Source: Tetradesmus obliquus
Taxonomy: Eukaryota; Chlorophyta; Chlorophyceae; Sphaeropleales; Scenedesmaceae
DNA: 64,000 nucleotides
Assembly (NCBI GenBank): GCA_030272155.1
Contig: CP126194.1
Location: forward strand, 7,106,001 to 7,170,000
Direction: 5' to 3'
The first letter of the stretch is position 1. Each line of letters starts with the position of its first letter. Under the pieces are notes generated by a model. It saw only the letters and a list, made by a program, of their open reading frames with translations. It had not been told where the DNA came from and did no database searches. The position numbers were made by a program, and so were the translations under genes. Of the stretch, positions 1-64,000 are shown one piece after another.

Positions 1-110
1 TTGACTGCTGGCTTCCGTGCGCACACTGCCAAAGAGAGTGTGCCGGGTGTCTGGTTTACCTTTCTTGATCAACTTAGAAACTCGACCTGAATGCTTTTCT
101 GGGACTGCAG

Positions 111-986
111 GTTACAGGCGTGTCGTTCCATGCGGGCAGCGGCTGTCGCGACGTGTCTGTCTACACAGAAGCCATTAAGCGTGCACACAGCGTGTTTGAC
201 ATGGCGCAGCAGCAGTACGGCTTCTCACCGCTCACCCTGCTGGACATTGGCGGCGGCTTCACCGCGCCGTGTGATGAGGCCAGCAGCAGGCTATTCCGGG
301 AGACAGCTGCCACCATCAACGCAGCACTGGAGCAGTACTTTCCTGCAGGCTGTGGCGTGGACGTCATCTCAGAGCCGGGCAGGTGCGTGCTGTGCTGCTG
401 CGCTGCGCATCAACTTGCTGATTGGCTGTGTTCAATCAAAGTGTGCCGTACCTGTAGCTGACATTCCTCTGATCGCAAATAGATATATTTGGTGGTGCTG
501 TGTGTGCTGTTAAATGTGAGACCAGCAGTGTTGATGCTGGCTTTTCAGACAGCAACAGCTGCTGTTGCTTCTGGTACCGCTGCTGCTGCTGCAGGTTTTT
601 TGCAGAGACGAGTGCCACACTGTTCACCACTGTGCTGGGCCAGCGGCAGGGCAGGAGTGACACGGCTGAGCCGGTCACGGAGTACATGCTCAGCGACAGC
701 AGCCTGGGCTCCTTCAGGGCACAGGTGCGCACACTGGGTTGTAAAGTTGCTTCCCAGGATGACTTATAGTCATGCAGATACGCAGGATCGGCCCTGGATG
801 TAGACCGCTTGGTTGCGCAGCTTGTCAGTAGCTGCATCTGTGGAAGCTGCAGTACAAATAACTCTACCACGGCTGCTGCTAAAACTGCTGCTGCTGCTGG
901 CGCTGCCAGGTTATGATTGATGGCCTGGAGCCCAGCTATGTGCTGCTGCGTAGTCCGCTACTGGCCAGTGTCACACAGCAGCAGGG

Positions 987-1050
<64 letters not shown>

Positions 1051-2087
1051 TTTGCGGCCCCAAGTAGCACCTCAAATGGCAGCGCTGCTGGGCCTTTCGA
1101 GCAGCTGCATGCCTGCAAGCTTGTGGGCATTAGTGGAGAGGATGATGACGTGATCCATGCAAGGGCACAGGTGCGTAACAAGCCTTGAGGGTTTGCAGTC
1201 GACTTAGGACGGTTTGATGCTGGATGTTGTAGCATACATATGTGCAGCCAGCAGACAGATGCAAGGAAGGTGCTTGCAGTGACACGCATTGCAAAGGTGG
1301 CTGCAATGATCTCTCCAAGGGCAGTCCAACTTGTCGACTTACACCGAACAGACCCTTACCAGTTTCATCTGAGAGAGCGATGCTGTATCAACATGCCCTG
1401 CCTGCTGTCTTCCCTGCAGCTGCCGATGCTACGCGACGGCGACTGGCTCATGTTCCCGTACGCTGGCGCCTACACCATCTCATGCGCAAGGTGCGGGGAG
1501 GCTTGCTGCTATTGTCAGTCATGTACGGCTGCCCCTAGTAAGGGCTGTAAAGCTGCCACTGTGCCTTTAACCCCAGCTGTGCATACCCCGCAGCTGCCTA
1601 CAACCCTCCAGTCTTGCACCACACAATAGGTTGAGTAAGGCTGCCTTCGCTGCTGCTAGGTCATCTGCTCCTTGGTTGCAGCAATCCCCCACCTTGATCG
1701 CCTTGATGTTGAAGCATATATGGTCCTGCGCACCCTTTGTTTTGCTCAGCCACGGTGTGCTGCTCTGCATCGTGTCTCTTCTGCTGCTGCAGCAACATCA
1801 GCATGGGCTCCTTTGTGCAGCCCGCACGCCTGTTCATCTTCAGCTCACAGGCCGACAAGGGCTGGGGCGACGTGCTGCCACTTACTGCAGTTGTCAGCAT
1901 CCCAGAAACAATCCCGGAGGGAGCAGAGGTCCTGGCAGGCGGCTCTGCTGCGCTACTGTCGCCGCTGGGTTTAGGGTCTAGGGGTTCACTCGGGCTGGAG
2001 AGTGCTGGCAGTGGGGGGCTGCAGATGCAGCGCAGTGGCTCATTGCAGCGCTCCCTGGTGCGGGTGCCTTCTAAGCCTGGGGGGTGA
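111..2087 (+). CDS. Ornithine-decarboxylase-like protein, copy 1 (5' end outside window)
   Basis: This is the 3' half of a fold-type III PLP decarboxylase (group IV, ornithine decarboxylase type). Visible exons are 111-382, 595-724, 910-1170, 1420-1490 and 1793-2087; they join in phase to 343 codons including the TGA stop. Family motifs are the phosphate-site FHAGSG, the LLDIGGGF glycine loop, VISEPGR and the C-terminal GAYT. The segment matching the ODC WGPTCDGLD loop reads VGISGEDDD, so the catalytic cysteine position (Cys360 in mouse numbering) is Gly at 1135-1137. Exon 910-1170 carries a run of about 20 Gln absent from copy 2. The tail ends in a Ser/Gly-rich extension. Exon 111-382 is continuous where copy 2 has an intron. 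The N-terminal half, with the PLP lysine, lies left of the window. Polyamine synthesis is the family role; activity here is doubtful. Confidence 0.85.
985..1049 (+). repeat. (CAG)n tract coding for polyglutamine
   Basis: An almost pure CAG run of about 20 units lies inside an exon of decarboxylase copy 1, in the C-terminal domain between the LEPSYVLLRSPLL segment and the diverged catalytic loop. The matching segment of copy 2 (about 7490-7560) has no such run, so it expanded after the duplication or was lost from copy 2. Confidence 0.9.
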
Positions 2088-3507
2088 GGCTGGAAAATAT
2101 GCTGCAAGATGGTACACTGTTGGCAGAACGAGTGGCGTTTTGTATGATTAGCAGATGTGTGGTTGATCTGGTGACTGGCAGGTGTTTGCTACTGGGAGTT
2201 CTGTTCTTTCTGGGTTGTAGTACGTGTGCTGCTGCACGAACTTACAGCACCACCCACACGGGCTACTCTTTGAAATGCCTCTGCTGTTTTGACTTGCACA
2301 CATCAGTATACATGACATTTGATGGTGGCGTCAGAGCGGTGCCAGCTGGCGTCTTGTGTCGCGGTGATCTGCTTCTACACAAATTTGTATCGTCATGCCG
2401 CCAGCTATGTGTTTGATCACGAAACAAGCAGCAACGTTTTACCGACATCAAGTGGTCGGCATTCCAGTGCAACAGTGCTAAGTGGGCAGTTTGCTGGGCA
2501 CCCTGATGTTTGTGCTGTGTGCTGTTGGTGGTTGGAGCACCGCCAGAGCATGACAAAGAAAAGTAGTGCTGCATGGGGGTCCAATGATCTTTGATTTTTT
2601 TGTGATAATTCCACATGGCATGAGCCACACCATGAGGATAACATCTTCAACGACAATGAGGTGTACAAAACGGAACTTGTTTGAGTGTGTAAAGTGTGTT
2701 GGCTTTTAAACAACCATGTCAGCATTATTATGAGTGGGGAGGTGAACTTCACCGGTTTGAAACCTGTGCAGGCAGCACTGTTTCTGTGTTGCTGAATCAT
2801 AAGTGTCTTTTGTGCCTGTTTGCCTTCTTGAAGAGGGGTTCAACTGTACGTGCTTGTCGCTGTTTGCAGTGCACTTGTGTGAGCAGGCGCCAACTGATTG
2901 TTTGTTTTAAAGGTGTCGCGACACCTCAAGGCTGCAGCCGCATTTTTGCAGGCCAGCTGCTGGTTGGCGCAGCACCCGCCCTGTTGTTGATGACGCGGGT
3001 AGGACAGGTGACACCATTGGCACAGAAATGCTGCTGATCCTGCACTTGTGATGCAAGTCCGTGTATCAACTGCATCTGAGTAAGGCTGTACATCACATGG
3101 TCAACAGCACTGCTGGCAGTACGATGACTGATGAGGCAGTGTCCACCAGCCATGGCATGTTCCTTGGATGCCGTGGACAGTAGCACTGGTGCGGGTTGTG
3201 TTTAGTATAGGTCTATCCACCAATGTATCAAAGGATCTTGCTGCGCCTAGCTGGTGCTTGCAGCTTGTCCCATCTCTCTGTCACCCCGCTCACCCGTGAC
3301 AGGATGTCAGGTACCACTAACCACTCTCTAACGTGATGCTCTTATAGGGTGCAATGACTCGTGTGTGTTTGTAATTGTCAGCCTCCGAAATGTCCTGCTG
3401 TGGATCTCGTTTCCACACTCTCGACAACGACACACGACCTGCAGCAGTGCCCTTTTTGCCGTGCCTGAACCTCATTTCGTCTTGTCGTATGGTCAGGAAT
3501 ACACGAG
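2088..3507. other. Spacer between the two decarboxylase genes
   Basis: This holds the 3' flank of copy 1, including a TGTAA motif near 2690, and the upstream region of copy 2. No coding region with splice support was recognised. Confidence 0.5.
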
Positions 3508-6500
3508 ATGTTCAGCAAAGCAACCCACTGGCTGATAGACGGGCTTTTGCACCGTGAGCACCAGGCAGCAGCAGCCCATCAGGCACAGCAAGCAGCATCT
3601 GGCACAGCAGACAGCGTGAATGGCAAAGCAGCGGGAGCATCCAACAATGGAACTTGCTTTCCTGCTAGTGAGCCTGCCAAGGTGCAGGACAAGGTGAGGT
3701 GCTGTCCTTGGCATGCGGCACAGTCAGCACAGCCCCATCACAGCCCCATGCCTCACACAACAACTGTACCTCCACCTGCATAACTGGCTTCAGCGCCCTC
3801 GTAGTGGCTGCCTGCCTTCTGTTCGACTTTTTCTGCGTTTCTTGCTGCAGCGTGGTGATGGAGCACATGGACCTGCTGATGCACCACCCAGCACCAGTAG
3901 TGCCTTTGCAACTGTCAACTTGTGTGCAGCACCTGCGCATGCAAGCACTACATGCGCAAGCCCTTTCCTGGCATGTAGTATCCTCCCGGCAACCTTTGCA
4001 ACACTGGTGTGTTGCTCTGCATCAACTGCTGCACTGCGCAGCAATTGGTCGCTTGTTGCTGTATCTCTGCCCCTTCTGCACAGGCCTGCGTCCTGCAAGC
4101 AGCAACAGGCATGACTGCTGTCCCTTCTGCTGCCCGTGTATGCTTGCAGGATGCTGATGAAGAGCCTCTTACAAGCAGCGAGGAAGAGGAGGAAGACCTG
4201 CCTAGCCCGCAGCAGCGCAGGTCAGGCGATGCCAGCTACCCGCGCCTGCCCAGCATCATCAAAACACACCTGCAGCTCGGCAGGCAGTCCTTCAACCGCA
4301 CAGCCCCAAGCATCTTCGAGCTCAGCCGCAACAGCAGCATCATGGACAGCTTGCAGGAAGCCCTCAGCCAGGAGGCAGCTGCAGCGCCACGCGTATCCTC
4401 ACCAAACTTTGAAAGCAGCAGCAGCCGGATGTTCAGCCCACGCGTGTCTGCCACGCAGCTGGCAGCGCTGGACTCGTTGAGTGCTGCTGCTGCCTTCAGC
4501 CGGTCCATTAGCTTGCGGCACACACCCACACTGGCGCAGCTGCCTGCGCCGGTGCAGGATGTGCTGGAGAGCTGTGGGGCGCTGTTCATTGAGGATGGCA
4601 ACATTGAGGGGCTGGCAGGTGAGCAGCACATTGGGTCACTGGATGTAAGAGTGTTGAGTGATGGTGGTGTATGCGAAGCATACTATAGTCACGCTAGCAC
4701 AGCAGCGAGGCACCAGCTGTGCCTGCATTACAGTCTGCAACTGGGAAGAGCAATATAGTACAGCATGCCCGACAACTCACTTGCTGCTTGTCTTGTGCTC
4801 TGTCTGCATCACACGTATGCTGCTGCGTCAGAGGCCGCGTCTCACTTCATTGCGGAGAGCGGCATCACTGAGACCTTCTACATCTACGACCTGGGCGAGG
4901 TCGCGCGCCTGCACAACACCTGGCGCGCTGCGATGCCGCGCGTGGTGCCGCACTACGCAGGTGCGGCCGGAACTGTGTGTGGAGTTGTGCGAGTGACTGC
5001 ATCCTGGTTGGCACGCAGCACCACTGCAGCTCTATGCATGCTTTATTGAACATATTGTTGTTGTGCTAAGCCTGTGCGCTTGCAGGAGGGCACGTGTATT
5101 GCAGGCATGCGTGTGCTGTTGCTGCTTTGTGTTGCGGCTGGCACTGCTGCGCCCTGCAACCTACACATGTGCTAGGTCCTGCTGCAAGGCCATGCTCAGC
5201 ATGGTGGCACTGCTGTTCTCTACATGCTAGCTCAGTACGGCTGTGCTGCCGCTGCGCCGCGCGCAGTGAAGTGCAACCCCGAGCCGATGATGCTGGCCAT
5301 GCTGGCTGCGCTGGGTGCGGGCTTTGACTGCGCCAGCGTGATGGAGCTGGAGGCAGCGGCAGCGCTGGGCGTGAGCCCGGAGCGCGTCATCTTCGCCAAC
5401 CCCTGCAAGAAGCCGGCAGACTTCAGGTGTGCTGCTGCGCTGCTGCACTGCCTCACTGCTGCATGCATGAAAGGTCCGCCAGGGTGCAGAATACCGGCAA
5501 ACATCTGGCAATGCACTGCACGTCTTGCACATACCTCTTTCCTGCTTGCTGCCGTTGTGTGCATCAGCGCTCACATGTGCTGGCACGGCCGGCGCCGCTG
5601 GTGCAGGTATGCTGTTGCGCACGGCGTGCAGAGCACCACCTTTGACACACCCTCCGAGCTGCACAAGATTGCGGCGCTCAACCCGCGCTTCAAGTGCGTG
5701 CTGCGTATCCGCTGCGACGACCCCACCGCAAAGTGCCCACTGGGTGAGCTGGCCGTAGCACCGGCAGCGGCTGATTTTCCACAGCGGGGAGCATTCTGCG
5801 GGTGTATATGCCTTGCAGGACAAGTTCAACTTTGCCTATGGCACAGCTTGCAGCATGGAAATGGTGCTGCAAATGGAAGACAGGAAGCAGGGAAGGCCGG
5901 CAGCTCGCTTGCTCTGCCACGTTGGCTGCTACAACTTCTGTTCAACACGTTGCTGCGTTGTCAACCGTGCTGCTGCTGCCGCTGGTGCATGTTGTCATCT
6001 CACCCGCAGGTGCCAAGTACGGCGCTGACATGCCTGAGGTGCCGGGGCTGCTGCAGCTGGCACAGGAGCTGGGCCTGCAGGTGGGCGGGGACAGTGGCAG
6101 GCATTTCAGCAGCATTCTGCACTGCAGGGTCAGAATGTGCTGCCCAAGAGGGATAGCACAGCAGGCTGCAATGCTGAGGGTGTACATACACTCTGTGACC
6201 AGCAGCATGATGTGTTCTTGACATGTGTTTGAGCTCCATGCTTGCACGTCGATGCATGTGCTGTGCCTGTGACATGTCATATCGCAGCAGCTTCAACTCG
6301 CATCTTTCCTGCAACCTGCAACCATGCGCTGCTTGCTGCAGGTGGTTGGCGTGTCCTTCCATGTGGGCAGTGGTTGCCAGGACGTGTCTGTCTATGATGA
6401 GGCCATAAAGCGAGCACGCGAGTGAGTGGGAAGCTTTGATCTCTGCTGCTTGCTTAGCACAACAACAATCTCCTGCTGCTGTCAGTGGGGTGACAAAGCC

Positions 6501-8881
6501 GAATGATGAGAACATGTTACACTTTGCCTGCACACAGCAACATTTGCGGTGTTTTCCCGGGTTTGGTGGGTGCTCTCCTTAGTCCTGCACCCTCACATCT
6601 GGTGTTCTGCTGATTTCCTGCTTTGTTGCTGCGTCTGCGTGCTGCAGGGTATTTGACATGGCTGAGCAGCAGTACGGCTTCTCACCGCTCACCCTGCTGG
6701 ACGTCGGCGGCGGCTTCACCGCGCCGTGCGACGAAACCAGCAGCAGGCTATTCCGTGAGACAGCTGCCACCATCAACGAAGCACTGGACAAGTATTTCCC
6801 TGTCGGCTGTGGCGTGGACGTCATCTCGGAGCCGGGCAGGTGCGTGCTGTCAACTGTGAGCCCTAGTGTGCAGCAGGCAGGCATTTGTGAGGTCTTACGC
6901 TGTTTTACTGTTGAGAAGATTCAGCATGTACATACTGTATGCAGCATGCTTGCATGTGATGGCCATTGATTACGCGGTCGATGCATCCTCGTTTCCCGAC
7001 GAGTACTTGGCGCATGCTGCTGCCGGCGCTGTGCTGCCGGTGCTGCTGCTGCAGATTCTTCGTGGAGACGAGTGCCACGCTGTTCACCACTGTGCTGGGC
7101 CAGCGGCAGGGCAGGGACGCCTTCTCAGACCACGTCATGGAGTACTGGCTCAGCGACAGCAACCAGGGCTCCTTCAGAATCCAGGTGGGTACTGCTGTTG
7201 TTTGCAAGCTGGCCGGGTGACCTGCAGTCCATCCACAAGCTGTACAAGCGGCGGGCTTCTGCAGCACACGATTCGTCGACACTTGAAGGTTTGGTAATAT
7301 CATCATGGTAACAGCAGTCATGATAACAGCAGTGCTATGAATTGCATATTGCACCCACCCAGAATTTATGAAGAAAAATACGGCCTTGGAGTTTCCCCAA
7401 ATTGCCTGTGCTGCTGCTGCTGCTGTTGCTGCCCAGGTGGTGGTCGATGGCCTCGAGCCCAGCTACCTGGTGCTGCGCAACCCGCTGCTGCCAGCCATCG
7501 ACTTTGCGCAGGCAGAGCCGCAAGAAGCAGCTGCACACACCGCGGGGCCCAACGACAGCCCCTTTGGCCACTTTGAGACGCTGCACTCTAGCAGGCTCAT
7601 GGGCATCAGCGGCAAGGACAATGACAAGATCCACGCACGTGCACAGGTGAGCTGGATCTGTGTGCATGCAAACTTCTGATATCTTTTGTTTGCCAGAGCA
7701 GGGGTAGCATGCACACCTAGCGTACGGGCTGCCTCTGCATTACAAGGCCACGCCATATGTTGTCCTGCTTTGGCTGTGCACTGGCCAGTTTCCTGTGTGG
7801 TCCTCCTGCAAGCAGAGAGCCACACCAGCTTCATGAATCCTGCAAGCAGAGAGCTACACCAGCTTCATGAATCCTGCAAGCAGAGAGCCACACCAGCTTC
7901 ATGAATCCTGCAAGCAGAGAGCCACACCAGTTTCATGAATACTGCAGGCAGAGAGCCGCACCAGCGTCAAGTATCCTGCAAGCAGAGAGCCACACCAGCT
8001 GCATGAATCCTGCAAGCAGAGAGCCGCACCAGCGTCAAGTATCCTGCAAGCAGAGAGCCACACCAGCTTCATGAATCCTGCAAGCAGAGAGCCGCACCAG
8101 CGTCAAGTATCCTGCAAGCAGAGAGCCACACCAGCTTCATGAATCCTGCTTCCTCACACCTGATCTTGCCGCCTTGTGCAGCTGCCACGCCTGCGTGACA
8201 GCGACTGGCTCATGTTCCCCTACGCTGGCGCCTACACCATCTCTTCTGCCAGGTGCGCACAATGTGCTGCTGTGCTGCAAGGAAACATGCTGCAGCAGGA
8301 CGGCTGCTGCACTGCACAGCAAGGAAACATGCTGCAGCAGGACGGCTGCTGCACTGTGTTGACGTCGCAAGATCAGCACATATGTGTGTATACATGTGTA
8401 CATGGCTGAGTCTTGCGAATGTACGGACTGTACTGTGTGTGCTGCATCAGGTGTGGTGAGGACAGTGCTGCATTCACAACTATGTGCAGCACTCTCGCAG
8501 CACCCATGTCCAGGTGCAACTCTCATCGCCTCCCACGCTGAACACAATGCCCTTGCTGCCCTACCCTCTGTGCTCGACGTGCCCCGCAGCAACTACACCA
8601 AGGGCGCATTCCTGCAGCCCGCGCGGCTCTTCGTGTTCTCCTCCGAGGCCGACAAGGGCTGGGGCGACGTGCTGCCACAGGCTGCGGTAGTCAGCATGGT
8701 CAGCATCCCGCAGACCATACCGGAAGGAGAGGTGCTGGAGCATGAAGAAGAGGTGGCAATCGATAGCCTGCTGGCGCCGCTGGGCTCGCTGGGGCTGGAT
8801 GTTGGTAGGAGCGGCAGCTTGCAGCCGGGGCGCTCGATGCAGCGGTCGCTGAGCAGGGCGCCGTCGATGCCCAGGGGCTGA
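3508..8881 (+). CDS. Ornithine-decarboxylase-like protein, copy 2
   Basis: A PLP decarboxylase of the ODC family. Well-phased exons are 4150-4618, 4832-4960, 5267-5426, 5607-5743, 6010-6080, 6342-6421, 6648-6839, 7055-7184, 7437-7646, 8182-8252 and 8590-8881, together 647 codons. An upstream exon 3508-3693 starting at ATG 3508 is likely; a linking exon near 3850-3960 is uncertain. The protein begins with a long Ser-rich, acidic extension (SSEEEEEDLPSP) unusual for ODC. Then come FYIYDLGEV, the PLP-lysine motif VKCN (Lys codon 5269-5271), GFDCAS, IFANPCK, FHVGSG, DVGGGF, ISEPGR and GAYT. The catalytic-loop Cys-Asp of ODC is replaced by Gly-Lys (7611-7616, MGISGKDND), as in copy 1, so normal ornithine decarboxylation is doubtful. 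A regulatory (antizyme-inhibitor-like) or altered-substrate role is possible. The gene is a tandem paralogue of copy 1. Confidence 0.87.
7804..8143 (+). repeat. 34-bp minisatellite in an intron of decarboxylase copy 2
   Basis: About ten head-to-tail copies of a 34-bp unit built on GCAAGCAGAGAGCCACACC. Two variants are interspersed, one with CAGCTTCATGAAT and one with CAGCGTCAAGTAT. The array lies wholly in the intron 7647-8181 and ends about 40 bp before the acceptor at 8181. Confidence 0.92.
8278..8356 (+). repeat. Two-copy 42-bp direct repeat next to a splice donor
   Basis: The segment beginning CAAGGAAACATGCTGCAGCA at 8278 is repeated at 8320 with a 42-bp period. It lies in the intron that starts at 8253. 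Confidence 0.85.
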
Positions 8882-9140
8882 GGGCAACACCGGTGACAGC
8901 TGCTGGTGGGGGGCCTAGCGGCTGGTGTGCAGCGATCAACTCTGAAGAGGAAGGCAGTTGATGTTCTCGCAGCTGTTTTTGGTGTGAGGCAGAGCTGTTG
9001 TTTTTTTGTGCAGGGTGCCGTCCATGCCCAGGGGCTGAGGCTTGCAGCAGGGGCTGGTGTTGCTGCTGCTGGCGCGTGGCAGATGCTGGTGGGTGGCGGT
9101 AGCGGTGAATGTTTCGCAGTCCACCCTGAAGAGGAATGTG
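8855..9140 (+). repeat. Duplicated 3' end and 3' flank of decarboxylase copy 2
   Basis: The last codons and stop of copy 2 (GATGCCCAGGGGCTGAGG near 8866) recur with small changes at 9021-9044 (CATGCCCAGGGGCTGAGG). A further matching block containing CTGAAGAGGAA occurs at about 8940 and 9126. This is an approximately 150-bp tandem duplication of the gene's tail; the second copy is non-coding. Confidence 0.7.
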
Positions 9141-9898
9141 CTACATCGTGTGGCGCTGTAATGAAGCTGGATGTGATTAGTAGCTGCACATGCACTTGTT
9201 ACATATGTCATCAGTGTCGCAGCTGTCTGGCTGGGGCAGGCAACAGCAGAGCTGCTGCATCATATGTGGGTGGGCAGGGCAGACTGTTACTTGTTCATCT
9301 CTGCATGCCACATGGCAACAATCTTTCTGATTGTCTGCATAATAGGCTCAGCAACGTCGTTCTCTGCTGAGCCACTGTACAGTTCCTGCCTAGGTTGCAG
9401 TGCGCACAATTCACTGTTCAAGAGCTGGCAAGCAGTAATTGTGTGGTGGGCAAGGGCAAGTACTGTTGTGGTAGGTATGTGGCATGGGGCTCCAGAATAT
9501 CACGCCAACGTCATAACATGGTCTTGCGCACGGGGCGTTCAGGTATCAAAGGGATGTTGGTTGTTTTGATGCAGCAGACTTTGGTTCAGCAGCAGGCCTG
9601 GGCGCATCCATTCTCCTGCTTTCACGTCAATGTGGCATGGGTTTTGAACAGTGGAGTGTCGTGGGTTTCATGAATTTGTGTGCTATTCGTGTGGAATGTT
9701 GTTTTGAAGTGATCTTTGGCAGACCTGCTGGCACAATATGCTGGCACCTGCATGTGATTGAGTATGGGTAGTGTGAGTAATCTGGAAACTGAAGCATGTG
9801 CTGGAAAGGCTGTGATATGATATCCCCAGGCGGGATTGCTTGGATTACCCAGTCCTCCTTGGTACGTACCAGATATCTGGGGCTGTGTTGGAAGCTGA
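9141..9898. other. Intergenic region
   Basis: No gene recognised. TGTAA at 9157-9161 is a candidate poly(A) signal for decarboxylase copy 2. Open frames here lack homology and splice support. Confidence 0.5.
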
Positions 9899-10006
9899 GG
9901 GGTGATACGGGATATATCAGAGGGGGGATATGCCATGTCTCCCGAGGGCGCCGCCGCCCTCGGGTGACATGGCATATCCCCCCTCTGATATATCCCGTAT
10001 CACCCC
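9899..10006. repeat. Near-perfect 52-bp inverted repeat (snap-back hairpin)
   Basis: The left arm 9899-9950 and right arm 9955-10006 are reverse complements over 52 bp with one mismatch, separated by a 4-nt loop (9951-9954). Weaker pairing continues outward: ATCTGGGGCTG at about 9875 faces CAGCCCCAGAT at about 10019, making arms of about 80 bp. It could be a foldback transposon remnant or MITE, or a long hairpin-RNA precursor. It lies in the spacer between the decarboxylase and the LRR region. Confidence 0.93.
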
Positions 10007-10453
10007 GAAGCGACAACGCAGCCCCAGATGTGTGATATATCTCCGGCCTGGAGCACCCTGCCGTTGGCTGCCAGCGCTGGCAGCAGCAGGGTGCCACAAT
10101 CCTCATGCACAACTCAACCGCAAGCAACACAACCTCCATGCATGACAGCTATTACAGCTGAATATAACAACTTCAGGGTCTCGTCGGACTGGGTGTCTTT
10201 CCACGGGGTGCACAGCAACACTGCACACTGAACCACATCAACTGTTGACCGGGCACGGTGCCTTTCGCCACGCACCGAAACATTGAGCAGCTTTGACGTT
10301 AATAAAAAAATGTAAATACATAATAATATTTCAGTCGGACGCACCGGCTGCTGCTGCGTCGCTCCCACGCTAAACCACACCACCGCTATCTGTTACTTGT
10401 CACAAGCACGTTTGACTTTACTTCGACGACCACTGCAGCTCATCATTGTTTCG

Positions 10454-11100
10454 ATGGCGCACCCACCTGGTTACGGCTCTCCTGTTTATCAGCAGTGGAT
10501 TGATAGAAGGCTGTGCCACGTTTACAAAGACCCATACGCTGAGGACGAGTACTCCTACTTTGTCGATTGTTGCCATCCCATTAAGACAGCAAGTCAAGAC
10601 GCTGCGGAGCAACAGTTTCAGCTGGACGAAAACAAGGAGGACACGACTGGATGCGAGCAGGTACGCACCTTCGGTCTGCTGCTCGGCTTCACAAACCAGC
10701 ACTGTGAAGGCTCACCTGCATCAGTTCGCTCATCGAAATTATTGCTTTTTACAGATCGTGAACGACGACGAGACCACAGCCTCGCAGGAGCAACGCCTCC
10801 TGTCCGACCTCACCCTGAAGCGACACAACAGCACCTTCGTGTGTGCCGGCGCTTCAGGCGCAGGCAAAACCACCCTTATCAATGCCATTTCAAAGGAACT
10901 CGGCAACGACCGCTGGGGCGCACCCAAAGCCAACAGCGTCACACGCAATGCCAACACGCTGCGCACAAATTTGTTTAAACAAGTCAGCTGTCAGGAGCAT
11001 CACCAGCTGGCTGACGCAGATGAAGGGCATCAACACACCAATTGAAGACATGCAGCCACTAGAGGTCGTGCAGCTGGTGGCTGAATATGTGCTGGTGGTG
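10454..11100 (+). pseudogene. P-loop NTPase fragment, probably frameshifted
   Basis: Exon 1 starts at ATG 10454 (MAHPPGYGSPVYQQW) and ends at a GTACGC donor after 10660. Exon 2 starts at 10755, in phase. It carries a Walker A motif GASGAGKTT at 10848-10874, preceded by a hydrophobic strand (STFVCA), as in P-loop NTPases. Near 10975-10995 coding potential moves to another frame (SITSWLTQMKGINTPIEDMQ...) and runs to a GTGAGT donor near 11099. Either a frameshift or a very small unseen intron separates the parts. No Walker B could be assigned. It lies directly upstream of LRR fragments, so it could be the NTPase half of an NTPase-LRR gene, but this is not shown. Confidence 0.5.
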
Positions 11101-11298
11101 AGTGAGGGGCTGAACTTAGATGCATGACTGCCTGGACCAGCACTACAGGTCATCTGGCTGCTTGCAGGAAACTGCACATCCAGCTGCAGACAGCCCCAAA
11201 CACACTTTACACACGTTGCTTACACTTATCTCAACCATATGGGCTTCACAGCATGCACATGCCCTGCATGCCACCGACACAACACATGCTGACCTGAC

Positions 11299-11694
11299 TA
11301 CTCGCGCCTGGTGCCTGGTGATGCGCTGGCGCTGACAGCGCTCACTGGCCTGACACGCCTGGGGCTTTTTGATCTGGGTGCTGGTGTGGGTGACCTGGCA
11401 GCAACAGCAATTGCGAGCAGCTACAAGCAGCTACAGCACATGGACATCAGGCGTCGCGACTTGGGCAGCATGGCGTGTCTGGCAATGGTACGGCAGCTCC
11501 CGCTGCTGACATCGCTGCTGCTAGATGGCAACAGCGGGTTGACGCAGCAGGGGCTGATGCTGCTGACTGGCCTGACGCGGCTGGAGCGTCTTAGCGTAAC
11601 TACTAATTTGGAGGTGACAGAGGAGGCGGTGCAGAGCTTTTGGGCGGCAGTGCGCCAGCAGCAGGAGCAGCAGCGGCAGCAGCAGCAGTATTGA
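11299..11694 (+). pseudogene. LRR protein fragment, copy A (5' truncated)
   Basis: Leucine-rich repeats (LTGLTRLGLF, LPLLTSLLLDGNSG, LTGLTRLERLSV) end in a Gln-rich tail and TGA. It matches the 3' end of copy B (14049-14409) closely, and the similarity continues past the stop (TGTCCTCCTGTGTGACG in both 3' flanks). Homology starts abruptly near 11299, without the long N-terminal part of copy B, so this is probably a truncated tandem duplicate. An intact frame here shows which frame copy B has lost. Confidence 0.65.
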
Positions 11695-12815
11695 ACAGGA
11701 GCTGCATAGTGCTGTGGCTGTTATGTATTGGAGGCTGGGTGTCCTCCTGTGTGACGTGTCCATGGGTTACTGTTGAGCAGGATGTTTTGTGTGCATGCGC
11801 TGCACAGCCATGATTCTGTGTAGTGCTTAACTTGCAGCCTGCGGTGTAGTGTGTTCCGTGGCTGGGTTGCATGATCCTGATGTTTGTGTACGTCTTTCGT
11901 AACCTGTCAGCCAATGCAGCAGAGCCTCTTATGCATGCATTACAGGCCTTACTTGCAGAGGCACTGCCTGACCGGCAGTCATGCTCAGCAGGCTGCGCGC
12001 AGATGGTTACAAGTTTGTTGAGTGGGGTGCAGGCTGTAATCTAACGACTAAAGATGCGTCCATTGTTAAAGGTGTGCTGGAAACACCTGTGGGGCCTGTG
12101 GGGCGACCGTGCTGGTGGCCTGGGCAGCCCAGGCTGGGCACTGTGTCACTGCCAGTTGCACGGTGTCACTGACACTGGCACTTGACGAACATGACGATAG
12201 GTATTCGATCCACTTTCTCTCCACCTACATAAAGCTTTCATTTGTAGAACAAGCAGAAAATCTGGGTTCCTCACGCTGCGCGCCGCTGCGTCGTGTTGTA
12301 TATGTTTGCAGGACTCTGCGGAGCCTGTGTACAGCCTGCCGTTCGATCTCTTCTGCTCGCCAGCAGCTGTCTCTTGATCAAAATAAACTCAGCCTGAGAC
12401 CTTGTCCTCGTGGCCTGGTGGGCAGGCATGGCGCAGTCGATGCAACAGCAGGTATGCAGCAGGGGCAGCAGCAGCAGTGTGCTTGCCAGCAATGCTGCAG
12501 TGTTGAGTAGCCAGCTCGTGCTGCTGAAGTATGTGACGTTTCAATGCATGTTTGTGTAATCAACCCAATGTGTACTTGCACAGCGTGTGCAATTGTTCAC
12601 CCATCTCTTTCCCAACTGCCACTGCTCTCCCTGGTGCTGTTGCCTCTGCACATACGTGCCTGCAGGGTGCATCAGCTGTCAACCTGGCATGACTGCAGGG
12701 TGCATCAGCTGTCAACCCGGCAGCACTCGCTATAGCTCTAGAGCATCCAGAGCTCAGCACAGAGCCCCATGTACTGTGTGCAGCTGCTACCACATGCAAG
12801 GCTTGGAGGCAGGCA
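11695..12815. other. Region between LRR copies
   Basis: It holds the 3' flank of LRR copy A and possible small upstream exons of copy B. One is the ATG at 11981 (MLSRLRADGYKFVEWGAGCN), which cannot be linked by splice phase. A 27-bp duplication built on GGGTGCATCAGCTGTCAACC lies at about 12665-12725. Confidence 0.4.
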
Positions 12816-14409
12816 GTGCAGCAGTGTGGTGCCTGCAACACAGCGGTTGAGGTGTGCATCGGGGCGCCGCTGCCGCAGCTGTGCAGCTTTGCGCGTTGGC
12901 TGCCAAAGCACGCAGCGCTGGTCAAGAGCTTGAGCATCAGCACATACACGCCAGGAAATGTGTTTCCCCTGCAGTCGGAGGATCACCTGGAGGCAGCACA
13001 GCAGCTGCTGCAGCAGGCCATGCAGCTGGCGACAGCTCTACCAGTGGCAGCAGCAGCAGCACCAGCACCACCACCAGCAAGATCAGCAGGGCAGGACACA
13101 GCTGCTGTACATTATCAGCAGCAGCAGCAGGCTGTGCGCCTGCCTGCCTTCAGCAGCGTCACTCTGGATGGCTGCACTGCAGGCATGCTGGCTGCACTGC
13201 CAGCACACAGCCTGACACACCTGCACCTGCAACTATTGGCGTATCCAGTCGACTATGCAGCTGCATCAGCAGCGCTCATGCGGCTCAGCAACCTGCGGGA
13301 GCTGCACCTGTGCGACCGCGACGTTGTGGACGGCGGCTGCTTGGCAGACCTGTCGCAGCTGAAGCAGCTGACTTCGTTGGTGCTGGACACTGACGGTTCT
13401 GTAGATGAGCAAGCGCTGCGGCAGCTGCTGGCGCAGCCCCTGCCACTGCAGCTGGTCATCATGTCGGCCGAGTGGACGTTGCACCTGGACCTGTCCCACC
13501 TGACTCAGCTGCAGCAGATCATCGGGGAGAGCAGTGGAAGCGGCCCGCTCAGCACAGCCTTCCCTCCCCAGCTGCAGATCTTGCAGGCAGGTCACCTGGC
13601 GTCTTCTGAAGATCTGCAAGCGATAATGCAGCTGCAGCAGCTGCAGATGCTAGAGTTTACGGACAATGTGGGGGAACCGGAGCTGCTGCTGCGGCTGGCG
13701 CAGCTGCCGGCCCTGCAGCATTTGTGTCTCAGGTACACCGACTTTGATGCAGCTGCTAGCGCAGCAGCAGCTTGGCGCCAGCTGCCTCAGCTACAGAATC
13801 TTGCAATCAGCCGTGTTGGGGATTACCCGGCAGATTTGGCGAACTTGCTCAGCAGGCAGCAGTGGCAGGCCATCTGCAGCGGCCTAGCAGGCTGCACGAG
13901 CCTTACGCACCTGCATTTGGAGGTAGCAGTGCGGCATGAAGCAGCGCAGCAGCAGGGGGTTGCACAGATGCAGAACGCAGTTGAACATGTAGAGCTGTGT
14001 GGTAGGCTGGCTGGCCTGACAAACCTCAAGGGCCTTGATCTGCGTTGGTCGTGCCTGGTGCCTGGCGATGCGCTGGCGCTGACAGCGCTCTGGCCTGACA
14101 CGCCTGGGGGTGCGGGACGTGGGTGCTGGTGTGGGTGACCTGGCAGCAACAGCGATAGCGAGCAGCTGCCAGCAGCTGAGGCACCTGGACTTGACCAATT
14201 GCGAGCTTGGCGGCATGTCCTGTCTGGCAATGATTCGGCACCTCACGCAGCTGACAGAGCTTGACTTATCCGGCAACAGCGGGCCGACACAGCAGGGGCT
14301 GATGCTGCTGACAGGGCTTAAGCGGCTGCAGCACCTGAGGGTGAGTACAGGCTTGGGGTTGACAGAGGAGGTGCTGGAGAGCTTTTGGGCAGCAGTGCGG
14401 CAGCAGTAG
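12816..14409 (+). pseudogene. LRR (ribonuclease-inhibitor-like) protein, copy B, frameshifted
   Basis: One long exon encodes more than 400 residues. A Cys/Trp-containing N-terminal part (LCSFARWLPKHAALVKSLSI) is followed by irregular plant-type LRRs (LTHLHLQLL, LSNLRELHLCDRD, LKQLTSLVLDTD, LTNLKGLDLRWS). The first in-frame initiator is not ATG, so the true 5' end is probably an upstream exon. At 14090/14091 the sequence lacks two bases present in copy A (CTCACTGGCC against CTCTGGCC). This shifts the frame and stops it at 14136-14138; the original frame resumes in 14110-14409 (GAGVGDLAATAIASS...). The gene is broken in its last two or three repeats unless a small intron restores it. Protein-interaction function is inferred from the fold only. 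Confidence 0.7.
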
Positions 14410-14526
14410 CAGCAGCAGCAGCTGTAGATCAGTGATCGGCTCGGAGCCGCAGGATGTTGAGCCTGTGATGTGTTGTAGGCTGGCTGTCCTCCTGTGTGAC
14501 GGGTCTATGGTCTTCTGTTGAGCAGA

Positions 14527-14640
14527 AGGAGGTGACAGATCAGGCGGTGCAGCGCTTCTGGGCAGCATTGCGGTGGGAGCGGCTGGAATTCCGAATTTGC
14601 AAAAAATGTTGGCTATTGGAGGCTGGAATGTCCTCTACGG
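14527..14640 (+). pseudogene. Third LRR 3'-end remnant
   Basis: About 50 bp matching the last codons of copies A and B (GAGGTGACAGA, GGCGGTGCAG, CTTCTGGGCAGCA) are followed by the shared TATTGGAGGCTGG flank. This is the stub of a third tandem copy. Confidence 0.6.
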
Positions 14641-15031
14641 CAGTTGTCTAATTTCAGGCGTTGAACGACACCCGACCCCTGGTAACACCTGACAATGTGC
14701 TTTTGCTGCGCACGCACTGCGTGCCACGGCAGCCGGCTGCCAGGTGGAAACTCTGGTGTGCATGCAGCCGCGTTGGGCCAACATTTTGTCCAGCAGTGTG
14801 TAACTTCATGCCGCATGCTGGCGGCCAGCAATCAATCAACACCATGTTACCAGTCACGTGATAGCCAGCAATTGCTGTCAGTGTTAAAAGAGCCATTGCC
14901 ACCAATGACATCCAAAAGGATGTGCCCAGAACAAACAACGGCACAACGCCAGCAGCTGTTGTGAGCTCGACAAAACCATGATCCTCAACTTTGACGCTGC
15001 TGGTGCTGCAACAGGACCAGGCACAGCACGC
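14641..15031. other. Intergenic region downstream of the kelch gene
   Basis: No gene or repeat recognised. Confidence 0.5.
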
Positions 15032-16553
15032 TCAGCTAAGCGTCACGAGGTACGTGTCATTGTACGTCTCAACAAACGCGCGCCAGCCGCCTGCCAGCAG
15101 CAGCTGCGGCTGCCCACCCGCAGCACCAGCACGCATCGGCACCATCACTGCTGCATTGCGTGCCGAGGGCATCCCGCCACTAGCAACTCCACCACCGCTG
15201 CTGCTGCCCTGCTCTGCTGCCACCTCAGGCACCAGCCAGCTGCTGCTGCTTGCATCTAACACGTACGCATCCTGCAGCATCTCGAGCCCACCAGATGCCC
15301 CATAGAAGGCCCCACCCACCACCAGCACCTTGTCACCAACCGCTGCTACTCCTGCACTGCAGCGCGGGTGCGGCTTTGGGCCTGATAGCTGGCCTGTTAG
15401 ATCTTCCCACGTCAGGCTGGCCAGATCTAGCCGGTACACGTCATCTAACATAGGCCCCTTCTGTGGCGCCCCAAACAGCACATACAGCTGGCCGTTCACA
15501 TGCACCATGCTGTGTAAGCCCCTGCTGCTGGGTGTGGAGCCAGTCACTGGCAGCTGCTCAAGCACTGGAGGGCTTGCGCTAGTATCCAGCCTCAGGATGT
15601 GATCTGTGGTGCGGTGCGTGTGTATGTAGATGTGCTGGCCCACCGCTGCCGCCTGGTGGCGGGAGATGCCTTGGAGGACGCCGTTTCCTGCAAGCTGCTG
15701 CCGCTGCCAGGCCCAGGTTTCAAGGTCCAGGGTCCAGACATCACCCAGGAAGGCATCTGGTCCGCTGATGGAGGAGTCCCAGCCGCCGATGAGCCACAGC
15801 TTGTTGTTAATGACAACTGCCTGGGAGACCAGCCTGCACACGAGTTGCAGTAGCAGCAGCAGTAGGGATAGCGTGAGTGGCAGGCGTAGGGATGATAGCA
15901 GCATATGCATGCACTTGCAGGCAGCAGCTTGGGTGGCGACAGAGTGTGGCGCGTGTACATGCAAGGTGATATATGCTTGGAGGTCGTGCGCACAGGGCGA
16001 TTGAACTTTGAGCAGGAATGTGTGCATGGATACATCACCAACTCAAACAGCAGCAGCGCAGCCTGGCTTGGTGCATTTTATAGCAATGAGAGACAAAATC
16101 ACGTGCAGTGCTGCAGACAGACCCTGTACATCGCTTTGAGATGTTTACCCCTGCTGCTGTGGCTGCCTGTCGCGCTTGCACGCATGCAAAGTGCATGCTG
16201 GCAGCGCTGCTGTCAACGCACCTGGGCTGTGGCACAGCTGCTGATGTGTACTGCACTGGCTCCCATGCACCAGTCTTGGCTGAGTATATCCATGCTGCGT
16301 TTGTACACGTGCGCTGCTTGTCTGGAGCTTCATGGTATCCCCCAAACAGGATCACATCGTGGCTGTGGCCCTCAGGCAGAGTAGCAGCACAGGCACCCGA
16401 GAGCGTTAGGCGCTGATCAGCGTTGAAAGCTGTCTGCTTGAACGATAAAGCTACCATGGTTGCGTTTGACGTTGCTTGCGTAACGAATGCGCGTCTGTGG
16501 CGTGTACGACAGAAGTGCGTGCACTGGCGTGAAAATTGCTGCTGAAACTGCAT
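15032..16553 (-). CDS. Kelch-repeat protein
   Basis: Two exons on the minus strand, 16553-16222 and 15833-15032, join in phase (VPQPR/LVSQAVV) to 377 residues plus stop. Kelch blades show the diagnostic double glycine after hydrophobic residues (VILFGGY, LWLIGGW, VLVVGGAF, LLLAGGW) and the Trp/Leu partner positions (DVWTLDLETWAW, DVYRLDLASLTWEDL). The whole product is one beta-propeller with a short basic N-terminus and no recognisable BTB, F-box or membrane domain. Kelch propellers act as protein-interaction platforms; the partner is unknown. The start is the ATG at 16551-16553. A heat-shock-element-like sequence lies about 40 bp upstream. Confidence 0.88.
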
Positions 16554-16592
16554 CTTGAACAGCCACAGCGCCTTAACACCAGTGCTTTACGG

Positions 16593-16609
16593 TTCGAGAA
16601 CTTCTAGAA
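16593..16609 (-). promoter_or_regulatory. Possible heat-shock element upstream of the kelch gene
   Basis: Two palindromes of the TTCnnGAA type, TTCGAGAA (16593-16600) and TTCTAGAA (16602-16609), lie one base apart, 40-56 bp upstream of the kelch start. Each matches the inverted nGAAn pair bound by heat-shock factor; the spacing between pairs is one base short of the ideal array. Function is inferred. Confidence 0.45.
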
Positions 16610-16619
16610 CATCCAGGAG

Positions 16620-17720
16620 CTTCCGTACTTAAAGCCCCTGTCTTGTAAACCCTCTGCTGTTTGAACTTGGGATGTCATCAGAAAGCAACTCTCTCTGCGG
16701 AGGGACGCTTGAAAGCAAGAACACGCGCCTGCCAACGATTTTACAAGGCTCTACCTAATGACCAGGGTGCCAAAGATCATGTCTGCACAGTGCACGATAA
16801 CAATCATTGAATGCATGGCCATTGCAGCGTGCGCCACTGGCACGTGGCAGGGTACCCTGCCAGCGGTGGCACCCTGCCAACACCCCCTCGTTCTCCAAGG
16901 CCTACAAACATAGCGCTTTCGCGTGCATGCAGGCGTGATGCATCTAACTCCTGGTGCAAAAGCTGCCTGGACGCAAGCAAGATTGGGCAATACCGTATTG
17001 CAGGATTATTGCAGGCTGCAAATTCAACCCTTTTGCACATCAACTCTCGAATACTTGCAGACCCCGCTGCAGCAGCTGTCGCCAAGAATGAACCGCACGC
17101 AACGAAAGGTCACTCAACAGAAGGCACAACCTGTGCAACTGGATTCTGGCCGACAGCCTGGGGGTTGGGCTGTGGAGTGCACAAGTGCCAGCCAGGAGTA
17201 TAGTGCAGCTTGCTGCTGTTGCAGCTGCACTCTGCAGGTATGCGCAGGCCGCCTACAGGCTGTACAGCAAAAGGGCAGCAGCCGCATCACCTCCACACAA
17301 ACACATCACAATCCACCTGCTTTCCTACACTCGCATTGCAGTCCACAGCACTGTTGCTGGCTGTTGGTGCAAATCAAAATCTGCTATGCTGTCGCACCCG
17401 CACCGCCAACCGCCTCTGGCTGCAGGGCGCCGCAGATAGAGCAGCCGCACGCGCTTGCTGCGGAGCTCTGCTGAGCCTGAGCAGGCCGTTCAACAGTATT
17501 CATACTGCTGCGGAGTTGCTGCCAGCTGCAGTGACCCACACTGCAATGAGCACAGGGGCAACAATCTTGCAGCTGCTGGGGGTAAACAATGCAGCAGCAC
17601 AGCCAGCGCAACAAACACTCCACTGTTTGGTTGCCACAGCTTGCATACAGGGAAGGGTCACCGTCCGCCCTGCTGCCGCGCAGAGCCCAGAGAGCTGTTG
17701 TACACTGTTGTACGCTGTGT
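16620..17720. other. Intergenic region between minus-strand genes
   Basis: No convincing coding region. It contains the upstream region of the kelch gene and the 3' flank of the next minus-strand candidate. Confidence 0.45.
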
Positions 17721-17723
17721 TGA

Positions 17724-18598
17724 TCAGGCGCTGTGCGCGTGCCCCTTTAAGAGCATTGGCAGGTAGTCCTGCAGTGCTGGGTAGCGATCAGCCAGCCAGG
17801 GTGCAAGCAGCAGGGACAGCAGGCACTGCAGGAAGCAGCAGCAGCGGGAGCAGCAGCAACAAGAACAGCATGGTTGGTTGCTCCCCTTGCAGCATGATGG
17901 CGCTTGCGCAGCAGAAGCCATCGGGAGCATCTGACACAGCATGCATGCAAGGGATAGTCAATCCTTGCAGGATGAACCACAGATAAAATGCATGGTGTCT
18001 GCTCAGCACATGCCTTGAATTCCGCAGGCGCATGCTCGCAGATGTGCATCTGGCCTGCAGGCTGCCTTCTGCACAGCAGCACAAACCTGACTGCATCAAT
18101 TGGCCTTGCACTCAGCCTGTCCCCTAAACCAGCAACTATATCAGACTTATGCCACACAGATCACGTCCTAAGCAGACTCTGCACAACGATGGCCAGCTAC
18201 AGGCAGGCCAACTTACCGCAGGCACTGCTGCCAGCAGCATGACACCGCTAAGTATGCCCAGTGCGCGTGGCGCATAGCGGCCAGTGCCCACCCTGGCCTG
18301 CTTGTTGCAGCGGAAGGAACCCAGGTTGGGGCATGCACCTACACACGAGGATGCAGCACCATGAGAAACCGGGATGGGCTGCTGAACTGCTGGCGGCTTT
18401 CCTGCAAGTTGGTGTATTGTTGCTGCTGCATTGCAGCACTGCTGCTGAGCAGGAGAACAGGTAGGAACTGTTGCCAGCTTTGGCAGACAAGCACTCACTG
18501 TACATAAAGCGCTGATCTTTCTGTTTGTCTTGAGTTTGAGCTGCTGCATCTCCCGGAGCGCCTGCCGGCGCTGTGTCGTGAGTGACCTCGCTGCTCAT
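17724..18598 (-). CDS. Possible small membrane protein (gene model uncertain)
   Basis: An exon from ATG 18598 (MSSEVTHDTAPAGAPGD) ends at a GTGAGTGC donor near 18507. A second exon follows after a TTGCAG acceptor near 18412 and includes RYAPRALGILSGVMLLAAVPA, a likely membrane segment. It ends at GTAAGT near 18214. A 3' exon ends ..LAPWLADRYPALQDYLPMLLKGHAHSA with stop at 17724 and has another Leu-rich stretch. Splice signals and hydrophobic segments support a real gene. I do not recognise the family, and the middle exon boundaries are not resolved. Confidence 0.4.
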
Positions 18599-18869
18599 GT
18601 TGCTGCTTCTGCTTGTCTGTGCTGTTTTGAAGCTTCGGTGGTTGTCGACGCATCACAAGGGCAGAGAATGCAAGCCATGATGTTTCTCTCAAGTGGATCT
18701 GAGCTCCGCTGACCAGTCGAGCCATGATGACCGCGTATTGCTTCACAGCAGTTCCGAGCAGCGCTCACGAAGTTTGGAGGCAACGCAGCGTCTGCAGCTA
18801 TACAAGTACGTAGTTTGATTCTTGATTGCAGTGAATCTTGCGTTATACCATCAAGTTGTGACGGATGCC

Positions 18870-21546
18870 ATGCAGTTGACAGGCAAAAGGACCGTGTTGA
18901 TTACAGGCTGCACAGATGGCGGCATTGGGTGCGCACTGGCTCAAGAGTTCAGCCGACAAGGATACAAAGTTTTCGCTTCGGCTAGACGACTGGAAGCCAT
19001 GACAGAACTGCCAGAAGAAGTGACTAGGGTTGTGGTGGGTGCAGCAGTGCTGGCAATGGAAACGACCCAGCATAGCATACCTGATGGATCAATCGCATGA
19101 CCTCTGACCTCCTATCGCAGCTGGACGTCTCTTCAGATGCCTCCTGCAGGCAGGCAGTCGACCAGGTGATCAAGGTGAGCAGCAACGGCATTACAGGTGC
19201 ACTTGCAGAGACATCGGCAGCAACAGCAGCAGCAGCAGCAGTAGACGCAGAAGCAGCGACTAGGATGCAGTAAAGACAGCCAAAAGAATACTATCAGCAG
19301 TACATATATCATACAAGACTTGTCACAGCAGCGATAGAAGCTTTGTTGCCTTCAATGTGATCTTTCATGTCTGCAGTGGTGCTGTTGCGTGCTTACCTTG
19401 GACGCAACAAATGCCAGCCCATATAGCCTTGCACCTTTGTAGCTCATGAAGCAAGGCACACCTTGCAAGGTTGCACGCAGAAATCCGCTTTGCAGTTGTC
19501 ACAGCAGCCACTGTGCGCAGCTCGAACCCCGCTTCTCCTGAGCGTCACACCGTTTCTGAAAGCAACCTCAGCAGCGCTGTTCTCTTGGAAGCCTCCCTCC
19601 TTGTCTCCGCAGGAGTGTGGCACGCTGGATGTGCTGGTCAACAACGCAGGCATCCACTGATACAGTGCAATCAAGCCATAGGTTCTATTCCATAACCTTT
19701 CCCGCTTGCTCTTGCAGGAGTGTGGCACGCTGGATGTGCTGGTGAACAACGCAGGCATTGGGCATGCATGTGCGCTGCTTGACACGCCGCTAGACCTGGT
19801 GCAGCTGCACATGGAGACCAACTACGTGGGAGCAGTGCGCATGATACAGCTGGTGAGTGAGTGATATCACTCATGAGCTGGTCAATGTGCAGCCGTGCCA
19901 GATATGCATGTGCTGTGTGCGGTGCCTCATTCAGCACAGCTTACAAATCTGAAGCTCAGTAGCGGCAGCGGCTATTGGGTGGTTGAGAAACACAGCAGCA
20001 CACAAAAAAGCCAGCAGGTGCCTTCCTGTAGACCGTACTGTTGTTTAGCCCTCAGCTGCTGTACTGCGGACATCCAGTGGGGCTGAACTTGCGCTGCACT
20101 GCATAGCGAAACATAGCACTGTGAGACAGTATCCCGCATGGTTTGTGCGCTGCACTCCTGCAGGTTGCGCCGTGCATGATGTCCAAAGCAAGGCGCGGCC
20201 TGATCATAAACATTGGATCAGGGGTCGGCTACGCACACATGCCTTTCTCAGGTGCTTGCGGCAGCAGCTGCGCCAATAACCTGGAGACAGATGCGCAGCA
20301 TGTGATGCTCGTCTTGCATCAATAGAGCATTCATAGGTTTTCAGCTGGCTCCGCACTTGTTGCTTTCTGTTAATGTAAGTGGACGTGTCTGGCAACCCTT
20401 CTGTTGTGGGGCCTCAGCAGTTAACAGCAGCAGATCTGCATCAGCTGCACTCCTGCTTTTCAGCCAGAGCTGCACATCATTACTTGAACTTTGCTTGTCC
20501 GCTGCTTGTGTGATGTTGCTGCTGTTCTGCTCAGATTTACACGCAACGCCGCGTTCGAGATTCTATCGTGTGTATTAAACGCATGTCGAACGTTCTGCCT
20601 TTCTGAACCCCGCCACTGTTGCTGCTGCTGCTGTGTGCAGGAGCCTACTCAGCCAGCAAGCATGCGCTGCACAGCATCAGCGACATCCTGCGCGTGGAGC
20701 TGGCCCCCCCGGGCATTGACGTGATGCTGGTGGCACCAGGTGAGGCGCACTGCTGGCGATGTTGCACCTTCTGCCATCTAAATACAACCACAACATGTTC
20801 AGCAATGTGGTGTTGACTGCGTTGGTGGCCAGCAATGCTTTGGCGGCAACATGCGCTGCTCACATAATCAGCAGCAAAATGTATCGTCTGCGCCAGTGGA
20901 GACATTTTGGTTTTTCAAATGCTGGCAGCTTCAAACTGATGTAACATCGCACCATTGAGGGCACTGCTGATGGCAGCAGTTCAGTATCATGGGCATGCAT
21001 CCTCTTTTGAATGCTGTTGCTGCTGCTGCTGCTGTTTTTTCCTGCTTGTCAGGCTTCATCAAGACGTCCATGGTCTCCAATTTCAACAGCAACCCCATGT
21101 CCAAGCCCTCGCGCTTCGGCTACCAAGCCTTCAAGCGCTCCGCCGACTTCTTCAACTCCCTCTCCGCAGCACTGGCAAGCAGCCCTCAGTCCTTAGCACA
21201 GCGTGTTGTGGCAGCAGCAGGCAGGCCGTTAGGCCCTCCCAGGCATTTGGCGCTGGGCAGTGGTATCTGGTGGGCACAGCTGGAGGGATGGCTGCCGCTG
21301 TGGCTGCAGGATGTTGTGCATGGGGCGCTATTTGACCTGTGGCCGAGCGGCAGGGCAGCAGCAATGATGGAGGCGGCAAGGAGTGCTGCGGGTGGTGGTA
21401 GTGACAGTGGTGGTGGTGTGGCTGCTTCTCCTGGTGCAGCTGGTGGTGGTGGTGGTGTGTATGATGGGAGGGCTGCAGCTGGTGTGGCTGCTGCGCCCGC
21501 TGCCGCTGCTGCACACCGAAACCCACTGTTCAGCGACCACGGGGAG

Positions 21547-21590
<44 letters not shown>

Positions 21591-21753
21591 TGCTGCTGCT
21601 GGTGTTGTGACTGGTGGGAGGAGGGCTGATGGTGTCGCTGCTGCGCCTGCTGCAGCTGCTGCACACCGCAACCCGCTGTTCAGTGACCACGGGGAGCTGG
21701 CGGCTGCTGTGCCTTCTGCACATGACAGGCGCGGCCAGTTGAAGGCTGATTGA
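18870..21753 (+). CDS. Short-chain dehydrogenase/reductase (acyl-DHAP-reductase-like)
   Basis: Exons 18870-19034, 19121-19174, 19718-19852, 20164-20251, 20641-20739 and 21053-21753 join in phase to 413 residues. The Rossmann motif is TGCTDGGIG (residues 12-20), followed by FASARR, which suggests NADPH. NNAG is at 83-86, the catalytic Ser at 137 (INIGSG), and YSASK gives Tyr150/Lys154. All SDR active-site residues are present. The one-residue-longer glycine motif and FIKTSM after the active site resemble NADPH-dependent 1-acyldihydroxyacetone-phosphate reductases of ether-lipid/glycerolipid metabolism; exact substrate is inference. The last 150 residues are an Ala/Gly-rich tail with a duplicated block (AAHRNPLFSDHGELAAA) around an Ala run coded by (GCA)n at about 21548-21590. 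Intron 3 carries a duplicated partial exon. Confidence 0.88.
19613..19662 (+). pseudogene. Decoy copy of SDR exon 3
   Basis: A TCTCCGCAG acceptor followed by GAGTGTGGCACGCTGGATGT... duplicates the first ~45 bp of the real exon at 19718 with almost no change, including the codons for LVNNAG. It then diverges into an in-frame TGA after ..NNAGIH. Use of this acceptor would truncate the protein after NNAG. Confidence 0.85.
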
Positions 21754-23364
21754 AAGATCTAGGTTTGTGCCACAATTGTCCAGCGGCTGGACAATGTTTG
21801 TTTTGGGCGAGTTTGTTTTGGGCGAAGTAACTGTTTGGGTTGGAGGTGCCAGGGAAACTGTGGTTTGGGATGTTCCCCATTGCATGGAAAAATCGTGTTC
21901 TGCAGAGACACTCATGCCAAGCGCTGGACAGCTGAAGCATGCAATGTGCTACATAACTGGTGCAATTTCGTGGCGTCCCTGAGCATGTTTGAAATATTTC
22001 ACTCATTAATGACGCGGGCTGTAAGCATACATGAACACAATACGGACATGGCTGCTGACCGTGCCACATCCCTGTTTGTCAGCACATATGTAAGAAGTAA
22101 GATGCAATGCCAAACTTAAAATACGCCTCGGCATGCCTGTTTAAGGGAGTGGGCTTGTAAGTAATTACTCTCTGTGAGAGCCTTGTTCCAAGAAGCAGCG
22201 ACTGGCAGAAACACTTTTACTTTGAGACACATGTCTGGATGGAGCCACAGGGATCCAGAAGGTGTTACCAAACGTTACATCACGACCAGCTTGTCGTGCA
22301 AGCTGCAATGCAAACCGTTTGGCAGCCAGCAACACGACAGACTGCCCACGTAATATATTTGTAACATCAACTGTGCCTGCTGCTTGCGCCGCACATACCA
22401 GAAGCTGCCAGCGCTGCAAAAAACGGCGTCATGCAGCTTAGCCTGACCACACAACGTTATGACGATCTGACAATGAAGAAGGTTATGCTGATCGAAGTGG
22501 CTCCTGACTCAGGAGCCACTACCGTCAACTGAGACACCCGTAGTAGAAGAAACACTGTTGCGGCGCTTCAAGGTGCAGCAGCAACATACTGTAGTCCGTG
22601 ATGATCATGCATCCCATCATGTAAGTTGATGGTTAATGCCTCCCCGGCAGGACAAAAGTCGGAACGTGCCTCTGCTTCCTGTAGGCACCTCAAAATTGAC
22701 AACCAACCCCAAGTATACAACCATGTGCTGTGAAGCATCAACACAGCACCCGTACTGTGCTGTAATTGGCGTGCATGTGCATTCCATTGCCCACAAAGAT
22801 CTACATATCAGCCAGAGGAAGTCTCAGCTGGAAGGATAAGTCACAGCCAACAGCCACACCCCTGTCTTTGCGTCTGCTGCCAAAACAACCAGAGTTGACC
22901 AACTATGTGCACACAGTCACGTGACCCCCACTATTGCTGCCAGCCAGCCAGCCAGCAGAATCATATGATGCACCTTTTGAAACAGCTTTTATTGCTCTGC
23001 AGTGGACACCACATTGCACATGCTGAGCGGTGCCTCAGCTGCACGTGCTGAGCGGTGCCTCAGCTGCACGTGCTGAGCGGTGCCTCAGCTGCACATGCCA
23101 GTGCAGTTGTAGCCCCCACGCCATCACCCATTCATGCCTCACACCCGCTGTAGCGTCATGTCATGTGCGCGACGCATCATGAGCAACACATAAGAAAAGC
23201 AGACATTTGAACCAGCAGGCGTAATTTGAGAACTCCGTCAAAGTGGCAGTCACTGGCAGTGCCTTTTGTCTGGCAAAGGGTTTGTGCCACAGCCATCCAG
23301 CCCCTAGTGCGAGGTGTTATAAGCTGCATCCGGCCGGCATACACAAAGTAACAGCCCTTGCTCC
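21754..23364. other. Intergenic region
   Basis: No gene recognised. It includes a short doubled GTTTGTTTTGGGCGA at 21798-21827 and the 25-bp tandem repeat annotated separately. Confidence 0.5.
23018..23099 (+). repeat. 25-bp tandem repeat
   Basis: Just over three copies of a unit built on GCTGAGCGGTGCCTCAGCTG plus CACGT. Confidence 0.88.
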
Positions 23365-23964
23365 TCACCAACCAGCCATCATCAAATTGCCAAAGCCCAA
23401 TACTAACTGGCATGCACCCCACTGCAAGCACGTAGCATACACCACAATGTGCCACAATGTGCCGTGCCTTGGTATGGAATCATATGCTTTGGTCAGGTCA
23501 ACAAAAGCCATGTACAGCGGCTGCTTGTACTCGGGACACTTAGACATAAGCATCCACAAGGTGAAGGCAGCATCCGACAAACCTCTGTTTTTCCTGAAAG
23601 CACTCTGACAATCTAGTAGCTGTGCCTCAATTTGGGCATTCACCCTGCTGAGCAGTAACAGTGCATACACCTTGCCAGGAATGCTAGTAAGCTGATTGGC
23701 CTATGATTGCCTGTTAGCTTAGCACTGCCCTTGCCCTTGTAGAGCGGCACAAGTAAAGCACGCTTCCAATTAACTGGCGCCTTGCCTGACACCCACACTG
23801 CACCAATCACCCTATGCAACCACACTGCCATCAGCGGCCCAGCTTTCAGCAAAGGCGCTGTGATGCCATCAACACCTCCCGCTGCACCATTCCGCAGGGC
23901 TGCAATGGCTTCTGCCACCTCATCAAGTGAGGGCGGAAGCGCTGCTGCCGTGGGTATACCGCCA

Positions 23965-24003
<39 letters not shown>

Positions 24004-24575
24004 TTGTTGCTGCTGCTGCCGCCATTGGGGGCTGCTGCATTTGATGTTGCATCAACCTCGCCACTGCTGTTTCTGGCTCTGGCTCTAAGTCCAGCTTCTA
24101 CACCAGCAATACGCTGCTCCATGAGCTGCTCCTGCTCAGCAGACACACTGTCACTGCTAAAGATCTCCTGGAAGTACTCCTGGAATCTGTCTAGCTGTTC
24201 CTGCGCACTGCGTAGGGTGGTGTTGCCGTCTTTGCTCAGAATGCCTGCTGAGCCAACCGCTGCCTGCTTCTCCTTGAACATGCCCTGCACAAGCTTGTGG
24301 AAGGCTGACAGGTGCCCTGTCTTCCATAGGTGCTCTGCATGCGCTGCTGTTGTAGCAAGCTGCCTATGCTGATCACGCTCCACCCTCCTGGCGACGGCCC
24401 TATTCAAGACGTTGTAGACACGTTTAGCTGCAGCAGCAGCAGTTGCTGCAGCAGCATGTTTCAGCCGCCACTGCCTCTGCTGTTGACTCCCTGCCACCCC
24501 GCCGCTGCTTGCTGCTTGCTGCGCGTCTGGCTGCACGTCTGGCTGCAGGAAATTGCATACATGTCTACAATGCAA
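23365..24575 (-). mobile_element. Decayed LINE (non-LTR retrotransposon) reverse-transcriptase fragment
   Basis: Minus-strand coding of a LINE linker and the N-terminal reverse transcriptase. Motifs include LVPLYKGKG, GNHRPISLL, QSAFRKNRGLSDAAF and the catalytic-aspartate block MAFVDLTKAYDS. A one-base deletion near 23685 breaks the frame between RPISLL and SIPGKVYALLL. The (F/Y)xDD motif and everything 3' of it are missing, and no endonuclease domain is seen, so both ends are lost. A poly-Ser run coded by (CAG)n sits in the linker. The 5' truncation point lies about 25 bp from an interspersed repeat. Confidence 0.85.
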
Positions 24576-24600
24576 TACAACTCACTTCCTACAACACCAT

Positions 24601-24828
24601 ATCTGTTGGTGTGGTTTGCACTTAGAGCAAGCTGCCGGTGAGGTGGGGTGCCGTTGCGCACCGCAGTAAGACGTGTCTGGATATAACATGAGAGATTTGG
24701 TGCTCAAGGGTATGCAGTGTGTTTTACGGTGCTCACTATCATTTTCTGGTCTCCGACCTGTGTTCAACCTGGTGTGGCTCATACCATCCAAGATGGTGCC
24801 AGGACCCACATGTAACTATCCTCTCTCA
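24601..24828 (+). repeat. Interspersed repeat family R1, copy 1 (228 bp)
   Basis: Begins ATCTGTTGGTGTGG and ends ATGTAACTATCCTCTCTCA. It matches 56754-56981 over its whole length with a few substitutions, and partly 52061-52197, 58812-58915 (reverse), 26385-26433 and 33103-33137 (reverse). No coding. Non-autonomous, of unknown class. Confidence 0.9.
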
Positions 24829-25011
24829 TGTCAACACGAAACATATCAGCACAAAACATATTCAACCACAAGCCCAGTGAGCCACTACTTCGCTCATGAA
24901 GGTAACCAATTCCTTGGTGGAATGCCCAAAGTGCTTTATGATCAGCTCATTGACCAAATCCCAAGAAGCACCTGAGAAACCAGCCTGCTACCGCTTTCTC
25001 CTCCCTTGCAG

Positions 25012-28000
25012 GCGGTGACGGCTGCTGCAGCATTGACAGGGCTCCCGAGATCATCCGGGTGAGTGCAGATCTGGATCTGAGTGCAGATCTGGATCTGAGT
25101 CCAGATCTGGATCTGAGTCCAGATCTGGATCTGAGTCCAGATCTGGGTCTGAGTCCAGATCTGGATCTCAGCCCTGATCTGGTTCTGAGCAGAGATTTGG
25201 ATCCAGATGTTTCTTGTTTATGATTGATCCACATCACTCTCCAAGTGATACCAAATGCGCTTGGCTAGACTTGTTGGAACCGAACCTGATGCATGCATGT
25301 TGTTGCAGCAGAGTGACTGTTTCAAACAGCACTGCTGCAAAATGCGTACAATCCCTGCTATCAGCTCAGACCATTTCAATACCCACTGATTAGTGAATAA
25401 CGCACATTATAACATGCTTCTGCTTTCCTGATATTGCGTCCGCTCTGCTGCAGTACTGCTATGGAAGCGCACGCAACTTCTGCCAGTGGAGCATCTTTGG
25501 CTCGAACCTGACCCTGGCACCTGATGTTGAGGTGAGTTTCAGGCCTTGCTGTTGTGGCTATCAATCGGCATCAGGAGCAGGCAGTCCTGCTCCAGCCTTT
25601 GCGATTCCGTGTTATCATACCTGCTAGCGCACATGTCCTTCAACAAGGGCAGGCTGTGTTGACGTGATCACACACCACAAGCTGGCTGATGTGGAGTATG
25701 GGCAAGCTGCATTTCATGTGCATGATATATCATGCACATGCAGCCTATGTTCAGGAAGCCTTCTATGTTTCCAAGTAACACACTTGCTGCGCTCTTGCTA
25801 ACAATAGTTTTTCCTTCACCCCTGCTGCTGCCGCATATTCACGACACCCCGTCAACACCAACTGCCCCATCAACAATAACACCACCGACATCCCAGACCC
25901 TGACCCGCAACGGCAACCCTGTGACTGCCGGCCAGTACTCCTGCTGCAAGTGTGATGGCAGGGACTTCTGCCCCAAGGTCATCTACGCTGATGCTGCTGA
26001 CAAGGACTGCCCAGATGGCCTGGGCGGCATCAGCACCACTGCCACCTCAGGGCCTTTCACCGTCAACTTCGCACCAGTTGACTGCTGTGCGGTGGGTTGC
26101 AGTATCACCACGGCAAATCCCTCGGCTCTTCTTGTAGGCAGCGTGTTCGTGTTGTGTTGTAATGCTTGAAGCAAAATCCAAACCTACCCAACACAGAATG
26201 CCTTGCTCCTTGACCAGTCATGACCGTGACTTGGCAGCTTGTCCGACCTGCTGTTTGACTTGATAAAAGAGCTCTTGCAGTGAGCTGATATCGGACAGTG
26301 TCCAGACATGGTGACTATTTGAAGTCACCAATCCATAAGGGCATAGTTTGGTTTTCTGGTCTATTCATGCGTTGATCCTGTTGTTCATAGCGTCTGAGAA
26401 GGCGCCAGGGCCCGAATGTAACTACCTGCTCTCTTGTTAATAATATTTCTTTCAGGGTCACAGCCCCAGCCCATCCCCTGAGGTGCCTAGCCCATCCCCT
26501 GAAGTCCCAAGCCCATCCCCTGAGGTGCCCAGCCCATCCCCTGAGGTGCCCAGCCCTTCCCCTGAGGTGCCCAGCCCATCACCTGAGGTCCCCGGCCCAT
26601 CACCCGAGGTGCCTAGCCCATCCCCTGAGGTCCCAAGCCCATCCCCTGAGGTGCCCAGCCCATCCCCTGAGGTGCCCAGCCCATCCCCTGAGGTGCCCAG
26701 CCCCAGCCCCAGCCCCAGCCCCAGCCCCAGCCCCAGCCCTCCTCCAGGCGGTGAGTGCTTCCATCCTATGTGGAGTAGTACTCAGTACCTGTGACTAGCT
26801 ATATATACAGTGCTACTCTGCAGATCTGTACTATGGTGGACGATTGGTACAGCAACTGAGTGATGGGCTGTTGCATGCCAGTTACATTTCTTGTAAGCAG
26901 ACTGTTACATGTGGGTTCTCGAACCATGTTCTACTGTGTCAGACACAACAGTGTGAACATACCGGTCTGACACAAGGAAAGGAGACTGAACAAATGATGG
27001 TAATGAGCTTGGTGCAGCGGCATGCCACCTTCACCACTGTGCCATTTAAGCCCCATTTCCCACCTATTATACATTACATACATTACATTACATTATTATG
27101 TGCAACTGTGTGCCTGTTTCGCCCTGCAGTTTGTAATTTCCTTCCTTGTACAAGGACACACATGTGCGGCGGGTCAGTGCTGCTGTACACTTGAAATTTC
27201 TTTAAAGTGGGAATTTCTTTAAAGTGGGAATTCGTCCTGCGTTACAAAAGTGGCTGGTGACGATGAGTGCACACTCACGTGCGGCCATGAAATCTGCAAA
27301 GAAGCCAACTGGTAAGCACGTTTTGTGCTGCAGGGATCATGAGGACTGACAGGTGTTAGTTTGACTAGGCTGTTGTCAACAGGGTTCAAGTGCATGGTAG
27401 TGTGATTTCGCTCTATTAAAGCAGATACAGCTTGGCTTGAATGCCAGCTGTTTGATTGTACGGGAGCAACGTTTGTGCATGCGCGTTTGCCCGTGTCGTT
27501 TGGGTGCCGGTGATTCATCGTCCTGCGTGTGGATGCTGTCCGGGACGAGCGACTTCGATATAGAAAGACACTATAGTCACGTATATTCGGTGGTGCCGCA
27601 TCCCGTAGAGGTTCCTGTGACCACGATAGCTTCACCTCCGGCCATGGCAAATGGAATTGCAGTGGTGAAGCTGTTTGCTGAGCACGGTGTCATGGTGCCG
27701 GACGATAAGCTATCGTTAATGGCTGCAGCTTTGGACGAGCTGACCGCGCCTGGCGGTGCGTCAGGAGCAGCAGCACCGACGCTGGAAACCATGCAGGAGT
27801 ACAGCTGCAGCCCTGAGGGTCAAGCTGAGCTGGAAATCTTACGCAAGGAAATGTCTGATATCAAGGTATTGGTAGGGCAGCAGCAGGCCATGTTTGGGCG
27901 GCAGCATAGTCGTAGGGGAAGGGCGGGAGTCCCGTGACACTGTTACACGGTGTTAAGGCCCTGTCCTTTGCCCTCCGTTAATTCCGCTCCCTGCAAAGAG

Positions 28001-31000
28001 GGCGTAGACTCTTTCAACTTTTTCTTTTTTTGGGCGGCAGCAGGCAGTCATGGAGCGGCTGCTGTCCACCACTGTCAGCTGACCCCCCCTGTTTCAGCAA
28101 CTTTCAGCCACTGGCAGCTGGTGAATCCAGCAGTATTCAGTGCTGAATCTGTGCAGTTAATGTTACTTAATGTTGCTGAAAACGCTGAATTTGCTGAACA
28201 GCGTAGCTTTTTCAGTGTGCTTTCAGTGCTATTCAGCAGTATTCACTCGCTGCCGCTGAAAAATTCACCGCCAGTGAAAGCGCGCGATAATTCAGCAGCG
28301 TGTTTCAGCAGCGAAAGACGCTGAATAATCGAGTTTCACGTAATGATTCATCTCTTTCCAACCGCAGTTAGGCAGTACTGTTGTAGCAGCAGCAGACAGC
28401 CTCGCCAAGCTGGTACAGCTTGCTACTGCATGCATGGTGGGCTGTTGCAGGTCGAACACCAGCAGGCAGCCATCAGATAGCAGTCAGAGCGCTTGTTGGG
28501 ATGCAGGGCACTACCTGCGGCAACAAAAAGCAGAAGCAGCAGCAGTTGCAGTAGAAGCAGCAGCAGCAGCAGCAGCCTTGCTCATCAGCCAGTTGAAGAC
28601 ACAACACAAACCATTTGCCAGTAGGACACCAGAACGACTCAAACATCTTCACAGCTGCATCCTGCAAGCCTTGCTTCTTGTGCATGCCACGCAACATGCT
28701 TGGATGGCATGGTTTGCAGAGGTATCCAAGTGCACTGCAACCCGTTGACCAGCTCTGTCACGTCCCTTTATCCAACGGCCAGCAGCAGAGGCTTGGATGT
28801 GCTTGCCGTTGTGTTTCCCTAGGCCTGTGTTGCCTGTGCCCAGCGGCACTCGCAGCACTCGCACGCTACTGGCTACTGTGTGACAGACGGTCAAGGCCGG
28901 TAGTTGAGAGCAGGTTGGCCTGTGTGCCTGCTAGATGTGTTGTGCACATCATACCAAAAGATACGATGACTATGAATATTGTTCAGCGCAAAAAACGTGA
29001 CCAGCAAGAGACCCGACGCCTGAGAGCAATTGCTCTCAGTGCCGGACGGTCGCAGGCAACTGAAACCAAGCTCTTAAAAGCCGTTAAGCTGGTATAGAAT
29101 CGCCTTATATGCACGGCATGTGCGTTGCGTGAGAGCTTGGGGCTTAACATATGCTCCCAGGGATTTAAACCTACCTGTCTCGGTCGATGACTGCAAGGCT
29201 CTCCATATTCGCGTCTATTCAGCCTAATTTTTCTTAGACTGCATCATAGTGTTGACACAGAGAGCTTGAGAGCGAGCTGGAGAGCGAGCCAGGACTAAAA
29301 ACACTGAAAAATCAGGCGGGTGATGACAAATTCAGGGATACTCAGCAGTGAGAAGTGCTGAAAGTATTCGCCTAAAAATTAACCTGTTTTCACCCGACTT
29401 CAGAGGCCAGCTGAAAATGTCACCGCAGTCAGCAAAATTCAGTGTTGCAGGCGCTGAATTCTGCCTAATGTCTGCTGAAACAGGGGGGGTCAGCTCACAG
29501 TGCACGCAGTCCTTTTTCCCGCCTGCCTCCTCTTCAGCAGCAGCAGCGGCCGCGCCTGGCGCTGAGGCAGCTGCTGGGCTGGACTTCCTGCCAACGGACA
29601 CAACCAACGGCAACATCGCCAAGTCCATGCCGGAGATTGAAGAGCAGGCCAAGGGACTGCTGGCAACAGGGCTTCCTGCAAGCGGCGTCTCTGCTGGTGG
29701 GTTGTGTGATCTGCTGCAGGAGCATGAGCTGGGGGCTGGTGTGGTTTGCGGTGATGGTGGAGTGTCTGGTGTGGGTGTGCAGCACCTGGCTGCTGGTGGG
29801 CGTAGCGTGGTTGGCAGCGGTGCTGCTGCGGCTTTCGCCTGCAGCAGCGCCTGCAGGGATGGGGTTAGGAGTCAGAAGGCGTTCTATGGGGTGGAGCATT
29901 TTGCTGGTAGCGGGCTTGAGAGGGCTGGTCATGTTGAGAGCGTGCTGCGCGTGGAGCAGGGCAGCGGTAGGCTCATTGCGGAGCAGTCGCTGGGGTCTCT
30001 GCCGGCACGCACGAGTGTGTGCTCCGATGCGGAGCTGCTGCGCAAGCTGCCTAACTTTGTGTGCTGGGAGGATGCGGAGCAGCGTTGTGTCACTAGTTTT
30101 AAGGCGGCGGTTTACCTGCAGGGCAGCGAGCTGGTGGCATACGAGACTGTGTTCCGGCCCCGTATGCGGCAGGCTGCTGCGGAGTACATGACGGGGTCCA
30201 GCAGCATGTGCCTGCTGTTCCTCTTGTATGACAGAGATGTGCGGCTGAAGGTGTTCAATGAAAACAGCAAGCTGATGTTTGGGAGTACGCAAAGCGTCTT
30301 CAGATGGGGCACACTGGATGGGGTGATTGACTATAGGTTGCTGGTCAGGCACCAGTATGCGCTTGAGGCAGCCAAGGCTGCAGTCAGCAGCAAGCAGCCC
30401 AGCCCTGCCGCGCCGCCGCGGCAGGCACCGCAGCTGCAGATGTCAGGGATCAAGGACATGCTGCAGCAGCTGCTGGGTCAGCCACAGCAGCCACAGCGCT
30501 TACGGCGCGGTGCCAGCAGTGGAGGCACGGCAGGATTGATGCAGGAGATTGAGCAGCTGCTGCCGGCTGGTGTTGGCCGCAAAAATGTGTGCCTGAATAT
30601 CTGGCTGCATGGGACCTGCAACAGGCCCGAGTGCAAGTTTGCGAGCAAGGGCCACTGCTGCATGCTGTGTGGGGCGGCCAGAATGCTGTGTGGGGCGGCC
30701 TGGCGGGTGCGGACGGATAATAGCCAGGTGGTGGCATGGTTCATGAAAGGTGATGCGCCTCCTCACCTAGTGTCTTTGTGGCTGAAGGAGATGGCCACAC
30801 TGTCCGTGAAGCTCAGGTTCCGTATCGGGGCGAAGCACATCCCTGGTGCTGCCAACTGTGTGGCAGACGCGTTGAGTCGATGTGCTTGGAGTGTGGTGCA
30901 TACGCTACTGCAGCGCTGGGTTGTTTCACAGTCAGAAAATTGGCTGCTGGTACCTGACGCTGTTGCGCCTCCTTTGACCGACAGGGGCGGAGTGCTTCCC

Positions 31001-33647
31001 GCCGGGAGTGGCGGCGACACAGCCGAGGCTGGCGCTGCATCAGGAGGCGCTGGGCTATCTGAAGCATGACTTGGCTGACTCCACTCTGGGGCAGTATCAG
31101 CAGTCGCTGAAGTATGTGGTGCGCGTGCTGCTGCTGCTGGGTTTGCTGCCGATGCTGTGGGCCCCGCAGGAGCTGGTAGTGTGTTGAGTAGTGGCGTTTT
31201 TTGCGCGGTCCGCGTCTTACAAGTCCGTTGTGAACTACTTGAAGGCTTGGAAATACTTCCTGGGCGTGCATGGCTGGGATGTGAGTGTGTGGCAAGGTTG
31301 GCAGCTGCTGCCAAGGCTGTTGAGGGGGGTGAAGCGTGTGAAAGGCGATGTGGCAAAGCCCAAGCTGCCCATCACCCCGGCCCTGTTACTCAAGTTTGTG
31401 CGGGCGCTGCCGCTGGGCGGCCCTGCACTTGCTCTGTGGGCAGCAATACTGGTGGGATTCTTTGGCTTTCTCCGCAAAGGGCATTTGTGTGCGGACGGTG
31501 TTGGGCTTGGCCCTGTGTCTATGGCAGTGCTGCGGCGCAAAAACTTTGTGTTTGAACATGCGGCTTACTGTGTGCATATTACAGTTACCATATCAAAGAC
31601 CAACCAGTTTCGGCAGCGGCAGCAGGTCATCACCATTCAAGGGGTGAAGGGACATGTTTTGGACCCATACGCCTGGCTGCAGAAGCTGTTCACGTTGCAT
31701 CCTGCGGATGGGGATGCACCGGCGTTTGGTCATGTGCAGGGTGGTGTGTATGTGCCCCTGACATACTCTCGTCTGCTGGTGGGTCTGAAGGATTTGATTA
31801 AGGCGTGTCGCCTGGACCCCTCTGCATATGGTGGGCACTCGCTGCGGCGAGGCGGCGCCACGTGGGCCTTTCAATGCGGGGTGCATCCGCTGTTCATTCG
31901 CATACAAGGTGACTGGCAGTCTGACACGTGGCTACTGTATGTCGGCATGTCGGCAGCGCAGAAGTGTGCTGTCACGCGCATGATGCAGGAGAAAATCGCA
32001 AGCCTGCCTGGTGCAGCAATTTGAGTGAGGTGGGGAGTGGGTTGGGATGTGTGCTGTGTGCTGCTCAGCTGAGAATGCTGAGCTGTCACTGCTCTGGCGG
32101 CTGCTGTGTGCGCGGCACACGCGTAGCCTGCCCGCTTCTGGCCCAACCTCACTCATTGCTGGCATGTCTGTTGTTATGTTAAGTCAAGACGGGGATATTG
32201 TAACACACCTAAGGCAATCATGATCTGGTAAGCACGTTTTGTGCTGCAGGGATCATGAGGACTGACAGGTGTTAGTTTGACTAGGCTGTTGTCATCAGGG
32301 TTCAAGTGCATGGTAGTGTGATTTCGCTCTATTAAAGCAGATACAGCTTGGCTTGAATGCCAGCTGTGTGATTGTACGGGAGTAACGTTTGTGCATGCGC
32401 GTTTCCCTCCCACCCACCCTTGATACTCCATTGATGGGCTGGCATTTGCCTCTGCTTGACTGCATACCACCATGTCAGTACTGTTTGGGATGTGTGCTGT
32501 GTGCTGCTCAGCTGAGAATGCTGAGCTGTCACTGCTCTGGCGGCTGCTGTGTGCGCGGCACACGCGTAGCCTGCCCGCTTCTGGCCCAACCTCACTCATT
32601 GCTGGCATGTCTGTTGTTATGTTAAGTCAAGACGGGGATATTGTAACACACCTAAGGCAATCATGATCCCAGGCAAGACATGTGGCTGCATCTTCAGCTG
32701 CGCAGGTGGCAGCACCTGCAAAAATGCTGGTGGAGGTGGACGGTGCTTGGGAAGTGGTAAGTCCTCTGCTGCTGCTGCTGCCGCTGTGCACATTGGACTC
32801 CCTGAGCAAGCATCAGTGTGCGACACACACTCTAACACACTGGCACAAAGCAGTGACAAGCACGCCTTGCTGCAACCAATGTTCAACGCTGGTCCTGCTC
32901 ATTGTAGCATGCAAATATGTCGGCATTGTTGAGGCGTAAATGCCTAGCAGGCTAGCAACTTTTAGGTTTGCGTGGCTTCCAGCAGGTGTCATCTGATAGC
33001 AAAACAGCCTGTTTGATTACCACCCTAACTCCTGTATGACATGCTAGCTGTGAGCAAGCAGTACTGCCTAAGCACTAGTGCTGAACATACCTATGCAAGA
33101 GGATAGTCACATGTGGGACCTGGCACCATCTTTAGGTAGACTATGGACTCAGCACTTGCACCTCACGATGACATGCAAGAAGCTTTTGCGACCCACTTTG
33201 TTGATCCGGTCGATTGAGTCTTGCGCTAACGCTATCATGTTCTCGTGGTTTGCAGGTGTCTGCTGCTGCGCCGACGTGGACACTACTGCATGCACCCTTC
33301 AGGGGTCCTGCTCCTTCTGTGACAACCGTTGCGTCAACAACAACCAGCAGGGTGGTCTGTGCGTGGGAGACGTGCCATCTTTGGTGAGCTCCCTGTGTGA
33401 CGCACCGCTGCCGATTGCTCTCTACCCACGGTGTTCGGTGCGGAGGCATTCAGTGTAGTGTACGAGTGTACGAGTACACACTGCCGTGCCTCAGAGAATG
33501 CAGACAGTACTGCATGCACACATAACGCCTTTCCAGGCTGGCATGGGAATGTGTTTGTGTGCACGGGTGGCGTGCTGCTACAAAATCATTGACAAGTACA
33601 ACATGTGCGGAATGGGCCCCTTCCTATTGGTGTGTGGTGTGTGGTGA
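25012..33647 (+). CDS. Cysteine-rich, (SPSPEVP)n proline-rich extracellular protein, disrupted by a retrotransposon
   Basis: In-phase exons are 25012-25058, 25454-25531, 25897-26091, 26456-26750, 27251-27309 continued at 32669-32756, 33256-33383, and 33537-33647 (TGA 33645). Cys-rich modules (YCYGSARNFCQW, SCCKCDGRDFCPK) are followed by about eleven SPSPEVP heptads coded by a 21-bp repeat and then a (PS)n run. After this come further Cys-rich modules (CTLTCGHEICKEAN, KTCGCIFSCAGGSTCKNAG, VCCCADVDTTACTLQGSC, CDNRCV). The layout resembles hydroxyproline-rich glycoproteins of algal walls; the Cys modules are not a family I can name. The 5' end and signal peptide were not found. The exon at 27251 is split by a 5.36-kb element, yet its two parts rejoin in frame, so the insertion looks recent. 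Confidence 0.72.
25064..25205 (+). repeat. 18-bp tandem repeat
   Basis: About eight copies of GTCCAGATCTGGATCTGA with small changes. The array starts a few bases inside the intron after the donor at 25059. Confidence 0.9.
26385..26433 (+). repeat. Diverged R1 repeat fragment next to a splice acceptor
   Basis: GGCGCCAGGGCCCGAATGTA, ACTACCTGCTCTC resembles the R1 3' end (GTGCCAGGACCCACATGTAA, CTATCCTCTCTC). It ends about 20 bp before the acceptor of exon 26456. Confidence 0.5.
26456..26750 (+). repeat. 21-bp coding repeat (SPSPEVP)n
   Basis: About eleven 21-bp units with Pro/Ser codons, followed by a 12-bp (CCCAGC)n run. They code the proline-rich spacer of the surrounding gene and end at the donor GTGAGT. 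Confidence 0.92.
27310..27488 (+). repeat. PAT element repeat A1
   Basis: Starts TGGTAAGCACG and ends GCATGCGCGTTT. It pairs with A2 at 32226-32404, with equal length of 179 bp. Confidence 0.93.
27907..28028 (+). mobile_element. SINE-like insertion S1, copy 1
   Basis: An insert of about 122 bp is flanked by a target-site duplication TTTGGGCGGCAGCA (27893-27906 and 28029-28042). It shares GTCGTAGGGGAAGGGCGGGA and later blocks with copy 2 at 39347-39478, and ends in a pyrimidine-rich tail. Its 5' end is about 15 bp shorter than copy 2, as in LINE-mobilised elements. Confidence 0.8.
28070..29502. mobile_element. CACTA (EnSpm)-like non-autonomous DNA transposon
   Basis: 30-bp terminal inverted repeats, 28070-28099 and 29473-29502, differ at one base and begin CACTG. 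They are flanked by a 3-bp duplication CAC (28067-28069, 29503-29505). CACTR ends plus 3-bp target duplications are the CACTA signature. Both subterminal regions are packed with TTCAGCA/TGCTGAA motifs in both orientations, as expected for transposase-binding sites. The 1.43-kb interior has no recognisable transposase; short frames at 28434-29097 are unassigned. Confidence 0.85.
30700..31069 (+). CDS. RNase H domain of the PAT element
   Basis: RTDNSQVVAWFMKGD, then HIPGAANCVADALSR, match the C-terminal half of DIRS-order RNase H, which normally follows reverse transcriptase in the same ORF. Here it is fused straight to Gag across a duplicated TGCTGTGTGGGGCGGCC at about 30663-30702. This points to an internal deletion that removed the reverse transcriptase. 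Stop at 31067-31069. Confidence 0.75.
31040..32024 (+). CDS. Tyrosine recombinase of the PAT element
   Basis: The core-binding region begins in the frame overlapping the end of RNase H (HQEALGYLKHDLADSTLGQY). It meets an in-frame TGA at 31185-31187 and continues as FFARSASYKSVVNYLKAWKYF. The catalytic domain shows Arg in GFLRKGHL, HSLRRGGAT (HxxR), GDWQSDTW and Tyr in LLYVG, the full R-H-R-W-Y set. It would integrate a circular cDNA without target-site duplication. It ends at 32024, just before B1. The internal stop makes this copy defective unless suppressed. Confidence 0.85.
32042..32225 (+). repeat. PAT element repeat B1
   Basis: 184 bp, starts TTGGGATGTGTGCTGTG and ends AAGGCAATCATGATC. 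It abuts A2 directly and appears identical to B2. Confidence 0.93.
32226..32404 (+). repeat. PAT element repeat A2
   Basis: 179 bp matching A1 with about three differences. Confidence 0.93.
32485..32668 (+). repeat. PAT element repeat B2 (3' terminus)
   Basis: 184 bp matching B1. The host exon resumes at 32669 (CCAGGCAAGACATGTGGC). Confidence 0.93.
33103..33137 (-). repeat. R1 repeat fragment, reversed
   Basis: The reverse complement of AAGATGGTGCCAGGTCCCAC plus ATGTGACTAT lies in the intron 32757-33255. Confidence 0.6.
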
Positions 33648-36061
33648 GGCACCATCGCAAGGTGTGTGTTGCAAACTGCTGTGCTAGCATGGCTGTGCCG
33701 GTCCCAAGAGTTGTGAATGCATTTTGGCAGTGAAGCTGTTTTGCTATGTTTGCGGTATCACGTTGCAACGTGTGTTGGTGGTGGCGGCTTGGAAGCAGCC
33801 ACCGGCGCACACGCTGACACGGCTGTTTTCACAAGGTTTGCAAAAGGGACCAACAGCTGTGTGGATCTGGTGCAACAGCTTCAATGGCACAACTGCATTA
33901 CGCGCATCTGCAAAATAAAACAGCAGTACCCTGGGCATGCACAATATGACGTTACATGTCATTCCATTTGATTGGGGATGCGATCAAGGCTGGCGCGGTG
34001 TTTGCAGTGCTCTCAGGAGTGATATGTCTGAGGAAGGGATCATCATGATGCCGTGGTGCAAATGCAACAGTGTGTTCCAACTCTGCTGGGGACACATGTT
34101 GTTGAGATGTTTGCAACAACACGGCTTGGTTTGTCTACTACTACTAGTACTACACTGCGCTTCAAGTACCGCTGCTATGGGCAGCCTTTATGTGTGATGC
34201 ATACTGTCGCGAGTATGCTAGGAGAGCTACACACTCAATGCAGAGTGCAGCCTTTCAGGGTTTACTGCCCTGCAGGACCAGTTGGTGATGCTGTTTCCTG
34301 CTGCTGGCCTGGCATGGTAGAAACATGAGCTAAAGACTCGCCTGTGACATCAGCACAGTTGCTCTTTGGCAAGTTTCAGTTGGTTGTGGCTCCATCAGAT
34401 GGTTTCTAATTGTGCTGACGGGTGCATTGAGCTGTCAGCAACCTGGCTGTTTGCTCCAGCACAGGTATGCGGCAACCAGTTCACTTCAATTCTGATTGCA
34501 CCTCAGGGTGATGACAACAACAAGAACAACGCATGCCATGATGCTTCATGAGCTCAGTCTTCTACAGTTCCGCTGGTGTTTGTTGTTTTTAGACACCTTT
34601 TTCACATGCACAGGTGACGTGCTTTACACGTGCATGTTCACGACAAGTGCTGACAGCATTGCACCTTCTGGCGTAACACATACCAACATGGGTCACGAGT
34701 GATGTTGGTATGGCTGAATGGCAACATGATGATGATGGTGGGTCATGAGTTGTCTGTCACAGACACACACAGTGTGGGCGGTGGTGGCATGGGTTTTGAA
34801 AGGCATGCACAACACGCTGCACAGCCAGCAACAACAACACACCTGGGTTTTCTTCAGCTGGGCAGAAGTGTGGTTTTTGAGGCACTCTTCATGAGCTGTC
34901 TGTGTGATGAACATGTGCAGATTCCCGCGCAGATGCACATTAGTCTGCATAGAATGCTGCTTTTGCTTTGGCCGCTTTGAGAGGTTGCAGGGCACTCATA
35001 CTTCATGGAAGCTGCGCATCGTGCAACAGGTCATCCAACAGCTGGCATGTCATGTGGCGTTGAGTTCAACTCGGCTTGGGCTTGACATGCATGCAGGAGA
35101 TGCTGCAGTACTGATGCGTTGGTGCAGAAATGTACGGTCATTCAGCCAAGGAGTAGCGCTGTGATTGTCTGGAGCAGAGTCCAGACTTGGTTGTTGCTGC
35201 TCACACTACATGCCACAGCATTATTGCATGCGCATGCATGGTACATGACTGCATGCTTCAGCGTGTAATGTAAGGTGGCACCGGCTTACGATGCACTGAT
35301 GCCTATCATACACAGGTATCTGGCTGTCTCAGCTGGTTTATTACTACAAACAACAGGCAACATTTGAAACCGACGCAACAGCTCAAGCAGTCGTTCAGGC
35401 AGTGTTTGTGTGATACTCTGCTTTCACCAGGTGTGCGTACTGCAGCTCTACGCACTCTGGGCAACACGTTATCTGCTAAACAGCTGCCAGGCGTGCCGCA
35501 CATTTAGGTACATAATCTTGTGCAGCATATGGACAAAAGAAGCAGGCATACATCAAGCAGTAACACATCAACCACCTGGTGTTTGCTTGAGGTGGGCGAG
35601 GGTGAGGGTGAGGGGGGGGGGGGGGGGGGTAGAAGGGGGGGGGGGGGGGCAGTTACAAGTGAGCCCTGTTACGATTTCACACGGTATGAATCGATTCATT
35701 GTGATATCACAACAGAGTAAGCTCATGGTCTGAGGCCAGAGAATGTGCGCCATAAACGTCACTCTGGCCTGTCAAAGGCTCTCATGTATAGACACCAATT
35801 GTACAGACACCAGAGACCTCTCAGGTGCTCAATGTCATCCCACCTCACCAGCAGCTTGCTCAAAGTGCTAAATACAACGACTACCATGTTTAAGAAGGAA
35901 TTTCCACTAATCAACGGCCAGTTGTCTCAGGCAGCAGTCTTAACCCTTTAAGGGGGAGGTCCAGCGGTCACAACGACAACAAGCAGCACTACAATCTCAC
36001 CTTGTGCCAGGCACCATGCTAGAAAGAGCAGATCCATGGCAATGATTCAGAGCACTGGTTG
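33648..36061. other. Intergenic region
   Basis: About 2.4 kb between the Cys-rich gene and the convergent glycosyltransferase. Open frames have no homology or splice support. The only clear feature is the G-run annotated separately. Confidence 0.5.
35588..35650 (+). repeat. Poly(G) tract
   Basis: GAGGGTGAGGGTGAG leads into two long G-runs separated by TAGAA. It is a strong G-quadruplex candidate and a likely place for length error in sequencing. Confidence 0.9.
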
Positions 36062-38313
36062 CTAGGCATCAGTGCCGTTGTGGACCAGGCTGGGCGACCC
36101 AATCTCTGTACCGTTTGCCTTGGCACAGCTGCCATAGGTTTGTGACGGCCGTAGCGACCATCCCGGCTTCCAGCTGCCCCAGAACATGTGGCAGACAAGT
36201 GCTCGTGCGTGTTGCTTCCCAAACTCTTCGCATGCCCCAAGTTCTTTGCCAGCCACCTCCCACCCTCCTCCAAGATGCTCTTGAGGCAGCACCCTCACAT
36301 CTTCAATCTTGAGTCCTGAGCGGCTGGTGATGTTGCTCTCGGCAAAGTGTGCCAAGCCCACGCCAGCTTGCTGGGAGAAGATATGCAGCGCTCGCGTGAG
36401 AGCTCTAGGCCCAGTCCTGCACAAGCAGCACAATCAAGCAGACGTTAATGGATATGTGGTATGTGATGACACAAAGGAGGACATAAAATATCAGGCTATT
36501 GGTGCCGGACAGATTCATCACGAATTGTGATTCGCAAGTGCGCTGCCAGCTTAACATGGTACATGCATGTACCTGTCATATGATTGCACATCAAAGTTTC
36601 CCAGATCCAGCACAACACAGCATCGTCCGTTTCTGTGACGGTTGATTGTAGAACACCATGCATACCTCAAGGCACACAACTGTGTGGCGCCAATGCCAAA
36701 GCGCCTACAACAGCTACCCTAGCGATAAACCTGTGCCTATGCTACTACTTACCTGTTGAGGATCCCATCGTGGTAGGCGTCGGCAGGTTTTGCTGATTTT
36801 GCTAACTGAAAGAACTGCTCCTGAATTGTCTTGGCAATCACATCCGGCATGCTCCCTAGCAACGGGTGGCCAGGCATTCCAGCAAATGCCCAGTTGGTGA
36901 TTTCCAGTGGAAGTGTGCTCCCATCATTCCGCTCGGGGTAGTAGTGTTCTACTCCAAGCAGCAATGCTGCATCGTGATTTCTGCCAGCGTTCCACTCGTC
37001 GATCGGTTTCAAGGGCCACACGTCCATGTCAGCATACACGCCTTCAAACTGCAAGTATCAGCATATCATGATGATTTTTGTGAGTATGCAGGTGTGACAA
37101 TAACCAACACAGCAATGTGAGGGCTGAAAACCATTAGGAGATGTTCAATATACTGTTTGTAGCTGACATGCATGTGGCACAATGCTGTGAATTACTTTGT
37201 TGCAAGCAGGTACAGTGCCGATGTTTATCAAGGTGAACAGACTGCATGAAGGCAAGGGCACATGTGTTGCGGATGACCAGCCTGAATGTGTCATACTGGG
37301 TCAGGCTAATGGTTACTCCAAAGCAAGTGAGCATGTCTACTGAATGCAGGAAGCTGCTACAGAGACAGACAAATAAAGTAGCTGATGCATTCTTGCAGCA
37401 GGGCGTCAGCGCTGGACGCAGCTGTGTCACACCTTGTGCACCACTAGCACACGAAAGAGGTCCGCACGCTCGACACCGGTCAGGAAATAATTGAATGGCA
37501 TGGGCACAAGCTGCGGGTAGTGCTGCTCCACAAAGGCACGTATGTCACTGTCGTCATAGAGGGTGTGTGTGTAGCCAGGGTTCAGCTGCTTCCAGAGCTT
37601 GATGACCTCTTGCTCTTGGCAAGAAACATTAGACTTGTTCTTCACTGTCTGGTGAATAAGCTTGGGGAGCCTGTACGCAGTTGCAGCACATGCAATGCAT
37701 CACATGTTTTTGGCAGGCTTGCATTCAGTGTGGGCTGCAACCCAGATCAGATATAACCAGCATTCTGGTTGGGCCAGCTGCAGCAGCAAGGCTACTGTGC
37801 GTCAGCCTTGCTGCCACGCAGCTGCTGCAGCAGCACATGCGCGTAGCCCCACCGTACTAGCCGCACTTCCCCACAAAAGCAGACATGACAGCTTCTGATG
37901 TTGACTCCAGTCGCCGATTGCATTGGGTGGGTTCAACCCAGTGGGCTTGCTGCGACACAGGTCGAGCTGCGCTGGGAGTGTGCTCTCACCTGTAGCTGAC
38001 TGGAGTTGCCTTACTTGTCATTGTTGGTGAAGTCGCACCTACAGAGCAGCGTGACCAGGGACCAAAAGCGTTGTTAGCAGTCAAAGACAAGGCAAGCTTG
38101 CTATCTTGGCCTTGCAACAAGCAGTTCTGAAACCGCACCTGCACTAGTGTTGGTGGTGACCACAAACTTCAGCCGGCTGCCTCCAACAGAGGCTGCGAGT
38201 TTAAGAAACACCGCTGACCATAGAATGGTTGCTAGAATTACCATGACACCAATGTACTGCCCGCCCCGGCTTTCAGCCTTCACTGCAACTTGCTGATGCC
38301 CTGCTCTGCCCAT
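36062..38313 (-). CDS. GT32-type glycosyltransferase (DXD, OCH1-like)
   Basis: Minus-strand exons 37670-37433, 37048-36753 and 36416-36062 join in phase. They encode LPKLIHQTVKNKS, LWKQLNPGYTHTLYDD, ERADLFRVLVVHKFEG and VYADMDVWPLKP, then a C-terminal region ending at stop 36062. The IPKxIHQ start, the ADLxR helix and YADMD (DXD metal site) are the hallmarks of the glycosyltransferase sugar-binding DXD family, which includes yeast OCH1 alpha-1,6-mannosyltransferase. An upstream exon at about 38313-38139 encodes a type II membrane anchor (GQYIGVMVILATILWSAVFL), as expected for a Golgi enzyme. Its phase does not fit the next exon directly, so one small exon between 38138 and 37671 is probably unseen. 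Donor and acceptor sugars are unknown. Confidence 0.82.
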
Positions 38314-38399
38314 GACTGCACGAAATTTGGACAATGCAAGTAGGCCGGCAATCTGGACTGTATGACAACTCAAAGTTCAAATAGCAGCCTTTGAAGTGA

Positions 38400-39089
38400 C
38401 TGGGTGTTGTGAGTGTTCTTCAGCACGCTGCGGCATAACTTGTGGTGATCTGCAGTGCATGTGTCAGAGCAGAAGCAGCACATCCATTCTGAACAAACTC
38501 ACGGCAAGGTATACCTAGTAACAATGCAATCGATGTTTGAAGCATCAGTTGCACTTGCAGCTCTGCAGAGCATGCGACTGCAATCACGGCGAACAGCAGC
38601 TGAAGCAAGTTCAGTTCAGGCTGCAGCTGCTGCTCCGAAAATGCTGCAGCTGGGCGCTCACCATCAGCAAACATGCTAGGTAATAAATGCTGCTGTAAGA
38701 TGTTTTTGCTGTGATCTTGTGCCTAGCGTCCAGTGAAACTCCTCGAGGCATAGCATTCGGGATGTACTGCTGGCGCGCCACAATGCCGATAGTGCTTCGC
38801 ACCGGCTGTTTTTGGCACTATACAGATGTGAAGAACTCGAGGATACCGGCATCGAGGCACAGCAAATCTTTTGGGATCGATGCACTCGATGCGCAACATG
38901 TGTTATGCTGCAGCTGTCCGGCTAGTGCCCCTCCTCACGGTCCGAGTCCACGTCAAGGCGAGATACTTAGTATTGAAATCATATTGAAGCTATACTGACG
39001 AGCCTTTTGGCGGCGCCTCGATTGTAACGAGGCAACAACTCTCTGCAGTGCTCAGTAGGCCTACTATCTCCTAGGAGATGCCCCAGCCT
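38400..39089. other. Region upstream of the GT32-type gene
   Basis: No gene recognised. It contains the likely promoter region of the minus-strand glycosyltransferase. Confidence 0.4.
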
Positions 39090-39260
39090 GCAGCTGCAAG
39101 GCCTCGAAGCCGGCCTGCAGGACTGCGAAATGGCTGGCAGGGCTTCGAGGCAGGCTTGCAGGACTGCGAGGCAGTTTGCAGGACAACGAGGCAAGCTTGC
39201 AGGACAACGAGGCAAGCTTGCAGGACTACCAGGATGGCCTGTAGGGCTACGAGCCTTTTT
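39090..39260 (+). repeat. About 22-bp minisatellite, family M1, copy 1
   Basis: Imperfect tandem units of the form AGGCAAGCTTGCAGGACAACG. The same core recurs at 45405-45620 and nowhere else that I saw. Confidence 0.85.
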
Positions 39261-39346
39261 TGCAAGGCACGGCTGGCGGAACTACGAGAATCAAGCAGCC
39301 CTGAACCTTTGACGGTACTCATTGCCAGATCTGATACTACGTATAC

Positions 39347-39478
39347 TATGGATGGCAAAGCTTGTCGTAGGGGAAGGGCGGGAGTCCCGTGGCACTTTTA
39401 CGCGGTGTTATGGCCCTGCCCTTTGCCCTCCGTTTTCGCTCTCTGAAAAGAGAGCGTATACACCTCCACTTTCACTTT
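39347..39478 (+). mobile_element. SINE-like insertion S1, copy 2
   Basis: 132 bp flanked by a perfect 10-bp target-site duplication CTACGTATAC (39337-39346, 39479-39488). TGGCAAAGCTTG near its 5' end resembles a tRNA A box; a B box is not clear. The body matches copy 1 at 27907-28028 and ends in CACTTTCACTTT. Confidence 0.78.
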
Positions 39479-39965
39479 CTACGTATACGTATCGCTCTTG
39501 CCGCGAGAGTGCTGGTACGCTTTGAGTTAAGCTCCTTTGCCCTGTAAGAAAATAAGAGGGTTCTAGAGTATATGTACGTATGTATATGATACGGAGTGTC
39601 GAGGCGCAGAAGATCGCCTGATGCCCAACCCGGCGACCCTCAACAACAGAAGTGCAGTGCTTGTCTGCTGCCTCAAACTTCTGTGCTGAGCTGAGCCCGC
39701 GTGGACCGGCAATTCAACCCAGAATTCAGGTTAGTTTGAAGTTAGTTCCCACGCTCAAGCCAGAGAGCTGCAGTTGCTGTTTGCCAGCTGCCTTCCTTGT
39801 TTGCAGGGTCAACTGGACTGCTGCTCATAACCAGCCTGCACTTTCACGCTTGGCACCATGCAGGTCAACCTGTAGCCCAACTTGCACAGAACATTCAGCC
39901 AAAGCACAGCTCACAACCGTTGGCAAGGCTTGGCAGGTGCTGTTGCCAACAGCCAAAGCAGCAGC

Positions 39966-45094
<5,129 letters not shown>

Positions 45095-45176
45095 TGCATC
45101 TTGAGGCGGTTGTTGATGCAAAGGGATTGGTATTGGTTTTTTGGCTGGCACTAATATTTTCAGATGCAATGAAAGG

Positions 45177-45181
45177 TGTAA
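45177..45181 (+). terminator. Candidate TGTAA poly(A) signal of the transporter gene
   Basis: TGTAA 83 bp after the stop codon; this is the usual chlorophyte polyadenylation signal. Confidence 0.5.
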
Positions 45182-45404
45182 GGTTGATGGTGATGTTGCC
45201 ATGGCTTCAAGGGTAACATTTTCATCCCTATTCGAGAGTAGAGGAAGAGGGGGGAGGGGCAGTGGGCGCCATAGCGACAGCGACCTGGACTCCAGCTGAG
45301 CTCCAGCTGAGCTCAGCCCTGGATGAGGGTATGATGAGCATCATCATGATGCTGACAGGCATGGGCTGTTGCAGGCTTCGGCAGCAAGATGGCTTGCAGA
45401 ACTA

Positions 45405-45620
45405 CGGGTCTGCCTGGCTTGCACTTGCAGGAGTATAAAATGGTGAGCAGGGCTATAGGCTGGCATACTTGCAGGACCAGCAGGTGGCATGCAGGGCCTC
45501 GTGGCTGCAGCGGTAGCTTAGGCAAGCTTGCAGGAGTACGAGGCTAGCTTACAGGAATATGCGGCTGGTTTGCAGGGCTACGAGGCTGATCTGCCGAAAT
45601 ACGAGGCTGGGTTGCGAACA
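45405..45620 (+). repeat. Minisatellite family M1, copy 2
   Basis: Degenerate tandem units around CTTGCAGGAGTACGAGGCT, matching the array at 39090-39260. Confidence 0.75.
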
Positions 45621-46626
45621 TTTGCATGACTACCAGGCGCACGATCATCTGACCCGTACCGCGCCCTTGTGCGCCATGCAAAATCCATCTCTGTATCGTT
45701 ACTACAATCATTCTTGATGTTGTGCTGCTTAGCGTGGCTTCAGCGTAGCCTTGGTGCCCTCAGCCTGCCGTAGCCCTCAGGGTTACTAGTAGTACACTAG
45801 TGTTGTAATAGAGCGCGCTACTTTTATTGGTCGCGCCCCTATCACAGCACCGCATATGCACTATGATCACTATATCACTGTTTGTATGGTAAATGGGTGT
45901 GTTCATGCTGCTTAGTAACCACTTGGTGCCGCGTATCGCCAGCTTGTAGCCCTGGTGTCGATGTGAGTCCCAGAAGCCGAGCTTCTACATCGGCCAACTC
46001 AAACTCAGTTGTACCAGAAGTTAGTCAATACTCGGTGCTGTACAAAGGGGCCTCGAGGCAAGTTTATTTGGGTCGACAGCAGCAGCGCTGTTCCGAGGCA
46101 GCGCTATTCAGAGATCACCATGTTCCAGCCTTGCAATTGCAAGACAGCAGGTAGCACGCTTTCAGCACGTGAATTGCCGGTACAGTGACCTAAGATGTGT
46201 ACAGGAAAGGCCGGACAGCTGCGCAGCATGATCAGACCTGCAATTCAGCACATGTACACATGTTGTGACACACTGCACTGCAGCAATGTGACCAGCTGCA
46301 ACCCTCTGCAGTGTCTGCACTGCACAGCAGCGTCACACTTCTGCCAGGCCACGTATGCAGCACTGCAGTGCAAAGACGCAAAAGACAAACCTGATGCACG
46401 CTTAACCAGGGCTGCATAGTCAGCATAACACAGACCAACAGCACCGCAGTCTGCAAGTGCATGAGTTGCTTCAAACTATTACAAGTCGGTGGCAGAACAA
46501 GTTAGTGGCAGAAGGCTATGACGCATGCTGAGTTCCAGTTTCCTTTGCGCTTTCGTTCTAACGCACTTGCGGGTTTTTTGAACTGATGTGCATTATCAGG
46601 CTTGATCAGCTCACAAGGTCCAGGCG
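45621..46626. other. Intergenic region
   Basis: No gene recognised; holds the upstream region of the next glycosyltransferase gene. Confidence 0.45.
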
Positions 46627-46769
46627 ATGGCGACAGCTGCAAAGATGTCTGCAGCAGCTCCCCTGCCACGCCTCGGCAGGGGCTCTTGCTTGGCTCTGGC
46701 TCTGTTGATGCTTACGGGGGCTGCTGCTCTGATGACAATGATTCTGGGCACACAGCTGCGGATCAGCAT

Positions 46770-46812
<43 letters not shown>

Positions 46813-49800
46813 GGCACGCAGGCAGGCTTCAACCATGACGGGAATGTGTGGAATGGCAACCCAGCACTGGAAGAAGCCCATTACAATAACATATCAGAAC
46901 ATTCCGTATGCAAGTTCTTCAGGGGTGCGTGGAACCAGAATCACGAAACAATGTGGTGAGCAACTCATATAGCAGACATACAGATGCTGTGCGACTGCTG
47001 GCAACATACTGCAGTGCTTTGAGTGTTGTGTGATGGCATGCCACAGCAGCAGCTTAGACTGCAGGCTTGCCTCCCTTGGCTAGTGCCCTACTGCCCTGGC
47101 CTTGTCTTACTGGCGCCAGCTGGTTTGTTGCAGCTGACCTCAACATCCTGCTTAAGCTAACATGGTCATGCAGGACAGCTGTAAAAGGTACTTGGGGCAC
47201 ATGCTGCAGCATCATGACCTGCATTGATTCATTAGAGCGCTTGCAAGCGCATGTGTCCAGGCAAAGCTATGTGGGTGTGGGTGTGTATCACTGCGTGCAG
47301 GGGCCCCTACGGCCTGTGTGATCTGGACAAGCCTGGCGTGTGGCTGCAGCGCGCCCTCTCCAACTGCTACAGCTGCCTGGATCCCAGTCGCAACGTGTGC
47401 AGGTGAGCAACAAGCCGGGCTGTGCTTAACTGTTACTACTCACCCTTGGTTTAGCAGAAAACCACTGGTTGATGATTCACGCAAGGCGGAGTGCTGTTGC
47501 ACATTTGGCGCACTTGATCAGTGAGCGGCACCAGGCGCCTGTATGCAATCCCAGGTGCGACGGCTTGCAGGATGCTTTGGTAGTGCTGTCTTTTGAAACG
47601 ACCGATGGTCTCATTTCGTCCTTCTTGTTGCTGCCCAATGACTTATAGGCGCGCCAACGGTCGATCGGTTTACCTGTATAGCCCCAAACTGTGATAGTTG
47701 CAGCACCAGCAGCAACACTACTTGTGGTGGGAGTGGCAGCAGCAACGCACAAGCAGCTACTAACAGATCGACATGTGCTGCGCCACTTCATGTTCAAGCA
47801 CAACTGTTGTGCTGTAGCGTGCGGTGGAGTACTGTTATGGTTCTATTCTGTGCATATTCTCTGTGCCACCCACACATTACATTCTATACGTATTCCAACG
47901 GCCGAGAGATGGAAGTTTTAATTAGGAGCAAGCAGTGGTTTTATTGCTTGCACATGTATTACCATCGCAGCCTACAAAAACAACAGGTCTCACTGCTTGA
48001 CTGGCTTACAGACTTGGCAACGTAGCAACTCTCTACTGTATAGTACAGTCTGCACTGGAGTCGCGTGCAATAAAGGTCCACGCCAAGGGGCCGTTGATAT
48101 GCTGGTGTATTGCTGCAGTTTTCCTGGATGTGCCTGTCTGTCCTCAGGTGTGCCCTGCGCCTGCTGATGCATGCAGGGAGCCACGGCGGCTGATATACAA
48201 CCAGTTTCTCGTGCGCATGCATTTAGTTTGGCAGACAAATCTGCTCAGCATGCAGGTCTTCCTGTTGACGCAGGTGAGCGGCTGCATAGTGCTGGAATAC
48301 CTTGTAGCGGGCCGCCAAGAACGTGTGACATCTGATGTAGCAGCAGCTGCCTGTCTGCTGCAATGAGCACTGAGCACATGTAGCTCCCTTAGACCAGAGC
48401 CTCCAGGGAGCCAACGCTGCCTGCAACACAGCAGCACCTCAGGCCGCTGCAGATGGGCTGAACGGCGATTGCTGGCAGGTTGTCTGCACCGTGGTCTGCC
48501 TAAAGCTGCCATCTAGAGGGTGTCAGTCACATGGAGGCTCCAGCACCAGTTGAGCTGGTGTGAGGCACAACAGAGTCAACACATGCTCTGACACCAGAAA
48601 GTATGCAGCAGACAAGATCAAACATGCTGCACACTCTGTCACACCAAACTCTGCTGTGCGTATGTGTGCAGGACTTGCGCAGGGCGCGGCTGGTGGTATG
48701 GACAGAGGATCCAGCAGCGCTGGTGACCAACGACACTGCACCATTTTTTGATGCCTTTGCTGAGCACATCACGGTCAAGCGCTTCAACTACAACGAGGTA
48801 TGGCACATGCCACCAGCTGCAAGGCACCTCTGACATGGAGTGGCCATTTTGAAATAATTAGATGGGCTGTATGGAATGCAGAGATGCTTGGCAGCTCATG
48901 GCATTTGGCAGGCAGCTAATTGAGCCTGGCTGCCTTGCTCCATGACATGCCACAGCCCACATAGCATTGTCAGGAAGCAAGGCCGCTGCACGCCAGTCAG
49001 GGCATGGCGCAGCCGCCTGCAAGAATGGTGCACAGCCCCACGCCTCACACCGGCCTGCACCTATCTGCGCCCTGACTGCGCTGCTTGGAAGCGCCAGGTG
49101 CAGCTTGTTGTCGTTTTTGGCCGGCAGCTTAATTGAAGAAGTTGTCACGTTCTTACGGGCAGCCCAGTGAAAGAATTCGCCACTTTTTTGCCAGCTTCCC
49201 AGGGAAAAAATGCAACTTTCTTGCCAGCAGCCCAGTGAAAAGGTAGTAACTTGTTTGCTGGCAGCTCAGTGATGAACTCATCGCTTTCTTGCCGGCAGCT
49301 CAGTGCAGAAGTCGTCACTTTCATGCAGACAAACAAATCAGTCAGCAGCCGAGCAGGCAAACGTCGTGCGCTCTCAGGCAAACAGCAGATCTCCTTCTAG
49401 CAATTGCCCTGCCAGCATCGGTTGTCAGACAACAGCCCTGCACTCACCCTGCTGCCCTGTACAGGAGGTCGTGGGCACGCCCTGGGAGGGGGACTCCTTC
49501 TTTGGCGACAGCAGCATCGTGCGCAGCCATTTAACCATGCCTGCCGCCTGGGCGGACCTTGTGCGCCTCATGCTGCTGCACAAGTACGGCCACTTCTGGA
49601 TGGACAACGATGTGGTGCTGTACAGAGGTAAGGCGCGTGCTGGGCACCCTGCGCGTGTGTTTGGCGCGCCTGGGCAGTTCCAATGCAAGTTGCTATGCTG
49701 CGTGTACAAGCATGAGCACAAGAGTCATGTTGATGCTGCACAAGTGCACAAAAAGCAGCTTGTGAAACGATACTATCAACTGCTCCAAGCTTGGCTCACC

Positions 49801-52437
49801 AAACCGATCATGCTGTGCAGCCAAGCGTACCGAGTGGGCCACTCATGTATGGTTGGGTTCTTGTGCATCATCAGATGGTGCATGTTTGCTGTACTGATAG
49901 CCTTGGTAGTGGTTTGAAGCCACGGCAGCTGAGGGTTGATGCAGCAGGCTGCAACTACAGTGCTGTGGTGCGCCGCTCTGCCTCACATCACAGAGCGCTG
50001 AAAGACGAAGTGGGCGCTAATGCACGTCCACTGCTGCGAAGACACGTAATTGCCATGTGCGCAGCCACACTTTGTGTTGCAGTGACGCTCTCGCACCGCA
50101 TATGCTTCATCTAGTTGCAGTCGAGGATCTGGTTGCATGCTGCGCTGCCAATGTACTGCTGAATGCAGATGTCAGTCGCCTGTTGGATACGTGTTACCAG
50201 TTTGTCACAAGGTGAGAATGCAACCAGCATTGCTACGTAGAGCTTCCCCTGAGCACAGGGGCACCATCATGCTGCAGCTTACCCCAGCAGCAGTTGCGGC
50301 AGCATGTCGTGTGCAGTGCTGCTGCCATGTGCCACGCTTGCTCATGCAGCCAGGTCAGGAACACAGGTGGGAAGCAAGGTGCATTGCAGCCCTGCCCTGC
50401 TGTCCTGTGTTCTGTTCATGTGGGAGACGGCATGCTGCGCTTTCGCCTGATGGCTGTGGCGTGGTGTGGCTGCACAGGTGGACCAACAATCACGTCATGC
50501 GCATAGAGCCAGGGTCACAGCTCAGCTTCCGCATCATGGCCACAGCCCTGCGCATGCCTTTCAACCACAAAAACTTCACTGGGGAGATCATGGAGAAGCT
50601 GTGCAAGCCGAATGGTTATATCACGGTGCGTAGTGAGGCAGCATTGTGAATAGACCAACTGCATGCCTGCAAGGCCCATCCACCTGTTGCCACATACACA
50701 CACAGACAAAGAATGGAGAGCTCTGCTGCAGCCGGCGCTGCTCTGTGCGCGGTGAACAAGACACGGAGTTCGCTCCAGCCTGCGTGTTTGCGTTCATCAC
50801 ACGAGTCAGTGCTGCAGCAACACTGCCTCACACACAGCCTGCCTCGTGCACAGTGACGCTGCCTTGCTGGCTCGTGCACAGCCAGAATCATGAGCGTGCG
50901 CATGATGGGACACCTGCAAGCAGCGCAGCGCATGCCAGCTGTGGTACGAAGTGCACTCAGTGGTAAAACAGCGCCGGTGTGTGTATGCGCTGCAGGCACA
51001 CCCTAAGTACAACTCGTCGGACATCTACAACACCTGCCTCTTCAGGGTGCTGTTGCGCAACCACAACAGTGGCCCGCCTGATGCCGTGCTGTACGACTTC
51101 CCTCTGGGCTGGTGGGACCACGACTGGTCTGGCTGCTTCGATAGCCGGAAAGAGATCAATGACACACACTGGCGCAAGGTGGCAAGCAGCACCCTATCCA
51201 TGCACAGCAGGTGATGATGGCAGGCTGTGCAGCTGTTGCCTGTGAGGCTTTACTGTGGATGCACCAGCACCTGTTCTCTGGTCATGTGGTTGTGCCTTGC
51301 TGGTTGTGTGTGAGATGTGTGCAACAATTTTTGTTGTTATTGGCACTCGAATGTGGCAGCCGTGCCCAGTCGACGTGATAAGCCATCAGCATCATGCCAT
51401 GATGGCAGATGCCTCCCAGCTGCGGTTGGCGAAACAGCAGACCGTGTTTACAGCTCCAACCCCCCCCCCCCCTCCGCCCCCTCCATGTTCGGCATGTAAC
51501 GCGTGCTGCAATTCCTCAAGTCTGGTTCAAATACACTGTTCCAAGTTCGTCTGAGATTGCACGGCAAACCCACACTGCACAACATGGTGGTGGACGGCTA
51601 GGCACAGTGCCGTGCCCTGCTGAGGCACAGCTACGCTTGCTGGTGTGCATGCCCTCCTGACGTTTTTCTGATCCATCGTGATTGTTACATACCTTCACAC
51701 GTGTGCTGGGGCTCCTGTGGCATTTTTGTGTGGCGAAAAGGCAAGACAGTTGTGATTTTTTTTTCAATCCATGCCGTACGCTTGTGCACCAGCTGAGATC
51801 TGCTGGCTACCACCATAAGTCTGAGCTGCAGTTGGCGGCGCTCGGCGGCTGTAGCCTGCGCCAGCAGTGCACTGCATATGTGCAGCTTGTGTGTACAATA
51901 CAAGACAATACATGCTACATTTACGGGACTGAACCCGCCCCAGGCACCAGCCCAGCGAGCCGCTACTCTGCTCATGAGGGAATATTAGTAGTAGGTGTAC
52001 CCAGTCTTTCCTTCATTGTTTGTGTATATTACGCAGGCACAGCTACATTAATGCACTAACGGTGCTCACTCTTCCTTTCTGGTCTCTGACCTTGTGCTCA
52101 ACCTGTTGTGGCTCATACCTGCGGAACATATGTGCCACAACGTTGTGCCACAACGTTTCGCTTAAGATGGTGCCAGGACCCACATGTAACTATCCTCGTC
52201 ACTAACAAGCGTGTGCAACCCTGCAGGCACCCGGGCCAGCCGGAAGGAGTCAATTCCTTGGGACCTGAGGAGCCGCCCAGCCCACTGCGGCGCGTGATCA
52301 AGACCGTGGAGCACTTCTTTGCACAGTGCAGTAGCCCTGGCTGCCTGCCGGAAGAGGGCATGCCGCTGCTAGCGTATGAAGGCATTGACGATGCGCCCTT
52401 TTCGCACACAAGCAGGATGCGGGCCCTGCTGAGGTAG
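46627..52437 (+). CDS. Golgi-type DXD glycosyltransferase
   Basis: Exon 1 from ATG 46627 encodes a short basic N-terminus, a membrane anchor (GSCLALALLMLTGAAALMTMIL) and a poly-Ser stem coded by (CAG)n. Later exons are 47301-47402, 47555-47579, 48148-48273, 48672-48797, 49465-49627, one ending at 50625, 50996-51210, and 52227-52437. Motifs are LIYNQFLVRMHLVWQTNLLS, ARLVVWTEDPAALV, then ADLVRLMLLHKYG followed by MDNDVVLYR, the helix and DXD metal site of the glycosyltransferase sugar-binding family (GT32-like; KYGH replaces the usual KYGG). Then come RIEPGSQLSFR, FPLGWWDHDWSGCF and a C-terminus of HFFAQC..MRALLR. The join after exon 1 and the exon near 50450-50625 are not settled in phase. Sugar specificity is unknown. 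TGTAA lies 84 bp after the stop. Confidence 0.78.
49145..49325 (+). repeat. Imperfect ~45-bp tandem repeat in an intron
   Basis: Four degenerate units around TTGCCAGCAGCCCAGTGAAA and GTCGTCACTTTC in the intron before exon 49465. Confidence 0.75.
52061..52197 (+). repeat. R1 repeat, copy 2 (partial)
   Basis: GGTGCTCACT ... AAGATGGTGCCAGGACCCAC, ATGTAACTATCCTC, with an extra ~40 bp containing a doubled CCACAACGTT. It ends 29 bp before the acceptor of the last glycosyltransferase exon (52227). Confidence 0.8.
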
Positions 52438-52520
52438 CAGTAGCGCTAGTGGCAGGACTCGCCCGGAGGCATTGTGAATGGTCTTATGTGGCGTGGTAAG
52501 CGACTTGAGAGCTTCAAGGT

Positions 52521-52525
52521 TGTAA
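52521..52525 (+). terminator. Candidate TGTAA poly(A) signal of the glycosyltransferase gene
   Basis: TGTAA 84 bp after the stop at 52437. Confidence 0.5.
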
Positions 52526-52767
52526 GTTGCGAGGTCGTTTCAAGGTTGGTGGTGATTGGTGGTAGTCAGTGTCAGAGGATGCAAGCACATGCGGAGGTGG
52601 TGGTGGCTGTGCACAATACCGTTGTGGGTTGGAGCTTTGTTGCTTGACTATATAGGCTGTTATGATAACATATCATCAACTTTTCACAGTTCCGCAGCAC
52701 GTGGCCACGTGCACCATGGTGCAGGCACACTGCAGTGTACAGCTGAATGAATGAATGAATGACTACG

Positions 52768-52806
52768 TGTGGTGTGTTAAAACTCGCCACCCGCGTAAGT
52801 TAAGGG

Positions 52807-52843
<37 letters not shown>

Positions 52844-52883
52844 CGATGATGATACCTCATGCGCCTTCACACCTCCTACCAGC
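52768..52883 (+). repeat. Dispersed repeat R2, copy 1, with a (GT)n tract
   Basis: CACCCGCGTAAGTTAAGGGA, a (GT)n run at about 52810-52842, then GATACCTCATGCGCC and CACACCTCCTACCA. The same blocks occur in reverse at 60455-60548. Confidence 0.75.
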
Positions 52884-53820
52884 TGTAGATAGCTACACGT
52901 TTCAAGGCAGCTGCCACCACAGCACGGCTGTCCTGGGCCCCATCTGCATGCATGGTCCATGCACAGCTCATGCTGGCAACAATAATGCAGATGCAAGGTG
53001 CAGCCACCTACCTGAGGTGCTGGCCATCTGAATATTGTATTTGCACATGCATAGTCACCGCTCAATGGCAGTAGCAATGGCAGCAGCACATGCTGAAACA
53101 AGAATAGTGAGCAGATGTGCAGCAGCAGCCATTCGTCATGCTTCACCATGCTGTGTACTTGTGTACCCAGCATGACAACACAGCCTTGCTACTGTAAAGC
53201 AAACCAAAACTCAGCACGTCCAGGTGTTGGGAGTATTGAAGCCTGGTTGTGTTCATCAGGGTACTGCTGACGGCAGTACTTTCTGCTTTCAATGACTGGG
53301 TTTAGTGCGATGCACAGCATCTTAGGCTAGGTCAATACGAGTTTCCGTTTGGTGACACCGATAAAGGACTGCCCAGCTTTTACAAGCGCCAGCCCAACTG
53401 TGCAGCAGCTGCAGGTGTTTGCGGGTGCATGCAAAAAAAGGAAGCCACACAGCATGCTAAGCAGCAGCAGTCATCAACTGATGTCCAGCTGTCACAGGCA
53501 TATGTGCTTGCCACCGCAATGAGCTCGGCATCCGCGCACTGTGTGTAGCACGTTAACCATGGTGGATGGTTCATTGCAGTCGAAACAATAGCTGCCATGC
53601 AGCAACAATCATTTTAAGATAGAACGACTCAAAGCACACAACCTATCACGGCTGAGCAGTGCATGAGGTTGGTCTTTATCATGGCTGACTCAGCAGATGA
53701 GGTCACCTGTGTGCTGCTAGCAGCACTGCGTGCTGTCACTCACACGGCGCTGCAGGAGCTCCGCCACAATCGCCCCAAGCGCCAGTGCTGCGCCGGGTGT
53801 GCTGGCAGCAACTCTGCCGC
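52884..53820. other. Intergenic region
   Basis: No gene recognised. Confidence 0.45.
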
Positions 53821-53824
53821 TGCC

Positions 53825-54190
53825 CTCCCTTGCAGACTGGCTGCTACTGCTGCTGCTGCTGGTGGTGGTGGTGATTCTCGAGGCACTGGTGCTGCCTGAA
53901 TTTGCAAATAGGTGTCTGTCTTTGACAGTTTTCTGCTGCTCGGTTGCCAGTCATGTGGGCCCGGCCGCGGCCTAGGAGCTGGGTAGATGCTTGACTCTTG
54001 TGATGTTGTCCATGTTTGCAGATTGACTGCTGATGCCGCCGCTGCTGCTGCTGCTGCTGCTGGTGGCGGTACTCTGGTTGCTGGTGCTGCATGAACTTGC
54101 CGAGAGGTGTCCGCTATTGATGATGGCCAACTGCTGGGCTGCCAGTCATGTGGGCCTGGCCGTGGCCTTGGAGCTGGATAGCTGCTGGAC
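53825..54190. repeat. Two-copy ~190-bp tandem duplication
   Basis: The block running from (CTG)n through GCCAGTCATGTGGGC and GGAGCTGG at 53825-53990 is repeated at 54030-54190 with substitutions. Both copies are open on both strands (Leu-rich forward, Pro/Ser-rich reverse), but no exon could be supported. Confidence 0.7.
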
Positions 54191-54573
54191 CCTCCTGGGG
54201 AGCGGGGGAGAGGAGAGTGCACGGGGAGGGGGAGGGGGGCACAGCAGCCGGCAGCATGCAGGCATTACTTTATTAACATACATTACATTACATTACATGC
54301 TCCACTCAACGAGGAGTGGGAACCCCAGTCAGGAGCCAACGAGAGGCTCATAGGGGGAGGAAACAGTAACACTGTGTACACTAATTCCACACATTCCACA
54401 CAGTCCGCTGATTTTGAGATCAGTACAGAGCATGCTGTGCGAATTTCACACAATGTGGTGTAACTGAAATCGGTACAGAGCATGCTGTGTGATTGCCACA
54501 TATTACAAACGTAGTGTGTTTCGGTCCCCCATGATGGCAGTGTGATGACCAGCTTCATGACAAGTGTAAAACA
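54191..54573. other. Intergenic region
   Basis: Contains a short (ACATT)n run near 54276-54298 and TGTAA on the minus strand (54503-54507), a candidate poly(A) signal for the next gene. Confidence 0.45.
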
Positions 54574-55186
54574 TCATAGAAAGGTTCTAGCAAGCCAGGG
54601 CACGGCATGCATCTGATCAATAAGCAGCATGTGCAGCGGGCAGAACTGCTGCTGAGCCTGCAAATCACCCCACCTGTATTGAGTTTGGAAGAGCTGTCCG
54701 TGCGGCCACGGAGCTTCAAACTCGACCTGCGCAGAGCAACACCCTTGCAATCCTTGGCACAGATCCTGGCATTGACAAGGGTGGTGGGAACATGCATGGC
54801 AGATGTTTGCGCACCTTGGTTTATCTGCGCATAGTGTGAAGCGATGTGCTGCACTGTCCTGCTGTGGCTGCTGACCTGCTAACTACGGTTGCAGGTGTCA
54901 CCAGTAATGCAGCAGCACTGCGCAGATGCACGACGCTGTGCATAGCTGCAGCAAACTTCTCCCAGCCATGTTGCCTGATGATTGCCCTTGCGTGCTCAGT
55001 ATGCAGGTCAGTCAGCATCCTGGTAAAAGTGGCAGTGCTATCTAATCAGCTAGCATTGTAAGCTGCACGTACAAGTTGTAGTTGACATAGTGTATCGCTC
55101 ACTCACCTGACATGGATGTTATTGACAACAGCCAGGCTTAGCACTGCCAGCAGGCAGGCCGCACATAGCAGCTTGGCAAGCATCAT
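54574..55186 (-). CDS. Small three-exon membrane-anchored or secreted protein, unknown family
   Basis: Exons 55186-55107, 55019-54902 and 54726-54574 have GTGAGT/GTGACA donors and CAG acceptors and join in perfect phase to 116 residues. The N-terminus from ATG 55186 is a signal anchor or signal peptide (MLAKLLCAACLLAVLSLAVV). The rest includes LTDLHTEHARAIIRQHGWEK and, after the last splice, VEFEAPWPHGQLFQTQYRWG, ending at TGA 54574. I do not recognise the family. The frame is also open upstream through a poly-Ala run to an ATG at 55384, so a longer N-terminus is possible. TGTAA lies 67 bp after the stop. Confidence 0.6.
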
Positions 55187-55223
55187 GTGCTTCGCCAAGT
55201 ACTGCAGGATGATGTCACAACCA

Positions 55224-55250
55224 GCAGCAGCAGCGGCAGCAGCAGCGGCA

Positions 55251-55327
<77 letters not shown>
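55224..55327. repeat. (GCA)n tract
   Basis: About 30 units with a few interruptions at the left end; codes Ala in the minus-strand frame upstream of the small gene. Confidence 0.95.
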
Positions 55328-55329
<2 letters not shown>

Positions 55330-55389
55330 CAACAGTGCGCAAGGCTTGGAGAGGACGCAAGATGCAATAGGACCACTTTCCCATCGACA

Positions 55390-56753
55390 GACCATATTAT
55401 ATGGAAGCTGTAAATGCTGTTCAGATGGACAGCTAAAGACGTAGTCTTGTCCTTTTTGTCCTTAGTATCCCGGTCAAACATTGCACAGCACGGCTGCTCG
55501 CCAGCCTGGCGCAGCACATTGCAACGTACATGCATGCAAAAGCTGGTGCAGTTTGAGATTGTGGCGCCAATAGACCCGACCTTGCTTACCGGCATGTTGC
55601 TTGGTCAGGAGTGATGGGTATGAAGTGTGCCTGAACTCCAGGCTGGGTCAGCAGAATCTGAGTTGCAGAGGCAGCAGGGCACAGGTCAGATGATGATGCC
55701 GGTCCTTGAAGCAAGCTAGATCAGAGCACCAACGCTTGCACAAGGAATATGTGCTGACCTGCCACATCTGATGAATGCGCCGATGCGCACAACAGAAGCT
55801 GTAAGCGGGCGATACCTGCTGCTACGCAGCATCGCAAACAGGCTGAGCATGTCTGGAGGTATCCGAAAAATTGCTTTTTAGCATTAGGTGAAGAATACAT
55901 GATTATTCGGCTGCCTAGCAAGCGCCAACGACCGAATACAAACTTACCTTCTTCTGCGAAGAGGAAATAGATGCACGCGACAGTTGCTTTGTATATCAAA
56001 TAATTCACCCACCTGTGCGATGCAATATCTGGCTGGATTGCGGCTGGGTGAAGGGGCGTCTCTGTAAATGGACCGCCACAACGCAGTTCGTTCCCAGCAA
56101 GGCGAAAGTGCGGTGCACCCGAGGCTTCCACATTTCGGTCAGCTGGCGGGGACATATCCCCTGCGAGGCAACTGAAGTACGCATTAGTTACAGTTGGTAG
56201 TACCACATGCATCAACGAGCGCAGATGGCTGGCACCTGCAGCTGCCCTCCTGCATGCAATGTTACTGCTGACTCAGCGCCGTTCGCTGATGAGCACTGCA
56301 GTGCACACGGCACTCTGTAGAAGAAGAGGCTTTCACAAGCAAAAGCACACAAGACCAGATTTCTGCATCCATCTCTGGTTGTCCGGGTACAGAGTGCTTA
56401 GGACAAGGTCACGATTCATGAAACATTGATCAGTTGATCAATGTCCAGCGTGCCAACAAAATTGTGGCCCATGGGCTGTAAAGTGAACGGCTCACCTTGC
56501 TGTCAGTCTTGTTTCTGCAGAACTAAAGACCATGCAGCAGCAGATGGCAGCAGCAACTCCTTGCAGCGTCTTGCTGCTGCTGTTGCTTGTCACCGCTGAT
56601 CATTTGTTTTAGTGACCACTCCACATGCATTGCATCAACATTATGGCGGCTTCGCTCACTTGACTTGATTTGGACTTGCAGTGCATGTGAACGTGTTGGA
56701 CTTGCAGTGTATGTGGAAGGTACCGGCAGCAAGCAACTTTGCGACAACATGCG
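55390..56753. other. Intergenic region
   Basis: A 164-residue minus-strand open frame at 55721-56215 has no recognised motif. Otherwise nothing seen. Confidence 0.4.
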
Positions 56754-56981
56754 ATCTGTTGGTGTGGTTTGCACTTAGAGCAAGCTGCCGGTGAGGTGGG
56801 GTGCCGTTGCGCACCGCAGTAAGACGTCTCTGGATATAACATAATAGACTTGGTGCTCAAGGGTGTGCAGTGTGTTTTACGGTGCTCACTCTCCTTTTCT
56901 GGTCTCAGTCCTGTGTTCAACCTCTTGTGGCTCATACCATCCAAGATGGTGCCAGGACCCACATGTAACTATCCTCTCTCA
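56754..56981 (+). repeat. R1 repeat, copy 3 (228 bp, full length)
   Basis: Matches 24601-24828 end to end with few substitutions. No gene recognised around it. Confidence 0.9.
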
Positions 56982-57651
56982 AGCAACGTGACGTCATCGG
57001 TGTGAGAGCACGTATGCTTGCATGCACTATTGTGGGTTGCGCTTGTGCACGGAAACGGCTTGCATGCTGTACTTGCGATGCCATGTTGTTCCTTGTATGA
57101 GACCAGGTGTCATCAAGGTATATCTCCTTTCAAGGTCTCACCACTAGCAAAGTGTGATCACCATCAAGGCAAAGATCAAACCGAGCGGACTTGAGAGGTT
57201 CAAAGTACCATCAAGCTGAGAGCATATGCCGCTGAAGTTCCCACCTATTTGACCGACAACCTAGCATTGTGTTTTTTTGAGAAAAGGTATGCAGTGGGTT
57301 ATCGCCGTTAGCACCAGCCTTCAAAATTTTCAAGTGACAAACGACCTTGCGCACACGCGCCGGACGGCTTGCATGACAGCATCACCGCAGCAGCACGCTG
57401 CATTGCAGGCTCATCGCAACGGCGCCGGCATGCGGCCTCAGTCCGTCAGACCCACAGGGGTGGTTGCCCTTCTTAAAAGAACAGATCCACCAACGGGAGT
57501 CACTTGCCTGCTTGCATGCATCTTGATGCGGCGATGCTGTGAACAATGGTTAATATAAACTCATAGTACTACACAGTATGCCTGTGACAGGCTGTCCACC
57601 ACACACTCATATCAAATTCACACTGTAAACAACACAACAACAACGGACTTT
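56982..57651. other. Intergenic region
   Basis: 3' flank of the minus-strand mannosyltransferase-like gene; nothing recognised. Confidence 0.45.
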
Positions 57652-60600
57652 TCACTCTTTGACATGCTTGTTCATCTGCTCGCTGCCCTGGATCCACCTC
57701 ACGGCCTCAGGAAGCCACTCCACCTGAGCCAGCTCAAGCACTGACCACAGTCTGGTCCCTCCAGCGGCTCCATCCCTGCGCCACTCCCCGGGCTTGCGTA
57801 GACGCATCGCTGGCATGGCGCCGTCCACATTGGCCGGCCTGCCTGGCCCCGCAGACGCACAGCTCTTAGGCGCCTTCTTTTTCGCCATCAGGTGCCAGTT
57901 CAGGTAAGGCAGCACGGTAGGCACACCAGCCTCGGCCAGCCATGCAGACAGAGCCTGCCGCTCGAGCTCTGCAACGCCTGCGGGCGTGTTTGCGGGCGCA
58001 GACACCGCATGTGCAAGCTCTTCAATGCCTGGCCGGCCCACCAGCACGGCCGCCCATTGTACCGGCACCAGCGCCGCCTGGTCCGCCTGCTGCTGCAGCA
58101 GTTCGTCAAGGCGGGCAGCTGCAGGCGCCACGTGCATGCAAGCATCAGAAGTGTCATGCAACAACTGTCGGGCCTGGCTGACACCAGCCATACCACTGTT
58201 GCTGCTGCTGGCGTCACTGGCGATGTGTTGTTGCGGCTGCGGCAGCTTGTCGGCGCACGCTTCCACCAGCGCTGGCTGCGGAAGCAGCGTGATGCCAAGC
58301 GCCTGCAGCTGCAGCCAGTGGTACCACACGTCATGCCGGCACGCTTGCATGCTTGTTGCTGCTGCCCTAGGCTGCTCAACTTGCAGCAACACCAGTCGCG
58401 TGGCGTTTATGGCATACATATTCGGTTGGTTGCAGAGGCGCGTGCCGACCCACTCTGGCATAGGGCCGGTCACGAGCGTGTAGGGTGCCGGCATCCCTTG
58501 CGCCCACTGCTTGTGCTTGTTGAGCGTGTTGTGCACCCATGCCTGGCGCCCGAAGTGGTCGTGCTGCACCATGGCCATGAGGCCGTGGAATTCACCGCCC
58601 TTGTCGCCGAGGGCTGCTGCAGGCGGGATGGGCATCTGCGCGTAGCTGTCGGCCTTTCCTGCTGATGCGAACGCAAGCATGAAGGTGTCCTTGTCGCCCC
58701 ACAGGATGTTGTAGATTACGTCGGAGTGCGTGGTAATCCACCAGAGGTGCTCCATCAGCGGTGCATGCGCATTTGTTTGTTGTGGCAATCATGGATGGCG
58801 GGATTGCATTTTGAGAGAAGATAGTTATATGTGGGTCCTGGCACCATCTTGGATGGTATGAGCCACACCAGGTTGAACACAGGTCTGAGACCAGAAAAGG
58901 AGAGATACTGTGCACGCGTCAACATTGCTGCAATCAATCAACTGGTCGCGCAAGTCATCGCTACAATGGTGGTCACATGTCGCATCTGCAGTCAATGATG
59001 AACGCAAATACAATGAAACTTGCCCCAATTCAGCTCAGTTGCAGCACATATGACGGCTTCACCACATATTATGTCAGCTGTGCATACTTGTAGTCCTGCT
59101 GCTACTGCTGATGCAACCCATCGCCTTCGTCTTGCTCTATGTACGACCGCACCTGCGTGCATAACTCTGTCCAGCAGCACATGCCCAGACTCTGCCTGGC
59201 CTGGAATGGGCTGTGTACCAGCCAGAGGGCCCTGCAGCAGCATACCATACAATCATACGGTCTGTCTTGGAAGTAAAACCAGGCCCCCGCACTACCCCAG
59301 CGAGCCATGAGGGTGAAAGTCGCCGTACCCTGTCTTTTCGGTGATTGTTTGACCACCAGCATACGTACTGTTGTCACCACAGAACACATGCCGTAGGGCC
59401 TTGAAAATGAGGCTAGAGCAGAGCTCTGGGCACTCATTTGTCTATAAATTTGGAAGCGATAGTGTAGCGTAGTAGCAAGGGCTATCACAATGGTGATGCC
59501 ATCATGTGCCCACATGAGCGGCAACACACCATCATGCTGGCAATGCATTGGAGCTGCATACGCCACCTGCAAACACGTCATTACCTGCTACTGCTGCCGT
59601 TGTGGCTACTGCTGCTGTAGCTACAGGTGTGCTCCTGTCCACATTCATGGCTGGAGAGGGGATTCACGTGATGCTTGAAGGCCGCTGCAGGTGTTTGCTT
59701 CCTGTGGCTGATCAGAATCAGTGCCTAAAACGTCCCCTGCGCACACAACTACAGAACTCCCGGAGAATGCCTGCGCAGCAAATGTGTGTGCATGCACATC
59801 CACACACACACGCACTGCAACTGTTTTGCACAATGTGCAGCTGCCTCCAGACTGCATCTGCCGAACTCCTGTCCTGCAGTGGCAGCTGCAGATGTTGTCG
59901 GGGTACATGCTCAGCTAACAGGTGCTTGCACCGGGTTGCAAGCAGTGATATAGCTGGCATGTGCACACCCCAGCACCAACCAGATGCCCTGGCAACTTCA
60001 CCCACCAGGTTTGATTTGCTGATGCCCAGAACCCTCATCGCATCAAGCATTTGCTGGTTGCCCCAGCGCCCGTACGCGATGTCTCCCCAGAACAGGTTGC
60101 CGTGCAGTGCCATGTGCGGCCCATTGAAGAGCTCCTCTGGGTTGATGAGCGGGTAAGTGTCATAATCTGCCAAGAGCACCTGCAGCAGTCAGACCCCCAT
60201 GCAGCTGGCATGTCATTTTTTTCATTCTGGTCTCAGATTGTGTTACTTCTGTGCAGACCAGCTCAAGTTGGACACCTGGGCTCATGCCGGCTAACCCAAT
60301 ACCATGGTACACATGTGTTACAGTGTAACTATTTATATCATATATATGATACTATATAGCAACAACAGGTCATGGATGTTCAACAGGTGCATAACATGCA
60401 GGCTCTCTTGTCTACACTAAGTTGAGTCGTACACATCTGAAGCAAGCAAGAGATATGGTAGGAGGCGTGGAGGCGGATGAGGTATCCTCACCGCCACACA
60501 CGTCCCATTCCCTAACTTACGCGGGTGTGAATTGTGAGCACACCACGCGTAGCCCATTCATTCATCCATTCTGCAAGCAACCCTGCCTGAGCCCGTGCTC

Positions 60601-61622
60601 TGCCTAGCAGAGCACGGCAAGCTGCTACTGCACATCGCACCTGCCGGAATCGAGAGTTGTACACTGCCCACACTTTGGCTTCCCACGGCTTCGTATCCTG
60701 CGACTTGTGCCCTGGCCTCTCCAACACACCCTGACCAGCACTGCATAAACAAGCAGCACACCACGTGCGAAATAAGCAGCAGTACATGTGTGTCGCTTGA
60801 CCCATAAGCATGCATCATGGTGCAGGCCACAACAGCATGCTGTGTCCAGCACATGTTGTTGGTTCTTCAATGATCTCTCCTCCGCTGGGCCTCTTGTTGG
60901 ATCCTGAGCGGGGGTTCAACTCCTTGGTTGCGTGGATTACGCAGCAGGATGCAACGTAACATTGTGTTCAGCAACTGTTGTGTTCAGCAGATGTTGTGCT
61001 CAGCAAGGGTGGTGCTCATCAGCTGCTGCAGGCAGTTCTCAAGTCACACGCGCTAAAATCAATCGAAGCTTGGTGCGTACCAGCTTCAACCTGATTGGAT
61101 GGAAAGCAGGCAGCTGGCAGAGTTGTACGCACATGCTGGGTGATTCTGCTGAATTAGTGCTGCTGCTCCTGTTTCCTGGTGCCGCTTAGGGCCATGTAGA
61201 CGTTGACAGGAGTGAATATCAAACATCTGGTGTGCCACAGACTAGATGCACACATGCTTAGCGAGCTCCACACTACCACTGCAAGAAGCACCCTCACGCA
61301 CGGATTGTGATGTGCCGGGTATGGCACAGCTGACAGGTCCAAGCCATATACTGGCCCTAGTGTGGCGTCCAGTGCTTCAATGGCAGCTGGATCCAGCTCT
61401 TTTTTTGAGCCGATGTATGCCACTTCAACCGGCAGGGTGCAGTTGAGCTTGCGCCTTAAAATCTGCAGCAACAAACGTGACAGGAGCAACCCTGAACCCA
61501 TTGGGTGGCACACCACAAACACACCACAACATGCGCAAAACACTTAGAACACAGACCACCTATGTGTGCATGTGAGTAGTTCGCTGCAATACAGCAGTCG
61601 TGCACAGCGCAGCATCAAAGGA

Positions 61623-61671
<49 letters not shown>

Positions 61672-61789
61672 GCAGCGTGTGCCCACTCACCCACAGTGAA
61701 GCGGTGATGGCGCCCAACATGCCCTTTCCCCCACACACATACAAGATGCCCCGTGCGTCAGGCAGTCCAGCCAGGTATGCCTTCCGCTC
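57652..61789 (-). CDS. GT71/MNN1-like mannosyltransferase (5' end unresolved)
   Basis: Minus-strand exons 61789-61691 (ERKAYLAGLPDARGILY, GGKGMLGAITASLW), 61462-61298 (ILRRKLNCTLPVEVAYIG, PVYGLDLSAVPYP) and 60179-60006 (VLLADYDTYPLINPEELF, HGNLFWGDIAYGR) are followed by a long last exon of about 58776-57652 with stop at 57652. It contains HSDVIYNILWGDKDTFMLAF and ends QMNKHVKE. The 'LRR.L.C.LPVEV.Y.G', DXD-like 'ADYDT' with 'LFWGD', and 'GDKDTF' blocks are those of the putative mannosyltransferase family of yeast MNN1. The family normally has a segment between exons 61298 and 60179 that I could not find. The last exon lacks a good acceptor because an R1 repeat ends about 24 bp upstream. Upstream exons beyond 61789 are likely but not identified. 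Confidence 0.8.
58812..58915 (-). repeat. R1 repeat, copy 4 (partial, reversed)
   Basis: The reverse complement of the R1 3' half (GTGCCAGGACCCACATATAA, CTATCTTCTCTCA). It lies in sense with the minus-strand gene, just upstream of its last exon. Confidence 0.85.
60455..60548 (-). repeat. Dispersed repeat R2, copy 2 (reversed)
   Basis: The reverse complement of blocks at 52768-52883 (CCCGCGTAAGTTAGGGA, GATACCTCATCCGCCTCC, CGCCTCCTACCA). It lacks the long (GT)n run. Confidence 0.7.
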
Positions 61790-61798
61790 CTGCAGTGT

Positions 61799-62464
<666 letters not shown>

Positions 62465-62469
62465 CAGCA

Positions 62470-64000
62470 TAACCTTGGTTGTGCACACGCGCAGCTTGCG
62501 GACACTGCGAGCAGGCGGCTGCGCACAGCTGCACGGCTGCTGCGCAAAATAAAGGTCGGTGCATAGACAGCTGAAGTTGCTGTGCCGTACAGGATGGCGG
62601 AAGCCCTACAGCATCACTGCAGATGCTATAATCTTTATCATTCCTACTAAGATCCTGCTGAATTCCTGCTACAACGCTGTAAACAAGCTCCCCACTTAGT
62701 TGTCTTACGGCCAAGACGCTGGGCGACGGCTGTGCCTGACGCGCATGTTTCAACACATTCCTGCAACTACACTTGCCTCAAACGCTGCTGTTGCCAGATG
62801 CTGCTCCAGTGCTATCCTGTATGCGGCGATCAGGGGCTCGGAAGGCCGCAACCCAACACTGCTGCTGCTGCTGCTGCTGCCATTTTTCTTGTAACAGTAT
62901 CCTGGCAAGGGGCATGTCAGCAGGAAGCCTTCCAGCGCGACAGCCGGCTGTGTGGGCTTCTCTTGGCTGCTGGCTGCTCCCGCATTTGGTGTAGCATACA
63001 TGCGGACCAGACCGAACACTGCCAGTGTTGCAAGGCCAATGCGCCCAGTGTCCCTACAGCCTGCTTCTGCCTTTTACCATGGAACTTGTGCGTCTTCATT
63101 TGGTAAGTGCTGCGGCACAGGCAGCAGGTCCGAAAGCAACAGAAGCAGAAGCAGAAGCAGGAGCACAAGCAGCACTGATAGGAGAGACAACTTGTAGTCG
63201 TTGCTTTCTGCTGCATCAGCTGCAGCAGCTGTCAGGTACAAAGGGCGAGCCACTACAGGACCTCCTGCCTCGGTGGCACAAACTCCACGTCTACCTATCA
63301 TCTCATCTCAGGCATAATGTGATACAGGCGTTATGCATGTTGGCAGCCACCAAGGTATTGCAGAGTCTGACAACTGGCTCAAAAGCTGGCAGTAAGACAG
63401 ACATGGCTGCGTGTGCATGTTGTGGGAATGGTGGCAGACCTAAAGACTGGAGATATGTCTGATTAATCAATGCATACTGGAGCGCACCTGTGTCGAGCAC
63501 AGGACGTTTGCGAGGCGGGCAACAGCTGCAGAGAGTCACCGCTCCAGCGTTGTTTGGATCGAACAATTCGAGCGGGCTTTAAAATTTGGTTTTTATTGTA
63601 AGTGAAAGTTAGTCATGAATGGTAGCTTGCCTCGTGTTGTGTTGTGTCGCAGATTGTGGCGCGTATCAACAAAGTGTTAGGTAGCACCTAGTCCCGTCGA
63701 ACTGTGGTTAGCTCCAAACCACACGCTGATGTTCTCGAGACACCTATGCCGCTTTAAAAACGGCTGGGCTTGCTGGTATCATGCATGATGTGTCGTTGAT
63801 GATTGCACCGACTCACCGCGACGCAGATCTTCTGTGAGTACTGGTTGTGGTCTGCATGTATATAAAGATGAGTCGCTGCAGACAGTGACGCACGCCACAA
63901 CACATGTTAGCCAAGGAGCATCCAAGTTGCTTTTATTGATCAGCAGCATATCGCACCCCAGCCTCTGCATGTTACAAGCAGTTTGATAACTCATTACCTT
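62470..64000. other. Right-edge region, genes unresolved
   Basis: Probably contains 5' exons of the minus-strand mannosyltransferase. Frames on both strands at 63025-63566 and the minus frame at 62750-63019 are open, but none could be tied to the gene by motif or phase. A (GCAGAA)n-like run lies at about 63137-63160. Confidence 0.35.

Follow-up and report, generated by a model that had tools for sequence, protein, structure and literature searches.

The window, by which we mean the whole stretch of 64,000 nucleotides that was analysed (C4:7106001-7170000), carries a retrotransposon with split direct repeats and a tyrosine recombinase (YR) for which we favour, with some reserve, the following reading: it is a defective copy of a YR retrotransposon that is Ngaro-like by structure, and the shortened derivatives of its family elsewhere in the genome would be products of strand transfer at the end of the A2 repeat. 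Elements of this kind are already known; what merits a second look is the pattern of the derivatives. The parts of the window copy are listed below, with repeats and spacer taken from repeat self-comparison. As a ruler we used a natural copy of 5920 bp (L035), in which A1 lies at 2-180, B1 at 5294-5477, A2 at 5478-5656, the spacer S at 5657-5736 and B2 at 5737-5920; A positions are counted from the base before TGG, with the A end at 180.

27310-27488, plus strand: A1 repeat, 179 bp (TGG...TTT), left end TGGTAAGC
27489-27906, plus strand: start of the ORF1 gag-like region, matching the full copy L035
27907-28028, plus strand: nested SINE-like insert, about 113 bp and a T-rich tail, with TTTGGGCGGCAGCA on either side
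28070-29502, no strand assigned: nested 1433-bp element, 30-bp terminal inverted repeats (CACTG...), CAC/CAC target duplication (3 bp)
29503-30680, plus strand: remainder of the ORF1 gag-like region, with a zinc-finger motif
30680-30700, no strand assigned: internal deletion junction (ruler 1823|3952) that includes a short filler, copied from adjacent sequence
30700-30890, plus strand: RNase H domain remnant, limits approximate
30978-32024, plus strand: tyrosine recombinase ORF3, start set by the ruler
32042-32225, plus strand: B1 repeat, 184 bp
32226-32404, plus strand: A2 repeat, 179 bp, adjoining B1
32405-32419, minus strand: G-quadruplex-type motif GGGTGGGTGGGAGGG, exactly at the A2 end
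32405-32484, plus strand: spacer S, 80 bp, from A2 to B2
32485-32668, plus strand: B2 repeat, 184 bp, right end ATGATC

The sequence-only reading had described A and B repeats of these lengths in the interleaved order A1-B1-A2-B2 with B1 abutting A2, and the self-comparison confirmed this, with 0 bases between B1 and A2. Its statement that B1 and B2 are identical and A1 and A2 nearly so was likewise correct for the window copy (0/184 and 3/179 mismatches). The element consists of two tandem units, each with A on the left and B on the right: the long one runs from A1 to B1 and encloses gag, RT-RH and YR, and the short one is A2-S-B2. The sequence across B1|A2 is that expected of a circle junction. 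It had been considered beforehand that the repeats might be part of longer tandem repeats, yet no tandem array with a period of up to 500 within 26000-34000 takes in A or B. Among 8 inverted pairs none joins the element ends; the longest good one is the nested element and the rest are CAG-type or short internal pairs. A TATA-like TATTAAAG is present at A105 and may act as a TATA, and TGTAA near the B end is a further candidate for a functional motif.

The window copy is defective: its RT domain has been lost with about 2.1 kb of sequence, the YR frame has an in-frame stop at 31185-31187 (open from 31188), and gag is interrupted by two nested insertions, so that it is probably incapable of autonomous movement. 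The SINE-like insert has 14-bp flanking repeats; the best 40 of 67 candidates for its family in the genome were scored, window insert included, and no Rfam match was found for the family. The 1433-bp insert is DNA-transposon-like, and its first 331 bases have 38 genome matches, itself included. The suggestion of a recent insertion was thus only partly borne out, with 3 differences in 363 repeat bases speaking for it and the nested insertions, RT deletion and YR stop against it.

RT-bearing copies are present elsewhere in the same genome. In L035 three frames lie on the same strand, a 589-codon gag-like ORF1 with a zinc-finger motif, an 817-codon RT-RNase H ORF2 and a 348-codon YR ORF3. ORF2 and ORF3 overlap, which leaves no room for a methyltransferase between RNase H and YR, and none of the 3 ORFs gave a Pfam match to one, although a divergent domain could be missed. 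The full copy matched RVT_1 (E 6.7e-4) and RT_RNaseH (E 1.8e-3) in Pfam, both below curated cut-offs, and weakly a CCCH zinc finger (E 0.037); it also matched Ty3 Gag-Pol (E 0.0073). In an alignment of 6 YR proteins the residues R166, K207, H287, R290, W313 and Y321 are invariant, which we take to be the R-K-HxxR-H/W-Y catalytic set of tyrosine recombinases. A YR profile listed 17 PDB sequences, XerD (1) and Cre (16), at weak E values of 0.06-0.59, while the sole match of the single sequence in PDB was an unrelated chain (E 0.28). PF00589 (Phage_integrase) matches one of the six aligned members, not the window family's copy, and the predicted YR structure, with a mean pLDDT of 43.4, is too poor to be used. 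Viral-contig scans with YR and RT turned up no relatives.

By its structure the family is Ngaro-like and not Kangaroo, following the class definitions in the accessible excerpts of PMC4157794, PMC6681497, PMC9210276, PMC3266345 and PMC8547959 (citations here and below refer to such excerpts), where features of this kind are also called homoplasious (PMC4157794). The order is A1-[ORFs]-B1A2B2 with the internal repeats downstream of YR, RT and RNase H are found in other copies (below curated cut-offs) and not in the window copy, which has no RT, and the L035 ORFs show no methyltransferase. Ngaro-like elements of Cafeteria burkhardae (PMC8547959, in part) are alike in this order, in gag, RT-RH and YR, in the occurrence of solo AB repeats and in that no methyltransferase was found; the differences are that the host here appears to be a green alga and that many copies are A-end-fixed deletion derivatives, to which the excerpts do not refer. 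The earlier label "PAT/Kangaroo-type" holds insofar as the element is a tyrosine-recombinase retrotransposon with split direct repeats, but the type itself does not fit a same-strand YR, internal repeats downstream of YR and a methyltransferase that was not found. Kangaroo of Volvox carteri shares the split direct repeats and an algal host, but its YR is inverted, it has no zinc finger and its internal repeats lie between methyltransferase and YR (PMC4157794, in part), whereas the window family has a same-strand YR, B1A2 downstream and a zinc finger. PAT-like elements (Pat1, the echinoderm form) have split direct repeats and a gag zinc finger in common with the window family but carry a methyltransferase domain according to the same excerpt. 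It is possible, though we would not expect it, that the element belongs to PAT proper (DIRS group) and that its methyltransferase has been lost or has gone unrecognised: the split repeats are common to both and green algae are among the reported hosts of PAT-like elements (PMC8226300, PMC3266345, both in part), against which stand the lack of a methyltransferase match in the three full-copy ORFs and of room for one between RH and YR. The inverted terminal repeats and internal complementary region of DIRS1-like elements are absent. The window copy and the YR-only derivatives resemble Cryptons in having YR and no RT, but the derivatives stem from RT-bearing copies with split repeats, and a Crypton is a YR element without RT.

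The genome (104.66 Mb, 17 contigs) was searched with both repeats, and A and B proved multicopy with at least 40 scored matches each; among the B matches listed, 32 span all 184 bases, which speaks against a chance likeness. The B1-to-B2 spacing of 443 bp was found again at other loci. The chlorophyll a/b-binding family has 52 matches in this genome, which marks its owner as a photosynthetic eukaryote, probably a green alga. With end patterns, up to 2 mismatches being allowed, 44 A starts were located and 39 B ends; the reversed controls had 0 matches. Another A-end pattern had 62 matches but 5 for its reversed control, and loci were therefore counted from the cleaner A-start and B-end patterns only. 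These sort into at least 32 insertion loci, window copy included, all 32 of which were read; more decayed copies (e.g. L015, about 77-81% in B) are outside this count. The left end TGGTAAGC is intact at 28/32 loci and the right end ATGATC at 25/32 (L014, with GATC only, left out), both being intact at 21 loci, or 22 with L014. The flanks differ between loci and no target duplication of more than 1 base is apparent by eye. C is enriched at -1 (18/28, P 5e-5) and at +1 (16/25, P 1.5e-4), the P values being uncorrected for the 24 positions viewed. Judged from these sequences, ends and C-flanked targets would fit a circle that recombines at its B|A junction, the route proposed for such elements. 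DIRS1-like elements insert via a 3-bp junction without target duplication (PMC3266345, in part). Comparison among the loci at hand gave no usable empty site.

One array on C13 (L029/L030, 4679509-4696677) has the form A-int-B three times, followed by A-S-B. When it was compared in 9 pieces of 600 bp, those around ruler 1980-2580 being incomplete, the substitutions numbered 3 between units 1 and 2 (7 pieces), 13 between units 1 and 3 (8 pieces) and 19 between unit 1 and L035 (8 pieces). Origin in a single reverse-transcription round is not favoured, with unit 3 more distant than units 1 and 2 are from each other; later duplication of a unit would fit, as would a circle inserted at a B|A junction.

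The paired repeats of one copy carry common variants. Some of these occur in no other copy, as in L028 (A and B), L036 (A) and L021 (B), while others are also present in a few further copies (L020, L022). Differences within A pairs are 0 in 5 of 8 pairs measured and 3, 4 and 8 in the others, the 8 belonging to L022 and being inflated by an insertion in A1; for B they are 0 in 6/12 pairs and 1 to 8 in the rest. One repeat of a pair thus appears to be copied from the other in every cycle. Near-identity of the repeats at insertion is predicted by a published model (PMC6681497, in part).

Counting L014, both ends are present at 22 loci, of which 4 are without large internal deletion (L016, L022, L029/L030, L035; L016 has lost most of B2 and kept its last 9 bases), 4 are solo A-S-B (L009, L024, L027, L033) and 14 have internal deletions. 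In 12 of these 14 the left breakpoint lies at A174-181 (L011, L012, L014, L018, L019, L020, L021, L025, L026, L034, L036, L037), the exceptions being L028, which breaks at A139, and the window copy, which breaks in gag (1823|3952). L012 and L037 have the same junction in different flanks; they therefore count once, giving 13 independent junctions, and a derivative has therefore itself moved. Thus 11/13 independent junctions fall within 8 bp, or 10/12 without L014, whose GATC right end could be chance. With the window deletion left out and the 8-bp interval picked after viewing the data, a uniform spread over A alone would give 11/12 with P about 1e-14. The points at which the sequence rejoins vary (ruler 1726, about 2200, 3640, 4190, 4435, 4617, 4732 and four inside B), and 9/11 lie at or past ruler 3640, towards the 3' end of the long unit. 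Junction homologies are short (0 to 7 bases) and some junctions contain extra bases. At L020 (around 1700-1725) a run of 26 T sits precisely where A meets the internal sequence; it may be an untemplated tail added to a cDNA end. L037 and L028 have an open 348-codon YR frame and no RT. Splicing was considered as an origin for the A|internal junctions and set aside: the GTTT after the sole possible donor is retained in most of them, and inspection by eye shows no constant acceptor signal. No description of A-end-fixed derivatives was found in the accessible parts of the open-access literature.

We infer that the A|internal junctions are fossils of strand transfer, and the other accounts have to be weighed against their fixed A side, which lies far from the YR site and is not predicted by random deletion, homologous recombination, splicing or YR action. 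Homologous recombination within the A pair or the B pair, by which reduced forms would arise much as solo LTRs do, predicts just such products as the four solo A-S-B loci and the single-unit A-x-B copies, and solo AB repeats are reported for Cafeteria Ngaro elements (PMC8547959, in part); as an account of the shortened copies in general it is nevertheless unlikely, given that it leaves A|internal junctions with homology of at most 7 bases unexplained. We consider it quite unlikely that the YR-only derivatives move in the manner of Cryptons, as DNA circles excised by YR that leave solo A-S-B behind. The open YR without RT in L037 and L028 and the presence of both single-unit and solo forms would agree with this, but excision does not produce A-end junctions, and neither an excision product nor an empty site was found among the loci compared.

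Chromosomal deletion with end-joining after insertion would account for the short homologies and extra bases, and the RT deletion of the window copy, with its filler repeat away from the A end, looks like such an event. For the family as a whole it is very unlikely: breakpoints should scatter, yet nearly all fall at the A end, and one derivative junction occurs at two sites with different flanks. Not everything fits the fixed A side, the misfits being the window deletion, L028 (A139) and a copy of a second family (L049) described below.

Strand transfer at the A2 end, the reading we prefer, would work as follows. The element RNA would be reverse transcribed, and the B1-A2 stretch would serve as the template on which the ends are joined to form a circle, which YR would insert at its B|A junction. 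DNA synthesis through B1-A2 would halt at the A2 end as a strong-stop product, whose 3' end would be linked to that of the minus-strand cDNA, in many cases through short homology. That cDNA would normally be complete; where it had ended early, A would be joined to an internal point. The rejoining points of the 9/11 junctions at or past ruler 3640 are of the sort that early-ended cDNA would give. The proposed stop is analogous to retroviral strong-stop strand transfer.

A candidate cause of the stop is the G-rich tract beside A2, an idea formed after viewing the data. The minus-strand GGGTGGGTGGGAGGG tract is intact at 16/17 A2-S boundaries read (altered in L024), and with quadruplexes allowed, folding favours the tract (-39.8 vs -12.1 kcal/mol, RNA, not DNA, parameters). 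It is one of two equally tight motifs on the minus strand of the window, with two more on the plus strand. A stronger version, in which a G-quadruplex in the minus-strand cDNA after A2 is a programmed stop, the fixed 3' end closes the circle and the derivatives are misfires, is doubtful.

A second split-repeat family (loci L039, L043, L044, L050, L051) has shorter elements of about 2 kb, with an A of 435 bp and a B of 142 bp. Full copies of it lie on C7 and C12, and a copy on C5 (L044) sits inside the gag region of a different RT-YR element. Its B|A junction is palindromic (TACGTCAGCTGACGTA). In one reduced copy (L048) A is joined at 426/435 to an internal point and in the other (L049) at 103/435 to the B end, so that the A-end pattern is seen in 1/2. 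The G-tract is absent from the A2 end of this family, and it is therefore not a general rule.

For the related DIRS-1, circles are verified, but full experimental proof of the mechanism is said to be lacking (PMC5633606, in part); how an incomplete RNA yields a complete circle in this class is so far a model. A dozen A-end-fixed derivatives would turn it into a concrete prediction of the stop site and of which end is transferred, and if the programmed stop were true, the replication path of a retrotransposon class would be readable and testable from its fossils. The derivatives also offer a view of how RT-less, YR-bearing forms may arise and spread.

Other repeats were noted in the window. A 21-bp tandem array at 26465-26739 codes for SPSPEVP-like repeats and is followed by a CCCAGC array. 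A dispersed 243-bp repeat is present at 24586-24828 and 56739-56981 (93% alike), and parts of it recur near L019. Two repeat pairs at 188-732 and 6645-7192 have a nearly equal spacing of about 6.46 kb, which suggests a tandem duplication.
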